In this document: positions 1 through 64,000 of the stretch, one piece after another
Layout of the letters: every line of letters begins with the position of its first letter
Position numbering within the stretch: position 1 is the first letter of the stretch
Assembly (NCBI GenBank): GCA_022825885.1
Contig: JAJDVY010000021.1
Coordinates: 1-64,000, forward strand
Length of the DNA stretch: 64,000 nt
From: Nitrospirales bacterium
Lineage (GTDB): Bacteria; Nitrospirota; Nitrospiria; Nitrospirales; UBA8639
Direction of reading: 5' to 3'
Program-made: the position numbers and the translations under genes
The notes under the pieces: generated by a model
Told to the model about the DNA's origin: nothing
Database searches by the model: none
Seen by the model: only the letters and a program-made list of their open reading frames with translations

Positions 1-58
1 TCTCGGCCTGGCGCAACACAAACCCGATCTGCTCCTCCGAGTACCGCTTCTTTTTCAT
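1..58 (-). CDS. IS3-family transposase OrfA, N-terminus only (runs off window start)
   Basis: The reverse strand reads MKKKRYSEEQIGFVLRQAE from an ATG at 58-56, the typical start of the helix-turn-helix OrfA protein of IS3-family elements of the IS407 type. A strong purine-rich ribosome site (AGGAGGGG) lies about 8 bases upstream, at 68-75. The rest of the protein lies outside the window. The sequence behind the start, to roughly position 120, is probably the terminal part of this element. It is separate from the second IS3-type element at 293-1580. Confidence 0.75.
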   Translation of the reverse strand, partial: MKKKRYSEEQIGFVLRQAE

Positions 59-355
59 GGCACATTGCCCCTCCTTTCTTCAGGTCAATTTTGCCAGAAA
101 ATCACCTCTCTGTCGGATCAATTTTCGGGTTGCAGACCAAAGACAGGATCAAATCATGGACGGCACAGAAAAAGTCGTGAGACATCTGGAAATGACCCAA
201 ACCGTTATCAACCGTTTGGGAAGCAACTCTTTCCTGTTAAAAGGCTGGAGCATGACCCTCATTGTTACTGCGATGGTTTTAATCGCCAGATATGAGAGGT
301 GGCTCGACTATTTTGAACAGTTTGCAGGCTGTTGATAAGTGGATCTCCGCTCTGG

Positions 356-1183
356 TTATGCCGCCGCCTGGATGGGCTTAGGCTGGTTGAAATAGACTTG
401 GTCGGGCGTTTGCCCGTCCAGGGCTGAATGTGGTCTGCACCGGTTGTAGAAGGCCAGATAGCGATCCAGCCCGCTTCGCGCCTCCGAGACACTGCGATAG
501 GCCCGGAGGTAGACTTCCTCATATTTGATCGTCCGCCACAGCCGTTCGACTACGACATTATCGCGCCACGCGCCCTTGCCATCCATGCTAATCGCGATCT
601 GGGCCGTCTGTAAAGCCTGGATAAAAGCCACCGAGGTGAACTGGCTGCCCTGATCCGTGTTCATGATCTCCGGCGGGCCATGCCGCGCCAGGGCGTCGCG
701 CAACGCCGCCACGCACGGCCCCGTCTCCAGCGTAATCGAGCGCCGCCAAGCGAGTGCCTTGCGGCTGAACCAGTCGAGGACCACCACCAGATACACAAAC
801 CCCCGCGCCATCGGGACATAGGTGATATCCATCGCCCAGACGTGGTTGGGGCGAGTGATCATCAACTGTCTTAAGAGATACGGATAGATCTGCTGCCCTG
901 GGGTCGGGTGCGAGGTCGTCGGGCGGCGCTAGAGGGCCACGATCCCCATCCGCTTCATCAGCGTGGCGACGTGCCGGCGGCCCACCACATGGCCGTCCTG
1001 CCGGAGCAAGCCTCTCAGCATCCGGCTGCCCGCAAAGGGATACGCCAACGGTAACGCATCCAGCCGGCGCATCACGGCCAGATCGGCCGCTGAAGGGGGC
1101 CGGCGCGGGTCATACACACTGCCCCGACTGATGCCCAAGAGCCGGGCTTGACGGCTAACACTCAAACGGTGCGTGTGGTCCAT
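356..1183 (-). pseudogene. IS3-family transposase OrfB, interrupted by an in-frame TAG
   Basis: The frame opens at 1183 with an HTH_21-type domain (LSVSRQARLLGISRGSVYDPRR) and reaches GIVAL, where TAG at 929-931 replaces the tyrosine codon usual in this family. Beyond it the same frame continues open to 356 and carries the DDE integrase core: MDITYV, NTDQGSQFTS and the E of VERLWRTIKYEEVY. All catalytic acidic residues are therefore intact, and one substitution separates the two halves. Without readthrough the element cannot make full-length OrfB. A sequencing error is the alternative. Confidence 0.85.
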
Positions 1184-1494
1184 CAGCGTCTTGCGCTCGG
1201 CAACAGACCGGCTTTGCTGAGCGCACCTTCTAAAAAATCGTTCTCCAGGGTCAATTGCCCGATTTTCGCATGCAGCGCGGTGACCTCGGACTCAGGGGCC
1301 GCCGCCTGCTTCCCCGCGCCCTCGAAGACATCCGGCATGCCCGCCAGGAGTTGGGCCTTCCACGGCTTGATTTGGTTCGGATGCACGTCAAACTGCTGGG
1401 CGAGTTCTGCCAGCGTCTGGTCCCCACGGATAGCCGCTAGCGCCACCTTGGCCTTCAAGGCCGGGCTATGGTTTCGGCGTGGTCGTCTCATCAT
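1183..1494 (-). CDS. IS3-family transposase OrfA (HTH, transposase_8 type)
   Basis: This 103-residue protein has the N-terminal helix-turn-helix of IS3-family OrfA (SPALKAKVALAAIRGDQTLAEL, followed by QFDVHPNQIKPWKAQLL) and a C-terminal heptad-like stretch (ALHAKIGQLTLENDFLEGAL) that normally serves as the leucine zipper. A clear AGGAGG precedes the start; the second ATG at 1491 has slightly better spacing. Its stop codon overlaps the start of OrfB as TGATG, so OrfB could be translated by termination-reinitiation. A programmed -1 frameshift, usual in this family, would be an alternative route to OrfAB and was not examined base by base. Confidence 0.85.
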   Translation of the reverse strand: MMRRPRRNHSPALKAKVALAAIRGDQTLAELAQQFDVHPNQIKPWKAQLLAGMPDVFEGAGKQAAAPESEVTALHAKIGQLTLENDFLEGALSKAGLLPSARR

Positions 1495-1586
1495 GATTCC
1501 TCCTCATGGACGGCAATAATGCCGCTCGGGAGCAGAAATGTCACTTATCCCCCTTGTTCAGATTTCCCAAGCCACCTCTATTGACT

Positions 1587-2079
1587 ATGACAAAAAGACA
1601 AGTTTTTTATAGTTTTCATTACAACCCGGATAGTTGGCGCGCATCACAAGTGCGCAACATAGGAGCTATTGAGGGCAACAACCCTGTTTCTGACAATGAA
1701 TGGGAAACAATTACAAAGGGAGGGGATAACGCGATTAAGCGATGGATAAATGACCAGATGAAATATAGGTCATGCACTGTTGTTCTTGTAGGAAGCAATA
1801 CCGCAAACAGAAAGTGGATCAATTATGAAATAGTCAAATCATGGGATGACGGCAAGGGTGTTGTTACATGGATTGAAAGATCAAGACGGCCATATATCTC
1901 AAAAAGGGGGAAGTCCTTTTAGTTACATAGGTTATGGCAATACTGGCAAAAAATTGTCCTCAATAGTCAAGTGCTACGATCCTCAAGGAAGCAACAGCAA
2001 AGACAGGTATGCTTGGATTTCAAAGCATCTATCTAATGCAGTAGAAGAAGCCATCCGTATACGAAATCAATGCAAATGA
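1587..2079 (+). pseudogene. TIR-like (DUF1863/MTH538-type) protein, frameshifted
   Basis: From ATG 1587 the protein reads MTKRQVFYSFHYNPDSW, then GDNAIKRWINDQMKYRSCTVVLVGSNTANRKWINYEI, which matches the layout of TIR-like DUF1863 proteins (a beta strand with FFSFHY, then KRWI, then VVLIG and RKWVNYEI). Near 1860-1868 the reading frame is lost. The expected continuation (HGLKDQDGHISQKGGSPFSYIGYG to AVEEAIRIRNQCK) is in the next frame and ends at 2079. A small deletion in the strand before HGLKD best explains this. There is no ribosome site, because the IS end abuts the start. Base composition is AT-richer than the core genes, which suggests transfer. Such proteins occur in defence contexts; function here is unproven and probably lost. 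Confidence 0.7.
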
Positions 2080-2155
2080 AGGAAGCTTTGTCGGCAGTAT
2101 ATGAGAAATCTCCGCAAAGATACATCGGGTACGTAGAGGAACTAGCCGGCAAAAC

Positions 2156-2268
2156 CATAGCGTCACCATAGCAAAAACATAGCAATTTCATAGCAAAAAT
2201 AGCAGAAGTATAGCAAGGCATAGCAATGGCATAGCAAATTCATAGCAAACATAGCATTTTCATAGCAA
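2156..2268. repeat. Helically phased array of eleven CATAGCAA-type repeats
   Basis: CATAG-type units start at 2156, 2167, 2178, 2189, 2198, 2209, 2219, 2230, 2241, 2250 and 2261, so spacing is 11, 11, 11, 9, 11, 10, 11, 11, 9 and 11 bases. Most units are CATAGCAA; the first is CATAGCGT, and there are TATAGCAA, AATAGCAG and CATAGCAT variants. An inverted copy (TTGCTATA) lies at about 2299-2306, inside a small inverted repeat (CCTGTCTT at 2283 with AAAACAGG at 2305-2312). Period and direct orientation resemble iterons or an operator array. The array sits in the 2080-2313 gap, which shows no coding potential. Confidence 0.75.
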
Positions 2269-2313
2269 AAACATCTTCTAAGCCTGTCTTACTATGTTTT
2301 GCTATAAAACAGG

Positions 2314-2540
2314 ATAACCCCACATCCGTTATTCAAAGGCAAAACCGCCTGCGAGGTGGCGGGAGATGCTGTTTTCGACCATTTTGCCGATGCCGGGAAA
2401 ATGGTCTACCTCGGCTCAGGGGGCCAGCGGGGAGTGCCTGACATGATGCTCCCCACCACGCCTGCTACCTGATCGCCAGGAACGGCGGTCCCCGCAAAGA
2501 GGAAATCTCCTTTAAAAACCCGCATTCATTTGAGTTAAGA
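2314..2540 (+). pseudogene. Fragment of a DinD-like (damage-inducible protein D) gene
   Basis: One frame gives PHPLFKGKTACEVAGDAV, then FDHFADAGKMVYLGSGGQRGVPDMML. A second frame continues HACYLIARNGGPRKEEISF. This is the order seen in DinD family proteins (ACE..G, DHF, KMV.LGS, DV.L.RYACYL, QNGDP). The N-terminus and the C-terminal half are missing, and the frame breaks near 2445-2455. In many genomes dinD-type genes lie inside type I restriction-modification operons, which fits the hsdR downstream. No start codon or ribosome site is apparent, so it is surely nonfunctional. Confidence 0.65.
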
Positions 2541-2595
2541 AGATGGCGTTTACTGCATGATTATTTGTTCAATAATTTGATCAAAATTGTTTTGT

Positions 2596-2619
2596 ATATT
2601 GAACAAAATTGTTCAATAT
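2596..2619. promoter_or_regulatory. Perfect 24-bp palindrome upstream of the DUF4143 ATPase gene
   Basis: ATATTGAACAA (2596-2606) and its exact reverse complement (2609-2619) are separated by AA. A further half-site, TTGTTCAATA, lies at 2565-2574. The palindrome ends 16 bases before the first likely ATG (2636) of the ATPase gene. A symmetric site at this distance is a good candidate operator for a dimeric regulator, possibly controlling the ATPase-hsdR-DUF45 unit. The regulator is unknown. Confidence 0.55.
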
Positions 2620-2635
2620 TATAAAGTCTCGGGAA

Positions 2636-3841
2636 ATGGCGAGAATGAAATTCATCAGACCGCAGGCAAGGGAGTTGGCGAAACGCCTGAAGGAACCCCG
2701 CCGGTTTATTCAGTCCATATCGGGATCACGGCAGGTGGGCAAGACGACCCTTGCCTTGCAAGTGGCCGAGCGTAATAACCTGCCCTATCATTTTGCCAGT
2801 GCGGATGAACCGACCTTGCGCGACGGTCACGGTTGGATTGTCCGTCAATGGATTGAGGCGCGACATCTAACGCGACGGTCAAAAAGAAAAGGGGCCTTGC
2901 TGATATTGGATGAAATTCAAAAAATTCCGCAATGGTCTTCAGTCGTCAAATCTCTTTGGGATGAGGACACGAGAAAAAAAACACCCGTCAAGGTGGTGTT
3001 GCTGGGTTCGGCTCCGCTGTTGATGGGGCGGGGCCTTGCGGAAAGTCTTGCCGGGCGTTTTGAAATCCTGCATTTGCCACATTGGAGTTTCTCTGAAATG
3101 AAACGGGCTTTTGGGTGGGATTTGGAACAATATCTTTTTTATGGCGCCTATCCCGGAGCGGCTCCCTTCATAAAGGAGCAGGCACGTTGGTCGGAATATA
3201 TAAAGAATTCCCTGATGGAAACAACGATTTCCCATGACGTCATCTTGCTTTCTCGGGTTGACAAACCCGCGTTGCTTCGTCGCCTGTTTGAACTCGGTTG
3301 CGCCTACTCGGGACAAATTCTTTCTTACAGAAAAATAGCCGGACAACTGCAAGACAAAGGAAACGTCACCACCTTGGCTCACTATCTTGATTTACTCGAG
3401 GGAACGGGAACGATTGCCGGACTGCAAAAGTATTCTGGCAGCATGGTGGCAAGTCGCCGGTCAATTCCTAAACTTCAAGTGTTTAATACCGCCTTGATAA
3501 CGGCACAATTCGGCATGGATTGGCATCATGAGATGGAAGATGGAAAAATGCCCGGACGGCTAGTGGAGTCCGCAGTGGGGGCGTATTTGCTTAATGCCAC
3601 TGTCGGCGAGGGGATGAACCTGTTTTATTGGCGCGAAAACAACCGTGAAGTGGATTTTGTCTTGCGCCAGGGAAAGAAAATTGTGGCAATTGAAGTGAAA
3701 AGCGGCAGAATCCCTTCTTCTTTTCCCGGCTTGGATGATTTTGTCAAAAGGTTTAATCCGACAAGGACTTTAATAGTCGGCGAGGGCGGTATTTCTCTGG
3801 AACGCTTTCTGTCAACACCCGTTGAATACTGGATACAATAA
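2636..3841 (+). CDS. AAA-type ATPase with C-terminal DUF4143
   Basis: The P-loop GSRQVGKTT lies at residues 30-38 and Walker B LLILDEIQ follows near residue 89. The C-terminal part ends with a nuclease-like fold segment (REVDFVL, then IVAIEVKSG), as usual for the AAA_14/DUF4143 family. The first ATG is at 2636; 2645 is an in-frame alternative. The stop codon is followed at once by the hsdR start (TAAATG), so the two are translationally linked. The cellular role of this family is not well established. Its place in a restriction operon suggests recruitment as an accessory gene. Confidence 0.85.
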   Translation: MARMKFIRPQARELAKRLKEPRRFIQSISGSRQVGKTTLALQVAERNNLPYHFASADEPTLRDGHGWIVRQWIEARHLTRRSKRKGALLILDEIQKIPQWSSVVKSLWDEDTRKKTPVKVVLLGSAPLLMGRGLAESLAGRFEILHLPHWSFSEMKRAFGWDLEQYLFYGAYPGAAPFIKEQARWSEYIKNSLMETTISHDVILLSRVDKPALLRRLFELGCAYSGQILSYRKIAGQLQDKGNVTTLAHYLDLLEGTGTIAGLQKYSGSMVASRRSIPKLQVFNTALITAQFGMDWHHEMEDGKMPGRLVESAVGAYLLNATVGEGMNLFYWRENNREVDFVLRQGKKIVAIEVKSGRIPSSFPGLDDFVKRFNPTRTLIVGEGGISLERFLSTPVEYWIQ

Positions 3842-6800
3842 ATGCGCGGTTTTCAATTCAGCGAAAAATACCTGTGCCAAATCCCCGCTCTCCAGGAACT
3901 GGTCAACCTCGGCTACGAGTACCTGACGCCGGAACAGGTTTTTCAGGCGAGGCGAAAGAAATTCGGCGACGTTTTGCTGGAAAACATCCTGAGCCGGCAG
4001 ATCAAGAAGATCAATCGCATCAATTACAAAGGCCGCGAGTACCGGTTCAGCGAAGAGAACGTCCAGTCCGCCATCCAGAAAATCAAGAACGTCCAATACG
4101 CCGGACTGCTGAAAACCAATGAGACGGTCTACGATCTGCTGACCCTCGGCACCGCGATGGAGCAGTCCATCGAGGGCGACACCAAGAGTTTCACCTTGAA
4201 CTACGTTGACTGGAGGGCTCCGACCAACAACGCGTTTCACGTGACTGCGGAGTTTCCCGTTGAGAGAACGCGCAGTACCGAAACCGCTCGCCCGGATATC
4301 GTCCTGTTCGTGAACGGCATTCCGTTTGTGGTGATTGAATGCAAATCTCCGGGCGAAAAAGTAGAAGCGGCCATCTCCCAGACTATCCGCAACCAGACCG
4401 AGGAGTATATTCCCCGGCTTTTCATCTATGCCCAATTGTTGCTGTCGATCAACAAAAACGACGCCCGATACGCCACGGTTGGAACGGAACAGAAATTCTG
4501 GAGTCTCTGGAGGGAAAAAGAGGACAGCGATCAGGACGTGGAGCAGGCCGTCCACGCGCCGCTTACAGAAGAAACGAAAAACGCCCTGTTCTCCGGCGAC
4601 TTCGCTTCCGCCCGCCGCTATTTCGACGAATTGGGAGACCGGCAGATCACGGAGCAGGACCGGGCCATCTACAGCCTCTGCCGGCCGGAAAGGCTGATGG
4701 AACTCTCCCGCCTGTTTACGCTTTTTGACGCGGGCAAAAAGAAAATTGCGCGCTACCAACAGTTTTTTGTGGTGCGCTCGGCTTTGCAGCGCGTCAAGGC
4801 GTTCGACAATGAGGGACGGCGAAAAGGCGGCATGATCTGGCATACGCAGGGCTCGGGAAAATCCCTGACCATGGTCTGGCTTGCGCGTCTTCTGGCCATG
4901 GATAGGGAGATCACCAATCCGCGCCTCATCATGGCAACGGACAGGAAAGACCTGGACCGGCAAACTGAAAAAGTTTTCAGGCAGTGCGGGATCGAGCCGG
5001 AGCGGGCGGCAACCGGACGGGAACTCCTCGAATTGATCAGGTCGAACACGCCCGTGGTGACGACCCTGGTGCATAAATTCGACAAGGCGTTGAATGCCGG
5101 TGGGATGAGTGATGACGACCCTAACGTTTTCGTGCTGGTCGATGAAAGCCACCGCACCCAGTTCGGGAACCTTTCGGCACGAATGCGTCAGATGCTGTCA
5201 AAGGCCTGCTACCTCGGGTTTACGGGCACCCCGCTTACCAATGAGCAGAAAAACAACTTTTTCAAATTCGGGGGATTGATCGAGCCCTCTTATTCCGTCC
5301 GCCAAGCCCTGGATGACGCGGCAATTGTACCGCTCCTGTACGAAGGACGTCACGTGGAGATGGAGCAGGACAAAGCCGCCGTTGACCTGTGGTTTGAACG
5401 ATACACGGCTGACCTTAGTGAAAAACAGAAAGCCGATCTGAAGAAAAAATATTCACGCGCGAATACACTCAACAAGGCGAAGAGGGTCGTCTATATGCGC
5501 GCCTTCGACATCAGCGAACATTATCGCGCGAACTGGCAAGACACGGGTTTCAAGGCGCAACTGGTTGCGCCGGACAAGGTCACAGCCATTCACTATCACC
5601 AGTTTATGAAAGAAATAGACGCTGTTTCTTCCGAAGTGGTGATCTCCCCGCCCGATATGCGAGAGGGCTTTCAAGAGGTTGATGAAGCGCCGAATTCCGA
5701 CGTTCGGATTTTCTGGGACAGGATGATGGACCGCTTTGGCTCGGACACCCAATACTCGGAAACCCTTATCAAGCGTTTCAAACACGCCGAAGAGCCTGAA
5801 ATCTTAATCGTGGTGGACAAACTTCTGACCGGCTTCGACGCACCGGTCAACAGCGTTCTCTATCTCTGCAGAAAACTGCGCGAGCACACGCTGCTCCAAG
5901 CCATTGCGCGCGTCAACCGGCTGCATGAAGGCAAGGATTTCGGTTACATCGTGGACTACGAAGGCATCCTCGGGGAACTGAACACGGCTTTGACGATGTA
6001 TGACGCGCTGGAAGGGTTTGAGGAAAAGGATCTGGAAGAAACACTGGTTTCCGTCAATGAACAGATCGACAAACTGCCGCAGAAGCACTCCCATCTTTGG
6101 GACGTGTTCAGGGAGGTCAAGAACCAGGCCGATGAAGAAGAGTATGAACGGCTTTTGGGCGATGATGAACGGAGAGACGACTTTTACAGGCTGCTTGCGG
6201 AATATGCCAAGTCCCTTGGTATCGCCCTTTCCTCCCACAAGTTTTTAACAGACACGGACGAGACAATCCTGCGGCAGTACCGGGAAGATTTGAAACGGCT
6301 TGAAAAACTGAGGCGGTCGGTGAAACTGCGCTATGCCGATATCGTTGATTACAGGGACCACGAACCGAAAATCAAAAAGCTCCTGGATACCCATATTCAA
6401 GCCAACAGGGTTACGCAAATCAACGAGCCGGAGAACATTTTTCACGGCCTCCCGACGGGCGAAAGCGGACCGGAAGTCGAGTACGGGAGCAAAACCGAAG
6501 CCTCACGGGCCGATCGCATCGCCCACCTGATGAAGCGCACCATCAGCGAAAAAATGGAGGAAGACCCGGCCTTTTACCAAAAGTTTTCAAACCTGATCCA
6601 ACAGGTCATTGACGAGTTCAGGGCAGAGCGGATCTCCGGCCTGGAATACCTGGATAAGGTTTCCAGGCTGAAAAAAGACTTCGACAGCCGGGGCAATGAG
6701 GACGTGCCCGAGAAACTGAGGCTCAACAGGGACGCCGCGGCGTTTTTCGGTGTCATTAAACCTGTTTTTGAAACCTGCGCGGCCGGTACGTGCGATGAGC

Positions 6801-7021
6801 ATTCGGCGGATACGGCTCTTGCCATCCACGACATTCTGCAACGTCACGGCAAAGTGCATTTCTGGGACGACCCGGATGCGCGAAACAGCGCCATTAACGA
6901 CATTGAGGACTACCTGTACGACGAAGTGAAAGCCAAAAGAGGCATTGATCTCGGCAACGAACAACTGGATGAGATTATCGAGCGGAGCATGAGGATTGCC
7001 CGCAACAGGATGTACGGATGA
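3842..7021 (+). CDS. hsdR: Type I restriction endonuclease subunit R
   Basis: This 1059-residue protein has the HsdR order. The N-terminal PD-(D/E)XK nuclease has D152 in RPDIVLF and E166-x-K168 in VIECKSP. The superfamily 2 translocase has motif I TQGSGKS near residue 335, motif II VDESHR near 426 and motif III GFTGTPL near 460. It continues to a helical C-terminal region and looks intact. It should cut DNA after ATP-driven translocation, but only in complex with HsdM and HsdS, neither of which is in the window. It is followed by a DUF45 gene with ATGA overlap, an arrangement common in type I loci. Confidence 0.92.
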   Translation: MRGFQFSEKYLCQIPALQELVNLGYEYLTPEQVFQARRKKFGDVLLENILSRQIKKINRINYKGREYRFSEENVQSAIQKIKNVQYAGLLKTNETVYDLLTLGTAMEQSIEGDTKSFTLNYVDWRAPTNNAFHVTAEFPVERTRSTETARPDIVLFVNGIPFVVIECKSPGEKVEAAISQTIRNQTEEYIPRLFIYAQLLLSINKNDARYATVGTEQKFWSLWREKEDSDQDVEQAVHAPLTEETKNALFSGDFASARRYFDELGDRQITEQDRAIYSLCRPERLMELSRLFTLFDAGKKKIARYQQFFVVRSALQRVKAFDNEGRRKGGMIWHTQGSGKSLTMVWLARLLAMDREITNPRLIMATDRKDLDRQTEKVFRQCGIEPERAATGRELLELIRSNTPVVTTLVHKFDKALNAGGMSDDDPNVFVLVDESHRTQFGNLSARMRQMLSKACYLGFTGTPLTNEQKNNFFKFGGLIEPSYSVRQALDDAAIVPLLYEGRHVEMEQDKAAVDLWFERYTADLSEKQKADLKKKYSRANTLNKAKRVVYMRAFDISEHYRANWQDTGFKAQLVAPDKVTAIHYHQFMKEIDAVSSEVVISPPDMREGFQEVDEAPNSDVRIFWDRMMDRFGSDTQYSETLIKRFKHAEEPEILIVVDKLLTGFDAPVNSVLYLCRKLREHTLLQAIARVNRLHEGKDFGYIVDYEGILGELNTALTMYDALEGFEEKDLEETLVSVNEQIDKLPQKHSHLWDVFREVKNQADEEEYERLLGDDERRDDFYRLLAEYAKSLGIALSSHKFLTDTDETILRQYREDLKRLEKLRRSVKLRYADIVDYRDHEPKIKKLLDTHIQANRVTQINEPENIFHGLPTGESGPEVEYGSKTEASRADRIAHLMKRTISEKMEEDPAFYQKFSNLIQQVIDEFRAERISGLEYLDKVSRLKKDFDSRGNEDVPEKLRLNRDAAAFFGVIKPVFETCAAGTCDEHSADTALAIHDILQRHGKVHFWDDPDARNSAINDIEDYLYDEVKAKRGIDLGNEQLDEIIERSMRIARNRMYG

Positions 7022-7728
7022 GCCGGATGGCGGAGTCAATCGCGTATGGACGGGAGACGATTACTTTTGACGTCCTGCACTGTAAGAGAAAAACCATGGA
7101 GATTGCCGTCCACCCGGACAAATCCGTTGTGGTGAAAGCTCCGCTTGGAAGCGATTTGGAAGAGGTTGTCCGCAGGGTACGGAGGCGCGCCGGGTGGATT
7201 CATCGTCAGATTCTTTACTTTGAGCAGTTTGAGCCGAAAACTCCGCCACGCCGCCACGTGAGTGGAGAATCCCATCTTTATCTTGGACGAAAATACCGGC
7301 TGAAAATCAGGAGATCCCACACCCCGCAGGTATTGTTAAAGAGCGGATATTTCCATATTCAGGCTCCAACCCTATCCCCCGGCCATGTTCAAAAACTGCT
7401 TGAAGCGTGGTATTTCAAAAAAGCCTCAACCTGCTTTCAGGACGTCTTTCACCAGTGTTGGGAAAAGTTCAAAAAAAACACCGTTGCCAAGCCGGACCTG
7501 AAGATACGAAAAATGAAGGCGCGGTGGGGAAGCCTGTCAACAAACGGCCGGTTGACGCTCAATCCGGACCTCATCAAAGCCCCGAAAGAATGCATTGAAT
7601 ACGTCGTGATTCACGAGCTTTGCCATCTTTCACACCGGCAGCACGATTCCGATTTTTACAAACTGCTGGACCGCTGCCTGCCGGACTGGGTTCAAAGAAA
7701 ACATAAACTGGAATTGGCTCTGGTTTAG
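7018..7728 (+). CDS. DUF45 (YgjP/M48-like) zinc metallopeptidase
   Basis: The protein has 236 residues with the zinc motif HELCH at 199-203 and a conserved KMKARWGS segment at 166-172, both typical of the YgjP/DUF45 family. It overlaps the end of hsdR by four bases and must be co-translated with it. Such genes are frequent next to hsdR, and their substrate is unknown. The ribosome site lies within hsdR. The protein is complete and probably cytoplasmic, as no signal peptide is seen. Confidence 0.88.
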   Translation: MSRMAESIAYGRETITFDVLHCKRKTMEIAVHPDKSVVVKAPLGSDLEEVVRRVRRRAGWIHRQILYFEQFEPKTPPRRHVSGESHLYLGRKYRLKIRRSHTPQVLLKSGYFHIQAPTLSPGHVQKLLEAWYFKKASTCFQDVFHQCWEKFKKNTVAKPDLKIRKMKARWGSLSTNGRLTLNPDLIKAPKECIEYVVIHELCHLSHRQHDSDFYKLLDRCLPDWVQRKHKLELALV

Positions 7729-7880
7729 CCGTCCGGCGCATGCGTCGCCGCGTCATCGGCAATCCGATCTGCGCGAAGCGTTCCTTGATTCCCGCGTTGC
7801 CGGTACAGTAACGTGAGCCCTCCGTATTTGTGAAAACGAAACCCTGAACATGTTCGATTGTTGAAAAAGGAGTGGCAGGG
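7729..7880. other. Junction between accessory region and core genes
   Basis: No convincing gene. The minus strand from 7845 to 7740 reads FTNTEGSRYCTGNAGIKERF followed by AQIGLPMTRRRMRR, which looks like a coding remnant, but I do not recognise the family and it lacks a start. A good ribosome site (AAAAAGGAG, 7864-7871) belongs to dapL. Confidence 0.35.
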
Positions 7881-9056
7881 ATGAGTGGTGTTCCCATCAC
7901 GTATGCTGAACGCATCAGGACCTTACCCCCGTATCTGTTTGCAGCCATTGACGAGATGAAGCAGCAGGCCATTGCTCGGGGGGTGGATATCATCAATTTG
8001 GGCATCGGCGATCCCGACCTGCCCACGCCCGATCCTATTGTGGAGCGCATGCAACAGGCGGTGACCGATCCGCAGCATCATCAATATCCTTCGTCGAGCG
8101 GGATGTTGTCGTTTCGCACCGCGGTCGCCGGCTGGTACCAGCGACGGTTCAACGTGACCGTGGACCCCAAGTCCGAGGTGGTCACCTTGATCGGCTCAAA
8201 GGAGGGCATCGGCCACGTGCCCATGGCCTTTATCGATCCGGGTGACGTCGTGCTGGTCCCGAGCCCCGGGTATCCCGTGTATCCGGTGGCCGCCAGTTTT
8301 GCCGGCGGCGTTGCCCATGAGATGCCCCTGTTGAAACAGAACGGATTCCTGCCGGACCTGGACGCAATTCCCCCGGACGTGGCCCGAAAAGCGAAACTGA
8401 TGTTCTTGAATTCGCCGAACAATCCCACCTCGGTCATTGCGGACACGGCGTTTTTCAGTCGCGTGATTGCGTTTGCAAAAGAGCATCACGTGATCGTGTG
8501 CCACGACGCGGCGTATTCGGAAATTTTCTACGACGGCCTTCGTCCGTCCAGCTTTCTGGAAGCGGAGGGCGCCATGGACGTGGGGATCGAGTTTCATTCG
8601 TTGTCCAAGACCTTCAACATGACGGGCTGGCGGATCGGGTTTGCCGTGGGCCGCGCCGAAGTGATTGCGGGGTTGAGCCAGATCAAGAGCAACATGGACT
8701 CGGGCCAGTTTCAGGCCGTGCAGGAATCCGGGATCACAGCTTTGGAGTCCGACGATCGACTCACCGCCGGACTCCGGGACATTTACCAGGAACGCCGGGA
8801 CGTGCTGGTCGCGGGATTGCGAAATCTCGGGCTCGAGTTTGACGTGCCTTCGGCCACGTTCTACGTCTGGATCGAGGTCCCCAAGGGCTATACCTCCGCG
8901 TCCTTTACGGCCCACCTGCTGGAAAAAGCCGGAATCGTGACCACGCCGGGAAACGGGTTCGGGGCTCCGGGCGAAGGCTACATTCGCATGGCCCTCACCA
9001 CGACCAAAGAACGGTTGGCCGAAGCCGTGGACCGGCTCAAACACATCGGGTGGTAA
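7881..9056 (+). CDS. dapL: LL-diaminopimelate aminotransferase
   Basis: This is a fold-type I PLP aminotransferase of 391 residues that makes LL-diaminopimelate from tetrahydrodipicolinate in lysine and peptidoglycan synthesis. The N-terminus (YAERIRTLPPYLFAAID), the GIGDPDLPTP loop and SLSKTFNMTGWRIGF with the PLP lysine at residue 243 are typical of DapL. The ATG at 7881 lies 9 bases after AAAAAGGAG; the upstream in-frame GTG at 7872 is too close to that site. folK and panC follow on the same strand. DapL use is consistent with Nitrospira. Confidence 0.88.
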   Translation: MSGVPITYAERIRTLPPYLFAAIDEMKQQAIARGVDIINLGIGDPDLPTPDPIVERMQQAVTDPQHHQYPSSSGMLSFRTAVAGWYQRRFNVTVDPKSEVVTLIGSKEGIGHVPMAFIDPGDVVLVPSPGYPVYPVAASFAGGVAHEMPLLKQNGFLPDLDAIPPDVARKAKLMFLNSPNNPTSVIADTAFFSRVIAFAKEHHVIVCHDAAYSEIFYDGLRPSSFLEAEGAMDVGIEFHSLSKTFNMTGWRIGFAVGRAEVIAGLSQIKSNMDSGQFQAVQESGITALESDDRLTAGLRDIYQERRDVLVAGLRNLGLEFDVPSATFYVWIEVPKGYTSASFTAHLLEKAGIVTTPGNGFGAPGEGYIRMALTTTKERLAEAVDRLKHIGW

Positions 9057-9095
9057 GGGGCGGGCCGGCACCCGGACCGGCCCCGACAGGCATTC

Positions 9096-9653
9096 GTGAG
9101 GATCGAAACCGTCTTTATCGCCTTCGGATCGAACCAGGGAGACCGGCAGGATTTGTGTGACCGGGCCGTGGCCTTGATGGGACTGTTGCCGCAATCCACG
9201 CTCACGGGCGTCTCGTCATATTACGAGACCGAACCCATGGACATGGCCCACGGGCATGACGCCACGTGGTTCTATAACGGGGTCGTTCGCCTCGAGACGC
9301 AACTCCAGCCGGAACACCTGGTGGCCATTTGCCGGGAAACGGAGCGGGGCCTCGGGCGCGACCCCGAACTGAAACGCGTTTCCCGGCCTATGGATTTGGA
9401 CATGCTGTTCTATGGACGGCGAATCATCGACACCCCGCAACTCACCGTTCCGCATCCCCGTCTCCATGAACGGCGGTTCGTCCTGGCGCCGATGGCCGAG
9501 CTCGCTCCGGACTGGGTTCATCCTCACTTCGAGCAAACCATCCAAGCCCTGCTCGACCGGCTGACGGATACGCATCACGTGCAAAAGCTTGACGTGGTTC
9601 CCGGTTCCCGGTTCGCCACCCGGCCGTCCTGCACGATGCCTCCCACTGACTAA
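9096..9653 (+). CDS. folK: 2-amino-4-hydroxy-6-hydroxymethyldihydropteridine pyrophosphokinase
   Basis: HppK transfers pyrophosphate from ATP to the pterin in folate synthesis. The start FIAFGSNQGDR, the YETEPM motif and the signature RPMDLDMLFYG near residue 100, followed by PHPRLHERRFVLAPMAELAP, are all present. Length is 185 residues, slightly above the usual 160 because of a C-terminal tail. The start is GTG at 9096. The stop is immediately followed by the panC ATG, so folK and panC form an operon. Confidence 0.93.
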   Translation: MRIETVFIAFGSNQGDRQDLCDRAVALMGLLPQSTLTGVSSYYETEPMDMAHGHDATWFYNGVVRLETQLQPEHLVAICRETERGLGRDPELKRVSRPMDLDMLFYGRRIIDTPQLTVPHPRLHERRFVLAPMAELAPDWVHPHFEQTIQALLDRLTDTHHVQKLDVVPGSRFATRPSCTMPPTD

Positions 9654-10505
9654 ATGCGCATCATCCGAACGACTCAAGCCCTGCGAACCTGGCGACGCCG
9701 TCAGGACCCGCCCGGCACCTCGATCGGGTTGGTCCCGACCATGGGAGCGTTACACGCCGGACACCGGTCGTTGATGCAACGCGCGCGTCGCACGTGCCAA
9801 ACGGTCGCCGTCAGCATTTTCGTGAACCCGCTCCAGTTTGGCCCGGCCGAGGATTACCGTCGTTATCCCAGGAACCTGTCGCAGGATCTCGCATCCTGTC
9901 GCGAGGAACACGTCGATCTTGTCTTTCTTCCGGAACCGGACACCTTGTACCCCCGGGATTTTCAAACGACCGTCGCCGTCAGCACGCTTGCGCAACGATG
10001 GGAGGGAGAACACCGGCCCACGCATTTTCAGGGCGTGACCACGGTCGTGACCAAGCTGCTGAATCTCGTCCGTCCAGCTCGCGCGTTCTTCGGTCAAAAA
10101 GACTACCAGCAATATGGCGTGATCCGGCAATTGGTGCAGGACCTCGACCTCGACACCCGCGTCACCCTGTGCCCGACCATTCGGGATGCCGATGGACTCG
10201 CCTTGAGTTCACGAAATCGCTACGTGACGACATCGCAACGCCAACGGGCTTTGGCTCTGTATCAGGCCCTGTCGGCCGGAAAGGCGGCTATCGGAAGAGG
10301 CATGCGCCGCGCAGATCCGGTTGAAAAGAGAATGGCGAAGATCCTCGACACAGGGCACGGGCTGGACGTCGAGTACCTGGCCTGTTGCGACGCCCGCACG
10401 CTCGAACCCCTTGCCCGTCTTCGGGGAACCGTTGTCCTACTTGGAGCGATTCGGGTCGGAGGGGTGCGTTTTATCGATAATCTTATCGTCCGGATCAGGC
10501 AATAA
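9654..10505 (+). CDS. panC: Pantothenate synthetase
   Basis: PanC joins pantoate and beta-alanine with ATP to give pantothenate. The ATP-site motif VPTMGALHAGH is at residues 25-35; FVNPLQFGPAEDYRRYPR, FFGQKDYQQ and DADGLALSSRN follow in family order. The length of 283 residues is normal. The start abuts the folK stop with no gap. The last 69 bases overlap the 3' end of the convergent SUMF1-like gene, so both transcripts run into each other here. Confidence 0.93.
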   Translation: MRIIRTTQALRTWRRRQDPPGTSIGLVPTMGALHAGHRSLMQRARRTCQTVAVSIFVNPLQFGPAEDYRRYPRNLSQDLASCREEHVDLVFLPEPDTLYPRDFQTTVAVSTLAQRWEGEHRPTHFQGVTTVVTKLLNLVRPARAFFGQKDYQQYGVIRQLVQDLDLDTRVTLCPTIRDADGLALSSRNRYVTTSQRQRALALYQALSAGKAAIGRGMRRADPVEKRMAKILDTGHGLDVEYLACCDARTLEPLARLRGTVVLLGAIRVGGVRFIDNLIVRIRQ

Positions 10506-11438
10506 GGCTGTTTGGTCCCGGGCACACCGGAACCCGATATTCGGCGAACGCGTGGCCGGCGTGGCGCCATTGCGCGTAGCCGTTCGCAGGAGTTGCGGCC
10601 GGCTTCGCCACGACCCGCCGCGGACGCTCTTATACCGCCCGGCCTCGGCCCCCTGCGGATTCCGTTCGGGCATCAGGGGATAGGAATCCGGACCAAACCA
10701 ATCCCGCACCCATTCCCGCACGTTGCCGGCCATATGGTACAGCCCGTACGGGCTTTGTCCTTCTTCAAAACTGTCCACGGCCGCCACCAACGGGATCTGG
10801 TGAACGTGATACAACCCGAACACGGCCACATCGGGGGCGGGCGGTTCAGCGCCCCAGGGAAACGTCCGGCCGTCGGTCCCACGGGCGCCCTTTTCCCATT
10901 CCGCCTCGGTGGGCAAGCGTTTGCCGTGCGCGCGACAAAATCGATCCGCTTCGTCCCACGAAACGTACAGGGCCGGCCACCGCGTCATCACGTAATCCGG
11001 AAGCACGTGCACGTCGATCAGGTGCCAGATCAGGTGGCGCAGTTTGAGCGGAACCGGCAGACCGTGCCCGCGCAGAAACGCCAGATACTCGCCCATGCTC
11101 ACTTCATCACGATCAAGTGCATAGGCGTCCAGCCAGATCCGTCGTTGTGGAAACTCCGTGTCGTCATACTGCGTTTCCAACCCGAACGGGTCATCGTCCT
11201 TGCGCACGGTCCCCATGAGGAACCACCCTTGGGGAATCTCCATCATCGAAGATGGTTGAGCCAACCCGGCGATTGCCGCCAGATGCGGCTCCAACTCCGG
11301 CGGCGGCGGATTGTTGTTGTCCTGCGCCGCACCCGCCAGTCCGGCCACGCAGCAGACAAACAGAACCGTCGCAACTCCCAGGCTTTGCCGGACGTTCCGG
11401 GAAGAAGCCCCGGTTGACGAGGCAATCCGTTCGTTCAT
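10437..11438 (-). CDS. Secreted SUMF1/FGE-sulfatase-domain protein
   Basis: A hydrophobic N-terminal signal (ATVLFVCCVAGLAGAAQ, residues 23-39) precedes a formylglycine-generating-enzyme-type domain. Family hallmarks are IPQGWFLMGT, LPTEAEWEKGARG, MAGNVREWVRDW and RGGSWRS, ending in NIGFRCARD. Many such proteins are not true formylglycine enzymes, and no sulfatase is nearby. The ATG overlaps the stop of the PhoX-like gene as ATGA, so the two are one operon whose upstream region contains a Fur-box-like palindrome. Alternative: a C-type-lectin-like binding protein of unknown ligand. Confidence 0.85.
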   Translation of the reverse strand: MNERIASSTGASSRNVRQSLGVATVLFVCCVAGLAGAAQDNNNPPPPELEPHLAAIAGLAQPSSMMEIPQGWFLMGTVRKDDDPFGLETQYDDTEFPQRRIWLDAYALDRDEVSMGEYLAFLRGHGLPVPLKLRHLIWHLIDVHVLPDYVMTRWPALYVSWDEADRFCRAHGKRLPTEAEWEKGARGTDGRTFPWGAEPPAPDVAVFGLYHVHQIPLVAAVDSFEEGQSPYGLYHMAGNVREWVRDWFGPDSYPLMPERNPQGAEAGRYKSVRGGSWRSRPQLLRTATRNGATPATRSPNIGFRCARDQTALLPDPDDKIIDKTHPSDPNRSK

Positions 11439-13153
11439 TTGACGGCCCGTTCGGATGATTCTGCCGGAGGTTGGCTGAGCAGGATGAGTTGGCCGCCTTC
11501 GACCAACTTGCGCGTCGCGATCAGGCCGTCGCGTATGGTGTGCGCTTGGACCGTGGCCAGCAGTACTCGTTCGCCCGCGCGGAACTCGAAGAGATGCGTC
11601 ACGTCGAGAACCCCGGACGACTCCCATGTTCCAAGTGCGTCGGAACTTGCATCGGTGCTGCCTTCCGGCAACACGACGGATCGATTGACCCGGGCTATCC
11701 GTTCCACGGTACCGGCAAGCGGGTCCAGACGCCACATCGAAGCCTCATGGCCCGAATGACTTCCGAACGGCGGATCCTGTTGTTTCGCCTTATCTTCCTG
11801 GATGTAGATCCATCCATCACCCCCCCAGTCCAAGTTATCCGGGCTGCGAATCCCCTCGTCGGGATGGGAAAACCTGGCGCCGCCGGCGTCATCCCCGTCG
11901 TACAGGATCTTGAGGATGGCCCTCATCCCCTTCAGGTCGACGTCGATCTGGTAAATGGTCCCCCACGCATCATGAGCGGGGAACACCCTATCCCGTCCCG
12001 TGGAGGCCAGGACTGCCCTCGTGCCGATCGCAGGATGCGTACTCACGTCTTCCGGCCTGGAAAATTGAAAGGCACCACCGGCCTTCGCCTCCCGCCGAAG
12101 GGTCCACCCGGTTTTATAGCCAACGGGGTCATGCCCCCGTTCCCCGGCCTTCCTCCTGTCCAACACCTCAATCTTTTTCCAGGCGCCGGTGAGCGTGGAC
12201 CCTGTCCCGTGGAATTGCGCCACCGTCCGCATGCCGTGGTCCGCGACGAAGTAATAGAGTTGTCCCGCCAGCAACCCGTTCCGGTTCAGAAATGACGTGT
12301 TTCCCGGATCAATGCCCAGTGGAAGTGCCCGTTCAGCCGCCGGGGCATTTTTCCGGCCCACGTATAACCAGAGAGGCGCCGTGACAACGTGGCCGGGAGA
12401 CGTGTGCGGACCGGCTTCCCGTCCGGCGGCCTCTGTCTCATCGGTTTGCGGGATCGTATCGTCTCCGATCAGGAGAGCCACGGTATCCTGCGGGCCGGCC
12501 AACGGCGTGGTATTTTCTCCGGCCATGCGTCCCATCGCCGGCACTGCGTGCAGGGTTTGGCGTTCCACGTCCAAGGCCCAGACCGTTCCGCCATATGGAT
12601 GGCCCAAAGGGTCCGAGAGTTCTTCCTGAGTCATGTAGATCGTATCGACAAAATTGAACGTGCCCTTTTCGATCAATTGGCTCGAACACAGGCGTGACAG
12701 ACCTTGTTCGGTCTGCGCGACCTCATTGATCTGAAAACCCGTTTCGACGATCCGGCCTTGCCGGTCACGAATGGTTCGATACGCAATGCCGCTGTCGAGA
12801 ATCCGGAAGGTCCGGCGATCGAAATCCAGAAAGCTGATGCGAGCCCCGGTCAACCTCGTCCCGTTGTCGAGCCGGTACGGATTCCCGGCCTTGCCGTCCA
12901 ATTCATGATTCACCAGTACCCGGATGATCTCTTCATTCAACCGATAGGCTCCGAGACCGTCCAACGCGCCTCCGGGCTGATATTCCTGAACGGCGAAACG
13001 CGGGCCCCGGGAAGGGAGCCGGTCTCCGATCGTCAACAGAGCACGCACTTCCCACGTTCCCGCGCCGCTCATCATGGACGGATCCTTGAACGCAAATCCC
13101 GTCAACGCCATCGCAAGGATGGCGAGACCTGCAACCTTCAGAACCTGATTCAT
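11435..13153 (-). CDS. Secreted PhoX-like (DUF839) protein
   Basis: The 572-residue protein has a signal peptide (residues 1 to about 22). The RVLVNHEL motif recalls the conserved NHE of PhoX, and later blocks (FSRPEDVSTHP, RVFPAHDAWGTIYQIDVD, SPDNLDWGGDGWIYIQEDKA) match the beta-propeller-like DUF839 fold. PhoX enzymes are calcium- and iron-dependent alkaline phosphatases, but activity here is not certain. The gene is followed by the SUMF1-like gene with a four-base overlap. Its start lies about 134 bases from the Fur-like palindrome at 13287-13315, which hints at metal control. Confidence 0.75.
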   Translation of the reverse strand: MNQVLKVAGLAILAMALTGFAFKDPSMMSGAGTWEVRALLTIGDRLPSRGPRFAVQEYQPGGALDGLGAYRLNEEIIRVLVNHELDGKAGNPYRLDNGTRLTGARISFLDFDRRTFRILDSGIAYRTIRDRQGRIVETGFQINEVAQTEQGLSRLCSSQLIEKGTFNFVDTIYMTQEELSDPLGHPYGGTVWALDVERQTLHAVPAMGRMAGENTTPLAGPQDTVALLIGDDTIPQTDETEAAGREAGPHTSPGHVVTAPLWLYVGRKNAPAAERALPLGIDPGNTSFLNRNGLLAGQLYYFVADHGMRTVAQFHGTGSTLTGAWKKIEVLDRRKAGERGHDPVGYKTGWTLRREAKAGGAFQFSRPEDVSTHPAIGTRAVLASTGRDRVFPAHDAWGTIYQIDVDLKGMRAILKILYDGDDAGGARFSHPDEGIRSPDNLDWGGDGWIYIQEDKAKQQDPPFGSHSGHEASMWRLDPLAGTVERIARVNRSVVLPEGSTDASSDALGTWESSGVLDVTHLFEFRAGERVLLATVQAHTIRDGLIATRKLVEGGQLILLSQPPAESSERAVK

Positions 13154-13286
13154 CGCAAACGGGTTGATCGTTATCGCCCTTCTTCCCTTAATCCCGGCGG
13201 CTGCAAAAGATCGACGGTTTCATATCCCGGTGGTTTATGCAAGCGCGGGAAAATCACCGCTTGACACTTGACAGACGGACATATTT

Positions 13287-13315
13287 ACAGTAATGATTAT
13301 CATAATCATTACTGT
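13287..13315. promoter_or_regulatory. 29-bp perfect palindrome resembling a Fur-family box
   Basis: ACAGTAATGATTAT and its exact reverse complement flank a single central C at 13301. The core TGATTAT-C-ATAATCA differs from the classical Fur 7-1-7 pattern TGATAAT-N-ATTATCA by one symmetric change per half. It lies between the divergent PhoX-like operon and the HD-GYP gene. A TTGACA at 13268-13273 just upstream on the plus strand could be a -35 element, so a bound repressor would cover the -10 region. Fur, Zur or Mur are possible ligands. Confidence 0.7.
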
Positions 13316-13353
13316 ACAAGAAACGGCAATCAGAAACGAAGGAGGACGCATCA

Positions 13354-14031
13354 ATGAAAGGTTCGTATACCCTGACGCTTCGACAACCGGCTTCCCCTAT
13401 TTCCAATAAAGAAAATCCGTTTTGTCTGGTTCGAGGATTTCTGCAACTTATGGAAAGCCATGACCCGCTGATTGTCGGCCATTGCGAACGCACGGCCCAA
13501 TTTGCCTTGGCCCTCGGACATGCCATCGAGTTGGCGGATCAGGAACTGCTCCAGCTCCATTATGCCGCCCTGTTACACGATCTCGGAAAATTTTCCCTTC
13601 CGCCTCGCGTTCGAACCGGCACCAATTTGTCCCCGGAAGAAGAGATGAAGCATCAATGCCACCCCCGGGTCGGCGCCGCCATGCTTCAACAATGGCCCTG
13701 TCTCAGTACGGCTTCCGTGCTCATCGCTCACCATCATGAACGATGGGACGGCTACGGATACCCCTATGGACTTCGGGGCACGTTAATCCCTTTGGGATCC
13801 CGAATCCTGAGTCTTGCCGATACGTTTGATAAATCGACGTCACCCTGTCCGCATGGTGACGGACAACCATTTGAAAAAGCCGTCCAAGTCCTCAAGGGGG
13901 GCTCCGGTCTCCGATTCGACCCGGACCTGACGGAACAGTTCCTGCTCCTCATCCCCACGTTATTCAACGTGGAACACGAGATTCAATTTTCCCTGTCTCA
14001 CTATTCACCGGTGGGCAATTTGGTGAGTTGA
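13354..14031 (+). CDS. HD-GYP domain protein
   Basis: The 225-residue protein consists of one HD-GYP phosphodiesterase domain: VGHCERT, ALLHDLGKFSLP (HD pair), IAHHHERWDGYGYPYGL (GYP motif) and GSRILSLADTFD. Such domains hydrolyse cyclic di-GMP. No receiver or sensor domain is attached, so the input signal is unclear. An AGGAGG-like site (GAAGGAGGAC) precedes the ATG. The upstream region is shared with the PhoX-like operon and contains the Fur-like palindrome, so expression may respond to metal. Confidence 0.85.
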   Translation: MKGSYTLTLRQPASPISNKENPFCLVRGFLQLMESHDPLIVGHCERTAQFALALGHAIELADQELLQLHYAALLHDLGKFSLPPRVRTGTNLSPEEEMKHQCHPRVGAAMLQQWPCLSTASVLIAHHHERWDGYGYPYGLRGTLIPLGSRILSLADTFDKSTSPCPHGDGQPFEKAVQVLKGGSGLRFDPDLTEQFLLLIPTLFNVEHEIQFSLSHYSPVGNLVS

Positions 14032-14107
14032 CGTCCTTATGCTACAATTTCATAAAAGGAGATCCTTTCGCGACGCTCAGGATGACAACTTTGAGCTTGT
14101 GCATACC

Positions 14108-14647
14108 ATGCCTTCAACCATCTCCCGTCACAATGCTCTCCCCGCCAAAGCTCGCGTTCGCCGCGATACCGTTTCCTATTGTATCGTCCGGAGTCCCGTG
14201 GGCCGGATCCTCCTGGCAGGGAATGCTCGCGCGTTGACACATCTCTCGTTTCAGGATGGCCGTCATCCGACCGGGCCAGACCCCCGGTGGGTGTATGACG
14301 AAAAGCCGTTTCAACGACCCATCCGGCAACTCGAAGAATATTTTTCCGGAAAACGAAAAACGTTCACGATCACACTGGCCGCGCAGGGAACCCCGTTTCA
14401 ACAACGGGTCTGGCAAGCCCTTCGGACCATCCCTTATGGACGAACGCGATCATACGGACAGGTTGCGAAAGCCGTCGGCAAGCCCAAGGCCGCGCGGGCC
14501 GTGGGCGCGGCCAACGGGCAGAACCCTATCTCGATTATCGTCCCCTGCCACCGCGTCATCGGCAGCACCGGGAAACTCGTCGGCTATGGCGGAGGGCTCT
14601 CCATTAAAGAAACCTTGCTGGCTCACGAGAGCAGCCACCATCCTTGA
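14108..14647 (+). CDS. ogt: Methylated-DNA--protein-cysteine methyltransferase
   Basis: This repairs O6-alkylguanine by transfer to its own cysteine. The C-terminal DNA-binding domain has GTPFQQRVWQALRTIPYG, then RSYGQVAKAVG, and the acceptor motif PCHRV with Cys147. The size is 179 residues. The start at 14108 was chosen by length; the in-frame ATG at 14039 would add residues encoded by a short dispersed-repeat-like stretch (CGACGCTCAGGATGAC at 14073-14088). That stretch lies between the HD-GYP gene and ogt. Confidence 0.92.
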   Translation: MPSTISRHNALPAKARVRRDTVSYCIVRSPVGRILLAGNARALTHLSFQDGRHPTGPDPRWVYDEKPFQRPIRQLEEYFSGKRKTFTITLAAQGTPFQQRVWQALRTIPYGRTRSYGQVAKAVGKPKAARAVGAANGQNPISIIVPCHRVIGSTGKLVGYGGGLSIKETLLAHESSHHP

Positions 14648-14670
14648 AGCCGGGATAAGACCCGCATTTC

Positions 14671-15081
14671 TCATGATGGATGATGGCCCGCACGGCGCGA
14701 CGGGGCCCGTCTTTGCTGGCGTTCGAGAATGGGCTCAATCCTGGCCGGCGAATAGGTCGCCGGCTTGACCCACTTGCCGTCGTCCCGTTTGTACCCCCCC
14801 ACCTTGCTCATGTTGGAACGCTGGACCTCCCGGAATACCGGCGCCATGTCGATTCCATAGGAGACGGCCGTGCCGTAGACGACGTACAGCAGGTCGGCGA
14901 GTTCTTTCGCAATGCCGGGAAGATGTTCCGCTTTCATGGCTTCCTTCAATTCGTCAAACTCTTCCTGAATGAGCCGCTCGCGCAGGACCATGGTCTTCGG
15001 GTCCGGCACGCCTGGGCTCTCCGCGACGTGGATATCGAACTCCCTGTGAAACTCCCGAACCATTTTTTGCGCTTCGTCCAT
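14671..15081 (-). CDS. MazG-like nucleotide pyrophosphohydrolase domain protein
   Basis: The 136-residue protein shows the all-alpha NTP pyrophosphatase pattern: RLIQEEFDELKEAM followed by GIAKELADLLYVVYGTAVSYGID, giving the EExxE and ExxD metal-binding acidic residues. The end (SNMSKVGGYKRDDGKW) is typical of the phage/bacterial MazG-like group. It probably hydrolyses a nucleoside triphosphate or a related nucleotide. It lies downstream of the glycerate kinase gene on the same strand with a 26-base gap, so it may be co-transcribed. Confidence 0.8.
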   Translation of the reverse strand: MDEAQKMVREFHREFDIHVAESPGVPDPKTMVLRERLIQEEFDELKEAMKAEHLPGIAKELADLLYVVYGTAVSYGIDMAPVFREVQRSNMSKVGGYKRDDGKWVKPATYSPARIEPILERQQRRAPSRRAGHHPS

Positions 15082-15107
15082 TCCCCGTCCTTTCGGTCAA
15101 GCGTTGG

Positions 15108-16451
15108 TTACAAGGCCAGAATCATATAGACGTCGTTCACGTTCGTCCCGGTCGGTCCAGTCACGACGTGCCCGCCCACCCGGTGAAAAAATCCATAGCT
15201 GTCGTTCTCCCGAAGCGCCGCTTCGGGGCTCATACCCATCTCCCTGGCCCGGCTGACGGTCTCTCCATCCACGACGGCCCCTGCCGCCTCCGTCGGACCA
15301 TCGATCCCGTCGGTGCCGACACCGGCCACGAACACCCGAGACAGCCCTTCGATAGAGGGAGCAGCCGCCAAGGCAAATTCCTGAGCGCGCCCCCCAATCC
15401 CTTTCCCTTTCACGGTCACGGTGAGTTCCCCGCCGGCCAGGAGACACGCCGGAGGCCGGACGGGGTTTCCTGAATCGCGTATTTCTCCGGCGAGAATCCC
15501 AAAGAGCTTTCCCACGTCACGCGCTTCCCCGGACAGGTTCGTGGACAGGATCAGAGTACGGAGCCCCAACGCCCTGGCTTGTTTGGCCATACGTTCGATG
15601 ACAGCCCGGTTATTGCCGATTACGTGATGGTGAACCCGGGAAAACCGGACCTCGCCGGGTTTGGACGTGTCGGGTATGCGCCCCCGGACTCCGCGGTCCA
15701 CGTGTCGTCGAACGGCCAAAGGAATCCGGTTCCGGATGCCGAACGTATCGAGCACTCTTTTCGCATCTGCGAACGTGGAGGGGTCCGGGGCCATGGGGCC
15801 AGACCCGACCGTGGCCGGATCATCACCCGGCACGTCCGACAGGATGAGCGTCATGACCGTGGCAGTCGTGGCACCGGCCAAACGACCGCCCTTGATCCCG
15901 GAGAGGTGTTTGCGCACCGCGTTGATCTCCCGGATGGTCGCACCGCTTCTGAGCAACAACCGGGTGGTGAGTTGTTTCTCTCTCAAGGTCAGGCCGGCGG
16001 CCGGGGCCGCCAACAGACTCGACGCCCCGCCGGACAGCACCATCAGGACCAGATCACGGTCCGTCAAGGATTCAAGCAACCGGATCATCATTCGCGCGGC
16101 TCGTTCACTGCGACGATCGGGGACAGGATGCCGCGCTTCGATGAGTTGTATCCGTTTCGTGTTCCCCGCCCGGCCATCATTGACCACCACCAGGCCACCT
16201 TCCAATCGCGACCCCAATTGCCGTTCCAACGCCGTCGCCATGGCCCCCGAGGCTTTTCCGGCCCCGATGCAGACGATACGCGAAAATTGTGTCAGATCGT
16301 ATTGCCGCGCGCCGATCCTGAGGCTGTTGTGCCTGATCCGGACGGCACGCCGGACGGCCAATGCGGGATCCGCGGCATCCAGGCCCGCGAGGAGCAATTG
16401 CTTGAGTATCGTCCGGATGTTTCTATCGGCGCAATTGATACGGATCGGCAT
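15108..16451 (-). CDS. Glycerate 2-kinase (DUF4147/MOFRL family)
   Basis: The 447-residue protein has the N-terminal glycerate kinase domain (IVCIGAGKASGAMA, ARHPVPD, LVLMVLSGGASSLL, INAVRKHLSGIKGGRLA, LSDVPGDDPATVGSGPMAPDPS) and the C-terminal MOFRL domain (AGGELTVTVKGKGIGGRAQEFAL, GTDGIDGPTEAAGA). It phosphorylates glycerate to 2-phosphoglycerate. It is divergent from the uracil-DNA glycosylase gene at 16490, with about 38 bases between them, so their promoters must overlap. Confidence 0.92.
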   Translation of the reverse strand: MPIRINCADRNIRTILKQLLLAGLDAADPALAVRRAVRIRHNSLRIGARQYDLTQFSRIVCIGAGKASGAMATALERQLGSRLEGGLVVVNDGRAGNTKRIQLIEARHPVPDRRSERAARMMIRLLESLTDRDLVLMVLSGGASSLLAAPAAGLTLREKQLTTRLLLRSGATIREINAVRKHLSGIKGGRLAGATTATVMTLILSDVPGDDPATVGSGPMAPDPSTFADAKRVLDTFGIRNRIPLAVRRHVDRGVRGRIPDTSKPGEVRFSRVHHHVIGNNRAVIERMAKQARALGLRTLILSTNLSGEARDVGKLFGILAGEIRDSGNPVRPPACLLAGGELTVTVKGKGIGGRAQEFALAAAPSIEGLSRVFVAGVGTDGIDGPTEAAGAVVDGETVSRAREMGMSPEAALRENDSYGFFHRVGGHVVTGPTGTNVNDVYMILAL

Positions 16452-16489
16452 GTGTCGCCCGGTTCGTTCGTTATGATACGATTCCCGTG

Positions 16490-17173
16490 ATGCGCAGTCT
16501 CGACGTTTTACACCAGACCATTGCCGATTGCACGCGTTGTCCGCGCTTGACCGACTATCGACGGGAGGTCGCCACCGCGAAGGTGAAACGGTTTCAGGAA
16601 TGGGAGTATTGGGGCCGGCCCGTTCCCGGGTTCGGCGATCCCCGTGCGAGACTCTACGTCATCGGGTTGGCACCGGCGGCTCATGGGGGAAATCGGACCG
16701 GACGCGTGTTCACCGGGGACCGAAGCGGAGACTGGCTCTATGAGGCTCTGTATCAATTCGGGTTCGCCAATCAAGCCGAGTCCACCCATCGGGAGGACGG
16801 GCTGCGGTTGACGGATTGTTACGTGGGCGCGGCCGTACGCTGTGCGCCACCGGACAACAAACCATCGAGAGAAGAATTTGAAACCTGCCGGCCTTACGTG
16901 CTGGAAGAACTCCGTTTATTGAAGCGAATCGCCGTGGTCGTGGCCTTGGGGAAAATCGCCTTCGACGAATATCTGACGGCCGCCGCGTCACCGGGACGGG
17001 TCATCGGCAGACCCAAGTTCGGACACGGAACCAGCTACGTCACAGCCCGGGGCGTCACCCTGTTGGGATCGTACCACCCCAGCCAACAAAACACCTTTAC
17101 CGGAAAACTCACCCGGTCCATGTTTCATCAGGTGTTTCAACGCGCGCGCCGGTTCGTGGACGGCTTGTCCTGA
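16490..17173 (+). CDS. Uracil-DNA glycosylase, iron-sulfur type (family 4/5)
   Basis: The N-terminal cysteines C14 and C17 (CTRCPRL) and two more near residues 117 and 131 should bind a 4Fe-4S cluster. The catalytic region reads GLAPAAHGGNRTGRVFTGDRSG, where the family-5 enzymes carry GLAPAAHG in place of the family-4 GEAPG. The distal motif is GSYHPSQQNTFTGKLT. It removes uracil or other deaminated bases from DNA. An in-frame GTG at 16487 is an equally possible start. Confidence 0.88.
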   Translation: MRSLDVLHQTIADCTRCPRLTDYRREVATAKVKRFQEWEYWGRPVPGFGDPRARLYVIGLAPAAHGGNRTGRVFTGDRSGDWLYEALYQFGFANQAESTHREDGLRLTDCYVGAAVRCAPPDNKPSREEFETCRPYVLEELRLLKRIAVVVALGKIAFDEYLTAAASPGRVIGRPKFGHGTSYVTARGVTLLGSYHPSQQNTFTGKLTRSMFHQVFQRARRFVDGLS

Positions 17174-17178
17174 CGCGA

Positions 17179-17832
17179 TCACCCTTTCGGCGCGTTCCGG
17201 GCTTCCCAATCGTCCAGGAATTTCTTGAGTCCGATGTCCGTGAGCGGATGCTTGGCCAACTGTTGGAAGACGCCATAAGGCATGGTACAAATATCGCCGC
17301 CAACCAACGCGGCCTCCACCACGTGCTGCGGATGTCTCACGCTGGCCACCAGCACCTGTGTGGGAAAATCGTAATTGTGAAAAATGGTCACAATCTGCCG
17401 GATGAGTTCCATGCCTTCACTGCTGACGTCGTCCAGGCGGCCGATGAACGGCGACACGCACCACGCGCCGGCCTTGGCGGCCAACAGGGCCTGCGTCGGC
17501 GAAAAGCACAACGTGACGTTCACCCGAATCCCTTCGGCGGCCAGGCGTTTGGTTGCCGCGAGTCCTTCCGGAATCAGAGGGCACTTGACCACGACGTTGG
17601 GGTGCAGACGGGCCAATTCCAGACCTTCCTTGACCATGGCCTCGGCCTCCACGCTCACGACCTCCGCACTCACCGGGCCATCCACGAGCTGACAAATTTC
17701 CAGGATCAGGTCCTTGAAGTCCCGCCCTTCCTTGGACACCAAGGACGGGTTGGTGGTGACTCCGTCCAGGATTCCCATCCGAGCGGCTTCGGCAATTTCT
17801 TTGACGTTACCGGTATCCAGGTAGATTTTCAT
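17179..17832 (-). CDS. Transaldolase, TalC/fructose-6-phosphate aldolase type
   Basis: The 217-residue protein is the short transaldolase form: [26 protein letters not shown], and [13 protein letters not shown] with the Schiff-base lysine K83, followed by [19 protein letters not shown] and SPFIGRLDD. It acts in the non-oxidative pentose phosphate pathway. pgl lies nearby on the other strand. The start has AGGAAGAAC upstream. Its 3' end nearly meets the convergent uracil-DNA glycosylase gene, with 5 bases between them. Confidence 0.9.
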
Positions 17833-18135
17833 GTTCTTCCTCCCTCATCACGTTGTTGGAGTTTTTCCCGGTCACATGAACGGCATATTGACAACTCCCG
17901 TCTTCACCGCACGGCTCACGCGTATTGTAATTGAGCCCGTCGAACGTTGACAATCGGAAACATCTTCGCACGGGTTCAAAAGTGGCCTCCATGCCTTCAT
18001 TTGACTGGACGCCGAGCCAAGGGTACGATTCCGGGAAACGTTTCACGGAATTCAACGAGTCAATTCTTTCAAGCCTTTCTTCTCGCCGCTCTTCTTGTGA
18101 AACGTTCAGCGGGGAGGTCTCTGGATAGTCTCGCC
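17833..18135. other. Intergenic region between talC and the lipoprotein gene, with a 10-bp inverted repeat
   Basis: No gene is recognised in these 303 bases. AACGTTTCAC (18037-18046) recurs inverted as GTGAAACGTT (18097-18106), and the first arm lies in a small palindrome GAAACGTTTC (18035-18044). These may be paired operator half-sites for the divergent genes; nothing else stands out. Confidence 0.4.
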
Positions 18136-18453
18136 ATGAAAGCCCGGACGTCGCTCTTGTGCGTTCTCCTTCTCGGTACGTTGGCCGTGACCGGCTGTGG
18201 CGCGTCTCCTCATGCGGAGGCTCCGTCCGCCCCCGCCGCGATCAACGGAAAGTCGCAGGCGTGGGTTCTTGAGAACTGGGGCAAGCCCGATGCGAAAACC
18301 AAGCGCTTTTTCGGAGGCGAGACCTGGATGTATTTTCGCCTGACCGGCGCGGCATCCTCCCCGCTTTCCGGTATGGCTCCCGCGGACTGTCAAATTCGTT
18401 TGGACTTCGATAAAAAGGGCATACTCGAAGATTCAGGTTATTCCGGCTGCTGA
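18136..18453 (+). CDS. Small lipoprotein, function unknown
   Basis: A 105-residue protein begins MKARTSLLCVLLLGTLAVTGC, a lipoprotein signal with lipobox VTGC, so it should be anchored in a membrane. The mature part contains NGKSQAWVLENWGKPDAKTKRFFGGETWMYF, reminiscent of the SmpA/BamE-like pattern of small envelope lipoproteins, but the match is weak. The region upstream could add an extended start, but the signal peptide fixes the ATG at 18136. It lies 36 bases before pgl on the same strand. Confidence 0.65.
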   Translation: MKARTSLLCVLLLGTLAVTGCGASPHAEAPSAPAAINGKSQAWVLENWGKPDAKTKRFFGGETWMYFRLTGAASSPLSGMAPADCQIRLDFDKKGILEDSGYSGC

Positions 18454-18489
18454 ACGCAAGGCCATGGATTGACCTTCCTGACGCCTCGC

Positions 18490-19251
18490 ATGCCTTCGCC
18501 TCAACGCGACATACACGTCTACCCGACGCCCCACGCGTTGCTGGAAGCCGCGGCGCGCCACCTTCTTGACCACGCACGGCAAGCCATCGATGCGCGGGAT
18601 TCCTTTACGCTCGCTCTTGCCGGGGGCTCGACCCCGAAAGGCCTCTATGCGATGCTCGCGGACCCGCCTCTCCGGAGTCAACTGGATTGGACGAAAGTCA
18701 GGTTTTTCTGGGGCGACGAACGTCACGTCCCGCCGGATCATGCGGAGAGTAATTATCGAATGGCCCATGAAGCGCTCCTTCGACACCTGCCTCTTGCCGG
18801 GGCGCAGGTTCATCGCGTGCCAAGCGAACTCCCCGACGCCCAAACGGCTGCCGACCAATATGAAGCCGTGCTGCGCGAGCAATTTGACCTCTCCGAACCG
18901 GACGTCCCCCGTTTCGATTTGATCCTGTTGGGCATGGGACCGGACGGGCATACCGCTTCCCTGTTTCCGGGCACCCGGGCCGTTCATGAAACGAGCCGGC
19001 TCGTTACCGCTCCCTGGGTCGAAACGTTGCAGGCGTCCCGGATCACCTTCACCCCGGTTCTTCTCAATCACGCCAGACACGTCACGTTTCTCATCTGTGG
19101 GCAGGCCAAAGCCGACACCCTCCATAGCGTACTCGAAGGGCCGTTTCAACCCGACGCAGTCCCGGCTCAAATCGTCGGGCCACGGGACGGGGCCCTGACC
19201 TGGTTTGTGGACCGGGAGGCCGGCGGCGCACTGACCTTTCTGGAGCCATAG
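18490..19251 (+). CDS. pgl: 6-phosphogluconolactonase
   Basis: Pgl hydrolyses 6-phosphogluconolactone in the oxidative pentose phosphate pathway. Motifs are TLALAGGSTPKGLY, FFWGDERHVPPDHAESNYRMA, and DLILLGMGPDGHTASLFPGT. The 253-residue length is usual. An upstream in-frame TTG at 18469 is less likely. A transaldolase is encoded nearby, so two pentose phosphate functions are clustered. Confidence 0.93.
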   Translation: MPSPQRDIHVYPTPHALLEAAARHLLDHARQAIDARDSFTLALAGGSTPKGLYAMLADPPLRSQLDWTKVRFFWGDERHVPPDHAESNYRMAHEALLRHLPLAGAQVHRVPSELPDAQTAADQYEAVLREQFDLSEPDVPRFDLILLGMGPDGHTASLFPGTRAVHETSRLVTAPWVETLQASRITFTPVLLNHARHVTFLICGQAKADTLHSVLEGPFQPDAVPAQIVGPRDGALTWFVDREAGGALTFLEP

Positions 19252-19446
19252 CCCCCATCCCGGAACATGCGCCTGGAAACGACTGCCATCAGACTGCGGC
19301 CCTTGGAGTACGTTTCCCATGGTACAATGGATGAACGTTCCGTGTTTCCCGGCTCGTGAAATCCCTTGATCAACGGACTGCGGCCTTGTTACAAGTGATG
19401 ACTCACTGATGCAAAATTTTTTCCGCCCACGAATACGCTGGTCACA

Positions 19447-20427
19447 ATGACGCTTCTTCCCGTGCTCCCCAATGTTTTTTCGCAAACCCTGACGGAACAC
19501 GGGGGACTTCCCCTCCGCGCCAGAACCATTCACACGCTACAGGTGAACGTCGGGAAACTGTGCAACCAAACCTGCCATCATTGTCACGTCGACGCCGGAC
19601 CTTCCAGGACGGAAATCATGAGTCGGGAGACGATGGAGAGCATTCTCAGGGTCCTTCACCGCCATCCTCAGATCACCACCGTGGACGTGACCGGCGGGGC
19701 CCCGGAAATGAACCCGCACTTTGAATTTCTCGTGTCAGAATCTCGCAGCCTCGGGAAAACGGTACTCGACCGCTGCAATTTGACGGTTTTTTCCGTCAAA
19801 GGGAAATCCCACCTTCCCCGGTTCCTGGCTGACCGCCAAGTGGAGATCATCGCCTCCCTACCCTGTTACCTTGAGGAGAACGTGGACCAGCAACGGGGCA
19901 AGGGGGTCTTTGGACGGAGCCTGGACGCGTTACGGGAACTCAACGCATTGGGCTATGGACATGAAGGCACGGGCCTGGTGTTGAATCTCGTCTACAATCC
20001 GTTGGGCCCGCAACTGCCTCCCGATCAACGTGAATTGGAGGAAGCCTATAAGGATCAACTGCTCTCACGATTCGGGATCAGGTTCAATCACCTGTTTGCC
20101 ATAACAAACATGCCCATTAACCGCTTCCTGAACGACCTGCACGCCCAAGGCCAGTATGAAGCCTACATGAGCCTGCTGGTCGAGAATTTCAACCCGCACT
20201 CGGTCGAACGCGTCATGTGCCGAAGCTTGCTCAGCGTGGGATGGGACGGACGGCTGTCCGATTGCGATTTCAACCAGATGCTCGATTTGCCCGTGGACCG
20301 CGGCCTGCCGCAAACCATCGAGGGGTTTGATTTTGAGGCGTTGGTCCGGCGCCGGGTTGTCATCGGCCAACATTGTTACGGATGCACGGCCGGTGCCGGT
20401 TCTTCCTGCGGCGGGACGCTTGCCTGA
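19447..20427 (+). CDS. ArsS-like radical SAM protein (DUF3641)
   Basis: The radical SAM triad C39-x3-C43-x2-C46 occurs in LQVNVGKLCNQTCHHCHVDA, followed by VTGGAPEMNPHF and NLVYNPLGPQLPP. The C-terminus has the cysteine-rich tail (GQHCYGCTAGAGSSCGG) of the DUF3641 domain. This matches the radical SAM/Cys-rich family that includes ArsS of arsenosugar biosynthesis. Some members carry selenocysteine at the tail; this one has cysteine. No arsenic genes are adjacent, so the substrate is open. Confidence 0.85.
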   Translation: MTLLPVLPNVFSQTLTEHGGLPLRARTIHTLQVNVGKLCNQTCHHCHVDAGPSRTEIMSRETMESILRVLHRHPQITTVDVTGGAPEMNPHFEFLVSESRSLGKTVLDRCNLTVFSVKGKSHLPRFLADRQVEIIASLPCYLEENVDQQRGKGVFGRSLDALRELNALGYGHEGTGLVLNLVYNPLGPQLPPDQRELEEAYKDQLLSRFGIRFNHLFAITNMPINRFLNDLHAQGQYEAYMSLLVENFNPHSVERVMCRSLLSVGWDGRLSDCDFNQMLDLPVDRGLPQTIEGFDFEALVRRRVVIGQHCYGCTAGAGSSCGGTLA

Positions 20428-20466
20428 TTCCCCCTGACGACTTTCGATCGTTTTGCTTCCCCGACG

Positions 20467-20718
20467 TTATCCGGACATATAGCTTTTGAATTTGTGGGCA
20501 CATTCGTTGCTGCAGAAGTGATAGTGCTGCCCCCCGATTTTTTCAACCACGGCGGAACCCGCCGTGATATAGAGTTTGCAGACGGGGTCTTGCACCATCA
20601 TGTCTTTCGAGGGCAAAGAAGGATCGGCGGATTTCCGGCCACGAAAATCGCGAATGGATTTCCGGATCATCAAAAACAGGATGATCAAAAGAACCAAAAT
20701 GATAATGATGCGCCACAT
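20467..20718 (-). CDS. Small membrane-anchored YHS-domain protein
   Basis: The 83-residue protein has one N-terminal transmembrane helix (IIIILVLLIILFLMI) and a C-terminal YHS/TRASH-type metal-binding domain: QDPVCKLYI, then HYHFCSNECAHKFKSY. Such domains bind metal ions. The ATG at 20718 starts directly at the membrane helix; upstream in-frame starts would precede it with an unconvincing tail. It converges on the radical SAM gene. Confidence 0.8.
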   Translation of the reverse strand: MWRIIIILVLLIILFLMIRKSIRDFRGRKSADPSLPSKDMMVQDPVCKLYITAGSAVVEKIGGQHYHFCSNECAHKFKSYMSG

Positions 20719-20950
20719 ACATGTTCCGCTACGGGATTGTCGTCGATCCAGTATACTGATTTCTGGTGCCTTGGCCAATGCCCCGGCCCGGCTCATCCCC
20801 GGCCCTTCACGTCCGATTGCCGGATGGACGTTCATCCTGATAGGATGGCCCATGGATTCAATCCTGCACTCCGGGTCCCCTAGCCCCAATCCCCAATCCA
20901 AAATGATAGAATTGGATCACCGCATCCCCTAAATAAGAGAGAGGGTCTTG

Positions 20951-21226
20951 ATGGTCACCATAACCCTGATGGGAGATCTGGAAACGTCTGACGGCGAACG
21001 GAGTTTGTCCTGTGAACTGGAAGACCCTCTTTCGGTCAAACAACTGATTAAACAGCAGGGGCGCAAACTTCGACAGGTGACCAGATTGTTACGAGAAAAT
21101 AAGGTAATGGTGACGATCAATCGACGGGTGGCAAGTGAAGATACATCCGTCCACGATGGAGATGAAATCAGTCTCGTGGCCCACGATGGGATGAGTACAA
21201 AAGGCCTGGGGCCTTCGTTCTATTAA
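20951..21226 (+). CDS. ThiS/MoaD-like beta-grasp protein without a terminal GG
   Basis: The 91-residue protein starts MVTITLMGDLE, has SVKQLIKQQGRKLRQVTRLLRENKVMVTINRRV and DGDEISLVAHDG, which is the ubiquitin-like pattern of sulfur carriers such as ThiS. A working sulfur carrier ends in Gly-Gly, but this one ends GLGPSFY, so adenylation and thiocarboxylation are unlikely. GAGAGAGGG precedes the ATG. Its stop lies in the first of two perfect tandem copies of TTCTATTAAGA (21218-21239). Confidence 0.7.
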   Translation: MVTITLMGDLETSDGERSLSCELEDPLSVKQLIKQQGRKLRQVTRLLRENKVMVTINRRVASEDTSVHDGDEISLVAHDGMSTKGLGPSFY

Positions 21227-21389
21227 GATTCTATTAAGACGAAAGTCCGGGGCTGCCTTGGTACAAGGGGAAACGCCCGTGCGGTGAAGCGTGTAGGTGG
21301 AATGCTCTGTTTTTCGTACGAGAAACCATGAAGCCATCAGCCTGTTCGCAAAACAGGCTGACCTTGACCCTACCGTCAAAACTGAACGG
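21227..21389. other. Gap between the ThiS-like gene and HU; hairpin 21339-21361
   Basis: No open frame of note. CAGCCTGTT and AACAGGCTG form a 9-bp stem with a short loop between about 21339 and 21361. It may end the HU transcript on the minus strand, though no clear T-tract follows. The stretch 21236-21330 is GC-rich and could be structured, but matches no RNA family I can name. Confidence 0.35.
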
Positions 21390-21677
21390 TTACTTTTTGC
21401 CCAAGATGGAATCTTTCGCGACTTTGGCTATGCGAAACTTCACGACTTTCTTGGCCGGAATCTTGATCGGCTCACCGGTTTGAGGATTCCTTCCGGTTCG
21501 AGCTTTCCGATGAGACAGCACTAATTTTCCAAGTCCGGGCACGGTAAAGGAGTTTTTCGCTTCCTTGTAAGCCAAGGCAGCCAAGTTATCGAGGATCTCA
21601 CTTATGACTTTTTTTGTCATTCCCGACTTTGTCGCCAACTGATCAACGATTTGAGATTTGGTCATAGCTTTGGCCAT
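21390..21677 (-). CDS. HU-family DNA-binding protein
   Basis: A histone-like protein of 95 residues: MTKSQIVDQLATKSGMTKKV, then NSFTVPGLGKLVLSHRKARTGRNPQTGEPIKIPAKKVVKF. The arm signature GRNPQTGEPIKI is typical of HU and IHF proteins, which bend and compact DNA. The start at 21677 follows AAGGGGAGG with good spacing; the upstream ATG at 21695 would add six residues before that ribosome site. Confidence 0.93.
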   Translation of the reverse strand: MAKAMTKSQIVDQLATKSGMTKKVISEILDNLAALAYKEAKNSFTVPGLGKLVLSHRKARTGRNPQTGEPIKIPAKKVVKFRIAKVAKDSILGKK

Positions 21678-21975
21678 GCGGAGCCTCCCCTTCAAAAAAG
21701 ATACGGGTCAATAGGATGGAACACATGCAGAATCAACTCAAACTGGAAGATATCTTGAAACGCTTAACGGAACGGAACTGAACCGAACGAAAAAGCACAA
21801 AAAGGATGAAGGCGAGTCTACCGAAAGCGTTCTACCCTGTCAACCACAAAACCCTTTAATGATGGGAGATCTCTCCGAATTCTATTTGAAATAATCGATG
21901 AGTTTCCTTGAAGCCGAAGTTCCGGCCACTGTAAAGTGTGCGTAACCCGAGTGATTCAAGTGAAAGGGAATAACC

Positions 21976-22557
21976 ATGGGACGAGAATTATCCGTCATTT
22001 CATTGACAAAATCCGATGAGGCCGGGAACGAGTTTCTCTATTCCCGTGTCTTTTGCCAACGCAAGAGCCCTCCTGCTCTCCGCTTGTTGTTGGATTTCCT
22101 GAGATCGAAAAGCCAAGTCCCCCTCATCCCCAACGTGACGCCCGAAGTACTCGATGACTATTCATGGGTCCAAATGGCTGTCGGGTATCATCGTGAAAAG
22201 AAACCGGTTCAACTGTTTTGCATTCGTCATGAAGGCACCTATCAGGACGTCTTCGAGAAAGAACAGCAGGGATTTTCCGCACAACTCTCCGCCTTTGGAG
22301 ACGTGGAAGCCGATCTGGCGAAGGAATTCGTCGTCCGAGCCCACTTCATTCTTGCGACGCGAATCCTCAAAAACGACATCACCGACGAAGGCTACGATTT
22401 CAACGGGTGGATCCTGGAATTTTTCCAGGAGAATTGTAACGGGATTGTCCAGATCGACGGGCAGGGCTTTTTCTCACCGAAGGGGGAACTCGTCGTGGAC
22501 TTGCAGGATGATCCGGCCCAGCAGGACTTCTCCACACCGGAAATCCAGCCGTCCTGA
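21976..22557 (+). CDS. Protein of unknown function (193 residues)
   Basis: I do not recognise the family. The protein is soluble-looking, acidic toward the C-terminus (GELVVDLQDDPAQQDFSTPE) and has no signal peptide or membrane helix. The start at 21976 follows GAAAGGGAATAACC. It stands alone, followed at once by a MITE-like element. Codon use resembles the core genes, so it is probably a genuine conserved gene of this lineage. Confidence 0.7.
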   Translation: MGRELSVISLTKSDEAGNEFLYSRVFCQRKSPPALRLLLDFLRSKSQVPLIPNVTPEVLDDYSWVQMAVGYHREKKPVQLFCIRHEGTYQDVFEKEQQGFSAQLSAFGDVEADLAKEFVVRAHFILATRILKNDITDEGYDFNGWILEFFQENCNGIVQIDGQGFFSPKGELVVDLQDDPAQQDFSTPEIQPS

Positions 22558-22560
22558 TTC

Positions 22561-22701
22561 GAACCTCTGATTTATTGCACTATCGGGCGCATGGCGGCGT
22601 TGTGTCCTCGCTCAACCCTCACCTATCCAGTCTGATAAGCCTCGGATTTCGCTGCGGGACGCCTTGCCCTGCATCCCGCTATCACAAGAAATCAGAGGTT
22701 C
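22561..22701. mobile_element. MITE-like element, copy 1 (about 141 bp)
   Basis: The element is bounded by inverted 17-mers: GAACCTCTGATTTATTG at 22561-22577 and CAAGAAATCAGAGGTTC at 22685-22701. ATTC flanks both sides, a likely 4-bp target duplication. The interior is almost identical, in reverse orientation, to 27550-27689. It encodes no transposase. It fills the gap between the unknown gene and the amidohydrolase gene and ends 2 bases before the latter's stop codon. Confidence 0.8.
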
Positions 22702-22703
22702 AT

Positions 22704-24026
22704 TCAATTGTGAGGCTGATGCTGATCAATGGGACTTCCAAGCAGGTCGTTCACCCCTGAACGAAATGTTTTCTGGGGAATTTCGTTCAGATAACCGCGA
22801 TAGCCGACACCGTCTTTGACCACTTCCACCAACGCGCCCTCGTCGAACAAGCGCGGGTCGGCAATCACGTCGCCCAAGCTGAACAGGATGTCGGCCCGAT
22901 ACCCGGGCACCAATTTCCCCGTATCGTCCTGCCCGATGCGTTCGGCGGCGAGTCCCGTCCCGCTGTGCCATGCCGCCAGGTGAGGCACCCCATCCGTGAT
23001 CAACGAGACCATCTCCATATAATTCCGGCCATGCATTCCGGGAAGGATCGGGTCGGTCCCCGTAATCATGTTGAGGCCGCTCGCCTGCGCGATCCTGACC
23101 GATTCGGCATGGGCCTCAGTCGCTTGTCGCACTTTTTCGACGATAAAAGAAGAAAGGCCTTCGACCTTGGGCAACTCGTAATTGATCCATGACGTGGGGG
23201 TCACGGTACACCCTTTGGCGTAGGCTTTTTCCGCCAAGGCTTCATTCAGAAACGAGATATGCTGAATGTCATGCACCCCGCAATCAATCGCCAATTCGAT
23301 ACCCTGCCGGCTATGGGCATGGGCCGCAACCATCATGCCGCGACCCGCGGCTTCGTCGCAAATCGCTTCGATTTCCGCTTGCGTAAAATCCCGGTTTTCC
23401 AATTTGTCCGAGGGAGAGACCACTCCGGGGCTTGTGCAAATTTTTACTAAATCTCCGCCGCACGCGGCGATTTCACGCACCCGCTTTCGACAGTCCCACG
23501 GCCCGTCCACAATGCTCGATGGACGACCGGGGCCGGGAGGCCATAGACGGGACATCGTGTCATGGCACCGGTCCGTGCCTCGAAAATCCGCGTGCCCGCC
23601 GGTTGTGGACAGCATGCAAATGGCAATTTTCAAACGGGGCCCGATGATGACGCCTTCCTCCACTAATCGTTTCACCACGTGGGTGGCCCCTCCCACGTCA
23701 CGAATGGTCGTGACGCCGCCATGGACCAGAGTGGCATAAAGAATCCGCTCGGTATAGAGCAACCCGGCGGGCCCGTTCATGGTCGCCAGGTCTTCATCGT
23801 GAATGCCCAACACGGTGACGTGACTATGGCAATCCACGAGTCCCGGGGTCGCGGTAAGCGACGAACAATCAATCCGCCGAACGTGACGGTCAAGCTCGGC
23901 CTGGTGCGGCTTTACCGCCTCGATCTTGCCCTCCGCAACCCAGACGTCGACGCCTTCATGAAGCGCCGAAGCGGTGGCTGAAGTCCCGTCGTACAATGCT
24001 TTGATGTTGGAAAAAACGATCCTCAT
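22704..24026 (-). CDS. Amidohydrolase family protein (imidazolonepropionase-like)
   Basis: The 440-residue metal-dependent hydrolase has the beta-strand motif PGLVDCHSHVT (first metal histidines), TTIRDVGG, MMVAAHAHSRQGIELAIDCGVHDIQHI (two further histidines), and GTDPILPG with the catalytic aspartate. The C-terminal beta sandwich contains GKLVPGYRADILF. It resembles the imidazolonepropionase/prolidase-like subgroup; the substrate is unknown. The ATG at 24026 gives the usual N-terminus. Its end is directly followed by the MITE-like element. Confidence 0.85.
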   Translation of the reverse strand: MRIVFSNIKALYDGTSATASALHEGVDVWVAEGKIEAVKPHQAELDRHVRRIDCSSLTATPGLVDCHSHVTVLGIHDEDLATMNGPAGLLYTERILYATLVHGGVTTIRDVGGATHVVKRLVEEGVIIGPRLKIAICMLSTTGGHADFRGTDRCHDTMSRLWPPGPGRPSSIVDGPWDCRKRVREIAACGGDLVKICTSPGVVSPSDKLENRDFTQAEIEAICDEAAGRGMMVAAHAHSRQGIELAIDCGVHDIQHISFLNEALAEKAYAKGCTVTPTSWINYELPKVEGLSSFIVEKVRQATEAHAESVRIAQASGLNMITGTDPILPGMHGRNYMEMVSLITDGVPHLAAWHSGTGLAAERIGQDDTGKLVPGYRADILFSLGDVIADPRLFDEGALVEVVKDGVGYRGYLNEIPQKTFRSGVNDLLGSPIDQHQPHN

Positions 24027-24134
24027 GGCGCCTTGCGTGGAAACCGGATGTTCCCTTGTGTACCGGAACTCCGACAATTTCTCAAGCAACACGCAGAATT
24101 ACGGTCTCTTGATGCCGGATGCCGGTTTGCCGGA

Positions 24135-24162
24135 TTGAAAAATACTGAAATATCTGCATAAT
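24135..24162 (+). promoter_or_regulatory. Candidate promoter of the ATP-grasp operon
   Basis: TTGAAA (24135-24140) and CATAAT (24157-24162) are separated by 16 bases, close to the sigma-70 pattern. It lies about 140 bases upstream of the ATP-grasp gene in the divergent gap 24027-24301. Judged by eye only. Confidence 0.35.
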
Positions 24163-24301
24163 GGTGGTTGGTTTTCTTGCCTGTTTGTGGCCGTTTCTCC
24201 TCACTCCGAGGCCATCGGCATCATGCTTCTTTGGAATACAATGAATCGATTCGGCGGGTTGCCGCTCTTGGCCGTTACCCGGCATGCAACGTTCTGATCT
24301 T

Positions 24302-25726
24302 ATGGCCGACTTCAAACATTTCGACGAAATGTTCGGGGCGGGTGAACCATCTCGCGAACCCTATCGTGACTATCACCAATGGTTTGAGTCCCAGGACGCA
24401 GCGTGGCTGCATCGCAAGTCCGATGAAGCCGAGACCGTGTTTCGCAAAATCGGGATTACCTTCAACGTGTATGGAGAGGAGGAGGCCAGCGAACGGCTGA
24501 TCCCGTTCGACGTCGTCCCGCGCATTATTTCCAGTCGTGAATGGTCGCGGCTTGTTCGGGGGATTCGGCAGCGAATCCAGGCCCTGAACGCCTTTCTCTA
24601 CGACGTGTATCACCGGAAGGAAATCTTTCGGGCAGGGCGCATTCCCGTAGAGTTGATCGCGAACAATGACGCCTTTCTCCCACAGATGATCGGGGTTTCG
24701 CCACCGGGGAACGTCTATACCCACGTCGTCGGTGTCGATATCGTCCGCACCGGCGAAGATGAATTCTACGTCCTGGAGGACAATGCCCGCACACCGTCCG
24801 GAGTCTCCTATATGCTGGAGAACCGCGAAATCATGCTCCAGATGTTTCCGGAACTGTTTGCGCGGGTCAACGTGCAGGCCGTCGGCAACTATCCCAAAAA
24901 CCTGCGGCGCTCGCTCGGCAACTGCGCACCACGTTCGGGCGAAGGGACGCCGGTCATCGCGGTGCTGACTCCCGGCATGTATAATTCGGCCTATTTTGAA
25001 CACGCGTTCCTCGCCGCCCAGATGGGCGCGGAGCTGGTCGAAGGTCATGATCTGCGCGTAGTCGACGGACGCATTGCCATGCGGACCACCCAAGGATACG
25101 CACCCATTGACGTCATTTACCGGCGCGTGGACGACGATTACCTGGACCCGCTCAATTTCAATCCGCAATCACTCCTGGGAGTCCCGGGCCTGTTCGACGT
25201 CTACAGGGCCGGCGGGGTCACCATCGCCAACGCGCCCGGCACGGGGATTGCCGATGATAAGGCCATCTATTCGTATATGCCGGACATCGTCCAGTTCTAT
25301 ACGGGTGAAAAGGCAATGCTGAAGAACGTGCCGACTTGGCGTTGCCGTGAGCCCGATTCGTTGCGCTACGTGCTGGACCACCTGTCCGAGTTGGTTGTCA
25401 AGGAGGTGCATGGTTCCGGCGGGTACGGCATGCTCATCGGACCTGCCGCGAGCAACAAGGAACTGGCTGCTTTCCGAGACAAGTTGAAAGCCACGCCCGG
25501 CAAGTACATTGCCCAGCCCACCCTTTCGCTTTCCACAACTCCGATCCTGACCAAGAACGGTTTGGACCCGCGCCACGTGGACCTGCGGATTTTTGCCCTG
25601 ACGGCGCCCAATGAGATTCACATGACTCCGGGCGGGTTGACCCGCGTGGCGTTGAACAAGGGTTCACTCGTCGTCAATTCCAGCCAGGGTGGCGGTACCA
25701 AAGACACCTGGGTCCTGGAGGAATAG
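24302..25726 (+). CDS. Circularly permuted ATP-grasp protein
   Basis: This protein of about 474 residues belongs to the DUF404/DUF407 circularly permuted ATP-grasp group (DEMFG, YDVYHRKEI, GVDIVRTGEDEFYVLEDNARTPSGVSYMLENR, VKEVHGSGGYGMLIGP, HVDLRIFAL, GGLTRVAL, SSQGGGTKDTWVL). The family is predicted to form peptide-like amide bonds. An ATG at 24284 is an alternative start. It is 5 bases from the alpha-E gene and part of a three-gene operon. Confidence 0.9.
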   Translation: MADFKHFDEMFGAGEPSREPYRDYHQWFESQDAAWLHRKSDEAETVFRKIGITFNVYGEEEASERLIPFDVVPRIISSREWSRLVRGIRQRIQALNAFLYDVYHRKEIFRAGRIPVELIANNDAFLPQMIGVSPPGNVYTHVVGVDIVRTGEDEFYVLEDNARTPSGVSYMLENREIMLQMFPELFARVNVQAVGNYPKNLRRSLGNCAPRSGEGTPVIAVLTPGMYNSAYFEHAFLAAQMGAELVEGHDLRVVDGRIAMRTTQGYAPIDVIYRRVDDDYLDPLNFNPQSLLGVPGLFDVYRAGGVTIANAPGTGIADDKAIYSYMPDIVQFYTGEKAMLKNVPTWRCREPDSLRYVLDHLSELVVKEVHGSGGYGMLIGPAASNKELAAFRDKLKATPGKYIAQPTLSLSTTPILTKNGLDPRHVDLRIFALTAPNEIHMTPGGLTRVALNKGSLVVNSSQGGGTKDTWVLEE

Positions 25727-25731
25727 CCGGG

Positions 25732-26673
25732 ATGCTCGGGAAAACCGCCGATGGTTTGTTCTGGATGTTCCGTTACCTGGAACGAAATGAAAATACCGCA
25801 CGCCTTCTGGACGCCGGGTTTCGCATTGCCCTGACTCGCGCCGACGCCGCGGAGCCCGAATGGGCTTCCGTGCTCACCACGATCGGCATCAAGCAGGCCT
25901 TTTTGGAAAAATACGAACGGCTGGAGACGACCCACGTCATCGATTTCCTGTTGCGCGACTCATCGAATCCGTCCAGCGTCCTGTCGATGATCCAAGCCGC
26001 ACGCGACAATGCCCGCCTCCTGCGCACCGCACTGACGCGTGAACTGTGGTCGGCGACAAATGAATGCTGGCTGACCCTCAGGGAACTGCTCAACCGCCCC
26101 GTGCGAGAGCGGGAATTGCCCTTTGTTCTCAACACGATCCAGCAGCAAAACGCCCTGCTCAACGGGACGCTCCACAACACCATGATGCGCAATGAGATCT
26201 TCAATTTCGCCCGTCTCGGGACGTTCCTGGAACGGGCGGACAACACGGCGCGTATCCTCGACATCAAATATTATCTGCTGCTGCCGTCCGTCTCGCTGGT
26301 CGGCAGCTCCGTGGATAACGTCCAGTGGGAAACCATTCTCAGGTCGGTGTCGGCCCAACGCTCCTACCACCGGCTCCATAAAGGCGACGTTCGCCCGAGG
26401 GAGATCGCGAATTTCCTGATGCTCGATTTGCGCATGCCCCGTTCACTTGCCTTCTGCTATGCGAAGCTCACGGATAATCTCACGCATCTCGCCAAGGATT
26501 ATGGGGTTCACCAGCCTTGCTTCGATCAGGCGAAAACGGTGTTCGCCAAGCTGACGAACCATTCCATCGACGAGATCTTCGAATCCGGGCTGCACGAATT
26601 TATCCAGGAGTTCATCCGGGACAACAATGCCTTGGGAAGACAGATTGAAAAGGATTACCGGTTTTACGGGTAG
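25732..26673 (+). CDS. Alpha-E domain protein (DUF403)
   Basis: The 313-residue all-helical protein begins MLGKTADGLFWMFRYLERNENTARLLDAG, the hallmark of alpha-E proteins, and repeats it internally (FNFARLGTFLERADNTARILD). No catalytic residues are known for this family. It nearly always accompanies a circularly permuted ATP-grasp and a transglutaminase, as here, so it is probably a partner or scaffold in the same pathway. It lies between them with gaps of 5 and 4 bases. Confidence 0.9.
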   Translation: MLGKTADGLFWMFRYLERNENTARLLDAGFRIALTRADAAEPEWASVLTTIGIKQAFLEKYERLETTHVIDFLLRDSSNPSSVLSMIQAARDNARLLRTALTRELWSATNECWLTLRELLNRPVRERELPFVLNTIQQQNALLNGTLHNTMMRNEIFNFARLGTFLERADNTARILDIKYYLLLPSVSLVGSSVDNVQWETILRSVSAQRSYHRLHKGDVRPREIANFLMLDLRMPRSLAFCYAKLTDNLTHLAKDYGVHQPCFDQAKTVFAKLTNHSIDEIFESGLHEFIQEFIRDNNALGRQIEKDYRFYG

Positions 26674-26677
26674 CAGG

Positions 26678-27487
26678 ATGAGACTGAGCATTTCCCATCT
26701 CACGACATACGAATACGACAAGCCCGTTCATTATGCCTTGCAACAGGTTCGGCTGACGCCGAAGTCCCAGGCGTCACAAAACGTGCTCACGTGGGACATG
26801 ACGGTTGAAGGCGGCCGCAAAGAGCTCGAGTTGACGGACCAACACCAGAACCTCGTGACCCTGATCAGCCTGGCGGAAGAGCGGTCCGGGATCAGCATCC
26901 ATTGCCACGGGGAGGTCGAAACCGTCGAGCAAAGCGTGCGGGCCGGCCAGCCGGACGGCTACACGCCGCTGTGGTATTTCAAGCGATCGACCACACTCAC
27001 CAAGCCGGGTGAGCTGATTCACGATCTCGTCAAATCCCTGGCCGATGACGCCCCGGACGACCTGACGCGGCTGCACGCGCTCTCCAGCCTCGTTGCGAAA
27101 ACCGTTTCCTATACGAAGGGACGCACAAACGCCCATACCACGGCGGAAGACGCACTGGGGATAGGGCACGGCGTCTGCCAGGACCACACGCACGTTTTTC
27201 TCAGTGCGGCGCGGCTCCTGGGTTTTCCGGCTCGATACGTCAGCGGGTATCTCATGATGGACGACCGCATGGAACAGGACGCGAGCCACGCCTGGGCGGA
27301 AGTATGGATAGATGGAACAGGATGGACCGGTTTCGACGTATCGAATCGTGTCTCGCCTGATGAACGCTACGTGTGCGTGGCAACGGGTCTTGATTATAAA
27401 GACGCGGCGCCCGTATCCGGCATCCGGATAGGAGACGCCGCAGAATCCATGACCGTCGCCGTCCACGTGCGGAGTAAGACTCCGTGA
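26678..27487 (+). CDS. Bacterial transglutaminase-like cysteine protease
   Basis: The 269-residue protein has the N-terminal beta domain (MRLSISHLTTYEYDKPVHYALQQVRLTPK) and a transglutaminase core with catalytic Cys in GIGHGVCQDHTHVFLSAARLLGFPARYVSGY, His in DASHAWAEVWI and Asp in GFDVSN. Such enzymes usually act as peptidases. It is the third gene of the ATP-grasp/alpha-E operon and may cleave what the ATP-grasp builds. The start at 26678 gives the family N-terminus. Confidence 0.9.
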   Translation: MRLSISHLTTYEYDKPVHYALQQVRLTPKSQASQNVLTWDMTVEGGRKELELTDQHQNLVTLISLAEERSGISIHCHGEVETVEQSVRAGQPDGYTPLWYFKRSTTLTKPGELIHDLVKSLADDAPDDLTRLHALSSLVAKTVSYTKGRTNAHTTAEDALGIGHGVCQDHTHVFLSAARLLGFPARYVSGYLMMDDRMEQDASHAWAEVWIDGTGWTGFDVSNRVSPDERYVCVATGLDYKDAAPVSGIRIGDAAESMTVAVHVRSKTP

Positions 27488-27549
27488 AGACGGCAGGCAC
27501 CTTGGCAGGATTTGGGAGACCATGTTAGCCTTACCAATCTCTTCTTTAG

Positions 27550-27689
27550 GAACCTCTGATTTATTGTGATAGCGGGATGCAGGGCAAGGCGTCCCGGAGC
27601 GAAACCCGAGGCTTATCATAGAGATAGGTGAGGGTTGAGCGAGGACACAACGCAGCCATGCGCCCGATAGTGCACTAAATCAGAGGTTC
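27550..27689. mobile_element. MITE-like element, copy 2 (about 140 bp), inverted relative to copy 1
   Basis: GAACCTCTGATTTATTG at 27550-27566 is mirrored by CACTAAATCAGAGGTTC at 27673-27689. The interior matches copy 1 (22561-22701) on the opposite strand with a few substitutions. TTTA just outside one extra G/C base on each side is a possible target duplication. No coding capacity for a transposase. It lies between the transglutaminase gene and gcvP. Confidence 0.8.
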
Positions 27690-27814
27690 CTTTATTCGTT
27701 GACCGTACTGCAAGCGCATGACTCGTCTGACGGCGACTCGCGCCTGACCTCTTTCTGAAAAGACCATGATGAACCGTTTTCACTCCGGACCGAGCGTCAC
27801 GTGTTGCGCCCTCC

Positions 27815-30694
27815 ATGGCTGACCGCACCGCACAGCATTGGTTGAGTCCCGCGAAGACGTTCCTTGAGCGACACGTCGGACCGACGGAAGCCGAGAGCCG
27901 GGAGATGCTGGACTCCCTCGGGTTCCCGTCGTTGGAGGCGTTGGTTCAGGCCACGGTCCCCGAAGACATTCGTCTTCAGGAATCGCTCGACTTGCCGCCC
28001 CCCCGGAGCGAGCAGGAGGTGTTAGCCGACCTCCGGCGAATGGCCGGAAAGAACCGCGTGTTCCGGTCATGTATCGGAATGGGGTATTACAATTGCCACA
28101 CGCCCCCGGTCATTCTCCGGAACATCCTGGAAAATCCGGCGTGGTACACCCAGTATACGCCCTACCAGGCGGAAATTGCCCAAGGTCGCCTGGAAGCCCT
28201 GCTCAATTTTCAAACGATGGTGGCGGATCTCACCGGCCTCCCGTTGGCCAATGCGTCGCTCCTGGATGAAGGCACCGCCGCGGCGGAAGCCATGGCCATG
28301 TGTAAAGCCATCACGGGCCGGCAGGCGTTCTTCGCCTCGCAAAGCTGCCACCCGCAAACGCTGGCCGTGGTCCGGACACGCGCCGCGTCCCTCGGGCTGA
28401 ATTTGGATATCGGCCCGGTCGATGCCATCGACTGGGAACGGACGTCGTACGGCGGACTCCTCCTGCAATACCCCGCCACGGACGGCACGTTGCACGACAA
28501 CCACGACCTGGTCAAGCGAGCCCATGAGGCGGGCACCCAGGTCGTCGTGGCCACGGACCTGCTCGCGCTGACCCTCTTCAAACCGCCGGGAGAATTCGAC
28601 GCGGATATCGCCGTGGGGTCCAGCCAGCGCTTTGGGGTTCCGTTGGGGTTCGGCGGGCCGCATGCTGCGTTCCTGGCCACGCGCGAAGCCTACAAACGCC
28701 AAATCCCCGGACGCATCGTCGGCGTGTCCAAAGACAGCCAGGGGCGAACGGCGTACCGGCTGGCGTTACAGACCCGGGAGCAACATATTCGTCGCGACCG
28801 CGCCACGAGCAACATCTGTACGGCTCAGGTGCTGTTGGCCAATATTGCCGGCATGTATGCCGTGTATCATGGACCCGGCGGGCTGAAGCGCATTGCCGAG
28901 CGCGTCCACGGCTTGACCCTCGTCCTCGCCGAAGGCCTGACCCGTCTTGGGTGTCGCGTTCCGGACGAACTCTTTTTCGATACGTTGCGGGTGTCCACGG
29001 ACGTCCTGCCGGCGGACCGCATCCGCGACCGGGCGGAGCGGCACGGTCTCAACCTTCGAGAATTTGCCGACGGCTCCTTCGGCATCGCCCTGGATGAAAC
29101 CACGGCCATGGAGGACGTGGAGACCCTCTGGAACACGTTCTCAAAAGACGGGCAGGCGCCGTTTACGGGAGAAGCCCTTGCGGCAACGTGCTCCGTCTCG
29201 CTACCGGCCTCTTTTGCCCGCACAACCCCGTTTCTGACGCACGAAGTCTTTCACCGGTATCATTCCGAGCACGAGTTGTTACGCTACATGCACCGTCTCC
29301 AGTCGCGGGACCTCTCGCTGGTCCATTCCATGATTCCCCTGGGCTCCTGCACCATGAAACTCAACGCCACGGTGGAGATGCTTCCCGTGACGTGGCCGGA
29401 ATTCAGTCACCTGCATCCGTTTGCCCCTCCGGAACAAACGGAAGGGTATACCCAACTATTCCGGGAATTGGAAACCTGGCTCTCGGAAATCACGGGATAT
29501 CCGGCCGTCTCGCTCCAACCCAATGCCGGCTCACAAGGCGAATATGCCGGGCTGCTGGTCATCAGGGCGTATCACGAAAGCCGGGGGCAGGGCCACCGGA
29601 CCACGTGCCTGATCCCGGCATCGGCTCACGGAACCAATCCCGCAAGCGCGGCGATTGCCGGCCTGCACGTCGTGCCCGTGGCCTGCGACGAACGCGGGAA
29701 CATCGATCTGGCCGATTTGCGCGCCAAGGCCGACCGGCACCACGAGACGCTGGCCGCCCTCATGGTGACGTATCCTTCGACGCACGGGGTCTTTGAAGAA
29801 ACGATTCGGGAAATCTGCGGAATCGTGCATGAGCACGGCGGCCAAGTCTATATGGACGGCGCCAACATGAACGCCATGGTGGGCCTGTGCCGGCCGGCCG
29901 GCATCGGCGCCGACGTGTGTCACCTCAACCTGCACAAGACCTTTTGCATTCCCCACGGCGGGGGCGGACCCGGCATGGGACCGATTGTGGCGGCCGCGCA
30001 CCTGGCTCCGTTTCTGCCCGGACACCCGCTCCGTGACATGGGTGGCGAACGCGGCATCGGACCGGTTTCCGCGGCGCCACAGGGGAGCCCGAGTATCCTG
30101 CCGATTTCGTGGGCCTTTATTGCGCTCATGGGCGCACAGGGGTTGACCCGGGCCACCAGCGTCGCCATTCTGAATGCCAATTACATGGCCAGGCGACTGG
30201 AGAAGGACTTTTCCATTCTGTATACCGGAAAAGGTGGCTTGTGCGCCCACGAGTTTATTCTGGATCTGCGACCGTTCAAGAAGTCGGCCGGCATTGAAGT
30301 GGAAGACGTCGCCAAACGCCTCATGGACTTTGGCTTTCACGCCCCGACCATTTCATGGCCCGTGGCCGGCACGATGATGATCGAGCCCACGGAAAGCGAA
30401 TCCAAATCGGAACTTGATCAGTATTGCGACGCGCTGCTGGCGATTCGACAGGAGATCAGAGACGTTGAAGAAGGACGGCTCCCGCGGGACGACAACCCCT
30501 TGAAAAACGCCCCGCATACGATCGAAGACGTCACGACAGCGGACTGGAAGCATCCCTACGGCCGCGAACAGGCGGTCTTTCCCCTGCCGTGGCTTCGGGA
30601 CTCGAAATTCTGGCCGGCCGTTTCACGCGTTGACAGTGCGTATGGAGACCGCAACGTGGTTTGCACGTGCCCTCCGATCGAGCATTATCAATAA
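27815..30694 (+). CDS. gcvP: Glycine dehydrogenase (P protein), single-chain form
   Basis: The P protein decarboxylates glycine and passes the aminomethyl group to GcvH. At 959 residues it is the full-length fused form. Features are RHVGPTEAE near the start, [30 protein letters not shown] in the second half, and the PLP lysine K708 in [17 protein letters not shown]. Glycine-rich PLP-site sequence GGGGPGMGP follows. gcvT is at 36379 on the other strand; gcvH and lpd are not in the window. No glycine riboswitch is visible upstream. Confidence 0.95.
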
Positions 30695-30737
30695 TCTACA
30701 GCCTCCCTGACCGCAGGAAGGGGCAACCGAAGGCACC

Positions 30738-31997
30738 ATGAAAACGAAATCACCAAACACGCTCCTGTGGGCCATCCTGACGGGCATTGCCTCCGGAACG
30801 ATCCTCGGAGGGACCTGGCCGGAAGCCGGGCACTCCGTCGCGTTCCTGGGAGAACTGTTTCTCAAGGCCCTGTTCGTCCTCGTGGTCCCCCTGGTCATGT
30901 GTTCCATTATCGTCGGCGTTACCAGTCTCGGCGACGTGCGGCGACTCGGCCCCTTGGGAGGCCGCGCGGTCCTGTATTTCATGACGACCACGAGCCTCGC
31001 GGTCGTCATCGGGCTGGTCCTGGTCCTGCTGATCCAGCCGGGGACCCCGGGATCAGCCGAATCCGCTATCGGCGACATGACCAACGTCTCGGAACGATTG
31101 GAAGACAAACCCACCAACGTACCGGAGATGCTCCGGACCATCCTGACCGGGCTCATTCCGAAAAACCTGTTTTCGGCCATGGCCAACGCCGACGTCCTGC
31201 CTCTGATCATTTTTTCGCTGGTGTTCGGCGGGATCCTGACGACGGTCGGAGAACCGGGCAGGCTCGTGATTCAAGTCATTGAAGGCGTGAACGAAGCCAT
31301 CATGGCCATGGTCCATTTGCTGATGTGGGCCGCGCCGGTGGGAATCGGCGGGTTGATTGCCGGCCGCTTGGGCGAGGCGGGAGGGTTCAGCGGCTTTTGG
31401 CCGCAACTGGTGCAATTAGGCGCCTATGCCGGTACCGTCATCCTGGGCTTGTTGATCCACGGCCTGATCGTGATTCCTCTTTTCCTCCACTTCATCGGGA
31501 AACGGAACGTCTTCGCGTACGCCAGAAACATCGGAACCGCCCTGACCACGGCGTTCTCCACCAGTTCGAGTTCGGCCACGCTGCCGCTCACCATGGAAGC
31601 CGTGATCGAGGAAAACAAGGTCTCGCCCCGAACCGCGCGCTTCGTGCTGCCCCTGGGCGCCACGATCAACATGGACGGCACGGCCCTCTACGAGGCGGTG
31701 GCCGCGGTGTTCATTGCCCAGTCTTACGGCATCGAACTCGGGTTCGCCCAGACGGTGATTATCGTGCTGACGGCGACCCTGGCCGCGGTCGGCGCGGCCG
31801 GCATCCCCGAGGCCGGTCTGGTTACGATGGTGATCGTGCTCAAGTCCGTCAACCTGCCCATCGAAGGCATTGCCCTCATTCTGGTGATCGACTGGTTCCT
31901 GGACCGCTGCCGCACTACCATCAACGTCTGGGGAGACGCCGCGGGATCGGCGGTGATTGACCGGTTGGAGAACAGGGTACGAGACGGCAGGACATAA
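30738..31997 (+). CDS. Dicarboxylate/amino acid:cation symporter (GltP/DctA family)
   Basis: This 419-residue protein has many membrane helices. Family signatures are the serine-rich re-entrant loop TAFSTSSSSATLPLT, LGATINMDGTALYEA (the NMDGT cation site), and DWFLDRCRTTINVWGD with the substrate-binding aspartate and arginine. It moves C4-dicarboxylates or acidic amino acids with protons or sodium. It lies 43 bases downstream of gcvP and may be co-transcribed; substrates cannot be fixed from sequence. Confidence 0.92.
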   Translation: MKTKSPNTLLWAILTGIASGTILGGTWPEAGHSVAFLGELFLKALFVLVVPLVMCSIIVGVTSLGDVRRLGPLGGRAVLYFMTTTSLAVVIGLVLVLLIQPGTPGSAESAIGDMTNVSERLEDKPTNVPEMLRTILTGLIPKNLFSAMANADVLPLIIFSLVFGGILTTVGEPGRLVIQVIEGVNEAIMAMVHLLMWAAPVGIGGLIAGRLGEAGGFSGFWPQLVQLGAYAGTVILGLLIHGLIVIPLFLHFIGKRNVFAYARNIGTALTTAFSTSSSSATLPLTMEAVIEENKVSPRTARFVLPLGATINMDGTALYEAVAAVFIAQSYGIELGFAQTVIIVLTATLAAVGAAGIPEAGLVTMVIVLKSVNLPIEGIALILVIDWFLDRCRTTINVWGDAAGSAVIDRLENRVRDGRT

Positions 31998-32026
31998 ACC
32001 CGGCTCCGGCGGGGCCTCACGCAGGG

Positions 32027-32920
32027 TTAAAACCCGTAGATAACCCCGATGCCGACGTCATGTCCTCTGATTGTGGCGTCGAAGTCCCCTTCCGACACGT
32101 CCCCCTTGAAGGTCGGGTCCTGGGTTCCGAAGTATCGCCAGTCCAGGCTGACGGTGATTGAACGACCTTCCGGCAAGGGAAACTCGTAGCCGATACCCGC
32201 GCCCACCTGATACGCCAAGACGGTATCGCTATCGTCGGAGAGCGAGATGCCCATCGCATTCTCCGCATCGACCGAAATCGAAGCCACCCCGAGGCCGCCG
32301 CCGATATAGGGGACCCACCTGGACCCGGTATCAAAATCATAGTCCACGTTGGCCATGAAGGCCAGCATCGAAAAATCGCCGTCGATGGAATTTCGTGACG
32401 GAACAGCAGCCGCCGCGGCCCCCTTGTGGTCGTCATGAAGATCGGTATAGGATGTGTTACGAGGATCAGCGTATATTGCGGAACCAGCTTGGGCGTTTAC
32501 CCCTGCAGCCACGCTTGGAGCGGTGAGTTCCACCAAGCCGCCCGGGCTTTTGACGTCCAATTGTTCGATACCGTGTCTGCGGTAGTCGATCTCGGCCTCC
32601 ACTCGAAAGCCGCTGGGAAAGGCGTACCCGGCCATGCCTCTCACGGCAAACCCGTTGTTCGTAGTCGCGTCGGCGTCGAGCGGAGGATAGCCCTTCTCCG
32701 CATTGGCCGGACCCGTGACGTCGGAACTGTTGAGAAGACTGAGGCTGCCCCCGACCCCGACGTAAGGACCATCGCCGGCGACGGCACTCGTGCCGGATGA
32801 GACGAGCATCACGGCGAGCGCGGCCAGCACTCCTTTCGTCATTGCATTCGAGAAACACCGCATGACGGCCGGTATTGCCGGTTCATGGGAAACGACAGCA
32901 AACGGGGTAGCAGTAGACAT
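32027..32920 (-). CDS. Outer-membrane beta-barrel protein
   Basis: After an N-terminal signal (MTKGVLAALAVMLVSSGTSAVA, residues 27 onward) comes a repeated beta-strand pattern (PYVGVGGSLSLLN, GYAFPSGFRVEAEIDYR, FMANVDYDFDTGSRWVPYIGGGLGVA, VGAGIGYEFPL, VSLDWRYFG), ending GVIYGF with a terminal phenylalanine, the usual insertion signal. This is an OmpA-like or porin-like surface barrel. The start at 32920 follows AAGGAGG; a shorter start at the internal MTKG is possible. Confidence 0.82.
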   Translation of the reverse strand: MSTATPFAVVSHEPAIPAVMRCFSNAMTKGVLAALAVMLVSSGTSAVAGDGPYVGVGGSLSLLNSSDVTGPANAEKGYPPLDADATTNNGFAVRGMAGYAFPSGFRVEAEIDYRRHGIEQLDVKSPGGLVELTAPSVAAGVNAQAGSAIYADPRNTSYTDLHDDHKGAAAAAVPSRNSIDGDFSMLAFMANVDYDFDTGSRWVPYIGGGLGVASISVDAENAMGISLSDDSDTVLAYQVGAGIGYEFPLPEGRSITVSLDWRYFGTQDPTFKGDVSEGDFDATIRGHDVGIGVIYGF

Positions 32921-33345
32921 GTCCTTTTCCTCCTTGCGTAAAATATGTGAGATTATTTAAGTATCGACGCTAACGGACGAACCATACCCATTTCCCCATG
33001 CTCTAATCAATAGAGAACTGATCGAGAAATCGCCTATCCCGACCCCAAGGACCGCTCCACCGCCATGACCCGCGTGGCCCGCCGCCCGGCCAAACGTCTG
33101 TCTCGGCCGAGCATCGAGCGTTCTTGACCCTTCTCCTTTCGTTCCCTTACCCTTTGAGAAACGCGGCTGGATGCCTCCTCTTCTGTCATTCTCGCGGCAC
33201 GGGTAGCAAGTGGGGTGGCTCAAGCAACGCGGGAATCCGTCCCCCGCCCGATGAAACAACAGACGGAAGAAACCTGGATTCCCGATTACTACTGTCGGGA
33301 ATGACAGGAGGGGGAAAGGTCGTCACGCCAAGGTGAGGTCCGTTT
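32921..33345. other. Intergenic region with a dispersed palindromic repeat
   Basis: No gene is recognised in these 425 bases. CTGGATTCCCGA and TCGGGAATGACAG (33274-33307) form an inverted repeat of a type common between bacterial genes; a related copy is at 39542-39574. The minus-strand promoter of the barrel gene should be in the AT-rich part near 32930-33020. Confidence 0.5.
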
Positions 33346-34005
33346 ATGCACGTGTCGTTGCACCAATTCAATCCCAAAAAATTCTCTTTTCGGAAAGACC
33401 CGGTGCTGGTGCTGGAACATTTTTGGACCGAACGGGAAATGGAAATCTTTCGAGAGGCGATGACGCATTCGACCTGGACGGGCCTGCGGGACATGCCCGC
33501 GGTATCAAGAGCTTTTCCCGATTCGGGCAATTGGCTGAAGGCCGAAATCGGTTCTGGCGAGCGGCAGATCTTTCTTGAGAAACTGTCGCTGCCGTGTATC
33601 GCGGAATACGTCGAATCCTTTCCCAACATCAGACAACGGCACGTGAATTTCAATTACTATTCCTATGGCGCCGGAGACTGCCTGCCGACGCATGATGATA
33701 CGGATGAAGCCTACGCCGCGAATGCTCACCACCCCCCGCCCCTCCGGCGGCTGGCGTTGGCGACCTACGTCCACGCCGAATGGAACACCGATTGGGGCGG
33801 GGAACTGATCATCTATCATGCGAGGAAGGATTCGCGCGGGAACCGCGTCATGGACGTGGCGCAATGTATCGCCCCGCAACCGGGATCACTTGCCCTCTTT
33901 GCCGTGCCCCGGTTCCATCGCGTGTGCCGGGTTGACGCGCTGGCGGGCGAACACAAACGGCTTTCGATCGCCGGTTGGTTCATGACCGAACACAACACTT
34001 CGTGA
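33346..34005 (+). CDS. 2-oxoglutarate/Fe(II)-dependent oxygenase
   Basis: The 219-residue protein has the 2OG-Fe(II) double-stranded helix core of prolyl-hydroxylase type. The iron ligands are H and D in PTHDDTDEAY and the distal H in VPRFHRVCRVD, and WGGELIIYHA and HKRLSIAGWF complete the fold. It begins about 100 bases before a proline-racemase-family gene on the same strand. This suggests a role in proline or hydroxyproline chemistry, but the substrate could equally be a protein. Confidence 0.85.
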   Translation: MHVSLHQFNPKKFSFRKDPVLVLEHFWTEREMEIFREAMTHSTWTGLRDMPAVSRAFPDSGNWLKAEIGSGERQIFLEKLSLPCIAEYVESFPNIRQRHVNFNYYSYGAGDCLPTHDDTDEAYAANAHHPPPLRRLALATYVHAEWNTDWGGELIIYHARKDSRGNRVMDVAQCIAPQPGSLALFAVPRFHRVCRVDALAGEHKRLSIAGWFMTEHNTS

Positions 34006-34038
34006 ATGCCCGCTTGTTCGCGAACCTTCTTCTCTTTT

Positions 34039-34071
34039 CCTCCCCTTTGTACAGGGAGGGCAGGTGAGGTA
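34039..34071. repeat. Dispersed palindromic repeat, CCTCCCC/GGGAGG type
   Basis: CCTCCCCTTTGTACAGGGAGG and a short G-rich tail ending GTGAGGTA resemble the units at 40301-40334 and 57801-57833. It lies between the oxygenase and the dehydratase-like gene. Confidence 0.55.
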
Positions 34072-34102
34072 GAGCCGGCCGGCCACTGATCAGAGGGGAG
34101 CC

Positions 34103-35101
34103 ATGCACGTTGTCACCACCCTTGACTGTCACGTGGCCGGAGAAGCGCTTCGCGTGGTGACGTCGGGGTTTCCCGAGCCCGCCGGCTCCACCGTCCTGGA
34201 AAAACGACACTATTGCCGGACGCACCTGGATCATCTTCGCACGACGCTCATGTGGGAACCGCGAGGTCACCACGAGATGTACGGATGCCTGTTGGTCGCC
34301 TCCGCGCATCCGCAGGCCGATACCGGGGTGCTGTTCTTTCATAATGAAGGCTACAGCACGATGTGCGGACACGGGATCATCGGGCTCACGACCATCATGC
34401 TGGAACAGGGATTGTTTCCCGCTACCGTTCCGGCCACCACGATCCGGTTTGACACCCCCAGCGGCCTTGTGACGGCGCAAGCGTCCATCGATGAAGGCAA
34501 GGTTCGAAGCGTCGCGTTTTGCAACGTGCCTTCGTTCGTCCTCGACGTGGAGCAGACGGTTCACGTTCCGGGCATCGGCCCGGTTGACTATGATCTGGCG
34601 TTTGGCGGAGCGTTCTATGCCTTTTGCCAAGCGGAGGCCCTGGGCCTCGACCTCAGGCCCGAACACGCGCCGCGGCTTCAAGCCCTGGGGCTCGCCATCA
34701 AACAGGCCATCATGGCCAAACGCCCCGTCACTCACCCTGCGGAGCCGGAACTCGGCTATCTCTACGGCACGATCTTTGTCGGCCCTCCGCAGACGCCGGG
34801 AGTGGACGTCAGGCACGCGTGCATCTTTGCCAATGGCGCATTGGATCGATCGCCGACCGGAACCGGCGTCAGCGCCCACCTCGCTCTCCTCCACGCCAGA
34901 GGAGACCTGGCGATAGGGCAACCCCTGCGGTTTGAAAGCATTTTGGGCACGTCGTTCGGAGGAAACATTGCAGAGGAAACAAGACTGGGGCCGTACCCCG
35001 CGATTATTCCGGAAGTCGAAGGCCGCGCCTGGCTCACGGGCCGTCACGAATTCATCATCGATCCCGACGACCCGTTAAAGGATGGGTTCCTGTTGAGGTA
35101 A
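34103..35101 (+). CDS. Proline racemase family; trans-3-hydroxy-L-proline dehydratase-like
   Basis: The first catalytic motif is MCGHG with Cys88. The second, normally Cys in racemases, is DRSPTGTG with Thr252. The Cys/Thr pair is the mark of trans-3-hydroxy-L-proline dehydratases, which release water to give pyrroline-2-carboxylate. The protein has 332 residues and looks complete. A GAGGGGAG ribosome site precedes the ATG. The upstream neighbour is a 2OG-Fe(II) oxygenase. Confidence 0.85.
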   Translation: MHVVTTLDCHVAGEALRVVTSGFPEPAGSTVLEKRHYCRTHLDHLRTTLMWEPRGHHEMYGCLLVASAHPQADTGVLFFHNEGYSTMCGHGIIGLTTIMLEQGLFPATVPATTIRFDTPSGLVTAQASIDEGKVRSVAFCNVPSFVLDVEQTVHVPGIGPVDYDLAFGGAFYAFCQAEALGLDLRPEHAPRLQALGLAIKQAIMAKRPVTHPAEPELGYLYGTIFVGPPQTPGVDVRHACIFANGALDRSPTGTGVSAHLALLHARGDLAIGQPLRFESILGTSFGGNIAEETRLGPYPAIIPEVEGRAWLTGRHEFIIDPDDPLKDGFLLR

Positions 35102-35199
35102 AGTTCTCTGAAGCGTTAGATGCGATACACCTCCCTGAACAGGGAAAACGCTCTCTCAATAAGCGAACGTCGAGCTTGCCAAAGCCTGCAAAGAAGCTG

Positions 35200-35532
35200 T
35201 TACCCCAATTCAAGAAAGGCTGCTTCCGCATTATTCTCGAAATCATGAAGATAAGAGTCATGACTTTGAAGGAGGAGCATGACATCCATCGTGGTGCAAT
35301 TTCCGCGCTGGATCCAAATCACTTTGGGAGGAAATCCTGACACAAAACTCATTTGGCGAAAATCCGCATCTTTGGTGACGATTAGAAATCCATTGTTTTT
35401 GGCATAGGACCAGACAGCACCATCATCAGCTTGAGCGAGACCCACATCGCGGACATGAGTGGAATCAGGAAAGGTGGTCGCAAGAAGACCGACAAGACGC
35501 GGTGAGAGATTTTCGTCAAACAGGAACTTCAC
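35200..35532 (-). CDS. DUF5615 PIN-like toxin
   Basis: The 110-residue protein opens MKFLFDENLSPRL, has HVRDVGLAQADDGAVWSYAKNNGFLIVTKDADF, and acidic residues (D6, D38, D55, D57) placed as in the Mut7-C/PIN-like DUF5615 family, a putative ribonuclease toxin. It starts with GTG, overlapping the stop of the upstream DUF433 gene as GTGA. The pair is a type II toxin-antitoxin candidate. Confidence 0.82.
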   Translation of the reverse strand: MKFLFDENLSPRLVGLLATTFPDSTHVRDVGLAQADDGAVWSYAKNNGFLIVTKDADFRQMSFVSGFPPKVIWIQRGNCTTMDVMLLLQSHDSYLHDFENNAEAAFLELG

Positions 35533-35756
35533 TCGGAAGGTACCGACACGAATTTCCGTTCACGGTCGGCGGCAAAGGCCAGACAGGCCTTGATATCTTC
35601 AGGCTCAAGATCAGGAAAATCGGCGAGAATGTGTTGCTCTGTCATGCCCGCAGCAAGATATTCGAGTACATCGTAGACGGTGATCCGGAAGCCTCGAATA
35701 CAAGGTTTTCCCGCTCGTTTTCCCGGTTCTATCGTGATGCGTTCCCGATAAGACAT
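35529..35756 (-). CDS. DUF433 antitoxin
   Basis: The 75-residue protein reads ERITIEPGKRAGKPCIRGFRITVYDVLEYLAAGMTEQHILADFPDLEPEDIKACLAFAADRE, the compact DUF433 winged-helix family. DUF433 proteins regularly pair with DUF5615 toxins as here. The ATG at 35756 gives the usual N-terminus; the four-base overlap couples its translation to the toxin. Confidence 0.85.
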   Translation of the reverse strand: MSYRERITIEPGKRAGKPCIRGFRITVYDVLEYLAAGMTEQHILADFPDLEPEDIKACLAFAADRERKFVSVPSE

Positions 35757-35826
35757 GTTTTTTAGTTTACAAGGGCCATTCTTCGTGGTCAACGATAGAT
35801 GTCTCAGTGCGCCACGAACAGGCTGT

Positions 35827-36339
35827 TCAGTCCTTCATCCTGAGACAAACCGCCTGGAGGCCGATGATGGTCTTGGCGTCCCGGATCTCGCCCGTCTTGA
35901 TACGAGCGACGGCTTGGTCGAGCGGCATTTCGATGATCTCCAGGACTTCATCCGTGCCCAGGTTCTGCATGCCCGGCGAGAGTTCGCGCCCCACGAAAAT
36001 GTGAATGATTTCGTTGGTGAAGCCCGGCGTGGTCAAAAAGCTCAGGAGCGGTTCCAACCGGTTCACCTTGTACCCGGTCTCTTCTTCGACTTCCCGCGCC
36101 GCGCAATCCTTCGGGTCTTCGCCGGGATGCAACTTGCCCGCGGGGATTTCATCAATGAAGCGTCCCACGGCATGACGATATTGCCGGACCATGACCACCG
36201 TCCGGTCGTCTTTCATCGGCACCACGGCCGCGGCGCCGGGATGGGTAATGACCTCAAGGTCGGCCGTGGCCCCATTCGGCAAGGTCACCGTCTCCACGGA
36301 CAGATCGATGATCTTTCCCTTATAGATCGGTTTCTTCAT
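35827..36339 (-). CDS. NUDIX hydrolase, ADP-ribose pyrophosphatase-like
   Basis: The 170-residue protein carries the NUDIX box in the form GKLHPGEDPKDCAAREVEEE followed by TG (Gx5Ex7REVxEExG), preceded by VVMVRQYRHAVGRFIDEIPA, which is typical of ADP-ribose pyrophosphatases. It likely hydrolyses ADP-ribose or similar. It is 39 bases downstream of gcvT on the same strand, suggesting a shared transcript. Confidence 0.88.
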   Translation of the reverse strand: MKKPIYKGKIIDLSVETVTLPNGATADLEVITHPGAAAVVPMKDDRTVVMVRQYRHAVGRFIDEIPAGKLHPGEDPKDCAAREVEEETGYKVNRLEPLLSFLTTPGFTNEIIHIFVGRELSPGMQNLGTDEVLEIIEMPLDQAVARIKTGEIRDAKTIIGLQAVCLRMKD

Positions 36340-36378
36340 CGTGAGCCATGCCCGGCAATCCCGGAACGAACACAAGCC

Positions 36379-37476
36379 TCATGACTTCGGCTTTTTATAA
36401 AACGGCAGGGCCACGACCCGTGCGGGCACGCGCCTGCCTCGAATTTCGACGTCGAACGCCGTGCCGGTCTCGGTATAGGCGGGGTCCACGTACCCCAACC
36501 CAATGCCTTTTTGTAGAATCGGCGAAAGATTCCCGCTGGTCACCGTGCCGATCGCTTTGTCCAGGGCCAACAATGGCATATCGTGCCGAGGCACGGCTTT
36601 TTCGAGTAATTCGAATGCCACCAGGCGCCGGGACGGTCCTTCCCGGACTTGTTGTCTGAGAACGGCCTCGCCGATGAAGGCGCCCTTGGTCAAGCTCACG
36701 ACCCATTTGGCGTTGGCCTCTATGGGGGTCGTGGTTTCGGTCAGGTCATTGCCGTACAACAAATACCCCATATCCAGCCGCAGCAAATCCCGTGCGCCCA
36801 GCCCCGCGGGCTTCAAGCCGAACGCTTCCCCGGCCTGCATCAGTCGATCCCATACGCGGCCAACCTGCGTTGCCGGCACGTACAATTCATATCCCGGCTC
36901 TCCGGTATAGCCGGTCCGCGTCACCAGACACTCGACGCCATTGATCGTCTCTCGCAGACATTTTCGCGGTTTCAGTTCGTCGAGTGACGATTGCACGTGC
37001 GCCTGCAACAGCGACTTGGAGGCAGGCCCTTGCAGCGCCAGTTGGGCCAGATCTTCCGATTGATCGACGATGCGCAGTTCCGCTTGTTCGTCATCCTGGT
37101 GTTGGGACAGCCAACTTCTGATCTTGTCGAGATTGGACGCATTCACACACAGCAGAAATTCTTCCGCACCCAGCCGGTACACGAAAATATCGTCCTTGAC
37201 GCCCCCGTCAGGGTTGCAAATCATCGAGTACTGCGCGCCCATGGGCTCGACGCGCTGCACGTCGTTGGTGGTGACTCGCTGAAGAAAGGGCACTGCTCCG
37301 GGGCCCGCGACGTGCAGGCGTCCCATGTGACTGACGTCGAACAAGCCCGCGGCGGTGCGGACCGCATGATATTCATCGAGGACGCCTGAATACTGCAGGG
37401 GCATGGCCCAGCCGGCAAAATCCACGATTTTGGCCTTCCGGGCCACGTGGGCTTCATACAGGGAAGTTTGCTTCAT
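36379..37476 (-). CDS. gcvT: Aminomethyltransferase (T protein of glycine cleavage)
   Basis: GcvT transfers the aminomethyl group from GcvH to tetrahydrofolate. The 365-residue protein has FAGWAMPLQYSGVLDEYHAVRTAAGLFDVSHMGR, GVKDDIFVYRLG, the folate-site RTGYTGEPGYELYVPA, and GLGARDLLRLDMGYLLYGNDL. The ATG at 37476 is preferred to an in-frame upstream start at 37482. It is separated from gcvP (27815) by about 6 kb and on the other strand. Confidence 0.95.
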   Translation of the reverse strand: MKQTSLYEAHVARKAKIVDFAGWAMPLQYSGVLDEYHAVRTAAGLFDVSHMGRLHVAGPGAVPFLQRVTTNDVQRVEPMGAQYSMICNPDGGVKDDIFVYRLGAEEFLLCVNASNLDKIRSWLSQHQDDEQAELRIVDQSEDLAQLALQGPASKSLLQAHVQSSLDELKPRKCLRETINGVECLVTRTGYTGEPGYELYVPATQVGRVWDRLMQAGEAFGLKPAGLGARDLLRLDMGYLLYGNDLTETTTPIEANAKWVVSLTKGAFIGEAVLRQQVREGPSRRLVAFELLEKAVPRHDMPLLALDKAIGTVTSGNLSPILQKGIGLGYVDPAYTETGTAFDVEIRGRRVPARVVALPFYKKPKS

Positions 37477-37537
37477 ACACACAAAGGATCGGATGCCGGG
37501 CAGGCTTCACACCTCCTCCCGTGAACGGAACGATTCC

Positions 37538-37963
37538 TTACCGGAGATCCAGCAATTCCACCTCAAAAATCAGCGTGGCGTTCGGGGGAATGAGGCCACC
37601 CGCCCCGCGACTGCCGTATCCGAGATGAGACGGAATGATCAATTTGCGTTTCGTTCCGATCTTCATCCCCACGACTCCTTCGTCCCAGCCCTTGATGACG
37701 CGGCCGGCGCCCAACCGAAAAGAAAACGGCTCCCCGCGGTCCACCGAACTATCGAACTTCGTCCCATCTTCCAGCCACCCCGTATAATGGACGAACGCAG
37801 TTTCCCCCACGTGCGCCTCCCGGCCATCGCCCGTCACCAAATCCACGTATTGCAACCCGGACGGCGTCTTGACGGGTTCGGCTCCGAGCACGATTCCCGT
37901 CGATTGCAGACAGAACCATCCACTCACCACGATGACCCATACACACGTTCTGAGGCTTGGCAT
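37538..37963 (-). CDS. Secreted FKBP-type peptidyl-prolyl isomerase
   Basis: A signal peptide (residues 1 to about 28) precedes one FKBP domain: [57 protein letters not shown], and [16 protein letters not shown]. It should speed folding of exported proteins. It is 61 bases upstream of gcvT on the same strand. The start was placed so that the signal begins at the ATG at 37963. Confidence 0.92.
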
Positions 37964-38041
37964 TGGCTTTCGTTCCTTTCGTTTTGCTGATGGCCGCACG
38001 TTGTTGCAGCCTGTACCCCAAGGGATGAAAAGGGAACCTCT

Positions 38042-39235
38042 CTATCGATCCGGGAACGGCTCGGCAAACAACGCCACGCTCGCGGTATACCCGTGAATAA
38101 AATTTTTCCCGCCCACCGGTCCGATTTCTCCGGCGGCAAAAAACCCTGCGACCGGAATCCCGTCGGCCTGTCGTTGGAGAGCCGCAATATCATGGTTCGG
38201 TTCGGCGAAGAATCGCCGGCCCCGGCCGTTGCAACTGAACAACAGGGCTCCCTTGAAAGGAGCATTCGGGAAGTCCAGGCGATCCTGGGCCAGCAAGAGA
38301 TTCAAATCTTCACTGGCGGCGCTGGGGTCCCTCACGTGAAATTGAATCGTCTGCCCTTCCTTCACGATATCGGAAATCGCCACGCCCCCGGAGCGTTGGT
38401 CGGCCCCCAGCAGCCCGCGAATGAGAAAATCTCCCCTGCCAAACCGCTCGCGCTGCTCATCAAACGCCACCCCGACCTGCACCGCCATGGCGACCTGTTT
38501 CCCCCGTTCCGGTCCCAAGCGTTCGAGCGTCTCCTGGAGTCGTTCCAGAGTCGGCACGCCGCCCAACTCATACATGATATTCCGTTCAGCCTTGGTCACC
38601 ACGTAACGCTCCCCGATGGGTTGGCAGCCCTGAGACACCAGGGTCCGAATCCACACTGGTCCCCACAGGGCCACGCCAACGAGGCCTTCCTGTACGATCC
38701 CGCCGTTGAACACCAAGCGATTTTCACCCAGATCCGTTCCCCCGCTGGCGACGCCCCCGATCGCGGGTGCACCGGGGCAACGTTCCTCCATGGTTTCAAA
38801 TACGTCTTCGATGGGCGTCGAAAAGGGATCGGCAAAGACCAGGAACGTGGGCCGCTGCGACAAGGATTCCAATTCCGGCGGCCATCCTCCAAGAGTATGG
38901 GAGGATTGGGTATCCTTTTCCTGGAACGTCAAATGAAAGGGGACGACCCGCACCTCAGGCAACTGTGCCGCCCACAAGCTTACCACCGGCGCGTTTTCGT
39001 ATTCCTCGGACGGCCCGATCACGCCTTCGCCCATACAACCGACCATCACTCGGGGGGCTATTTCCCGGTGGAGCGTCTCGACCAGTTCACGTGCGGCCTT
39101 CGCATAATGCGGAGAAAAAAACAGACAGACCAAATCAGGGGAAGTCCGGCCAAACGCCTCCCGCACGGACGCGACCAGCGTCTGCGCCGCCTGCTCTACG
39201 CCCGAATCACGAGCTATGGCTACGTGGAATTGCAT
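38042..39235 (-). CDS. FIST domain protein
   Basis: The 397-residue protein has the FIST_N domain (AAQTLVASVREAFGRTSPDLVCLFFSPHY, MVGCMGEGVIGPSEEYE) and the FIST_C domain (ALLFSCNGRGRRFFAEPNHDIAALQ, IPVAGFFAAGEIGPVGGKNFIHGYTASV). FIST domains are thought to sense small ligands such as amino acids. No output domain is attached. The ATG at 39235 gives the family N-terminus; the region before it holds a TGTACA array. Confidence 0.9.
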   Translation of the reverse strand: MQFHVAIARDSGVEQAAQTLVASVREAFGRTSPDLVCLFFSPHYAKAARELVETLHREIAPRVMVGCMGEGVIGPSEEYENAPVVSLWAAQLPEVRVVPFHLTFQEKDTQSSHTLGGWPPELESLSQRPTFLVFADPFSTPIEDVFETMEERCPGAPAIGGVASGGTDLGENRLVFNGGIVQEGLVGVALWGPVWIRTLVSQGCQPIGERYVVTKAERNIMYELGGVPTLERLQETLERLGPERGKQVAMAVQVGVAFDEQRERFGRGDFLIRGLLGADQRSGGVAISDIVKEGQTIQFHVRDPSAASEDLNLLLAQDRLDFPNAPFKGALLFSCNGRGRRFFAEPNHDIAALQRQADGIPVAGFFAAGEIGPVGGKNFIHGYTASVALFAEPFPDR

Positions 39236-39401
39236 GGGGAACGCAAAAGTGTAGCAGCGGGTTAGCGCGAATGTCCACCGGAAACGCCTGACGATCAGGA
39301 GCCAGCCGGGCTTTCTTTGCTGTGGCTCGAGACGCGTTGTGCCGTGTGTCCGTCCTTGACGTTTGGCAACGCTTTCTATTTTTGTAAAGTTTTCGATAAA
39401 T

Positions 39402-39462
39402 TGTACAATATGTACAATTTGTAAAGTTTTGTACATATTTTACGTTTTGTACATTTTGTACA
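39402..39462. repeat. Array of five TGTACA palindromes in an AT-rich stretch
   Basis: TGTACA occurs at 39402, 39411, 39430, 39448 and 39457, mostly within TTGTACAAT or TTTTGTACA. Spacings are 9, 19, 18 and 9, multiples or near-multiples of 9. It sits about 170 bases upstream of the FIST gene start and could be an operator array. Confidence 0.6.
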
Positions 39463-39479
39463 ATATATAATATTTGTTA

Positions 39480-39745
39480 CATTTTGTAATATTCAAGGAT
39501 CCAGTGTCTTTATTCTTCACGGACGAAGTAAAAAGCAACGACCCTGGATCCCCGATCGGGGTCGGGGATGACGGAAGAAAGGATTGAGGATGACAGAGAG
39601 AGACAACGAATCCTGTCAACGCCTGCCCTGAGTGTCCTGAGCGGAGCCGAAGGAAGTGGAGCGAAGGGAATGACTGAACACAGACAGGAATGACAGAAAG
39701 AAAGGGTGAGGATGACAGGAAAGGCAGCCGTGACCGTTACTGTCG
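39480..39745. repeat. Cluster of dispersed short repeats between FIST and GNAT genes
   Basis: ATCCCCGA and TCGGGGAT form an inverted repeat inside 39542-39574 (CCCTGGATCCCCGA, then TCGGGGATGACGG), related to 33274-33307. TGTCCTGAGCGGAGCCGAAGGA-type sequence lies at 39633-39654, as in the LON-domain gene at 51091. GAATGACAG and GGATGACAG motifs recur. No gene is seen. Confidence 0.6.
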
Positions 39746-39760
39746 TCGAGGCGCAGCCGT

Positions 39761-40252
39761 TCAGGTTTCCGGTCTGGCGGGCAGGATGAAATCAGCTTCA
39801 AAGACTTTGTAGGGTGCCGTTGACAGGCCGGCTTGTGTATAGACTTCCTGGGCCACGGCGTTGTCCCGTTCCACGTAGAGACGGATGCCGGCCACGTCGC
39901 CCCGGCGTGTACCTTCGGCCAACACGTAATCGTACAGGGTTTTGAATACGCCGCGCCGCCGCCAGTCTTCGTGGACGTACACGCTTTGCAGCCACCAGAA
40001 GACCGCGTTCCGCCAATCGCTCCATTCGAAGGTGACCAACAACTGCCCGATGATTGTCCCGGCGGGCCGGTGCTCCATCACCACGTAAAAACCCTTGGCA
40101 GAATCGGCCAGGATCGACTCCACGCCGGACCGGAGGCGGGATCGTTCCAATTGTCTCCCTTCGGTTTCCGATGCGAGCGCCACGTTGAACGTGACTAACG
40201 TCTCGAGATCGCGGGGTTCGGCCAACCGGATATGGAAGTCTGACTGATTCAT
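39761..40252 (-). CDS. GNAT-family N-acetyltransferase
   Basis: The 163-residue protein has the GNAT layout: FHIRLAEPRDLETLVTFN at the start, WLQSVYVHEDWRRRGVFKTLYDYVL, which contains the acetyl-CoA loop RRRGVF, and GIRLYVERDNAVAQEVYTQAGL. It acetylates an unknown amine. The ATG at 40252 is preferred over the in-frame start at 40267. Confidence 0.85.
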   Translation of the reverse strand: MNQSDFHIRLAEPRDLETLVTFNVALASETEGRQLERSRLRSGVESILADSAKGFYVVMEHRPAGTIIGQLLVTFEWSDWRNAVFWWLQSVYVHEDWRRRGVFKTLYDYVLAEGTRRGDVAGIRLYVERDNAVAQEVYTQAGLSTAPYKVFEADFILPARPET

Positions 40253-40300
40253 GGTCGCGGGCTCCAAGAACGTGTCCTCCTACACGATGCTCTCAGCTTC

Positions 40301-40334
40301 TACCTCCCCTTCGCCCCTCCTTACAAAGGAGGGG
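40301..40334. repeat. Dispersed palindromic repeat, CCCCTCCTTACAAAGGAGGGG type
   Basis: A perfect inverted pair CCCCTCCTT and AAGGAGGGG with loop ACA (40314-40334) follows TACCTCCCCTTCG. Its reverse complement matches 57801-57833 almost base for base. Just downstream, 40344-40373 holds a CCTTCGACAAGCTCAGG repeat. Confidence 0.7.
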
Positions 40335-40343
40335 AAAAGAAAC

Positions 40344-40373
40344 CCTTCGACAAGCTCAGGGCAGGGTCCTTCG
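40344..40373. repeat. Dispersed repeat, CCTTCGACAAGCTCAGG type
   Basis: Related by inversion to the CCTGAGCGGAGCCGAAGGA units at 39633 and 51091. The final codons and the stop of the DUF502 gene (ending at 40356) lie inside this repeat. Confidence 0.6.
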
Positions 40374-41003
40374 GGGAGGGTCGGCTTCCAGCCAGCCTTG
40401 GGGCGGTCGATACAGCCCCGCGGAGAATTCCAATTTCATGGCTTCTTCGGGACGCAGCTTGACGCGGTGGATCATTGATGCGCCCACGAACGCCAAATAG
40501 CCCGTAAAGGGGTGGATGGCCGTCGGCACGAACACCATGACGAGTGCATCGTCTTCGGCAATCTGGAGCATCCCGGGCGCGGTGCCCATCAAGAATCCGA
40601 TGGCCCACAGGCCGGTGCGGGGAAACGGGAACACGACCACCGTACTCCGGCCGAATCGTTCCCGGAATTGAAACACGTCGGTCATCCCCTTGAGGGTGTA
40701 ATAGATACTCCTGACCAATGGGATCCGCTCGAACAGGTCCTCCATTCGTTTGACGAAGCGTTGTCCGACAAGGCGCGTGCCCAACATACCCGCCCCCAAG
40801 ATAAGGAGAAACAGGAGCGTGATTCCCGCTCCCGGTATTTCAAACGTCATCACGGGGCCCAGAAGATCCTCCCACAGTCCATCCAACGTCACGAACAACG
40901 TGGAGAGAATCAGGAATGTTCCCCACGCCGGGACCACGACAAAAAGTCCCGCGACGAAATAGCGTTTGAGTTGCTGCAGCCGACTGCGCTTATTCATCGT
41001 CAT
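40356..41003 (-). CDS. DUF502 family membrane protein
   Basis: The 215-residue protein has two N-terminal membrane helices (YFVAGLFVVVPAWGTFLILSTLFV and GAGITLLFLLILGAGMLGTRLVG) and the family signatures ERIPLVRSIYYTLKGMTDVF and VFVPTAIHPFTGYLAFV. The function is not established. A start at 40997 is also possible. The last residues (RRTLP) and the stop are encoded by a dispersed repeat, so the original C-terminus may have been replaced. Confidence 0.88.
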   Translation of the reverse strand: MTMNKRSRLQQLKRYFVAGLFVVVPAWGTFLILSTLFVTLDGLWEDLLGPVMTFEIPGAGITLLFLLILGAGMLGTRLVGQRFVKRMEDLFERIPLVRSIYYTLKGMTDVFQFRERFGRSTVVVFPFPRTGLWAIGFLMGTAPGMLQIAEDDALVMVFVPTAIHPFTGYLAFVGASMIHRVKLRPEEAMKLEFSAGLYRPPQGWLEADPPRRTLP

Positions 41004-41190
41004 TGTCGCCAACCGATACAGCGTTTGCAAACCCGAAGCTGCCGTGTTTGGGCTCCCTCGGGACGGCACACAGGCCGTCCCCTACACTCAAGGGGTGAGT
41101 GATGGTACGTCGCCTTGCAATCCGGTACCCTATTCACTAGTGTATGAAAGACGGTCGTGGAAAACAACTATCCAAACGGGAAGGGAACTC

Positions 41191-41481
41191 ATGAGTCCTG
41201 ACAGCGAGTCCGCCACGGCCATGCCGCTGGACGAGGCGCTTCTGGAGATTTTATGTTGCCCGGAAACCAAGCAGGCGGTGACGATTCTGGATGCCGCCTC
41301 TCTCGACGTCCTGAACCGACGCATTGCGAATGGGGAAGTGCGAAATACGGGGGGGAACCCGGTCAAAGAGCCCCTCGACGGCGGGTTGATCCGTCACGAT
41401 AGAAAGGTGACGTATCCGGTCAGGGAGATGATTCCGATCATGCTCGTTGAGGAAGGGATTCCGACCGACGGCATTCTGTAA
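41191..41481 (+). CDS. Trm112 family protein
   Basis: A 96-residue protein with LDEALLEILCCPETKQAV at the start and YPVREMIPIMLVEEGI at the end, the two signatures of the Trm112/UPF0434 family. Members assist methyltransferases in other lineages; the bacterial role is unclear. GGGAAGGGAACTC precedes the ATG. A CCCG/CGGG stem directly after the stop may be part of a terminator. Confidence 0.85.
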   Translation: MSPDSESATAMPLDEALLEILCCPETKQAVTILDAASLDVLNRRIANGEVRNTGGNPVKEPLDGGLIRHDRKVTYPVREMIPIMLVEEGIPTDGIL

Positions 41482-41511
41482 GCCCGACCGACGGGTCAGT
41501 TGAATGCGGCG

Positions 41512-41566
41512 AGCCCGCATTTCTCACTAGGCTCCGTCGCGAGGAGGCTGGTGAGAAATGCGGGCT
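41512..41566. repeat. Long perfect hairpin, 16-bp arms, 23-base loop
   Basis: AGCCCGCATTTCTCAC (41512-41527) and its exact reverse complement (41551-41566) flank a 23-base loop with further internal symmetry. It lies between the convergent Trm112 gene and a small membrane protein gene whose stop codon is inside the second arm. It may be a bidirectional terminator or a REP-like element. Confidence 0.7.
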
Positions 41567-41814
41567 TAGATTTGTTCCTGCGAATCGGCGGCTCGATCGC
41601 CTTTCCATAACCACCATACCGAACGAAGCACCTGGACGCAGACGTACACCGAAAGTGCGAGCAACAAACCGTAGAGCCACAAGGTGGCGGCCGGCCATTG
41701 GTCCGGGGCGTGCAGCAAGAGGCCGAGAGCGATATGCCCGCCCAACCCCAGGCAGACGGCAAAAATAATCCACTCTCGAATCCAGCGGGATTTGAATTTA
41801 TCCGCGGCAAACAT
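41566..41814 (-). CDS. Small protein with two membrane helices, unknown
   Basis: The 82-residue protein has two hydrophobic segments: IREWIIFAVCLGLGGHIALGLLL (residues 12-34) and LWLYGLLLALSVYVCVQVLRSVWWLW (45-70). Both ends are charged. No family is recognised. Its stop codon lies in the hairpin at 41512-41566. It is the last of three small same-strand genes that follow the nxrBA terminator region. Confidence 0.6.
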   Translation of the reverse strand: MFAADKFKSRWIREWIIFAVCLGLGGHIALGLLLHAPDQWPAATLWLYGLLLALSVYVCVQVLRSVWWLWKGDRAADSQEQI

Positions 41815-41888
41815 GTTCTCTCAGGCCGGCCCGGGCCGTGTCCTCCGTGTGGGCGGGCAACAGGGAAACGCCGGCGCCATGAATACCG

Positions 41889-42257
41889 TCAGACCGGGCT
41901 TTTGGCCGATTCGATTTCCGTCGCCGTAATCAAACTCGTAAGGTAATCGGTCACGAAGATCAACGCTTCTTCCCGTCCGTCCGCCCGCCTGCCTTTTTCC
42001 CGCCGTTGGACGGATAATTCATGATCCAGATCCGATTTGACGTCGCCTAACAGTTTGTGGAGGGAGGGTGTGGTGAGATTCTGGTCCACGTCTTCAAACT
42101 CCTGGCACCGGTCCAGCACCCAATTCAGCCCCTCCACGCGCCCCAAGTACCGGTCATGGTCAGCCGAATCGATCCTGGCCATGGTCGTGGAAAACGCCTG
42201 TGCTTCATAAATCAGGTTGTAAAAACTTGAAATCGCTCGATGTAAAGTTGAGTTCAT
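41889..42257 (-). CDS. Protein of unknown function (122 residues)
   Basis: A helical, charged protein (AISSFYNLIYEAQAFSTTMARIDSADHDRYLGR, EALIFVTDYLTSLITATEIE) without signal or membrane segment. An excellent AGGAGG lies 4 to 9 bases before the ATG at 42257, so it is surely translated. It follows another unknown gene by 46 bases on the same strand, and both lie just beyond the nxrB terminator. Function is unknown. Confidence 0.65.
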   Translation of the reverse strand: MNSTLHRAISSFYNLIYEAQAFSTTMARIDSADHDRYLGRVEGLNWVLDRCQEFEDVDQNLTTPSLHKLLGDVKSDLDHELSVQRREKGRRADGREEALIFVTDYLTSLITATEIESAKSPV

Positions 42258-42303
42258 TGTTCCTCCTACGTTCCTCCCAACACAGGGGTCTCCGGACCAA
42301 GGG

Positions 42304-42633
42304 TCAGGTAAATAGTAACGGATGAAATTCCGCCATAAAACCGTAATACAGCGGAGCAAACTCCTTCAAGCTGTGGGGACTTGTTTCCTTCAAGCGTTTA
42401 AAAAAAAAGATCTGGTGACGGGCTTCAATTTGTTCGAGAATGGCCGAAAGTTGGGGGATGGAAATGGATTTTGAGGGAATACTTAATACGTAATGCACCA
42501 ACCGTTCGACAAATTGCTGTGTCACGTACTCTGTCTCGAGATATTCGTCCGGCACTTTTCCGGTTTCCAGGAGTTCCCAAAAGTGAATAGCCTGAGCTGA
42601 AACAGGAACGGGATCTGGAGGAGCGAGACTCAT
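42304..42633 (-). CDS. Protein of unknown function (109 residues)
   Basis: MSLAPPDPVPVSAQAIHFWELL starts a small helical protein with QFVERLVHYVLSIPSK and EQIEARHQIFFFKRL; no family is recognised. The region before the start is relatively AT-rich and could hold its own promoter, since the strong terminator at 42764-42787 separates it from nxrB. It pairs with the 122-residue gene downstream. Confidence 0.6.
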   Translation of the reverse strand: MSLAPPDPVPVSAQAIHFWELLETGKVPDEYLETEYVTQQFVERLVHYVLSIPSKSISIPQLSAILEQIEARHQIFFFKRLKETSPHSLKEFAPLYYGFMAEFHPLLFT

Positions 42634-42754
42634 GGTGTTGGAATCGCTTCTTTCATGACAGTGTCTGCTACGCGCCAAATATCTCTTTAGGATACACCAT
42701 TTAGATCGGGAATCTAAGCAATTTTTTGATGACGTTCCGCAGACAAGGCCGTTC

Positions 42755-42793
42755 AAAAAAAAAGCCGGAGGTCCGAAAACCTCCGGCTTTTTT
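42755..42793. terminator. Strong intrinsic terminator of nxrBA
   Basis: GCCGGAGGT (42764-42772) and ACCTCCGGC (42779-42787) form a 9-bp GC-rich stem with a six-base loop. A run of nine A before it and six T after it makes it work in both directions. It lies 18 bases past the nxrB stop on the minus strand. Confidence 0.92.
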
Positions 42794-42810
42794 CATACCC
42801 TACCAGGCTC

Positions 42811-44100
42811 TTACAGCCAGGTAGCGCGTTCGGCTGGCCGAATGTAAATCGGCTCTTCCACTTGCTGCCGCACGGCTTCCTTCCCGGACTTGTTGAACCC
42901 TAACACGGTGTCGTTGTACATCTCGAACTTCCGACCGTGAATTTGGGTTTCGAACACTTTCGGTCCCGGAATGATGTCGTACCGGAAAACGATCTGCTGG
43001 CTCGCTCTCCAGAGCTGGAGGACGGCTAACAGTTCCCGGCTCGGCACCAAGTACTTCTCGATCGCATTGTCCACGCCCGGCCCGAACATCTGCCGGATGT
43101 AGCCACGGGGCGCTTGCCGCGGGGGAATGTAGAACCCGTTCGGCTCGGTGCCCCATTGCGGGTACAGCGGCAACGCCACCTGTTCCACCCGGATGGTGTA
43201 GTACAGGGGGTTCCACCGATCTTCCGCCCACAGTCCGTCGTCACCGATCTTGACGAGATTCTGCAAGCGAATCTTACCCACGCAGGCCGCCATACACCGG
43301 GTTTCCATCGGCTCGCCGCCGGTGAGAGGATCTTTCCCCTCGACCCGCGGATAGCAGGCGATGCACTTCTCGGTGACCCGAGTCGTTCCCCGATACATGG
43401 GCTTCTTGAATGGACATTGCTCCACGCACTTCTTGTACCCACGGCACCGGTTCTGGTCGATCAACACGATCCCGTCTTCCGGCCTCTTGTAGATGGCCTT
43501 CCGCGGGCACGCAGCCAAACAACCCGGGTAGGTGCAATGGTTACAAATGCGTTGAAGATAGAAGAAGTAGGTTTCATGTTCCGGCAAGCTGCTGCCGGTC
43601 ATCTTCCATGGTTCTTCCTTGGTAAACCCGGTCTTATCAATGCCTTCCACAATGGCGCGCATTGACGTGGCCGTGTCTTCATAAATGTTGACAAAACGCC
43701 ATTCCTGGTCCGTCGGAATGTACCCGATCGCGGCCTGGCCGACTTTGGCCCCGGCATCGAAAATGGTCATTCCTTCGAACACCCCATACGGCGCATGGTG
43801 TTTGCGGCCGACCCGCACGTTCCACACCTGTCCGCCTGGGTTCACTTGTTCAATCAACTGCGTGATCTTCACGTCGTAGAACTGCGGATATCCGCCATAC
43901 GGCTTCGTTTCCACGTTGTTCCACCACATGTACTCCTGGCCCTTCGAGAACAGCCAGGTGGATTTATCCGCCATGGAACAGGTCTGACAGGCCAAGCAGC
44001 GATTGATGTTGAACACAAAGGCGAATTGCCACTTTGGATGCCGTTCCTCGTAGGGATACAGCATCTTCCGGCCTAATTGCCAATTATAGACTTCTGGCAT
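42811..44100 (-). CDS. nxrB: Nitrite oxidoreductase, beta (iron-sulfur) subunit
   Basis: NxrB carries electrons from the catalytic subunit. The 429-residue protein has four cysteine groups: INRCLACQTCSMADK (C35, C38, C41), CNHCTYPGCLAACPRKAIYKR, CRGYKKCVEQCPFKKPMYRG, and CIACYPRVEG with CMAACVGK. These should hold three 4Fe-4S and one 3Fe-4S cluster as in the DMSO-reductase family. No signal peptide; it is probably exported with NxrA. Start follows GGAGGAAACC. The gap to nxrA is 65 bases, and a strong terminator follows. Confidence 0.95.
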   Translation of the reverse strand: MPEVYNWQLGRKMLYPYEERHPKWQFAFVFNINRCLACQTCSMADKSTWLFSKGQEYMWWNNVETKPYGGYPQFYDVKITQLIEQVNPGGQVWNVRVGRKHHAPYGVFEGMTIFDAGAKVGQAAIGYIPTDQEWRFVNIYEDTATSMRAIVEGIDKTGFTKEEPWKMTGSSLPEHETYFFYLQRICNHCTYPGCLAACPRKAIYKRPEDGIVLIDQNRCRGYKKCVEQCPFKKPMYRGTTRVTEKCIACYPRVEGKDPLTGGEPMETRCMAACVGKIRLQNLVKIGDDGLWAEDRWNPLYYTIRVEQVALPLYPQWGTEPNGFYIPPRQAPRGYIRQMFGPGVDNAIEKYLVPSRELLAVLQLWRASQQIVFRYDIIPGPKVFETQIHGRKFEMYNDTVLGFNKSGKEAVRQQVEEPIYIRPAERATWL

Positions 44101-44165
44101 GGTTTCCTCCGTTTCTTTGAACCATCGTTAGTTCAATTGCTAAAAATCCACATTTGATCTCGATG

Positions 44166-47100
44166 TTACACCTTGATCTTAATGTGGTCGCCTTTGAGCC
44201 ACTTGATCATGAACTCATTTTCCTGCCCAGGCGTAAACCCGGTCCGGACTGGCTCCCATGGACCCCTGCCGCCGATACCACCGTCCTCTGCTTTGGTGAT
44301 CCGCATCAGACATTCTTTCGGAGTGGTGTTGACCGCGTGGTTGTCCACTTGATACCCGAATTTGAACTTCCAGCCCACTGCGTGTTTGCCCGGCAGTGAG
44401 TCGGTTTGGTGCATCGGCATCAACCAGTCACGGGTGAAGGACTGTTGCGCCCCATACCGGAAGTTGGATTGATAACCCGTATCCATTGCGATGGCCCGTC
44501 CATCCGGCCGGGTTTCGTGACCCTTCACGGATTTCGCGGTTGCGACGTACGGAGCGTGTTTCGCCATCGTCACGTGGTACGGGAACGCCGGGTTGTACTT
44601 ACAACGAATCATCAACCGAGCCACTTTGTAGTACGGGTCACTCGGCTTCCATCCGCGGTACGGCCGATCAACCGGATTGCCGTCAACGTACACGTAGTCA
44701 CCGTCGTTGATGCCCCGGTCTTTCGCCGATTGTGGGTTCATGTGTAATTGGTGCTCACCCACGCCCGGTGTCCGTTTATCCATCCGATACGCGTCACCGA
44801 AGTTCGATTCGTACATCTGCACCCAGTCGTTCACGGACCATTGGCTGTGTACACGATGCCGCGTCTTCGGCGTCACGCAGTAGAATTGATACCCCTTCTC
44901 CCACAGCGGGTTGGAGTACCGTTTGATTTCCTGCCACGGCAACGCAATGTTCCGCACCGTTTTGTCGTCATGGTGCTGCGCCGTGATAGGAATACCGTAG
45001 TCATCCGGCCGTACGTACGGGTTCGTCGTCATAATCGCGTTCGGCAGGTATGGAGTGGCTTCCGTCCCTTCCCGGTGCGAAATGAAGTTTTCACCGTACT
45101 CAATGGCTTCCGGCTCCGTCCGGTAGTTTTCATACCGGCCAGTCCGCGTCCATTGCGGCTTCGATTCGTTCGTCTCTTCCCAGAACGGTTGCCGTGGATA
45201 CGTCCGGCACAGCACCATCCAGCCCTTCTCGGACTTGAGCATGGTGTCAACGCTGTACCCGTAACCCGTACAACTGGCGTCCAACAACCGTTGCACGTAC
45301 ACGTCCACCCGGTTGTCATAGACGAACTTGAAGTAATCCCGGAACCGCCCATCGCCCGTCATGTTGGTCAATTTGGCGGCGACGCCGGCGGTCGTATCCA
45401 GGTCGTTTCTGGTGTCATACAAGGGCCGGATGCCCCCTTTCCACACCTGGAACCACGGATTCGACACCGTCGCGGTATGTTCCGGATACGTGAACTCCAT
45501 CCACGTATTCACACCCATGGCCACGTCCGCGTGGTTCACGTCCGAGGTCATCTCGATATCCTGGGTGACGATACATTCGATGTGCGGGTCCACGTTCTTC
45601 ACCATGTCATAGTGGTGTTTGGCGTTGTTCAACACGTTGACGTTCGCCACCCACCGGAACTTGGTCGGGGTCGGCATGTGCGTTTTTCCGGTAAACACCC
45701 GGCGCCCATACTTCGGCGTGTTCACGATCAACGCCGTGTCCCCATGGTTCCAGTAGGCCACCTCTTCACCATAGTAGTAGCCACGCACGTGCACTTCTTT
45801 ACCGTGTGCGTTCGGATCCGTCGTGATCTTGAACGGATTCTCCGCGGTGTGCGTGCCCAATCCACCGCCGGACCACGGGGTGCTGTTCCAGATCCCCGCT
45901 TTGTAGTTCCCGGCCCAGGTATGTTGCCCGGTCCCGAACTTCCCGACGTTCCCGGCGATGATCAACACCATCGCCGCGCCACGCGCAATGATGGTTTGGT
46001 GGAAGTAGTGGTTCGTACCTTCCCCGTTGTGAATCGTTGCCGGTTTAATGGTACCTGAATCTCTGGCCCAGCGGACGATCAGGTCCTTCGGGGCGCGGTT
46101 GATCTGGTGGACCGTATCCAGGTCGTAGTCCTGCAAGTGGACTTGATACAACTGGAAGATCGGTGCCACGTCGACTTCCCGGCCGTTCAGCAACTTCACC
46201 CGGAAGGTCCCGTTCAACGCTGCCTCGATACCGCTGTTCCGGTAGTGCCAGCCCACCAATTCACGGTGAATCGGCACGGCTTGGTTCTTATTGACGTCCC
46301 ACACCATGAAACCGCCGAGACGGGCAATCTTCGCCGGATTCAGGGTTTGCACTTTCCCTGAATAGGTCTTGGAGAAGTCCGGCAATTTATAGCCCTTGAT
46401 CACGTCGCGCGGATCCAGGTATTGCAACGTATCCGTACGAACCAGAATCGGCATATCCGTGTAGGCTGCGCAGAAATCATGGTCGTGCATGTTCTCGTCG
46501 AACATGATCTTACAGGCACCCAGGAACAACGCCGCGTCCGTTTCTGGCCGAACCGGAATCCAGTAGTCGGCACGATACGCCGTCGGATTGTACTCCGGCG
46601 TGATCACAACCACCCGTGCGCCACGCTCGATGCTTTCGAGCTTCCAGTGCGCTTCCGGCATCTTGTTTTCGACGAAGTTCTTGCCCCAGCTTGTGTTCAA
46701 CTTCGCGAACCGCATGTCGCTCATGTCGATGTCAGAGGTTTGCACCCCGGACCAGAACGGATGCGCTGGGTTTTGGTCACCGTGCCAGGTGTAGTTCGAC
46801 CAGTACCGGCCGCCTTGGGCCTGGGCAGGTTTCACTTTCCGAATGTAGTGGTCGAGCAATGCGCCGCAGCCACCGTTCATCCGAGTGACGGCCATTTTGC
46901 CGATCACGCCCAGGATGGGCATCCCCGCGCGGAACTTCATGCACCGCACGCCGGAACCCTTCGTCATTTCGATCATTTCCGGCGGATAGCCTTGTTCCCG
47001 CAACCGACGGGCACCGGCTTCGCCGCTGTACCGCTCCGCGATAATGACCATGGCTTTGGCGAGGTACGTAAAGGCCGTATCCCAGCTTACCCGCAACATG

Positions 47101-47603
47101 TCATCCAGGTACCGCGAAGTGAATTTGTATTTATTCATGACGTCCGGGGTGAATTCCGGGCTACCGGCATCCATCCAGGCTTTCCAGCCACGGCGCATCA
47201 AGGGGCCTTTCAACCGATAGGGCCCATACACCCGACGATGCATCGTGTACCCCTTCAAGCACATCCGCGGGTTGTGAGCAAACGTTCCGCGGTTGCCGTA
47301 GAGGTCTTCGTAGGTTTGGTGGTCGTAGTTTTGCTCGACCCGCATGACCACACCGTTACGCACGAAGGAACGAATGCGGCAGGCGTGAGTGTCGTTCGGG
47401 GAGCAGACCCACGTGAACGACGAATCATAGCGATACTGATCGTGGTACACCCGTTCCCAGGCGCGATCCGGATACTCGCCCAGCGGGTTGCCCACTTCGA
47501 CAACCGGTTGCAGTGCGGTCAAGGCCAAGGCTTTATCCGCCAACGCCACTGCCGCCACCGTCCCGGTGGTCACTTTTAAAAATTGACGTCTAGAAAGAAA
47601 CAT
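44166..47603 (-). CDS. nxrA: Nitrite oxidoreductase, alpha (molybdopterin) subunit
   Basis: NxrA oxidises nitrite to nitrate at a bis-MGD molybdenum site. The 1145-residue protein begins MFLSRRQFLKVTTGTVAAVALADKALA, with the twin-arginine motif SRRQFLK, so it is sent folded to the periplasm, as in Nitrospira. Cysteines C67, C75 and C115 with H73 lie where the first iron-sulfur cluster binds. Later segments (GSGVRCMKF, INRAPKDLIVRWARDSGT, HNGEGTNHYFHQT, WAGNYKAGIWNSTPWSGGG) match the family. GAGGAGGTTTCAC precedes the ATG. A longer in-frame start (47690) would disrupt the Tat signal. Confidence 0.95.
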   Translation of the reverse strand: MFLSRRQFLKVTTGTVAAVALADKALALTALQPVVEVGNPLGEYPDRAWERVYHDQYRYDSSFTWVCSPNDTHACRIRSFVRNGVVMRVEQNYDHQTYEDLYGNRGTFAHNPRMCLKGYTMHRRVYGPYRLKGPLMRRGWKAWMDAGSPEFTPDVMNKYKFTSRYLDDMLRVSWDTAFTYLAKAMVIIAERYSGEAGARRLREQGYPPEMIEMTKGSGVRCMKFRAGMPILGVIGKMAVTRMNGGCGALLDHYIRKVKPAQAQGGRYWSNYTWHGDQNPAHPFWSGVQTSDIDMSDMRFAKLNTSWGKNFVENKMPEAHWKLESIERGARVVVITPEYNPTAYRADYWIPVRPETDAALFLGACKIMFDENMHDHDFCAAYTDMPILVRTDTLQYLDPRDVIKGYKLPDFSKTYSGKVQTLNPAKIARLGGFMVWDVNKNQAVPIHRELVGWHYRNSGIEAALNGTFRVKLLNGREVDVAPIFQLYQVHLQDYDLDTVHQINRAPKDLIVRWARDSGTIKPATIHNGEGTNHYFHQTIIARGAAMVLIIAGNVGKFGTGQHTWAGNYKAGIWNSTPWSGGGLGTHTAENPFKITTDPNAHGKEVHVRGYYYGEEVAYWNHGDTALIVNTPKYGRRVFTGKTHMPTPTKFRWVANVNVLNNAKHHYDMVKNVDPHIECIVTQDIEMTSDVNHADVAMGVNTWMEFTYPEHTATVSNPWFQVWKGGIRPLYDTRNDLDTTAGVAAKLTNMTGDGRFRDYFKFVYDNRVDVYVQRLLDASCTGYGYSVDTMLKSEKGWMVLCRTYPRQPFWEETNESKPQWTRTGRYENYRTEPEAIEYGENFISHREGTEATPYLPNAIMTTNPYVRPDDYGIPITAQHHDDKTVRNIALPWQEIKRYSNPLWEKGYQFYCVTPKTRHRVHSQWSVNDWVQMYESNFGDAYRMDKRTPGVGEHQLHMNPQSAKDRGINDGDYVYVDGNPVDRPYRGWKPSDPYYKVARLMIRCKYNPAFPYHVTMAKHAPYVATAKSVKGHETRPDGRAIAMDTGYQSNFRYGAQQSFTRDWLMPMHQTDSLPGKHAVGWKFKFGYQVDNHAVNTTPKECLMRITKAEDGGIGGRGPWEPVRTGFTPGQENEFMIKWLKGDHIKIKV

Positions 47604-48289
47604 TGTGAAACCTCCTCGTGTAAAGGCCGATCGGCCTAACGTGGAATGGATTAATGAAAAACCCCCCTGTTGGGGAAAACTTTTGACCAACCACCTCCTT
47701 TCCTGTCTCGTGCATCATAATTCCGTTCATTCTTCGCCTTGATACTGGCTGACTTCCATTAATGTCGCCTATATTCTAGCAATTTTCGGGCCATACATAA
47801 CTATTATCATTAAAACTCATAACTATTTGAAAATAAAAAGTAATTTTTTTTGTTAATAATGTTTGATCATCCATCATGTTTCTATTCGGTAGCACGAATG
47901 GACTATGCTCGTACTCATAAAGACCAAAAGTTTCGACATCATATGAGCCGGCAATCGCGCTATCTTCTAAATTCAATTATATATCAATAAAAACAATATG
48001 TTATGATATTTAAAAATAAACAGTCAGGCAACAATGGATCTTGAAATGTTTAGTTTTCGTAACGCATGGGCCATTCATACCATAAGAGTTGGCAAAAAAC
48101 CTATATGATTTGACATAAAAATAGCATTGGTGTTCATTTGGTGGCACTATTTAACATTATTTAAGATTCCATGGCCAATAAAAAAGCATGAGAAATCCTG
48201 AGAGAGGTCTCAGTTCATCGAAGCTGAATGGCACGGCTTCCTTCCCTGCAATTGTTACCTCTCGGTAACGTATTCTCGGCAAAATTCCA
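47604..48289. other. AT-rich region upstream of nxrA
   Basis: These 686 bases are far richer in A and T than the neighbouring genes, especially 47760-48180. I see no firm gene; a 66-codon minus-strand frame at 47776-47976 has no recognised family. A GC hairpin (CCCCCC/GGGG near 47664-47676) and CTGAGA/TCTCAG (48198-48213) are present. The nxrBA promoter must be here, but no clear consensus is visible. Confidence 0.6.
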
Positions 48290-49324
48290 TCATTCCTGTG
48301 CCTCAGGCGCCAATGGGAGATGAATCCAGGACTCGCCACCATCCTGACTGCGGAAAAGACCGCTGCCGTTCGTGCCCGCGTACAGGACCTGTGAATCGTT
48401 GGGGTCCATGGCAATCGATCGAATATTCAGGTTGTCCAACCCGTCGTTCGTGGCTTTCCACGTTTGACCGCCGTCCCGGCTCTGAAAGATGCCCGTGCTG
48501 GTCCCCATGTACAGGTGTTGGCCGTTTCCCGGTTCCAACACCAGACTGCTCACGTAAAGCTCCCCGAGGTCAACGGCCAGTCTCGACCAGGCCTCCCCTT
48601 TATTGAGCGTTTTGAACACGCCTTGGGTGGTCCCCGCGTAGACCACGTCCGGATTGGCCTGATCGATCAACAGGCGATTGACGCCCAGGGCCATGGAGGC
48701 CATTTTGGCGTCGTCGGGCACGAGCCCGTTATTGGCCTTTGTCCAATGATCTGCGCCGTCAAAACTGCGATAGACCCCGCCGCTCGTCCCCGCGTAAAGA
48801 ATATTGGGGCTAACCGGATCGATGGCCAAGGCCACAATAAAATTGATCTCGGTCATACCGCGCATGCGTTCGGTCCAGGACTGTCCGGCATCCTTTGTCT
48901 GGAACACCCCGACGGTCGTGGCCGCGTACAGGATTTGCGAATCTGCCGGATCGAACACCAATTGATTGACGTTGGCCGAGATCGTCCCTTTCTGAATACC
49001 GGCATTGCGCGGCAGCCAACGTCGCCCGCCGTCGGGACTCTTGTAGACCCCGTCGGCCAGCGTGCCGGCAAACACGTTCGCCGGCAGCCTCGGATCGATG
49101 GCCAAATTCATGACCCGAACCCGAGTCAACCCTTCCGACAGCCGCTTCCACGCCTGTCCGCCGTCCCGGGTTTTATACACGGCTTCTTCCGTCGCCACGT
49201 AAACCAACTTCGATTTGGCCGGATGCACCGCAACCGCGACTACTCGATCGCTGCGCTGGGTGCAACTCAACAGCAGGCCCACCATCATCGAAAAAGCGAT
49301 GGCCTGTCGAACGATGATCTTCAT
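48290..49324 (-). CDS. Lipoprotein with BNR/Asp-box-like beta-propeller repeats
   Basis: After a lipoprotein signal (MMVGLLLSC) the 344-residue protein repeats a unit of the form VYAGTxxGVFxSxDGGxxW about seven times (for example VYKTRDGGQAW, VYKSPDGGRRW, VFQTKDAGQSW, IFQSRDGGQTW). These are Asp-box repeats of a sialidase/Ycf48-like propeller. Function is unknown; it is likely anchored in the cell envelope. Its ATG overlaps the stop of the upstream lipocalin-like gene by four bases. Confidence 0.85.
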   Translation of the reverse strand: MKIIVRQAIAFSMMVGLLLSCTQRSDRVVAVAVHPAKSKLVYVATEEAVYKTRDGGQAWKRLSEGLTRVRVMNLAIDPRLPANVFAGTLADGVYKSPDGGRRWLPRNAGIQKGTISANVNQLVFDPADSQILYAATTVGVFQTKDAGQSWTERMRGMTEINFIVALAIDPVSPNILYAGTSGGVYRSFDGADHWTKANNGLVPDDAKMASMALGVNRLLIDQANPDVVYAGTTQGVFKTLNKGEAWSRLAVDLGELYVSSLVLEPGNGQHLYMGTSTGIFQSRDGGQTWKATNDGLDNLNIRSIAMDPNDSQVLYAGTNGSGLFRSQDGGESWIHLPLAPEAQE

Positions 49325-50574
49325 CGGCTCAGGTGATGGGTGCGTGAACCATGGTCCAATTCCAGCGGGTTTGCGTATCCGGTGAGCTCCACGTACCCGT
49401 TCCCGGTCACGGGCGCATTCCGGAAATGACCCTGCACGTCTACGGCTCCTTCCCAATACGTCACCCGGGTGCTGTTTTCAGTCCGCAGTTCCTGATCGGG
49501 CAGCACCGGCGTTATTGTGACTTCAAGCGGGATTGACGGGATTTCCACGATCCATTTCGCCGGGTACCGTGCCCCGCTGTGCAGGCTGGTCCACTGACCC
49601 GTGGTTCGCACCACAAAATCCGCACGTGTCAGGTGCCGGCTCGTGCCATCCGGAAAGATCAACGTCCCACTCGAGGCCGGATCATGAGACCCGTCCCGTT
49701 TCCGCAAGACATAAAGCATGAATTCGACGTTCGAATCAAACTGCACGCTGAACCAATCCCAACCAACTTGATCCTCGCCCAAGCCGCCGGACCCGAACTC
49801 ATGATCCATCCAGCTAGTCCCGGTGACCTCGAATGGTTTGTCTTGGAGCCGGACGGTGCCCCGGGTCGCCAGGCTCGTGAGTGAGTAATAATGTGACGCC
49901 TGGCCGGAGTCAGCACCCTTGCGACTGATCCCTTCCCGGCCGTGGATCACGGGAGGCTTGTTCAGGGTGAGCGTCAGGTCTACGCCGAATCCGGCATCGT
50001 GGGCCGTCAGGCGCAACTGCCGATGCTCCTCGGTGACGGGTTCCAGGGTCCAGCGGTCGATCCAGACTTTCATCCGTCCGGGATCGGCACCGGCTTTTCC
50101 AAAAGCCGCGCGACTCAATTTTTCCGAGAATCGAAAGGTGGCCCCTTCAACGTCGGTCAAGGCCAAGTGCGCGAAATACAGGTGCCGTAGCGCCCAACGC
50201 GATTGGTGTTTGCGGACGCGCACGTCATTGATGGCTTTCCGGAAAAACGTGACTTCATAGCCGAACCGTCTCGCCGATTGGTCATAGAGGTGACCGGTGA
50301 AGTACCACCACTCCAGACCATAGTCATCATGGGACCCGTGATCGCGAGGGAAGGTATAGACGTATCCGGGGCGTGCCGGAACCAGGTGTTGCGACGGGAT
50401 GGAGGCGGGAGCGGCATCCGTGAACCCTTCGGGAGGAGAAGGACGTTCCCCCGCACCCCGGCTCTCTCCCAAAAGGAGAGGGACCAGAATCGACAGAGCA
50501 CAACACAGACCAACCGCCCTCGAACGCGGACGCGGCAAGGGACGTTTGCCCCCGGACTGTCCCCCGATGTTCAT
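49321..50574 (-). CDS. AttH/CrtC-like lipocalin-fold secreted protein
   Basis: The 417-residue protein has a signal-like N-terminus, then GLEWWYFTGHLYD, FGYEVTFFRKAI, YFAHLALTDVEGATFRFSEKLSR, GREGISRKGADSGQASHYYSLT, and TGTSWMDHEFGSGGLGEDQVGWDWFSVQFD, matching the AttH/carotenoid 1,2-hydratase-like family. Such proteins often work with LolE-like ABC transporters. N-terminal residues LLGESRGAGE are encoded by a dispersed CTCTCCC/GGAGAGGG repeat (50458-50482). It forms an operon with the propeller lipoprotein. Confidence 0.8.
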   Translation of the reverse strand: MNIGGQSGGKRPLPRPRSRAVGLCCALSILVPLLLGESRGAGERPSPPEGFTDAAPASIPSQHLVPARPGYVYTFPRDHGSHDDYGLEWWYFTGHLYDQSARRFGYEVTFFRKAINDVRVRKHQSRWALRHLYFAHLALTDVEGATFRFSEKLSRAAFGKAGADPGRMKVWIDRWTLEPVTEEHRQLRLTAHDAGFGVDLTLTLNKPPVIHGREGISRKGADSGQASHYYSLTSLATRGTVRLQDKPFEVTGTSWMDHEFGSGGLGEDQVGWDWFSVQFDSNVEFMLYVLRKRDGSHDPASSGTLIFPDGTSRHLTRADFVVRTTGQWTSLHSGARYPAKWIVEIPSIPLEVTITPVLPDQELRTENSTRVTYWEGAVDVQGHFRNAPVTGNGYVELTGYANPLELDHGSRTHHLSR

Positions 50575-50679
50575 GCTTCGCGGACCATTCACGCGTAATG
50601 GCATCTCCGCATGGCACCCGTGCGAACACTCACGGACCGTCACGTTGACAGAAATTTTGAGCGTCGGCTATCGTACCGC

Positions 50680-51396
50680 ATGCCCGCGTTAAATGACACG
50701 CCTTCTTCGAAGGCCTTTCCCGTCCCTGAGATCATCCCGATCTTTCCCCTTCCCAACGTCGTCCTGTTCCCGGACACCTACTTGCCCCTTCATATTTTTG
50801 AGCCTCGCTATCGGGCAATGGTCGCCGATGCCAGCCGGGAAGGCGCCTGCATCGGCATGGCATTATTCAAGCAGGGATGGGAGAGCCAATATTACGGCAA
50901 CCCCCCGATCTTTTCCCTGGGATGCGTGGGACGCATGACCCATATCGAGCCGCTACAGGATGGCCGGTCGAACCTGATCCTGCAAGGCTTGTATCGATAT
51001 ACGATTGAAGAGGAATATTTTGACGCCCGTTATCGCAAGGCCAAAATCACGCTGGGACCGAGTGAGCCATTCCAGACGATTTCCGAGAAGCCTGTCCTGA
51101 GCGGAGCCGAAGGACCTGTCCTGAGCGAAGCCGAAGGATCCGTACGCTCAACCCTCACCGCGTTGGCCATGCGCTATCTTGAATCCAGAAAGGCCGATAC
51201 ACTCTGCGAGCTTGTCAACGATGACGCCATGACGGATTGCGTCCTGGTCAACGGGCTTTCCTCGTGCCTGGATTTTACGCCGCTGGAAAAACAATTCCTG
51301 CTCGAAGCCGAAAACCTGCACCAACAAACCCGCCGCTTGATCGACCTCTTGAAGTTCAAAGTCGACGGTGAAACTCAATTATCAGGGTGGGGTTGA
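50680..51396 (+). CDS. LON substrate-binding domain protein
   Basis: The 238-residue protein is a stand-alone LON N-terminal domain: EIIPIFPLPNVVLFPDTYLPLHIFEPRYRAMVADA, GCVGRMTHIEPLQDGRSNLILQGLYRY, and KQFLLEAENLHQQTRRLIDLLK. No protease domain follows. A 48-base tandem insert (51091-51138) encodes PVLSGAEG and PVLSEAEG in frame, from a dispersed repeat. The stop overlaps the ABC ATPase start as TGATG. Confidence 0.88.
   Translation: MPALNDTPSSKAFPVPEIIPIFPLPNVVLFPDTYLPLHIFEPRYRAMVADASREGACIGMALFKQGWESQYYGNPPIFSLGCVGRMTHIEPLQDGRSNLILQGLYRYTIEEEYFDARYRKAKITLGPSEPFQTISEKPVLSGAEGPVLSEAEGSVRSTLTALAMRYLESRKADTLCELVNDDAMTDCVLVNGLSSCLDFTPLEKQFLLEAENLHQQTRRLIDLLKFKVDGETQLSGWG
51091..51138. repeat. 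Two tandem 24-bp dispersed-repeat units inside the LON-domain gene
   Basis: Units 51091-51114 and 51115-51138 differ by one base (CTGAGCGGAGCCGAAGG and CTGAGCGAAGCCGAAGG cores). The same core is at 39633-39654, and a related inverted form is at 40344-40373. The 24-base length keeps the frame. Confidence 0.85.
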
Positions 51397-52376
51397 TGGA
51401 TCCCGCCGTGGTGATCGACGTCGCCCGTTTGGGGAAAACCTTCGGCCCGGTCACGGCCGTCGAGGATTTGTCATTCACGATACACGCCGGTGAAATCTTC
51501 GGACTCCTGGGCCCCAACGGCGCCGGGAAAAGTACGACCCTGCGGATGCTGATCACCGTGCTGCCGCCGTCCACCGGTACGGCCACGGTGCTGGGGCACG
51601 ATATTGTGACGGAGGCTGACGCCGTCAGAAGTCTGATCGGCTACGTACCGCAGGAACGCGCCGTCGACAGGTTTCTCACCGGTCGAGAACATCTCGAGCT
51701 GTTGGCGGGGCTCTACCATCTCTCACGGGTGGAAACGAACGAACGAATCGACGAGTTGTTGAAGCTCGTCAATCTCGAAGAACACGCGGACCGCGTGGCC
51801 AAAACCTATTCCGGAGGCATGAAACGGAAACTGGATATTGCCTGCGGGTTGTTGCCCAACCCCAAAATCGTGTTTCTGGATGAACCGACCCTGGGCTTGG
51901 ACGTCCAAAGCCGGCTCAAGATATGGGACTATATCCGGCAACTCCGTGAGAACGGCATCACCATCGTCCTGACGACCAATTACCTGGAAGAAGCCGACCA
52001 ATTATGCGATCGACTCGCGATTATCGACGGCGGGACCATCAGGGTCATCGGGTCGCCTCTGGAATTGAAGACCGGATTGGGAGGCGACAGCCTATCGGTC
52101 GCGATCAAGCCACACGAAGCGGACAAACTGCCGCGCCTGCGTGAAGGCGTCATGGGCCTCCCCTTGGTCCGTGACGTACGCCTCAAACCGACCGGGCTGG
52201 ATATTCTTGTGGAATCTCCGGAAAAATGCCTGCCCGCGGTGATCGAAGTGGCCCAACGGCTCGATTGCAGCCTCGATGGGATCGAATACCATCGGCCTCG
52301 ACTCGATGACGTGTTTGTCGCCCACACCGGGCATGGGTTACGTGGCGGGACCCCGGAGATGGTGGAAGAGGAATAG
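51396..52376 (+). CDS. ABC transporter ATP-binding protein (DrrA type)
   Basis: The 326-residue ATPase has Walker A GPNGAGKST near residue 41, the Q-loop VPQERAVD, signature YSGGMKRKLDIA, and Walker B KIVFLDEPTLGLD, followed by the C-terminal extension of DrrA-type exporters. It pairs with the permease gene 15 bases downstream. The ATG at 51396 overlaps the LON-gene stop; an in-frame GTG at 51387 is possible. Confidence 0.92.
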   Translation: MDPAVVIDVARLGKTFGPVTAVEDLSFTIHAGEIFGLLGPNGAGKSTTLRMLITVLPPSTGTATVLGHDIVTEADAVRSLIGYVPQERAVDRFLTGREHLELLAGLYHLSRVETNERIDELLKLVNLEEHADRVAKTYSGGMKRKLDIACGLLPNPKIVFLDEPTLGLDVQSRLKIWDYIRQLRENGITIVLTTNYLEEADQLCDRLAIIDGGTIRVIGSPLELKTGLGGDSLSVAIKPHEADKLPRLREGVMGLPLVRDVRLKPTGLDILVESPEKCLPAVIEVAQRLDCSLDGIEYHRPRLDDVFVAHTGHGLRGGTPEMVEEE

Positions 52377-52391
52377 CCCCGGTACCGAACC

Positions 52392-53177
52392 ATGACCTTC
52401 AAACATTACAAACAGGAAGTGCTCGCCCTGACGATGCGGTGGGTGCGCCGCCTCAGCCGGGAAAAATTCAGCATGCTGTTTACCCTGGTCCAGCCCATGC
52501 TGTTCTGGCTGATCTTTTTCGGCAGCCTCTTTCAGCACGCCGCCAACATCCAAATCCTGCAGGCCCCGAATTACATGAGCTTCCTGGCGGGCGGCGTGGT
52601 CGTCATGACGGTCCTCAACAACGGGCTGGCCGGCGGCGTCGACCTGTTGTTCGACAAAGAGAACGGGTTCCTGGAACGCATGATGTCCACGCCTATTCAC
52701 CGGTCCTCCGTGATCCTGAGCCGGTACCTCTTCGTGATGGCCATTACCGGCATGCAGATCCTGGTCATTCTGAGTATCGCGTTCGTCTTCGGCGTGCGCC
52801 TGGAAACCGGACTGCCCGGCATCGCCGTGATCCTGGCGATCGGCATGTTGTTCGGCGTGGGCCTGACCGCCATCTCCATGGCCCTGGCGTTTTCCGTCAA
52901 AAGTCACGGTGATTTCTTTTCCATGCTGGGCTTTTTATCCCTGCCCATGATTTTTCTCAGTTCCGCGCTCGTGCCCCTTTCGGCCATGCCGGGATGGATG
53001 CAGGTGGTCGCCATGGTGAATCCGATGACCTGGGTCATCGACGCGGTCCGCCCGCTCATCATCACGGGATGGAACGCGGCCATTCCCCAGGTCGCCATGG
53101 CGTTCGTGATCCTGGCCGTCTTCGACGCCGTGTGCCTGTACGGCGGGGCCAAGGCCTTCCGCCGGGCAATCGGGTAG
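52392..53177 (+). CDS. ABC-2 type transporter permease
   Basis: The 261-residue protein has six hydrophobic segments and the ABC-2 signature of the DrrB type (NYMSFLAGGVVVMTVLNNGLAGG, ENGFLERMMSTPIHRSSVILSRYL, FLSLPMIFLSSALVPLSAMPGWMQ, VNPMTWVIDAVRPLI). With the preceding ATPase it forms an exporter; cargo is unknown. Confidence 0.9.
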   Translation: MTFKHYKQEVLALTMRWVRRLSREKFSMLFTLVQPMLFWLIFFGSLFQHAANIQILQAPNYMSFLAGGVVVMTVLNNGLAGGVDLLFDKENGFLERMMSTPIHRSSVILSRYLFVMAITGMQILVILSIAFVFGVRLETGLPGIAVILAIGMLFGVGLTAISMALAFSVKSHGDFFSMLGFLSLPMIFLSSALVPLSAMPGWMQVVAMVNPMTWVIDAVRPLIITGWNAAIPQVAMAFVILAVFDAVCLYGGAKAFRRAIG

Positions 53178-53203
53178 GACTCGTGAACACGGGCTCCTTC
53201 GCG

Positions 53204-54073
53204 ATGAAGCATGCACCTTTCTCCTCAGGACCGAACATCGAAGCGCTGATTCACCTGCTCTCCGACCAGGATTCACGCATCGCCCGGCAGATTCACCAGC
53301 ACCTCGTCGACGCGGGATCCGACGCGCTCCCCCTCCTCAGAGAAGCACTCAAGGACTGCAACGAGCCTCCCCTGGCCACGCGCATCCGGACCGTCATCGG
53401 GGACATTGCCCAAGCAGACGTCGAACGACACTGGGAGGCACTTCTTGGGACTTCGGCGCCGGATCTCGACCTTGAAGCCGGAGCCTTCCTGATTGCCAGG
53501 GCGGGGGACCCTGAAGTGGAGACAATCCCTTACCGGGAACGACTGGACGGCATGGCCGCCGAACTTCAACCGCTTTCGTCAGGCACTCCTCGTCAAATCG
53601 TGCATGCCATGAACGAGTACCTGTTTCAGATCCTGCGATTTCGGGGAAATACCCAACGGTACTACGACCCCAACAACAGTTTTCTGCACCGCGTCCTGGA
53701 CGACCGTGTCGGGATCCCGATCAGTTTGTCGGTCGTGTATTTACTCCTGGGGCAACGGCTTTGCGCGCCCGTGGCCGGCATCGGCCTGCCGGGTCACTTT
53801 CTCGTCGGGTTACGGACGGAGCCCGTGTTCATTGACTGTTTTCGCCAAGGGACCCTGCTCACGGAAAAGGATTGTGTGCGACTGTTGCAGAACCACGGCG
53901 TCGAGTTCGACCGTCGCTATCTTGAACCCTGCTCCCATGCCCAGATCCTGGCCCGCATGCTTCGCAACCTCATTGCCGTGTACCAAAACCGTCAAGAGAT
54001 GACCGAGGAGCGGCGATTTCGCCGGTTGTTGACCGCTCTTGAAAACCGGGAGAACCACCCGTACGTCCACTAG
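53204..54073 (+). CDS. SirB1-family transglutaminase-like protein
   Basis: The 289-residue protein contains MNEYLFQILRFRGNTQRYYDPNNSFLHRVLDDRVGIPISLSVVYLLLGQRL, then GIGLPGHFLVGL, and FIDCFRQGTLLTEKDC, the SirB1/transglutaminase-like pattern, and a C-terminal helical part. The function is not established. An N-terminal extension from GTG 53183 is possible. It follows the ABC permease by 26 bases and may share the transcript. Confidence 0.85.
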   Translation: MKHAPFSSGPNIEALIHLLSDQDSRIARQIHQHLVDAGSDALPLLREALKDCNEPPLATRIRTVIGDIAQADVERHWEALLGTSAPDLDLEAGAFLIARAGDPEVETIPYRERLDGMAAELQPLSSGTPRQIVHAMNEYLFQILRFRGNTQRYYDPNNSFLHRVLDDRVGIPISLSVVYLLLGQRLCAPVAGIGLPGHFLVGLRTEPVFIDCFRQGTLLTEKDCVRLLQNHGVEFDRRYLEPCSHAQILARMLRNLIAVYQNRQEMTEERRFRRLLTALENRENHPYVH

Positions 54074-54084
54074 CAGTTGGCGTC

Positions 54085-54738
54085 ATGGCTACCGACGCGC
54101 CGTCACCTCACCTCACCAATCAACGGGGACAAGCCAACGTCACCGTGGCTTTGGCCCTGATTATCCTGATCGTCGGCGGGATCTGGATTTGGAACCACCT
54201 GGACTTCGACACGCAGGACTTCATCGTCGATGAAGTCGTCCCCGTCCTGTTCCTGGTGGTCGCCGTCACCCTCATCACGTGGGTGAACGTGCGCAAGATC
54301 AAGCGCGCGCGACACAAGAAGAACCAGCAAGCCAAGCTCCTCAAACAATTTTCCAACGAAAAAGCCCCGCGCAAGCGGTTTGATCTCGCAAGTCAACTCA
54401 TCGAACTGAACGAGTTTCGACTGGAAGGGCTGGAAAGCGTCGCCGCGGACATGGCCGAGGTGTTCCTGTACACGTTCAAGCGCTCCTTGGGTGACAAACA
54501 GCACCGCTTCCGGGGTATGGCCGCCAGTTACCTGGGCGTCGTGCAACACAGGGAAAGCATTCCCCTGCTCATCAAGGCGTTGGAAGACGACCACGCGTAC
54601 GTGCGGAGTTCTGCGGCACTGGCGCTGGGACGCATGCGCGCCACGGAAGCCAAGGCCAAATTGGAATATACGATGAAGGAGGACTGGGATCAGACTGTGC
54701 GGAGCCGATCCAGGGAAGCCGTGGAACGAATAGGGTGA
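54085..54738 (+). CDS. Membrane protein with HEAT-like repeats
   Basis: The 217-residue protein has two membrane helices (VTVALALIILIVGGIWIW at 19-36 and VVPVLFLVVAVTLITWVNV at about 51-69), a basic linker and a cytoplasmic HEAT-repeat part (GMAASYLGVVQHRESIPLLIKALEDDHAYVRSSAALALGRMRATEAKAKLEY). It probably mediates protein contacts. It begins 11 bases after the SirB1-like gene and should be in the same operon. Confidence 0.82.
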   Translation: MATDAPSPHLTNQRGQANVTVALALIILIVGGIWIWNHLDFDTQDFIVDEVVPVLFLVVAVTLITWVNVRKIKRARHKKNQQAKLLKQFSNEKAPRKRFDLASQLIELNEFRLEGLESVAADMAEVFLYTFKRSLGDKQHRFRGMAASYLGVVQHRESIPLLIKALEDDHAYVRSSAALALGRMRATEAKAKLEYTMKEDWDQTVRSRSREAVERIG

Positions 54739-54742
54739 AAAA

Positions 54743-55366
54743 TCAGGACTCGCCCGTCACGCGACCCATTGCGGCCTGATCCGCATCGGTAAACCGGTAC
54801 CCTTTGCTGTACAACGCCTGCATGCCATCGGTCAGGGTCGTGAACTCGATCGCCTCACGAACGTCGTCGAATTTTCCCGTCAGCTTCGCAAGGAGCTGAA
54901 CGGGAAGATCTCCCTGTAACAACGCGACGTTCAGGGACGCCAAGATATCCCGTAGCTCGTTCGCGTCATAGCGTTCATCATCGTCGCGATCGGCCACCAA
55001 AGCCAATTGATAAAACGTGAGACTCAATGAGAGCGTGGATTGGCTGTGCGCAAAGGCCTGACGCGCTTCATTGATACCGGGGTATCGACCGGCACACGCA
55101 TGGGAGCCGGAGTCTTCTTTCACGACAAAAGAAAGGCGTTTCACGTCAGGGCGAACCGGTTTTTTCAATTGCTCATAAAACCACGAGGTACAGGATTCCG
55201 CGACCGCAAAATCGACTTTGTCCCGGGTGATCTGCTGGGCGATATGGTGGATGAATCCCTTAAACACGCCGTTCCCGAGCGCGGCCCAACTCATCCCGCC
55301 CATGCACACCGCTATTGCCAAGCACAGAAACCCGAGGCCCCGTTTTCGTGATCCCGGTTGAGACAT
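54743..55366 (-). CDS. Secreted protein with an EF-hand-like loop, unknown
   Basis: The 207-residue protein has a signal peptide (GLGFLCLAIAVCMGGMSWAAL) and a calcium-loop-like stretch LVADRDDDERYDANELRDIL. The rest matches no family I know. Its 3' end is 4 bases from the convergent HEAT-repeat gene. The ATG at 55366 places the signal at the N-terminus. Confidence 0.7.
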   Translation of the reverse strand: MSQPGSRKRGLGFLCLAIAVCMGGMSWAALGNGVFKGFIHHIAQQITRDKVDFAVAESCTSWFYEQLKKPVRPDVKRLSFVVKEDSGSHACAGRYPGINEARQAFAHSQSTLSLSLTFYQLALVADRDDDERYDANELRDILASLNVALLQGDLPVQLLAKLTGKFDDVREAIEFTTLTDGMQALYSKGYRFTDADQAAMGRVTGES

Positions 55367-55475
55367 GCTGGTAGTATACCACCCCTCCCAAGTCCTCGCC
55401 AAAATAAATTCCCTCCAAGTCGATCAACCGACGCCGGCACCCGGCCCCAATCCCCCACGGGTGTACAATAAAACC

Positions 55476-56744
55476 ATGGCTACTGAAACCGTGACCCTCG
55501 AAGGCCACGTCATCGATTCGCTGATCCTGGCGAAGGTGCTGGACACGATTCTGCAGAGGAGCGGCACCTTCACCATCGAGGAGATGCACGTCGGAGCCAC
55601 ACGAGAGGACGCATCCACGGCCACGATCGCCGTGCATGCCGACTCCCCGCAACGGCTCGCGGCCATCCTGCACGCCATCCAACCGCATGGGGCCATGGTC
55701 GAACACGCCGTTGATTGCACCGTGGAGCCCGCGCCGAAAGACGGCGTGTTGCCGGATGCGTTTTATGCGACGTCGCACCTCCCGACGCAAATCCGCCTCG
55801 ACCACCAATGGCTCGACGTGGACGCAATCGAAATGGACCTCGCCATTCGCGTGACGTTGGATCCGCCGACGGTTCGCACCGTCCCCATGGCCGACGTGAA
55901 GGCCGGAGACCTGATCGTCACGGGTCGAACCGGCGTTCGGGTTTTCCCGCTGGAACGGCCCCATGAACGGGACGTGTTCGCCTTCATGGCCGCCGACGTG
56001 TCGTCGGAACGCCCGCATCCTCCAATGATTGCCGACGTGGCCAAGCGCATGCGGATGATTTGCGACAACCGGCTGAAGGCAGACAGAAACGGCGAGGCCG
56101 CATGCGACCCGGACCCGGGCACCAAAGTGCTCTTCGTGGGCGGCCCGGCCATCATCCACGCGGGAGGCCGGGAAGCTTTGTCGTGGTTGATCGAGTCCGG
56201 TTTCATTCACGTCCTGTTTTGCGGAAACGCCCTTGCGGCGCATGACGTGGAAGCCGGCCTGTTCGGCACGTCCCTGGGCTATGGCCTGCGGGCCGGGTGC
56301 GCCGCGCCCCATGGACACGAACATCACCTGCGCACCATCAACCGCGTCCGGAATGCCGGCAGCCTCGCACAGGCGGTGGAATCCGGGCTGATTCAAGACG
56401 GGGTCATCGCGTCCTGCGTGCGTCAACAGGTGGACATGGTGTTGGCGGGCAGCATCCGCGACGACGGACCGCTCCCCGGCGTCATCACGGACACGAGACA
56501 GGCCCAGGCAGCCATGCGCGCCGCGCTCCCGGGCGTCGGGCTCGCGTTACTGGTGGCAACGACGTTACACGCCATCGCCACCGGAAACTGTCTGCCGGCG
56601 AAGGTGCCGACCGTATGCGTGGACATCAACCCGGCGGTGCCGACCAAGCTCAGCGACCGCGGCAGCTTCCAATCCATCGGCCTCGTGATGGATGCAGCAT
56701 CCTTCCTGCGACAACTGGCGCAGGAACTCGGGTGGGAGGGGTAG
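55476..56744 (+). CDS. LOR/SDH-domain ornithine cyclodeaminase-like enzyme
   Basis: The 422-residue protein is of the TIGR00300 type: LEGHVIDSLILAKVLDTI, APKDGVLPDAFYATSHLPTQIRL, DLIVTGRTGVRVFP, KVLFVGGPAIIHAGG, and GYGLRAGCAAPHGHEHHLR. Such domains convert ornithine to proline and ammonia in archaea and in the C-terminal half of cyanobacterial ArgZ/AgrE. Here it is a separate gene, 5 bases before an arginine-dihydrolase-like gene. The pair should turn arginine into proline. Confidence 0.85.
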   Translation: MATETVTLEGHVIDSLILAKVLDTILQRSGTFTIEEMHVGATREDASTATIAVHADSPQRLAAILHAIQPHGAMVEHAVDCTVEPAPKDGVLPDAFYATSHLPTQIRLDHQWLDVDAIEMDLAIRVTLDPPTVRTVPMADVKAGDLIVTGRTGVRVFPLERPHERDVFAFMAADVSSERPHPPMIADVAKRMRMICDNRLKADRNGEAACDPDPGTKVLFVGGPAIIHAGGREALSWLIESGFIHVLFCGNALAAHDVEAGLFGTSLGYGLRAGCAAPHGHEHHLRTINRVRNAGSLAQAVESGLIQDGVIASCVRQQVDMVLAGSIRDDGPLPGVITDTRQAQAAMRAALPGVGLALLVATTLHAIATGNCLPAKVPTVCVDINPAVPTKLSDRGSFQSIGLVMDAASFLRQLAQELGWEG

Positions 56745-56749
56745 CCCGC

Positions 56750-57550
56750 ATGGCCCGCCTCTTGGTTTGTCCTCCGGATCATTTCGGGATCAGGTACGAA
56801 ATCAACCCATGGATGCGTGTCTCCAATGCCGTGGACAAGGACGCGAGCCTTGCCCAATGGCGGACCCTCACCCGCGTCCTGGAACAAGACGCCGGCGCCA
56901 AACTCGAACGGATGACGCCGGTTCAGGGCCTGCCCGACCTGGTATTCACCGCCAATGCCGGCGTCCTGCACGACGGTACGGCCGTCGTCAGCCGGTTCCG
57001 GCATCCCGAACGCCGGGGAGAAGAGGAGCACTTCGCACGATGGTTCAAAGAACACGGGTACCGCGTGATCCACCTGGATGAGAATTGTTATTTTGAAGGA
57101 GCGGGAGACCTGCTGGGCTTCCCGGATACCTGGTTCGCGGGGTATCGACAACGGAGCGACGTCAAAGCGCACCGTGTGTTAAGCGACGTCTACGGCAAGG
57201 AAATTCTGCCGCTGGAACTCGTCACAAGCCGGTTCTATCACCTGGACACCTGTTTCTGCCCGCTCAGCAACGGCGAACTGCTGTACTATCCCCCGGCGTT
57301 CGACGCCTATGCGCAAGCGACGATTGCAGACCGCGTGGACGAACGGCGACGTCTCGTCGTGTCCCACGCCGAAGCCACGCGCTTTGCGTGCAACGCGGTC
57401 TGTATCGGATCTCACGTGGTGCTGCCTTCCGGATGTCCGGAAACCACGGCCAGGCTGCAAGACCGTGGCTACACGCCTCACCCGCTCAACCTGGATCAAT
57501 TCCTCAAATCCGGCGGCTCCGCCAAGTGCCTGACCCTGGCCCTAGACTAG
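56750..57550 (+). CDS. Arginine dihydrolase/amidinotransferase-like enzyme
   Basis: The 266-residue protein belongs to the guanidino-group modifying family (DDAH/ArgZ N-terminal type). It has MTPVQGLPDLVFTANAG, YFEGAGDLLGFPDTWFAGYRQRSD, SRFYHLDTCFCPL (catalytic His) and the catalytic Cys260 in SGGSAKCLTLAL. In ArgZ/AgrE this domain converts arginine to ornithine, releasing ammonium and CO2. It directly follows the ornithine-cyclodeaminase-like gene. Confidence 0.85.
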   Translation: MARLLVCPPDHFGIRYEINPWMRVSNAVDKDASLAQWRTLTRVLEQDAGAKLERMTPVQGLPDLVFTANAGVLHDGTAVVSRFRHPERRGEEEHFARWFKEHGYRVIHLDENCYFEGAGDLLGFPDTWFAGYRQRSDVKAHRVLSDVYGKEILPLELVTSRFYHLDTCFCPLSNGELLYYPPAFDAYAQATIADRVDERRRLVVSHAEATRFACNAVCIGSHVVLPSGCPETTARLQDRGYTPHPLNLDQFLKSGGSAKCLTLALD

Positions 57551-57645
57551 CGGCCCGGGCACACACGTGAAAATTTCTGTAAACTTCTTTACACTCATAT
57601 CATCAATCCCGTCTCTTCCCCCAGGGTTAAACAGAGGACGCGCAG

Positions 57646-57834
57646 ATGGAAAGACACTTTACGCTTGAATACTGGATGGATGACGAATGGTACGTCGGAA
57701 AACTCAAAGAAGTTCCCGGTGTATTCAGCCAAGGGGCAACCTTGGACGAATTAGAAACAAACATTAGAGATGCCTATCATTTGATGGTAGAGTTCTGGCT
57801 CCCCTCCTTTGTAAGGAGGGGCAGGGGGAGGTAG
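57646..57834 (+). CDS. HicB-like antitoxin, C-terminus replaced by a repeat
   Basis: MERHFTLEYWMDDEWYVGKLKEVPGVFSQGATLDELETNIRDAYHLMVEF is a HicB-type antitoxin core, but the chain then reads WLPSFVRRGRGR, all encoded by a dispersed palindromic repeat (57801-57833), whose sequence also supplies the TAG stop. The usual C-terminal DNA-binding or tail part is missing. No hicA toxin gene is next to it, so this is an orphan and probably nonfunctional. Confidence 0.7.
   Translation: MERHFTLEYWMDDEWYVGKLKEVPGVFSQGATLDELETNIRDAYHLMVEFWLPSFVRRGRGR
57801..57833. repeat. Dispersed palindromic repeat inside the HicB-like gene
   Basis: CCCCTCCTT and AAGGAGGGG with a short loop, followed by CAGGGGGAGGTA. 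Its reverse complement is nearly the same as 40301-40334. It ends the HicB reading frame and lies 6 bases before the HNH gene. Confidence 0.8.
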
Positions 57835-57839
57835 AATTC

Positions 57840-58145
57840 ATGCCCCCCGAACCCTACTTCGAGATCGACCCTGACCCGGAAACCGCCAAACGGATTCGCA
57901 AGGAGCGGGACAAAGCCCGCGCGCTCAAACGCACGCCCTGGTGGAAACAGCAAATCCACAAAGGCCGCTGCCACTACTGCGGCAATTCCTTTCAGCCGGA
58001 CCAACTGTCAATGGATCACGTGGTGCCGCTGGCCCGCGGCGGAAAATCGACCAAGGGCAACACCGTCCCGTCGTGTATGGAATGTAACCGCAAGAAGAAA
58101 CTGGAAACGCCGGCGGAAGCAGTGCTGAGAAAGCTTTCAAGGTGA
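57840..58145 (+). CDS. HNH endonuclease
   Basis: The 101-residue protein has zinc-binding pairs CHYCG and CMECN around the HNH core SMDHVVPLARGGKSTKGNTVPSCMECNRKK, with a basic N-terminal region. It is complete and small, the usual form of stand-alone HNH nucleases. Role is unknown; it borders the accessory segment with restriction genes. Confidence 0.88.
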   Translation: MPPEPYFEIDPDPETAKRIRKERDKARALKRTPWWKQQIHKGRCHYCGNSFQPDQLSMDHVVPLARGGKSTKGNTVPSCMECNRKKKLETPAEAVLRKLSR

Positions 58146-58192
58146 ATCTCCGTCCTTTGAATAAAAAACTCATTCTAGTCCGTCGTCTGATA

Positions 58193-59134
58193 TTAAGGCG
58201 GCGAATCAATTTTAGCGCTACATTTCACTTCTCTTGTATCTCCCTCCCACCAGATTAAGAAGGTGTCTTGCAGAGAAAACACTTGCCTTTCCGCACTTTC
58301 CACAACCTTTCTATTCATCTTTGCAATCTGAGAAGGCTTTAGATTAACAATTGCGCGCAAAGGTTCTTCATAAACTCCATAAAAACCCATCTTGGGGCTA
58401 ATCGGAAAGAAAATTTCCGTGTTTTTCAATCCATATCCTATTGGTCCCTCTCTTTGCGCGTCTTTGAAAGTCAGCGCAACAGGGTGGTCAGAGCAAATAA
58501 AATCTGGGCCAGAATCTGGAGCCAGAAGTAGCGACCAGAAACGTTGCCCCAATATGGGTATTAGGTGATCAAGGACAGAAAATTCTATCTCTGAATTTTC
58601 TCCAGGAGGAAACTGTATTTTGTACCTGCGTTCTTCAAAAAATTCTTTCATTTCTTCATAGGACACATTTGTTTTTGGTACATATCCCGACTCTTGAACT
58701 CTCCTTAAATGAAACTCAAAAATGTTTTTGTCCGAAACTAGAATATCGCCCATTTGGCTATAGAGCATTTCCCGGGATCTGTTGAAAGATTCTCGTTTTT
58801 GGGGGTTCCTTACAGCAATGAGCCCTATCAAATTTATGAGTGAGTTATAGTCTTCATCATTCGGGAAACTTTTTGAACTGATTATATTCAGGCAGGCCTC
58901 AACAGCACGGGCTTCGAATGAGGAAAGGGATTGCTCTAAGACATCTAGAGATTGTCCCTCTACATCAAGCCGATTGAAGTCTCTCTGTACGGCAACATTC
59001 TTTGGTGAGGTACGGAAACATTTCCCGCTACTCGTTTCAACAACGTAGAATTTGCCATTCTTGCTTCCCGTATCTGTAAAGAACCCCAGATATGCTTGTG
59101 GAAGAACGTGATGATTTCTGGCAGTTGAAGTCAT
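58193..59134 (-). CDS. DUF4238 family protein
   Basis: The 313-residue protein begins with the DUF4238 start ARNHHVLPQAYLGFFTDTGSKNGKFYVVE and continues with SPKNVAVQRDFN, and a distal FICSDHPVALT block. Its function is unknown, but such genes often sit in mobile or defence regions. Base composition is AT-richer than the core. The ATG overlaps the stop of the lipoprotein gene by four bases. Confidence 0.8.
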   Translation of the reverse strand: MTSTARNHHVLPQAYLGFFTDTGSKNGKFYVVETSSGKCFRTSPKNVAVQRDFNRLDVEGQSLDVLEQSLSSFEARAVEACLNIISSKSFPNDEDYNSLINLIGLIAVRNPQKRESFNRSREMLYSQMGDILVSDKNIFEFHLRRVQESGYVPKTNVSYEEMKEFFEERRYKIQFPPGENSEIEFSVLDHLIPILGQRFWSLLLAPDSGPDFICSDHPVALTFKDAQREGPIGYGLKNTEIFFPISPKMGFYGVYEEPLRAIVNLKPSQIAKMNRKVVESAERQVFSLQDTFLIWWEGDTREVKCSAKIDSPP

Positions 59135-59436
59135 TTTGATCCTAATCCCTGATCAATCTTTGAGTTATTGGCGACGGACCCTCCTAAGGTACCGCGAGTG
59201 CTGGGGCGATCCAATTGCTCCAACCGTGTCTTCGCTTTCTTGGCCCATTCCGATTCGGGATGTTCGTCCATGATTCGTTGATACAATTCCCTGGCGTGGG
59301 TAATGTTCGTCTGCTTTTCCTCAAACTGCGCCGTTTCAAAGAGGCGTTCCGGACTCTCTCCTCCACAGCCCACCATCAGAGAAAACAACAGCCCGAGTAT
59401 GACCAAAACTATTGTCACACCATTTAACTTCTTCAT
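59131..59436 (-). CDS. Small lipoprotein with TPR-like segment
   Basis: MKKLNGVTIVLVILGLLFSLMVGCGG is a lipoprotein signal with lipobox LMVGC. The mature part RLFETAQFEEKQTNITHARELYQRIMDEHPESEWAKKAKTRLEQLD resembles one TPR-like pair as in BamD-type proteins. Its gene overlaps DUF4238 as ATGA, so the two are co-translated. No function is known. Confidence 0.75.
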   Translation of the reverse strand: MKKLNGVTIVLVILGLLFSLMVGCGGESPERLFETAQFEEKQTNITHARELYQRIMDEHPESEWAKKAKTRLEQLDRPSTRGTLGGSVANNSKIDQGLGSK

Positions 59437-59567
59437 AAACTTTTTCCTTCAGAATGAATCATTTTTCAGGGGTTTCCGCCTTTGGCCAAAACAAAATGGC
59501 CCAGCCTGAGCCAAGTCAAAGGATTTTGCTGTCGTCGGAAACAAATCCGACAAAGCGAAGATAGCCT

Positions 59568-61190
59568 TCATCCCTTCGCTCGTCGCCGCGATGGAGAAGT
59601 GTTTGCAGATATTTCTTGAACGTCCTCGAAGAACCCAAGTTGCTCGTTGTTTAGCGGTCGTTTGAAATCTGGAATGAGGTGGGATATCGCAGTGGCATCG
59701 ACCCTTCCAAGTTCATGTGGTTCAAGCTTGTATAGACCACCTCCATACACACGCCCTTCACCAAGAAGTTGTCCAGGCGTCATTTTGTTGAGTATTTCCC
59801 AGATACGGCGGATTAGCATGGGCTCGGCTTTAATCCGGGAAGCCAGGACCGGCTTCGGATACATGGCAAGATAGACGTTTGCCACAGTGGCTTTTGACTT
59901 GTTCAGAATAAACCGAAACGGACGACCCCGCTTCGAGTCGCCACGACCAAGATAGGTGCAGACAATTGGAGCTGGTGAGCGATTTTCTTGCGCGTACCAT
60001 GGAATGCGATTTCTGCAGATGTAACGGTCGGGTACTCCACGAGCCTTTCCTTCTTGGAGATATTCGAAGAGTGCGGGAAAGCGTTCCTTGATTTGTGCTT
60101 CTGAAAGATGTGAGTCCAGAACAAAAAGTTGACATTGTAATAGGGGCAACCCATCTGCGTTAACGTTAATTTCATTATCTTGTATATAACGCGGGCTTGG
60201 GAGGATTGGTTGGAACATTTCAAACGGAAGTCCACGAGCGGCTACATCTTCGGCTTTCAAAATAAAGTATTTGTTGTTTCCTGTCGCAATCCCACGTTTG
60301 ATTTGGAAAAAATCCGACATGGTCGGGATGGAATGATTGGGACGGATATTTTCCATGGGGAAACGAGACCACTTGGATTCGTGAACAAGCGCCTCCACAG
60401 GGACTGTACGAACAAGCTTCGGGGTTAACAACGTGCCACCAAAAGTAAACGTCACAGCGTGACCTTCGGGAGGGACACTCTTTCGAAACCAGACGACCGC
60501 TGAGGATACAAGCGCATCGGGAAACTGGGAGCCCTTGGGATCGAAGCGATGGATGTGAAGTAACGTGACTTTGTTCAGAAGGTAGTGCTTGACGGATCGG
60601 CCATAATTAACATCCATGAATTCGCTTGGGATAAGCCACCCGGCAAGGCCGTCTTCAGCCATCCAAGCGTGAGAGAGACCGAGAAAGTAGCAGTAAAGGC
60701 CGGCAAGACCGCTAAGCTTCATACCACTGGTTTGAGTGGTGTGAAATTGCAAGCGAGCCTTATCGCCGCCTTGTAAATGATGGTGTCGGACATAGGGTGG
60801 GTTGCAGATGAGCAGATTAAACCATGGCATCGGTGTTTCGTTTGTGAAATCTTCCTGTTTAATAACAAGACCTGTATTTCCCCATAGCTGATTGGCTGCC
60901 TTTGCATAGCCCATGTCTATCTCAAAGCCGAGAGCTTCAACAAGTTGGTCCTGTGGAAAAACGTTCCGCAATGCGGAATAGAACGCCCCTGACCCGATAG
61001 CGGGATCGAGAAAATGTATTGCCTCCCGTACAGAAAAAAAGCGTGACGCGTATTTGAGTATGTCAAACGCGAGGGTGGGTGGAGTTGCGAATTGACCAAG
61101 ACGGTTTCGTTCCGCTTGTGTCTTGGCAGCTTCGAGTTGGGATTGAAGCATGAGGCGTTGCTTCTCAAGAGAGTCGAAAGTGTTTCCCAT
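59568..61190 (-). CDS. Type II DNA adenine methyltransferase (Eco57I-like class)
   Basis: The 540-residue enzyme has QFATP, the SAM motif I DPAIGSGAF (62-70) and catalytic motif IV NPPY (130-133), which mark N6-adenine methyltransferases. The C-terminal half is the probable target-recognition domain. It follows the XamI-like endonuclease gene with only 2 bases between stop and ATG. It should protect the site cut by that enzyme. GC is lower than in the neighbouring core genes. Confidence 0.9.
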   Translation of the reverse strand: MGNTFDSLEKQRLMLQSQLEAAKTQAERNRLGQFATPPTLAFDILKYASRFFSVREAIHFLDPAIGSGAFYSALRNVFPQDQLVEALGFEIDMGYAKAANQLWGNTGLVIKQEDFTNETPMPWFNLLICNPPYVRHHHLQGGDKARLQFHTTQTSGMKLSGLAGLYCYFLGLSHAWMAEDGLAGWLIPSEFMDVNYGRSVKHYLLNKVTLLHIHRFDPKGSQFPDALVSSAVVWFRKSVPPEGHAVTFTFGGTLLTPKLVRTVPVEALVHESKWSRFPMENIRPNHSIPTMSDFFQIKRGIATGNNKYFILKAEDVAARGLPFEMFQPILPSPRYIQDNEINVNADGLPLLQCQLFVLDSHLSEAQIKERFPALFEYLQEGKARGVPDRYICRNRIPWYAQENRSPAPIVCTYLGRGDSKRGRPFRFILNKSKATVANVYLAMYPKPVLASRIKAEPMLIRRIWEILNKMTPGQLLGEGRVYGGGLYKLEPHELGRVDATAISHLIPDFKRPLNNEQLGFFEDVQEISANTSPSRRRAKG

Positions 61191-61192
61191 GA

Positions 61193-62173
61193 TCAAAGGC
61201 CGAATTTAGCTAAATCACCAACCCTATGTTCCCAGACCCAATCGATTTCTTCAGCCGCTTCATAACCGAGATACCCGGTATCAAAGTAGCCGCAGAGAAA
61301 TAAGTTGAATTGCACTTTCTTGCCGTAGGTCGAGCGAAGTTGGGTCATTTTGACAGCCTCCTCTTTTCGGCGTTTGTTCGTGTTTGTAAAATCACCCGCT
61401 GATTTGGCTTCAAAGAAAATTGGGAAATTCCCTTTCTTCTTGCTCTTCCGCATGATGACGGTATCAATCGGGATATTTACCGTTTGGGCATTGCCTGCAA
61501 GCTTGACTGGTACATTCATCCGGAAGGAGAACGTTCCTGGTGACATGGTATCAAAACGCAACTCATCGGTTTTTGCATACTCGTAACCGTGCGCGATCAG
61601 CCATCTTTTCATTGCAGCCAACTGTCTCTTTTCCTGGGCGTTCCGAATAATGGGATTGGCAACTGCGCCACAAAGTCGATCTGCCACGATTGTCGCTGCT
61701 CGATGAATTTCAGTTGCGCTGGGGTCCTCAGGTTGTTGAAGCCACACAAAAATGTCTGGGTCGGCCATCTTTTTTATGATTCTAACGATCTTGGTGAGTT
61801 CAAGATCAATATCCTTGGCTGACATACGCGTAGGAAATTTATTTTCCAATTCCATACGCTTGACAAGATTGGCCGAGACGTCGGCAAGACCAATCAAGCG
61901 GTCTACTGCAAGAGGAGGACAGGTTGACATACGCAACGTGGAGAGAATTTCCGGATGCTTGCGGATGGTGACGGGGTGTATTTTGGTTAAATTTTCAGTA
62001 GAGCGAAGCGTCGCTTTAACATCCTTGGTGGTCTGAATTCGTGTGGTTCTAAAAGCTTTCGGCGCAAATGTCATGAACCACTTGTTATACATATCCACGG
62101 ACTTCGCAATATCAGCTTTCCATTGATCCGGTTTGTCTGAATTGACTGCCACGTTGCCTTGAACCAGAAACAA
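61193..62173 (-). CDS. XamI-type restriction endonuclease
   Basis: The 326-residue protein resembles the XamI family. A PD-(D/E)XK centre is formed by D237 (IPIDTVIMRK), E255 and K257 (FFEAKSAGDFTNTNKRRKEEA). XamI recognises GTCGAC; specificity here is inferred. No ATG is available; TTG 62173 or, with an AAGG site in front, GTG 62149 is the start. It directly precedes its methyltransferase on the same strand. Confidence 0.75.
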   Translation of the reverse strand: MFLVQGNVAVNSDKPDQWKADIAKSVDMYNKWFMTFAPKAFRTTRIQTTKDVKATLRSTENLTKIHPVTIRKHPEILSTLRMSTCPPLAVDRLIGLADVSANLVKRMELENKFPTRMSAKDIDLELTKIVRIIKKMADPDIFVWLQQPEDPSATEIHRAATIVADRLCGAVANPIIRNAQEKRQLAAMKRWLIAHGYEYAKTDELRFDTMSPGTFSFRMNVPVKLAGNAQTVNIPIDTVIMRKSKKKGNFPIFFEAKSAGDFTNTNKRRKEEAVKMTQLRSTYGKKVQFNLFLCGYFDTGYLGYEAAEEIDWVWEHRVGDLAKFGL

Positions 62174-62397
62174 ACTGAATGAATATCTGGGGTATATCTA
62201 TTCCCGCAACTCTTAGAAAAGAAAGTTCGAAAAGATTATAAGAGGTTCATTCTTTTCAATCAAAACATCTTTGAGACCACGGGAAATCTTCCGGAACTAT
62301 TCAGAAAGCATGCCCTAAAGAATCAGGGCAGAAATCAAGAAGGCAGGTTGGTCAAGGCTTCTTCAACGTCGCCGAAAAGGGAGAAGGCCTTAAAGTC
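62174..62397. other. Intergenic region before the restriction genes
   Basis: No gene seen in 224 AT-rich bases. GCCCT and AGGGC near 62313-62330 could make a short hairpin. The restriction-gene promoter should be in the part near 62174-62260 on the minus strand. Confidence 0.4.
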
Positions 62398-63084
62398 TCA
62401 CCGTCGCATGAGCATGATCCATCGCCAGATGTTCAATAGGCCGCCCAGGGACGCCGCGACGTAGGTGAGTGCGGCGGCCGTCAGGATGGTTCGCGCGCCT
62501 TCCATGTCCTTCGGCGGAATATAGTGGCCTTGCTCGAGAATCGGCAGGGCCCGGCGAAAGCTGGCATCCCATTCAACGGGCAAGGTCACCAGATGCACCA
62601 ACGCGCCCATCGACATCACGGCAAGCCCGGCCAGCAACACCAACAGGCCGCCGGCCGGTGAACGGGTCAGTCCGGCGACGATGGGAATCCCAAGCATGAC
62701 GAAGGATCCGACCTTTTCCGCGCCCTGCGCCAACCTGATGAGTTTCGTGCGTTCGTGCAGCGGACCGTATCCGGTTCGATCCTGGATGGCGTGTCCCACT
62801 TCGTGGGCCGCAACCGTCACCGCGGTCAACGACTTGCCGTTGTAATGATCCGGAATCAACCGGACGATTTTCGCCTGCGGGTCATAGTGATCCCCGAGTT
62901 CCGTGGTCTCGACCCGCACGTGCGCCATCTCAAACCGGTCAAGCAAATGCCTGGCCAGCTCCCCGCCCGTGCCCGAGTAGTCCTCACGATGCCCGCGATG
63001 TTTGTTGAAGACCCATTTGGTCCACAACTGCGGACCGATCAACACGGCCAGGATCAGGAGCAACAGGAAAATGCCTCGTATCAT
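62398..63084 (-). CDS. Membrane zinc metallopeptidase (PF04298 type)
   Basis: The 228-residue protein starts with a membrane helix (IFLLLLILAVLIGPQLW), has HYDPQAKIVRLIPDHYNGKSLTAVTVAAHEVGHAIQDRTGY with the zinc motif H94-E95-VG-H98, and two or three further hydrophobic segments. This is the neutral zinc metallopeptidase family; the substrate is unknown. A repeat of the CCCTCTCCC type (63089-63125) lies just upstream. Confidence 0.88.
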   Translation of the reverse strand: MIRGIFLLLLILAVLIGPQLWTKWVFNKHRGHREDYSGTGGELARHLLDRFEMAHVRVETTELGDHYDPQAKIVRLIPDHYNGKSLTAVTVAAHEVGHAIQDRTGYGPLHERTKLIRLAQGAEKVGSFVMLGIPIVAGLTRSPAGGLLVLLAGLAVMSMGALVHLVTLPVEWDASFRRALPILEQGHYIPPKDMEGARTILTAAALTYVAASLGGLLNIWRWIMLMRR

Positions 63085-63088
63085 TGTG

Positions 63089-63125
63089 CCCCCTCACCCT
63101 GCCCTCTCCCACGGTGAGGAGAGGG
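63089..63125. repeat. Dispersed repeat, CCCTCTCCC/GGAGAGGG type
   Basis: CCCTCACCCTGCCCTCTCCC followed by a short loop and GGAGAGGG, similar to 50458-50482. It lies directly upstream of the zinc metallopeptidase start and could affect its leader. Confidence 0.55.
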
Positions 63126-63246
63126 TTCTATAAGGCTATTCAATGCAATGGCAGTTTGAGACATCGTAGGTCGATGAGACCGGGGTAGGGATCAACGATC
63201 GTTAATCCCTACGTTAATCCACCTCGTGCGGGGATGAGCCCCATGG

Positions 63247-64000
63247 CTACGACGAGCAACTCACCACGATCTGTTTGCCCCAATCCGGCGGCGGGGCGGC
63301 ATATTCGTGCATCCCGGGTTGATCATCGAACGGGTGACGCAGCAGTTCACGAAGGCGGTCGATCTCGGAATAGTCCCGGTGCCGGCTCGCCCGTTCAATC
63401 GCGATTTGGACCAGATAATTTCTCAGCACGTATTTGGGATTGCAGGCATCCATGAGCGCCTTGCGTTCGGCGTCCACGCTGCGCTCGGCTTTGAGCCGCG
63501 CGCGATACCGGTCCGCCCACCAGTCGAATCCGTCCCGGTCCAGGAACTGATCCCGCAGGTGCCCGTTCGCCGCGGGGTCCTCCTGGTTGAAGGCTCCAAG
63601 CGCCCGGAAGAAGTTCGTGTAGTCCACGTGGTTGCCGTGCATGAGCGCGAGTACGTCGCGCCGGAGTTTGTCGTCGCCCTCCCGGGTTTCTTTCAGTCCC
63701 AATTTGGCCTGCATCAAGTCCGTATAGGTCTGTTGCATGGTGGCTTCATAGATCTCGGGAGCCCCAAGCACGTCGGCTTCCTCCACCAGAGGTGACAGGG
63801 CCTGCGCAATCGCCCGGACGTTCCAATACCCGATATCCGGCTGGTTCTGAAACGAGTAGCGGCCATGATGATCGGAATGATTGGGAATGAACCCCGGGTT
63901 GAAATCATCCATGAAGCCATAGGGTCCATAGTCGAGGGTCAGCCCCAGGACGGACATGTTGTCGGTGTTCATGACCCCGTGCGCCCAGCCCACTGCCTGC
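63247..64000 (-). CDS. selO: Protein adenylyltransferase SelO, C-terminal part (runs off window end)
   Basis: The frame is open to the window edge and reads AVGWAHGVMNTDNMSVLGLTLDYGPYGFMDDFNPGFIPNHSDHHGRYSFQNQPDIGYWN, then PKYVLRNYLVQIAIE, and ends IVVSCSS. NTDN and DYGPYGF hold the metal-binding residues of the inverted pseudokinase fold that AMPylates proteins. The C-terminal Cys-Ser-Ser is where eukaryotic SelO has its selenocysteine motif. About 250 codons are visible. Confidence 0.93.
   Translation of the reverse strand, partial: QAVGWAHGVMNTDNMSVLGLTLDYGPYGFMDDFNPGFIPNHSDHHGRYSFQNQPDIGYWNVRAIAQALSPLVEEADVLGAPEIYEATMQQTYTDLMQAKLGLKETREGDDKLRRDVLALMHGNHVDYTNFFRALGAFNQEDPAANGHLRDQFLDRDGFDWWADRYRARLKAERSVDAERKALMDACNPKYVLRNYLVQIAIERASRHRDYSEIDRLRELLRHPFDDQPGMHEYAAPPPDWGKQIVVSCSS

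Follow-up and report, generated by a model that had tools for sequence, protein, structure and literature searches.

What is a run of eleven short, closely spaced repeats doing in a gap between two broken genes? The question is raised by a 64,000-nucleotide stretch of DNA from a Nitrospirales bacterium (the window), near one end of which the repeats lie. An earlier note, made from the letters alone, had offered two answers, namely an iteron set of a lost plasmid or phage and an operator of a defence regulator, and had supposed that a protein could bind the array along one face of the helix.

The window array and its surroundings

A pattern scan confirms that the array is real and runs in one direction: eleven units of the CATAGCAA type, 7 of them exact, have their ATAGC cores on the + strand and span 105 bp (starts at 2157, 2168, 2179, 2190, 2199, 2210, 2220, 2231, 2242, 2251 and 2262). 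The near-constant 11-base period described earlier stands insofar as the spacing is roughly helical, but individual steps are of 9, 10 or 11 bp (11, 11, 11, 9, 11, 10, 11, 11, 9, 11) with a mean of 10.50 bp. Likewise, the inverted copy described to the right of the array is present, but is the second of two (Table 1). Clusters of this size are not seen in a chance model, in which the biggest ATAGC cluster among 60 Markov-1 sequences of 64 kb contained 2 units against 11 in the window. The bare number of matches to CATAGCAA with at most one mismatch in the window is at chance level (29 against a chance mean of 27.4), and what is unusual about the units is their clustering and phase, not their mere number. 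An Rfam scan of window positions 1500-4000 gave no match. A reading of the units as an array of extended -10 promoter elements, judged by the familiar -10 consensus, was rejected, in that in-phase variants mostly alter the fourth base (A to C, 31 of 53) and so break the -10-like TAT.

Table 1. Position of the array and adjoining features in the window.
Feature	Position	Strand	
ThsB-type TIR gene, frameshifted, left neighbour	1567..2079	+	
Array of 11 units of the CATAGCAA type, averaging 10.5 bp per step	2156..2268	+	
Two inverted units (CATAGTAA, TATAGCAA), 10 bp apart, right of array	2289-2296 and 2299-2306	-	
dinD fragment, right neighbour, ends approximate	2311..2520	+	
AAA/DUF4143 ATPase gene	2609..3841	+	
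hsdR, type I restriction	3842..7021	+	

Both neighbours are broken, as had been recognised from the sequence: upstream lies a ThsB-type TIR gene with a frameshift, downstream a fragment of dinD. Orthologous arrays in two relatives, G001 (locus L251) and G005 (L257), sit within a dinD-hsdR stretch with pieces of dinD on both sides, whereas the window has a dinD piece downstream only. In both relatives hsdR is the first gene model beyond the array, which lies 376 bp (L251) and 179 bp (L257) upstream of it; unlike in the window, no DUF4143 ATPase gene lies between. The three orthologues comprise 11, 7 and 11 units with conserved array ends. Further features of the window include frames at 356-1494, beside the TIR gene, which we take to be those of an IS3-like transposase, TTGAACAA-type repeats at 2565-2618 ahead of the DUF4143 ATPase gene, and an AT-rich cluster of TTGTACAA/TTTGTAAA repeats at 39381-39493 which may be another operator array.

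A dispersed family of arrays in helical phase

The window array is one of a family. In its own genome (2.38 Mb in 50 contigs) a two-unit pattern gave 65 matches against 0 for a reversed-pattern control and, once the matches had been fetched with their flanks, at least 14 arrays of four or more units were recognised, that of the window included (L241, of two units, is not counted). Across the 41 genomes searched, three-unit arrays occur in 8 of 14 genomes of the genus, a little-known Nitrospira-like one, and in 0 of 27 outside it. The two-unit pattern is matched in 11 of the 14, with 1 to 82 matches each where present, the sole match in G002 being an isolated pair. A binding role had been called unlikely should the array be absent from all relatives or lack fixed neighbours; that outcome was not reached, as arrays hold the same loci across several relatives and species.

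The genes beside the arrays are varied. Scanned against Pfam, the gene models closest to the other 13 arrays of this genome gave, among others, AIR carboxylase (purE), a NuoF type, ThiC, a cyclophilin, an exonuclease-family protein, arginine decarboxylase, a peroxidase, a small multidrug transporter, a glycosyltransferase, DUF1015 and a sigma-54 activator, while five gene models scanned alone beside an array had no Pfam match. The gene labels lpxC, rhomboid, nadA, RND, DHH and hflK are assigned by recognition of the translations. Restriction genes lie near 3 of the 14 arrays, namely hsdR in the window, a SmaI-type endonuclease gene (L228) and HsdM-HsdS genes (L239); for the other 11 the nearest genes are different ones or have no assignment. 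At L239 (own genome, C45, 5658-10998) hsdM and hsdS are followed by a Dsr2/SIR2-like gene, and this hsdM/hsdS pair and the hsdR of the window, each by an array, may form one split type I system.

According to a simple coding model, arrays are found between convergent genes (L230/L246, L232), between tandem genes and between divergent ones (purE with nuoF). A pure promoter-operator role does not fit those arrays that sit between convergent gene ends. Flanking sequence is in part common to arrays that are not orthologous: L228, L231 and L233 agree over 76-77 bp at 79-90%, L240 and L252 have 67 bp of common flank at 88%, and short right ends are also common among arrays. Several non-orthologous arrays thus have longer common flanks, and the family has therefore also spread by copying. 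Array direction agrees with GC skew in 8 of 14 own-genome arrays and in 17 of 20 in relatives, the latter being a non-independent set.

Outside six records assigned to the group, the three-unit pattern was found at 112 loci or more. Among the matches listed, 53 have a 6- or 12-bp step, 46 have fewer than five units, 6 keep a single 10- or 11-bp step, 5 show a 10/11 mixture and 2 are of other kinds; the corresponding numbers for 46 viral loci are 8, 25, 1, 12 and 0. Several viral contigs (L141, L148, L149, L154, L156 and L168) carry other, ATAGCAAAC-type arrays with 11-12 bp steps, that of L168 possibly being coding.

Helical phase is a property of the family as a whole. The best period over 35 arrays and 354 units is 10.45 bp, and it is 10.46 bp in a set of 20 arrays (211 units) in which one array was kept per orthologous group to avoid counting orthologues twice. 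Within these 20 arrays successive steps are anticorrelated (r = -0.385, n=127, 0 of 5000 permutations), and the coherence of pair distances above 50 bp is 0.75, compared with a mean of 0.577 when steps are drawn independently; only 15 of 1000 such draws attained 0.75. A short step tends to precede a long one, and therefore it is phase that is kept and not merely unit length; the units keep to the same side of the B-DNA helix. Of 69 in-phase places at which a unit seems to be missing, 41 agree with the unit in 6 or more of its 8 bases, the changes falling mostly at bases 4 and 5. The arrays reach up to 16 units.

The units are better conserved than their surroundings. Over five hand-picked locus sets (24 loci), identity is 0.863 in units (3571/4137), 0.610 in spacers (1641/2688) and 0.673 in flanks (10417/15483), with 1182 unit columns gapped and with a unit defined as ATAGC in either sequence, which favours units somewhat. 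The difference persists in the weakest set (L258, L244, L229), at 0.634 for units against 0.467 for spacers, while the flanks of the purE set reach 0.795. The spacers are A-rich and diverse, with 66 distinct sequences among 162, and an A-tract of four is present in only 64 of the 162 intervals. That a protein could bind one helix face, as was first proposed, is supported by the 10.46-bp period, the phase correction and the conservation of units.

WHX as candidate partner of the arrays

The most likely binder is WHX, a 139-residue protein encoded outside the window (G000:C31:670-1089) with an N-terminal helix and a C-terminal domain resembling HARE-HTH. HARE-HTH (PF05066) matches all eight intact WHX proteins at E <= 0.1 (best 4.7e-5), the reference protein scoring 19.8 bits over residues 69-136, below the Pfam cut-off of 25.9; its AlphaFold model is poor (pLDDT 45.8). 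In the genus WHX has matches in 9 of 14 genomes, being intact in 8 and reduced in G010 to a remnant of 43-45 residues. In all 8 genomes with intact WHX (L278 being one such locus) an array lies upstream of the gene, approximately 40-70 bp from its start. The gene following WHX is thiC. A search of 295 genomes of the phylum found matches in 10, comprising six genus genomes with intact WHX, the G010 remnant and three genomes of other genera; the genome of the best homologue outside the genus (G196) contains no array. Among viral contigs, 58 stretches matched a pattern, none of which was confirmed as a WHX relative.

Intact WHX is present in exactly the 8 of 14 genus genomes that have three-unit arrays and is absent or broken in the other 6. 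Identical sets of eight genomes would arise by chance in 1 of 3003 cases if kinship is disregarded. Genomes without an intact WHX have few arrays or none. In G010, for example, the WHX remnant contains a stop and lies about 1.1 kb upstream of thiC (L286, about 1500-1635), and the genome has no match to the two-unit pattern. G001, on the other hand, has WHX yet few arrays (9 matches to the two-unit pattern).

A tree built from atpD and purE places seven WHX genomes on one side (support 100) and groups G006, which possesses WHX and arrays, with the WHX-less G004, G007 and G011 (supports 82, 85 and 67). Repeated loss of WHX together with its arrays is the simpler reading, regain of both in G006 being possible. 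The absence of WHX from G004 and G007 may represent one loss event, because the region upstream of thiC is common to both (90.6% over 1010 bp), and the co-occurrence of WHX and arrays rests on few independent events; other genes may also have the same presence pattern as WHX. A further caveat on the co-occurrence is that one genome, G008, is 90% complete and in 190 contigs.

The remnants of arrays point in two directions. At purE in the WHX-less G004, CATAGC is found in 1 of 7 ATAGC units, compared with 54 of 80 in seven WHX genomes (nominal Fisher p 0.009, the units being non-independent). At the exonuclease locus of G011, also WHX-less, a phased array is retained with 7 CATAGC, 2 TATAGC and 4 CATCGC units; this array shows less decay than would be expected, which is evidence against a close tie between WHX and arrays.

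The family is real, functional-looking and chromosome-wide, with a good candidate binder, and the window array would be one of its protein-docking sites. Each unit (CATAGCA, tolerating CAT[A/C][G/A]CA) would constitute one site and, as units share direction and B-DNA pitch, a protein could assemble head to tail along one helix face. That WHX is this protein, coating arrays chromosome-wide and controlling its own gene, is the reading preferred here, with a probability of roughly 0.55. WHX would oligomerise and probably coats the arrays cooperatively, probably represses its own gene via the array upstream of its start and, elsewhere, may mark or organise chromosomal DNA and affect adjoining promoters where any exist. 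A bolder version, offered only tentatively, sees a chromosomal counterpart of the plasmid StbA system, in which a free-standing winged-helix protein would polymerise on about 15 phased arrays, organising or positioning the chromosome, and arrays would decay after loss of the protein. If true, the chromosome would be marked in an uncommon manner for a bacterium, by scattered arrays of as many as 16 directional sites that keep phase and whose small candidate partner is lost alongside them. A single protein with a single array would then suffice to ask whether StbA-like assemblies act on chromosomes, and the six genus genomes without intact WHX are natural controls. Among the titles and abstract openings listed in literature searches, none describes these arrays, most subscription papers being outside reach.

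Competing readings and known systems

Phase and unit conservation call for a binder, not for WHX specifically, and the arrays could instead be bound by another protein, such as a response regulator acting on direct repeats about one turn apart, with WHX being only a target gene. The weak HARE-HTH match of WHX and the many other genes that adjoin arrays would suit this view, which is nevertheless doubtful given that WHX is absent or broken in all six genus genomes without three-unit arrays and that its gene has an array in 8 of 8 genomes. Alternatively, the arrays may be dispersed selfish or miniature mobile elements recognised by a putative recombinase or transposase, with no host function. 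Flanks common beyond the units, positions between convergent genes and the range of 0 to 82 pattern matches per genome are compatible with such elements, but the same loci are kept in several species, no clean empty site is seen at purE and phase is held while the diverse spacers change, making this reading improbable.

The two origins suggested in the earlier note fare worse. An operator of adjoining restriction or defence genes, within a regulon including defence loci, would explain the position upstream of hsdR in L251 and L257, the three arrays near restriction genes and, at the window itself, the ThsB-type TIR gene and candidate-defence ATPase on either side. As a general role it is not borne out by the remaining eleven arrays, with their other or unassigned nearest genes, nor by those between convergent gene ends, where there is no promoter to control; for the window array itself it is conceivable but very unlikely. 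Still less probable is intrinsically curved DNA from phased A-tracts for nucleoid packing, since a helical period and A-rich spacers are what it would predict but four-A tracts occupy only 64 of the 162 intervals and it is the CAT..CA core that is kept. Neutral tandem slippage, as in a minisatellite, would account for the differing unit numbers at the dinD locus and for a run of identical 11-bp copies in G006; it is disfavoured by steps which correct each other's phase, units which outlive spacers and the dispersal of the family, and merits very little credence. Equally little attaches to iterons of a lost plasmid or prophage. The closest match among plasmid records is itself a plasmid array, but iterons adjoin a replication initiator gene, and no replication protein was found among the four window proteins scanned near the array; moreover, at least 14 arrays are dispersed over the genome, a search of a phage collection with the window array gave no match, and WHX had none in the plasmid and phage collections. 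The iteron proposal is disfavoured by this dispersal.

Repeats of the REPIN/MITE type are short, dispersed and intergenic. The arrays resemble them in these respects and in their common flanks, and differ in the lack of a clean insertion site at purE and in the helical phase that they keep.

Plasmids provide closer parallels. Against 72,556 plasmid records, the window array found matches in 71 conjugative plasmids, their identity ranging from 80-90% (88% across some 50 bp among the matches listed, 8 of the 71). One examined plasmid, typed IncI2, has seven helically phased CATAGC units between mobC and a StbA-like gene, upstream of the latter, which is followed by stbB. Its unit and phase are those of the chromosomal arrays, although coincidence is possible. 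Upstream of nine stbA-type plasmid genes (L338-L346), repeated 6-mers occur at 11, 22 or 33 bp in 7, the exceptions being Pantoea, at 12 and 31, and Erwinia, at none; a StbB-annotated gene follows stbA in 6 of the 9. The repeat units differ between these loci, a possible protein-unit code.

StbA of R388 (IncW) binds direct repeats of 9 bp (stbDR), set 2 bp apart, about the promoter of the operon that encodes it, two to three copies being present in three other promoters; the plasmid requires StbA for its stability and placement (PMC3098194). StbA-like proteins also occur in R721 and in IncI2-type plasmids, and an StbA domain has been solved (7pc1). WHX is comparable as a small protein with direct repeats about one turn apart upstream of its own gene (8 of 8 loci, 10.46 bp). 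However, StbA is plasmid-borne with stbB downstream, whereas WHX is chromosomal with thiC downstream, and the arrays of the WHX genus are spread over the genome and also lie between convergent genes. As the two proteins align only weakly, over the helix-turn-helix (BLASTP E 0.018; hhalign probability 3.4%, E 0.013, 36 columns), WHX may be said to work like StbA, not to be one.

A similar layout is described for KfrA of RA3 (IncU), a helical DNA-binding autoregulator whose operator comprises five 9-bp repeats at its own promoter, running in two directions and with a motif not found elsewhere in RA3 (PMC7783346). In KfrA the HTH lies close to the N-terminus (residues 29-52) and a long coiled coil comes after it, whereas the HTH match of WHX is C-terminal, at residues 69-136 of 139. 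The R388 and RA3 cases are both plasmid-borne (PMC3098194, PMC7783346). BldC of Streptomyces is a small winged-helix protein whose subunits line up head to tail along direct repeats, the number of which varies (PMC5859096); it is MerR-like, with 9-bp sites and two to four subunits at the sites described, compared with up to 16 units here (PMC5859096). BldC and KfrA may be regarded as further analogues, with the plasmid repeats bound by StbA as the closest known arrays.
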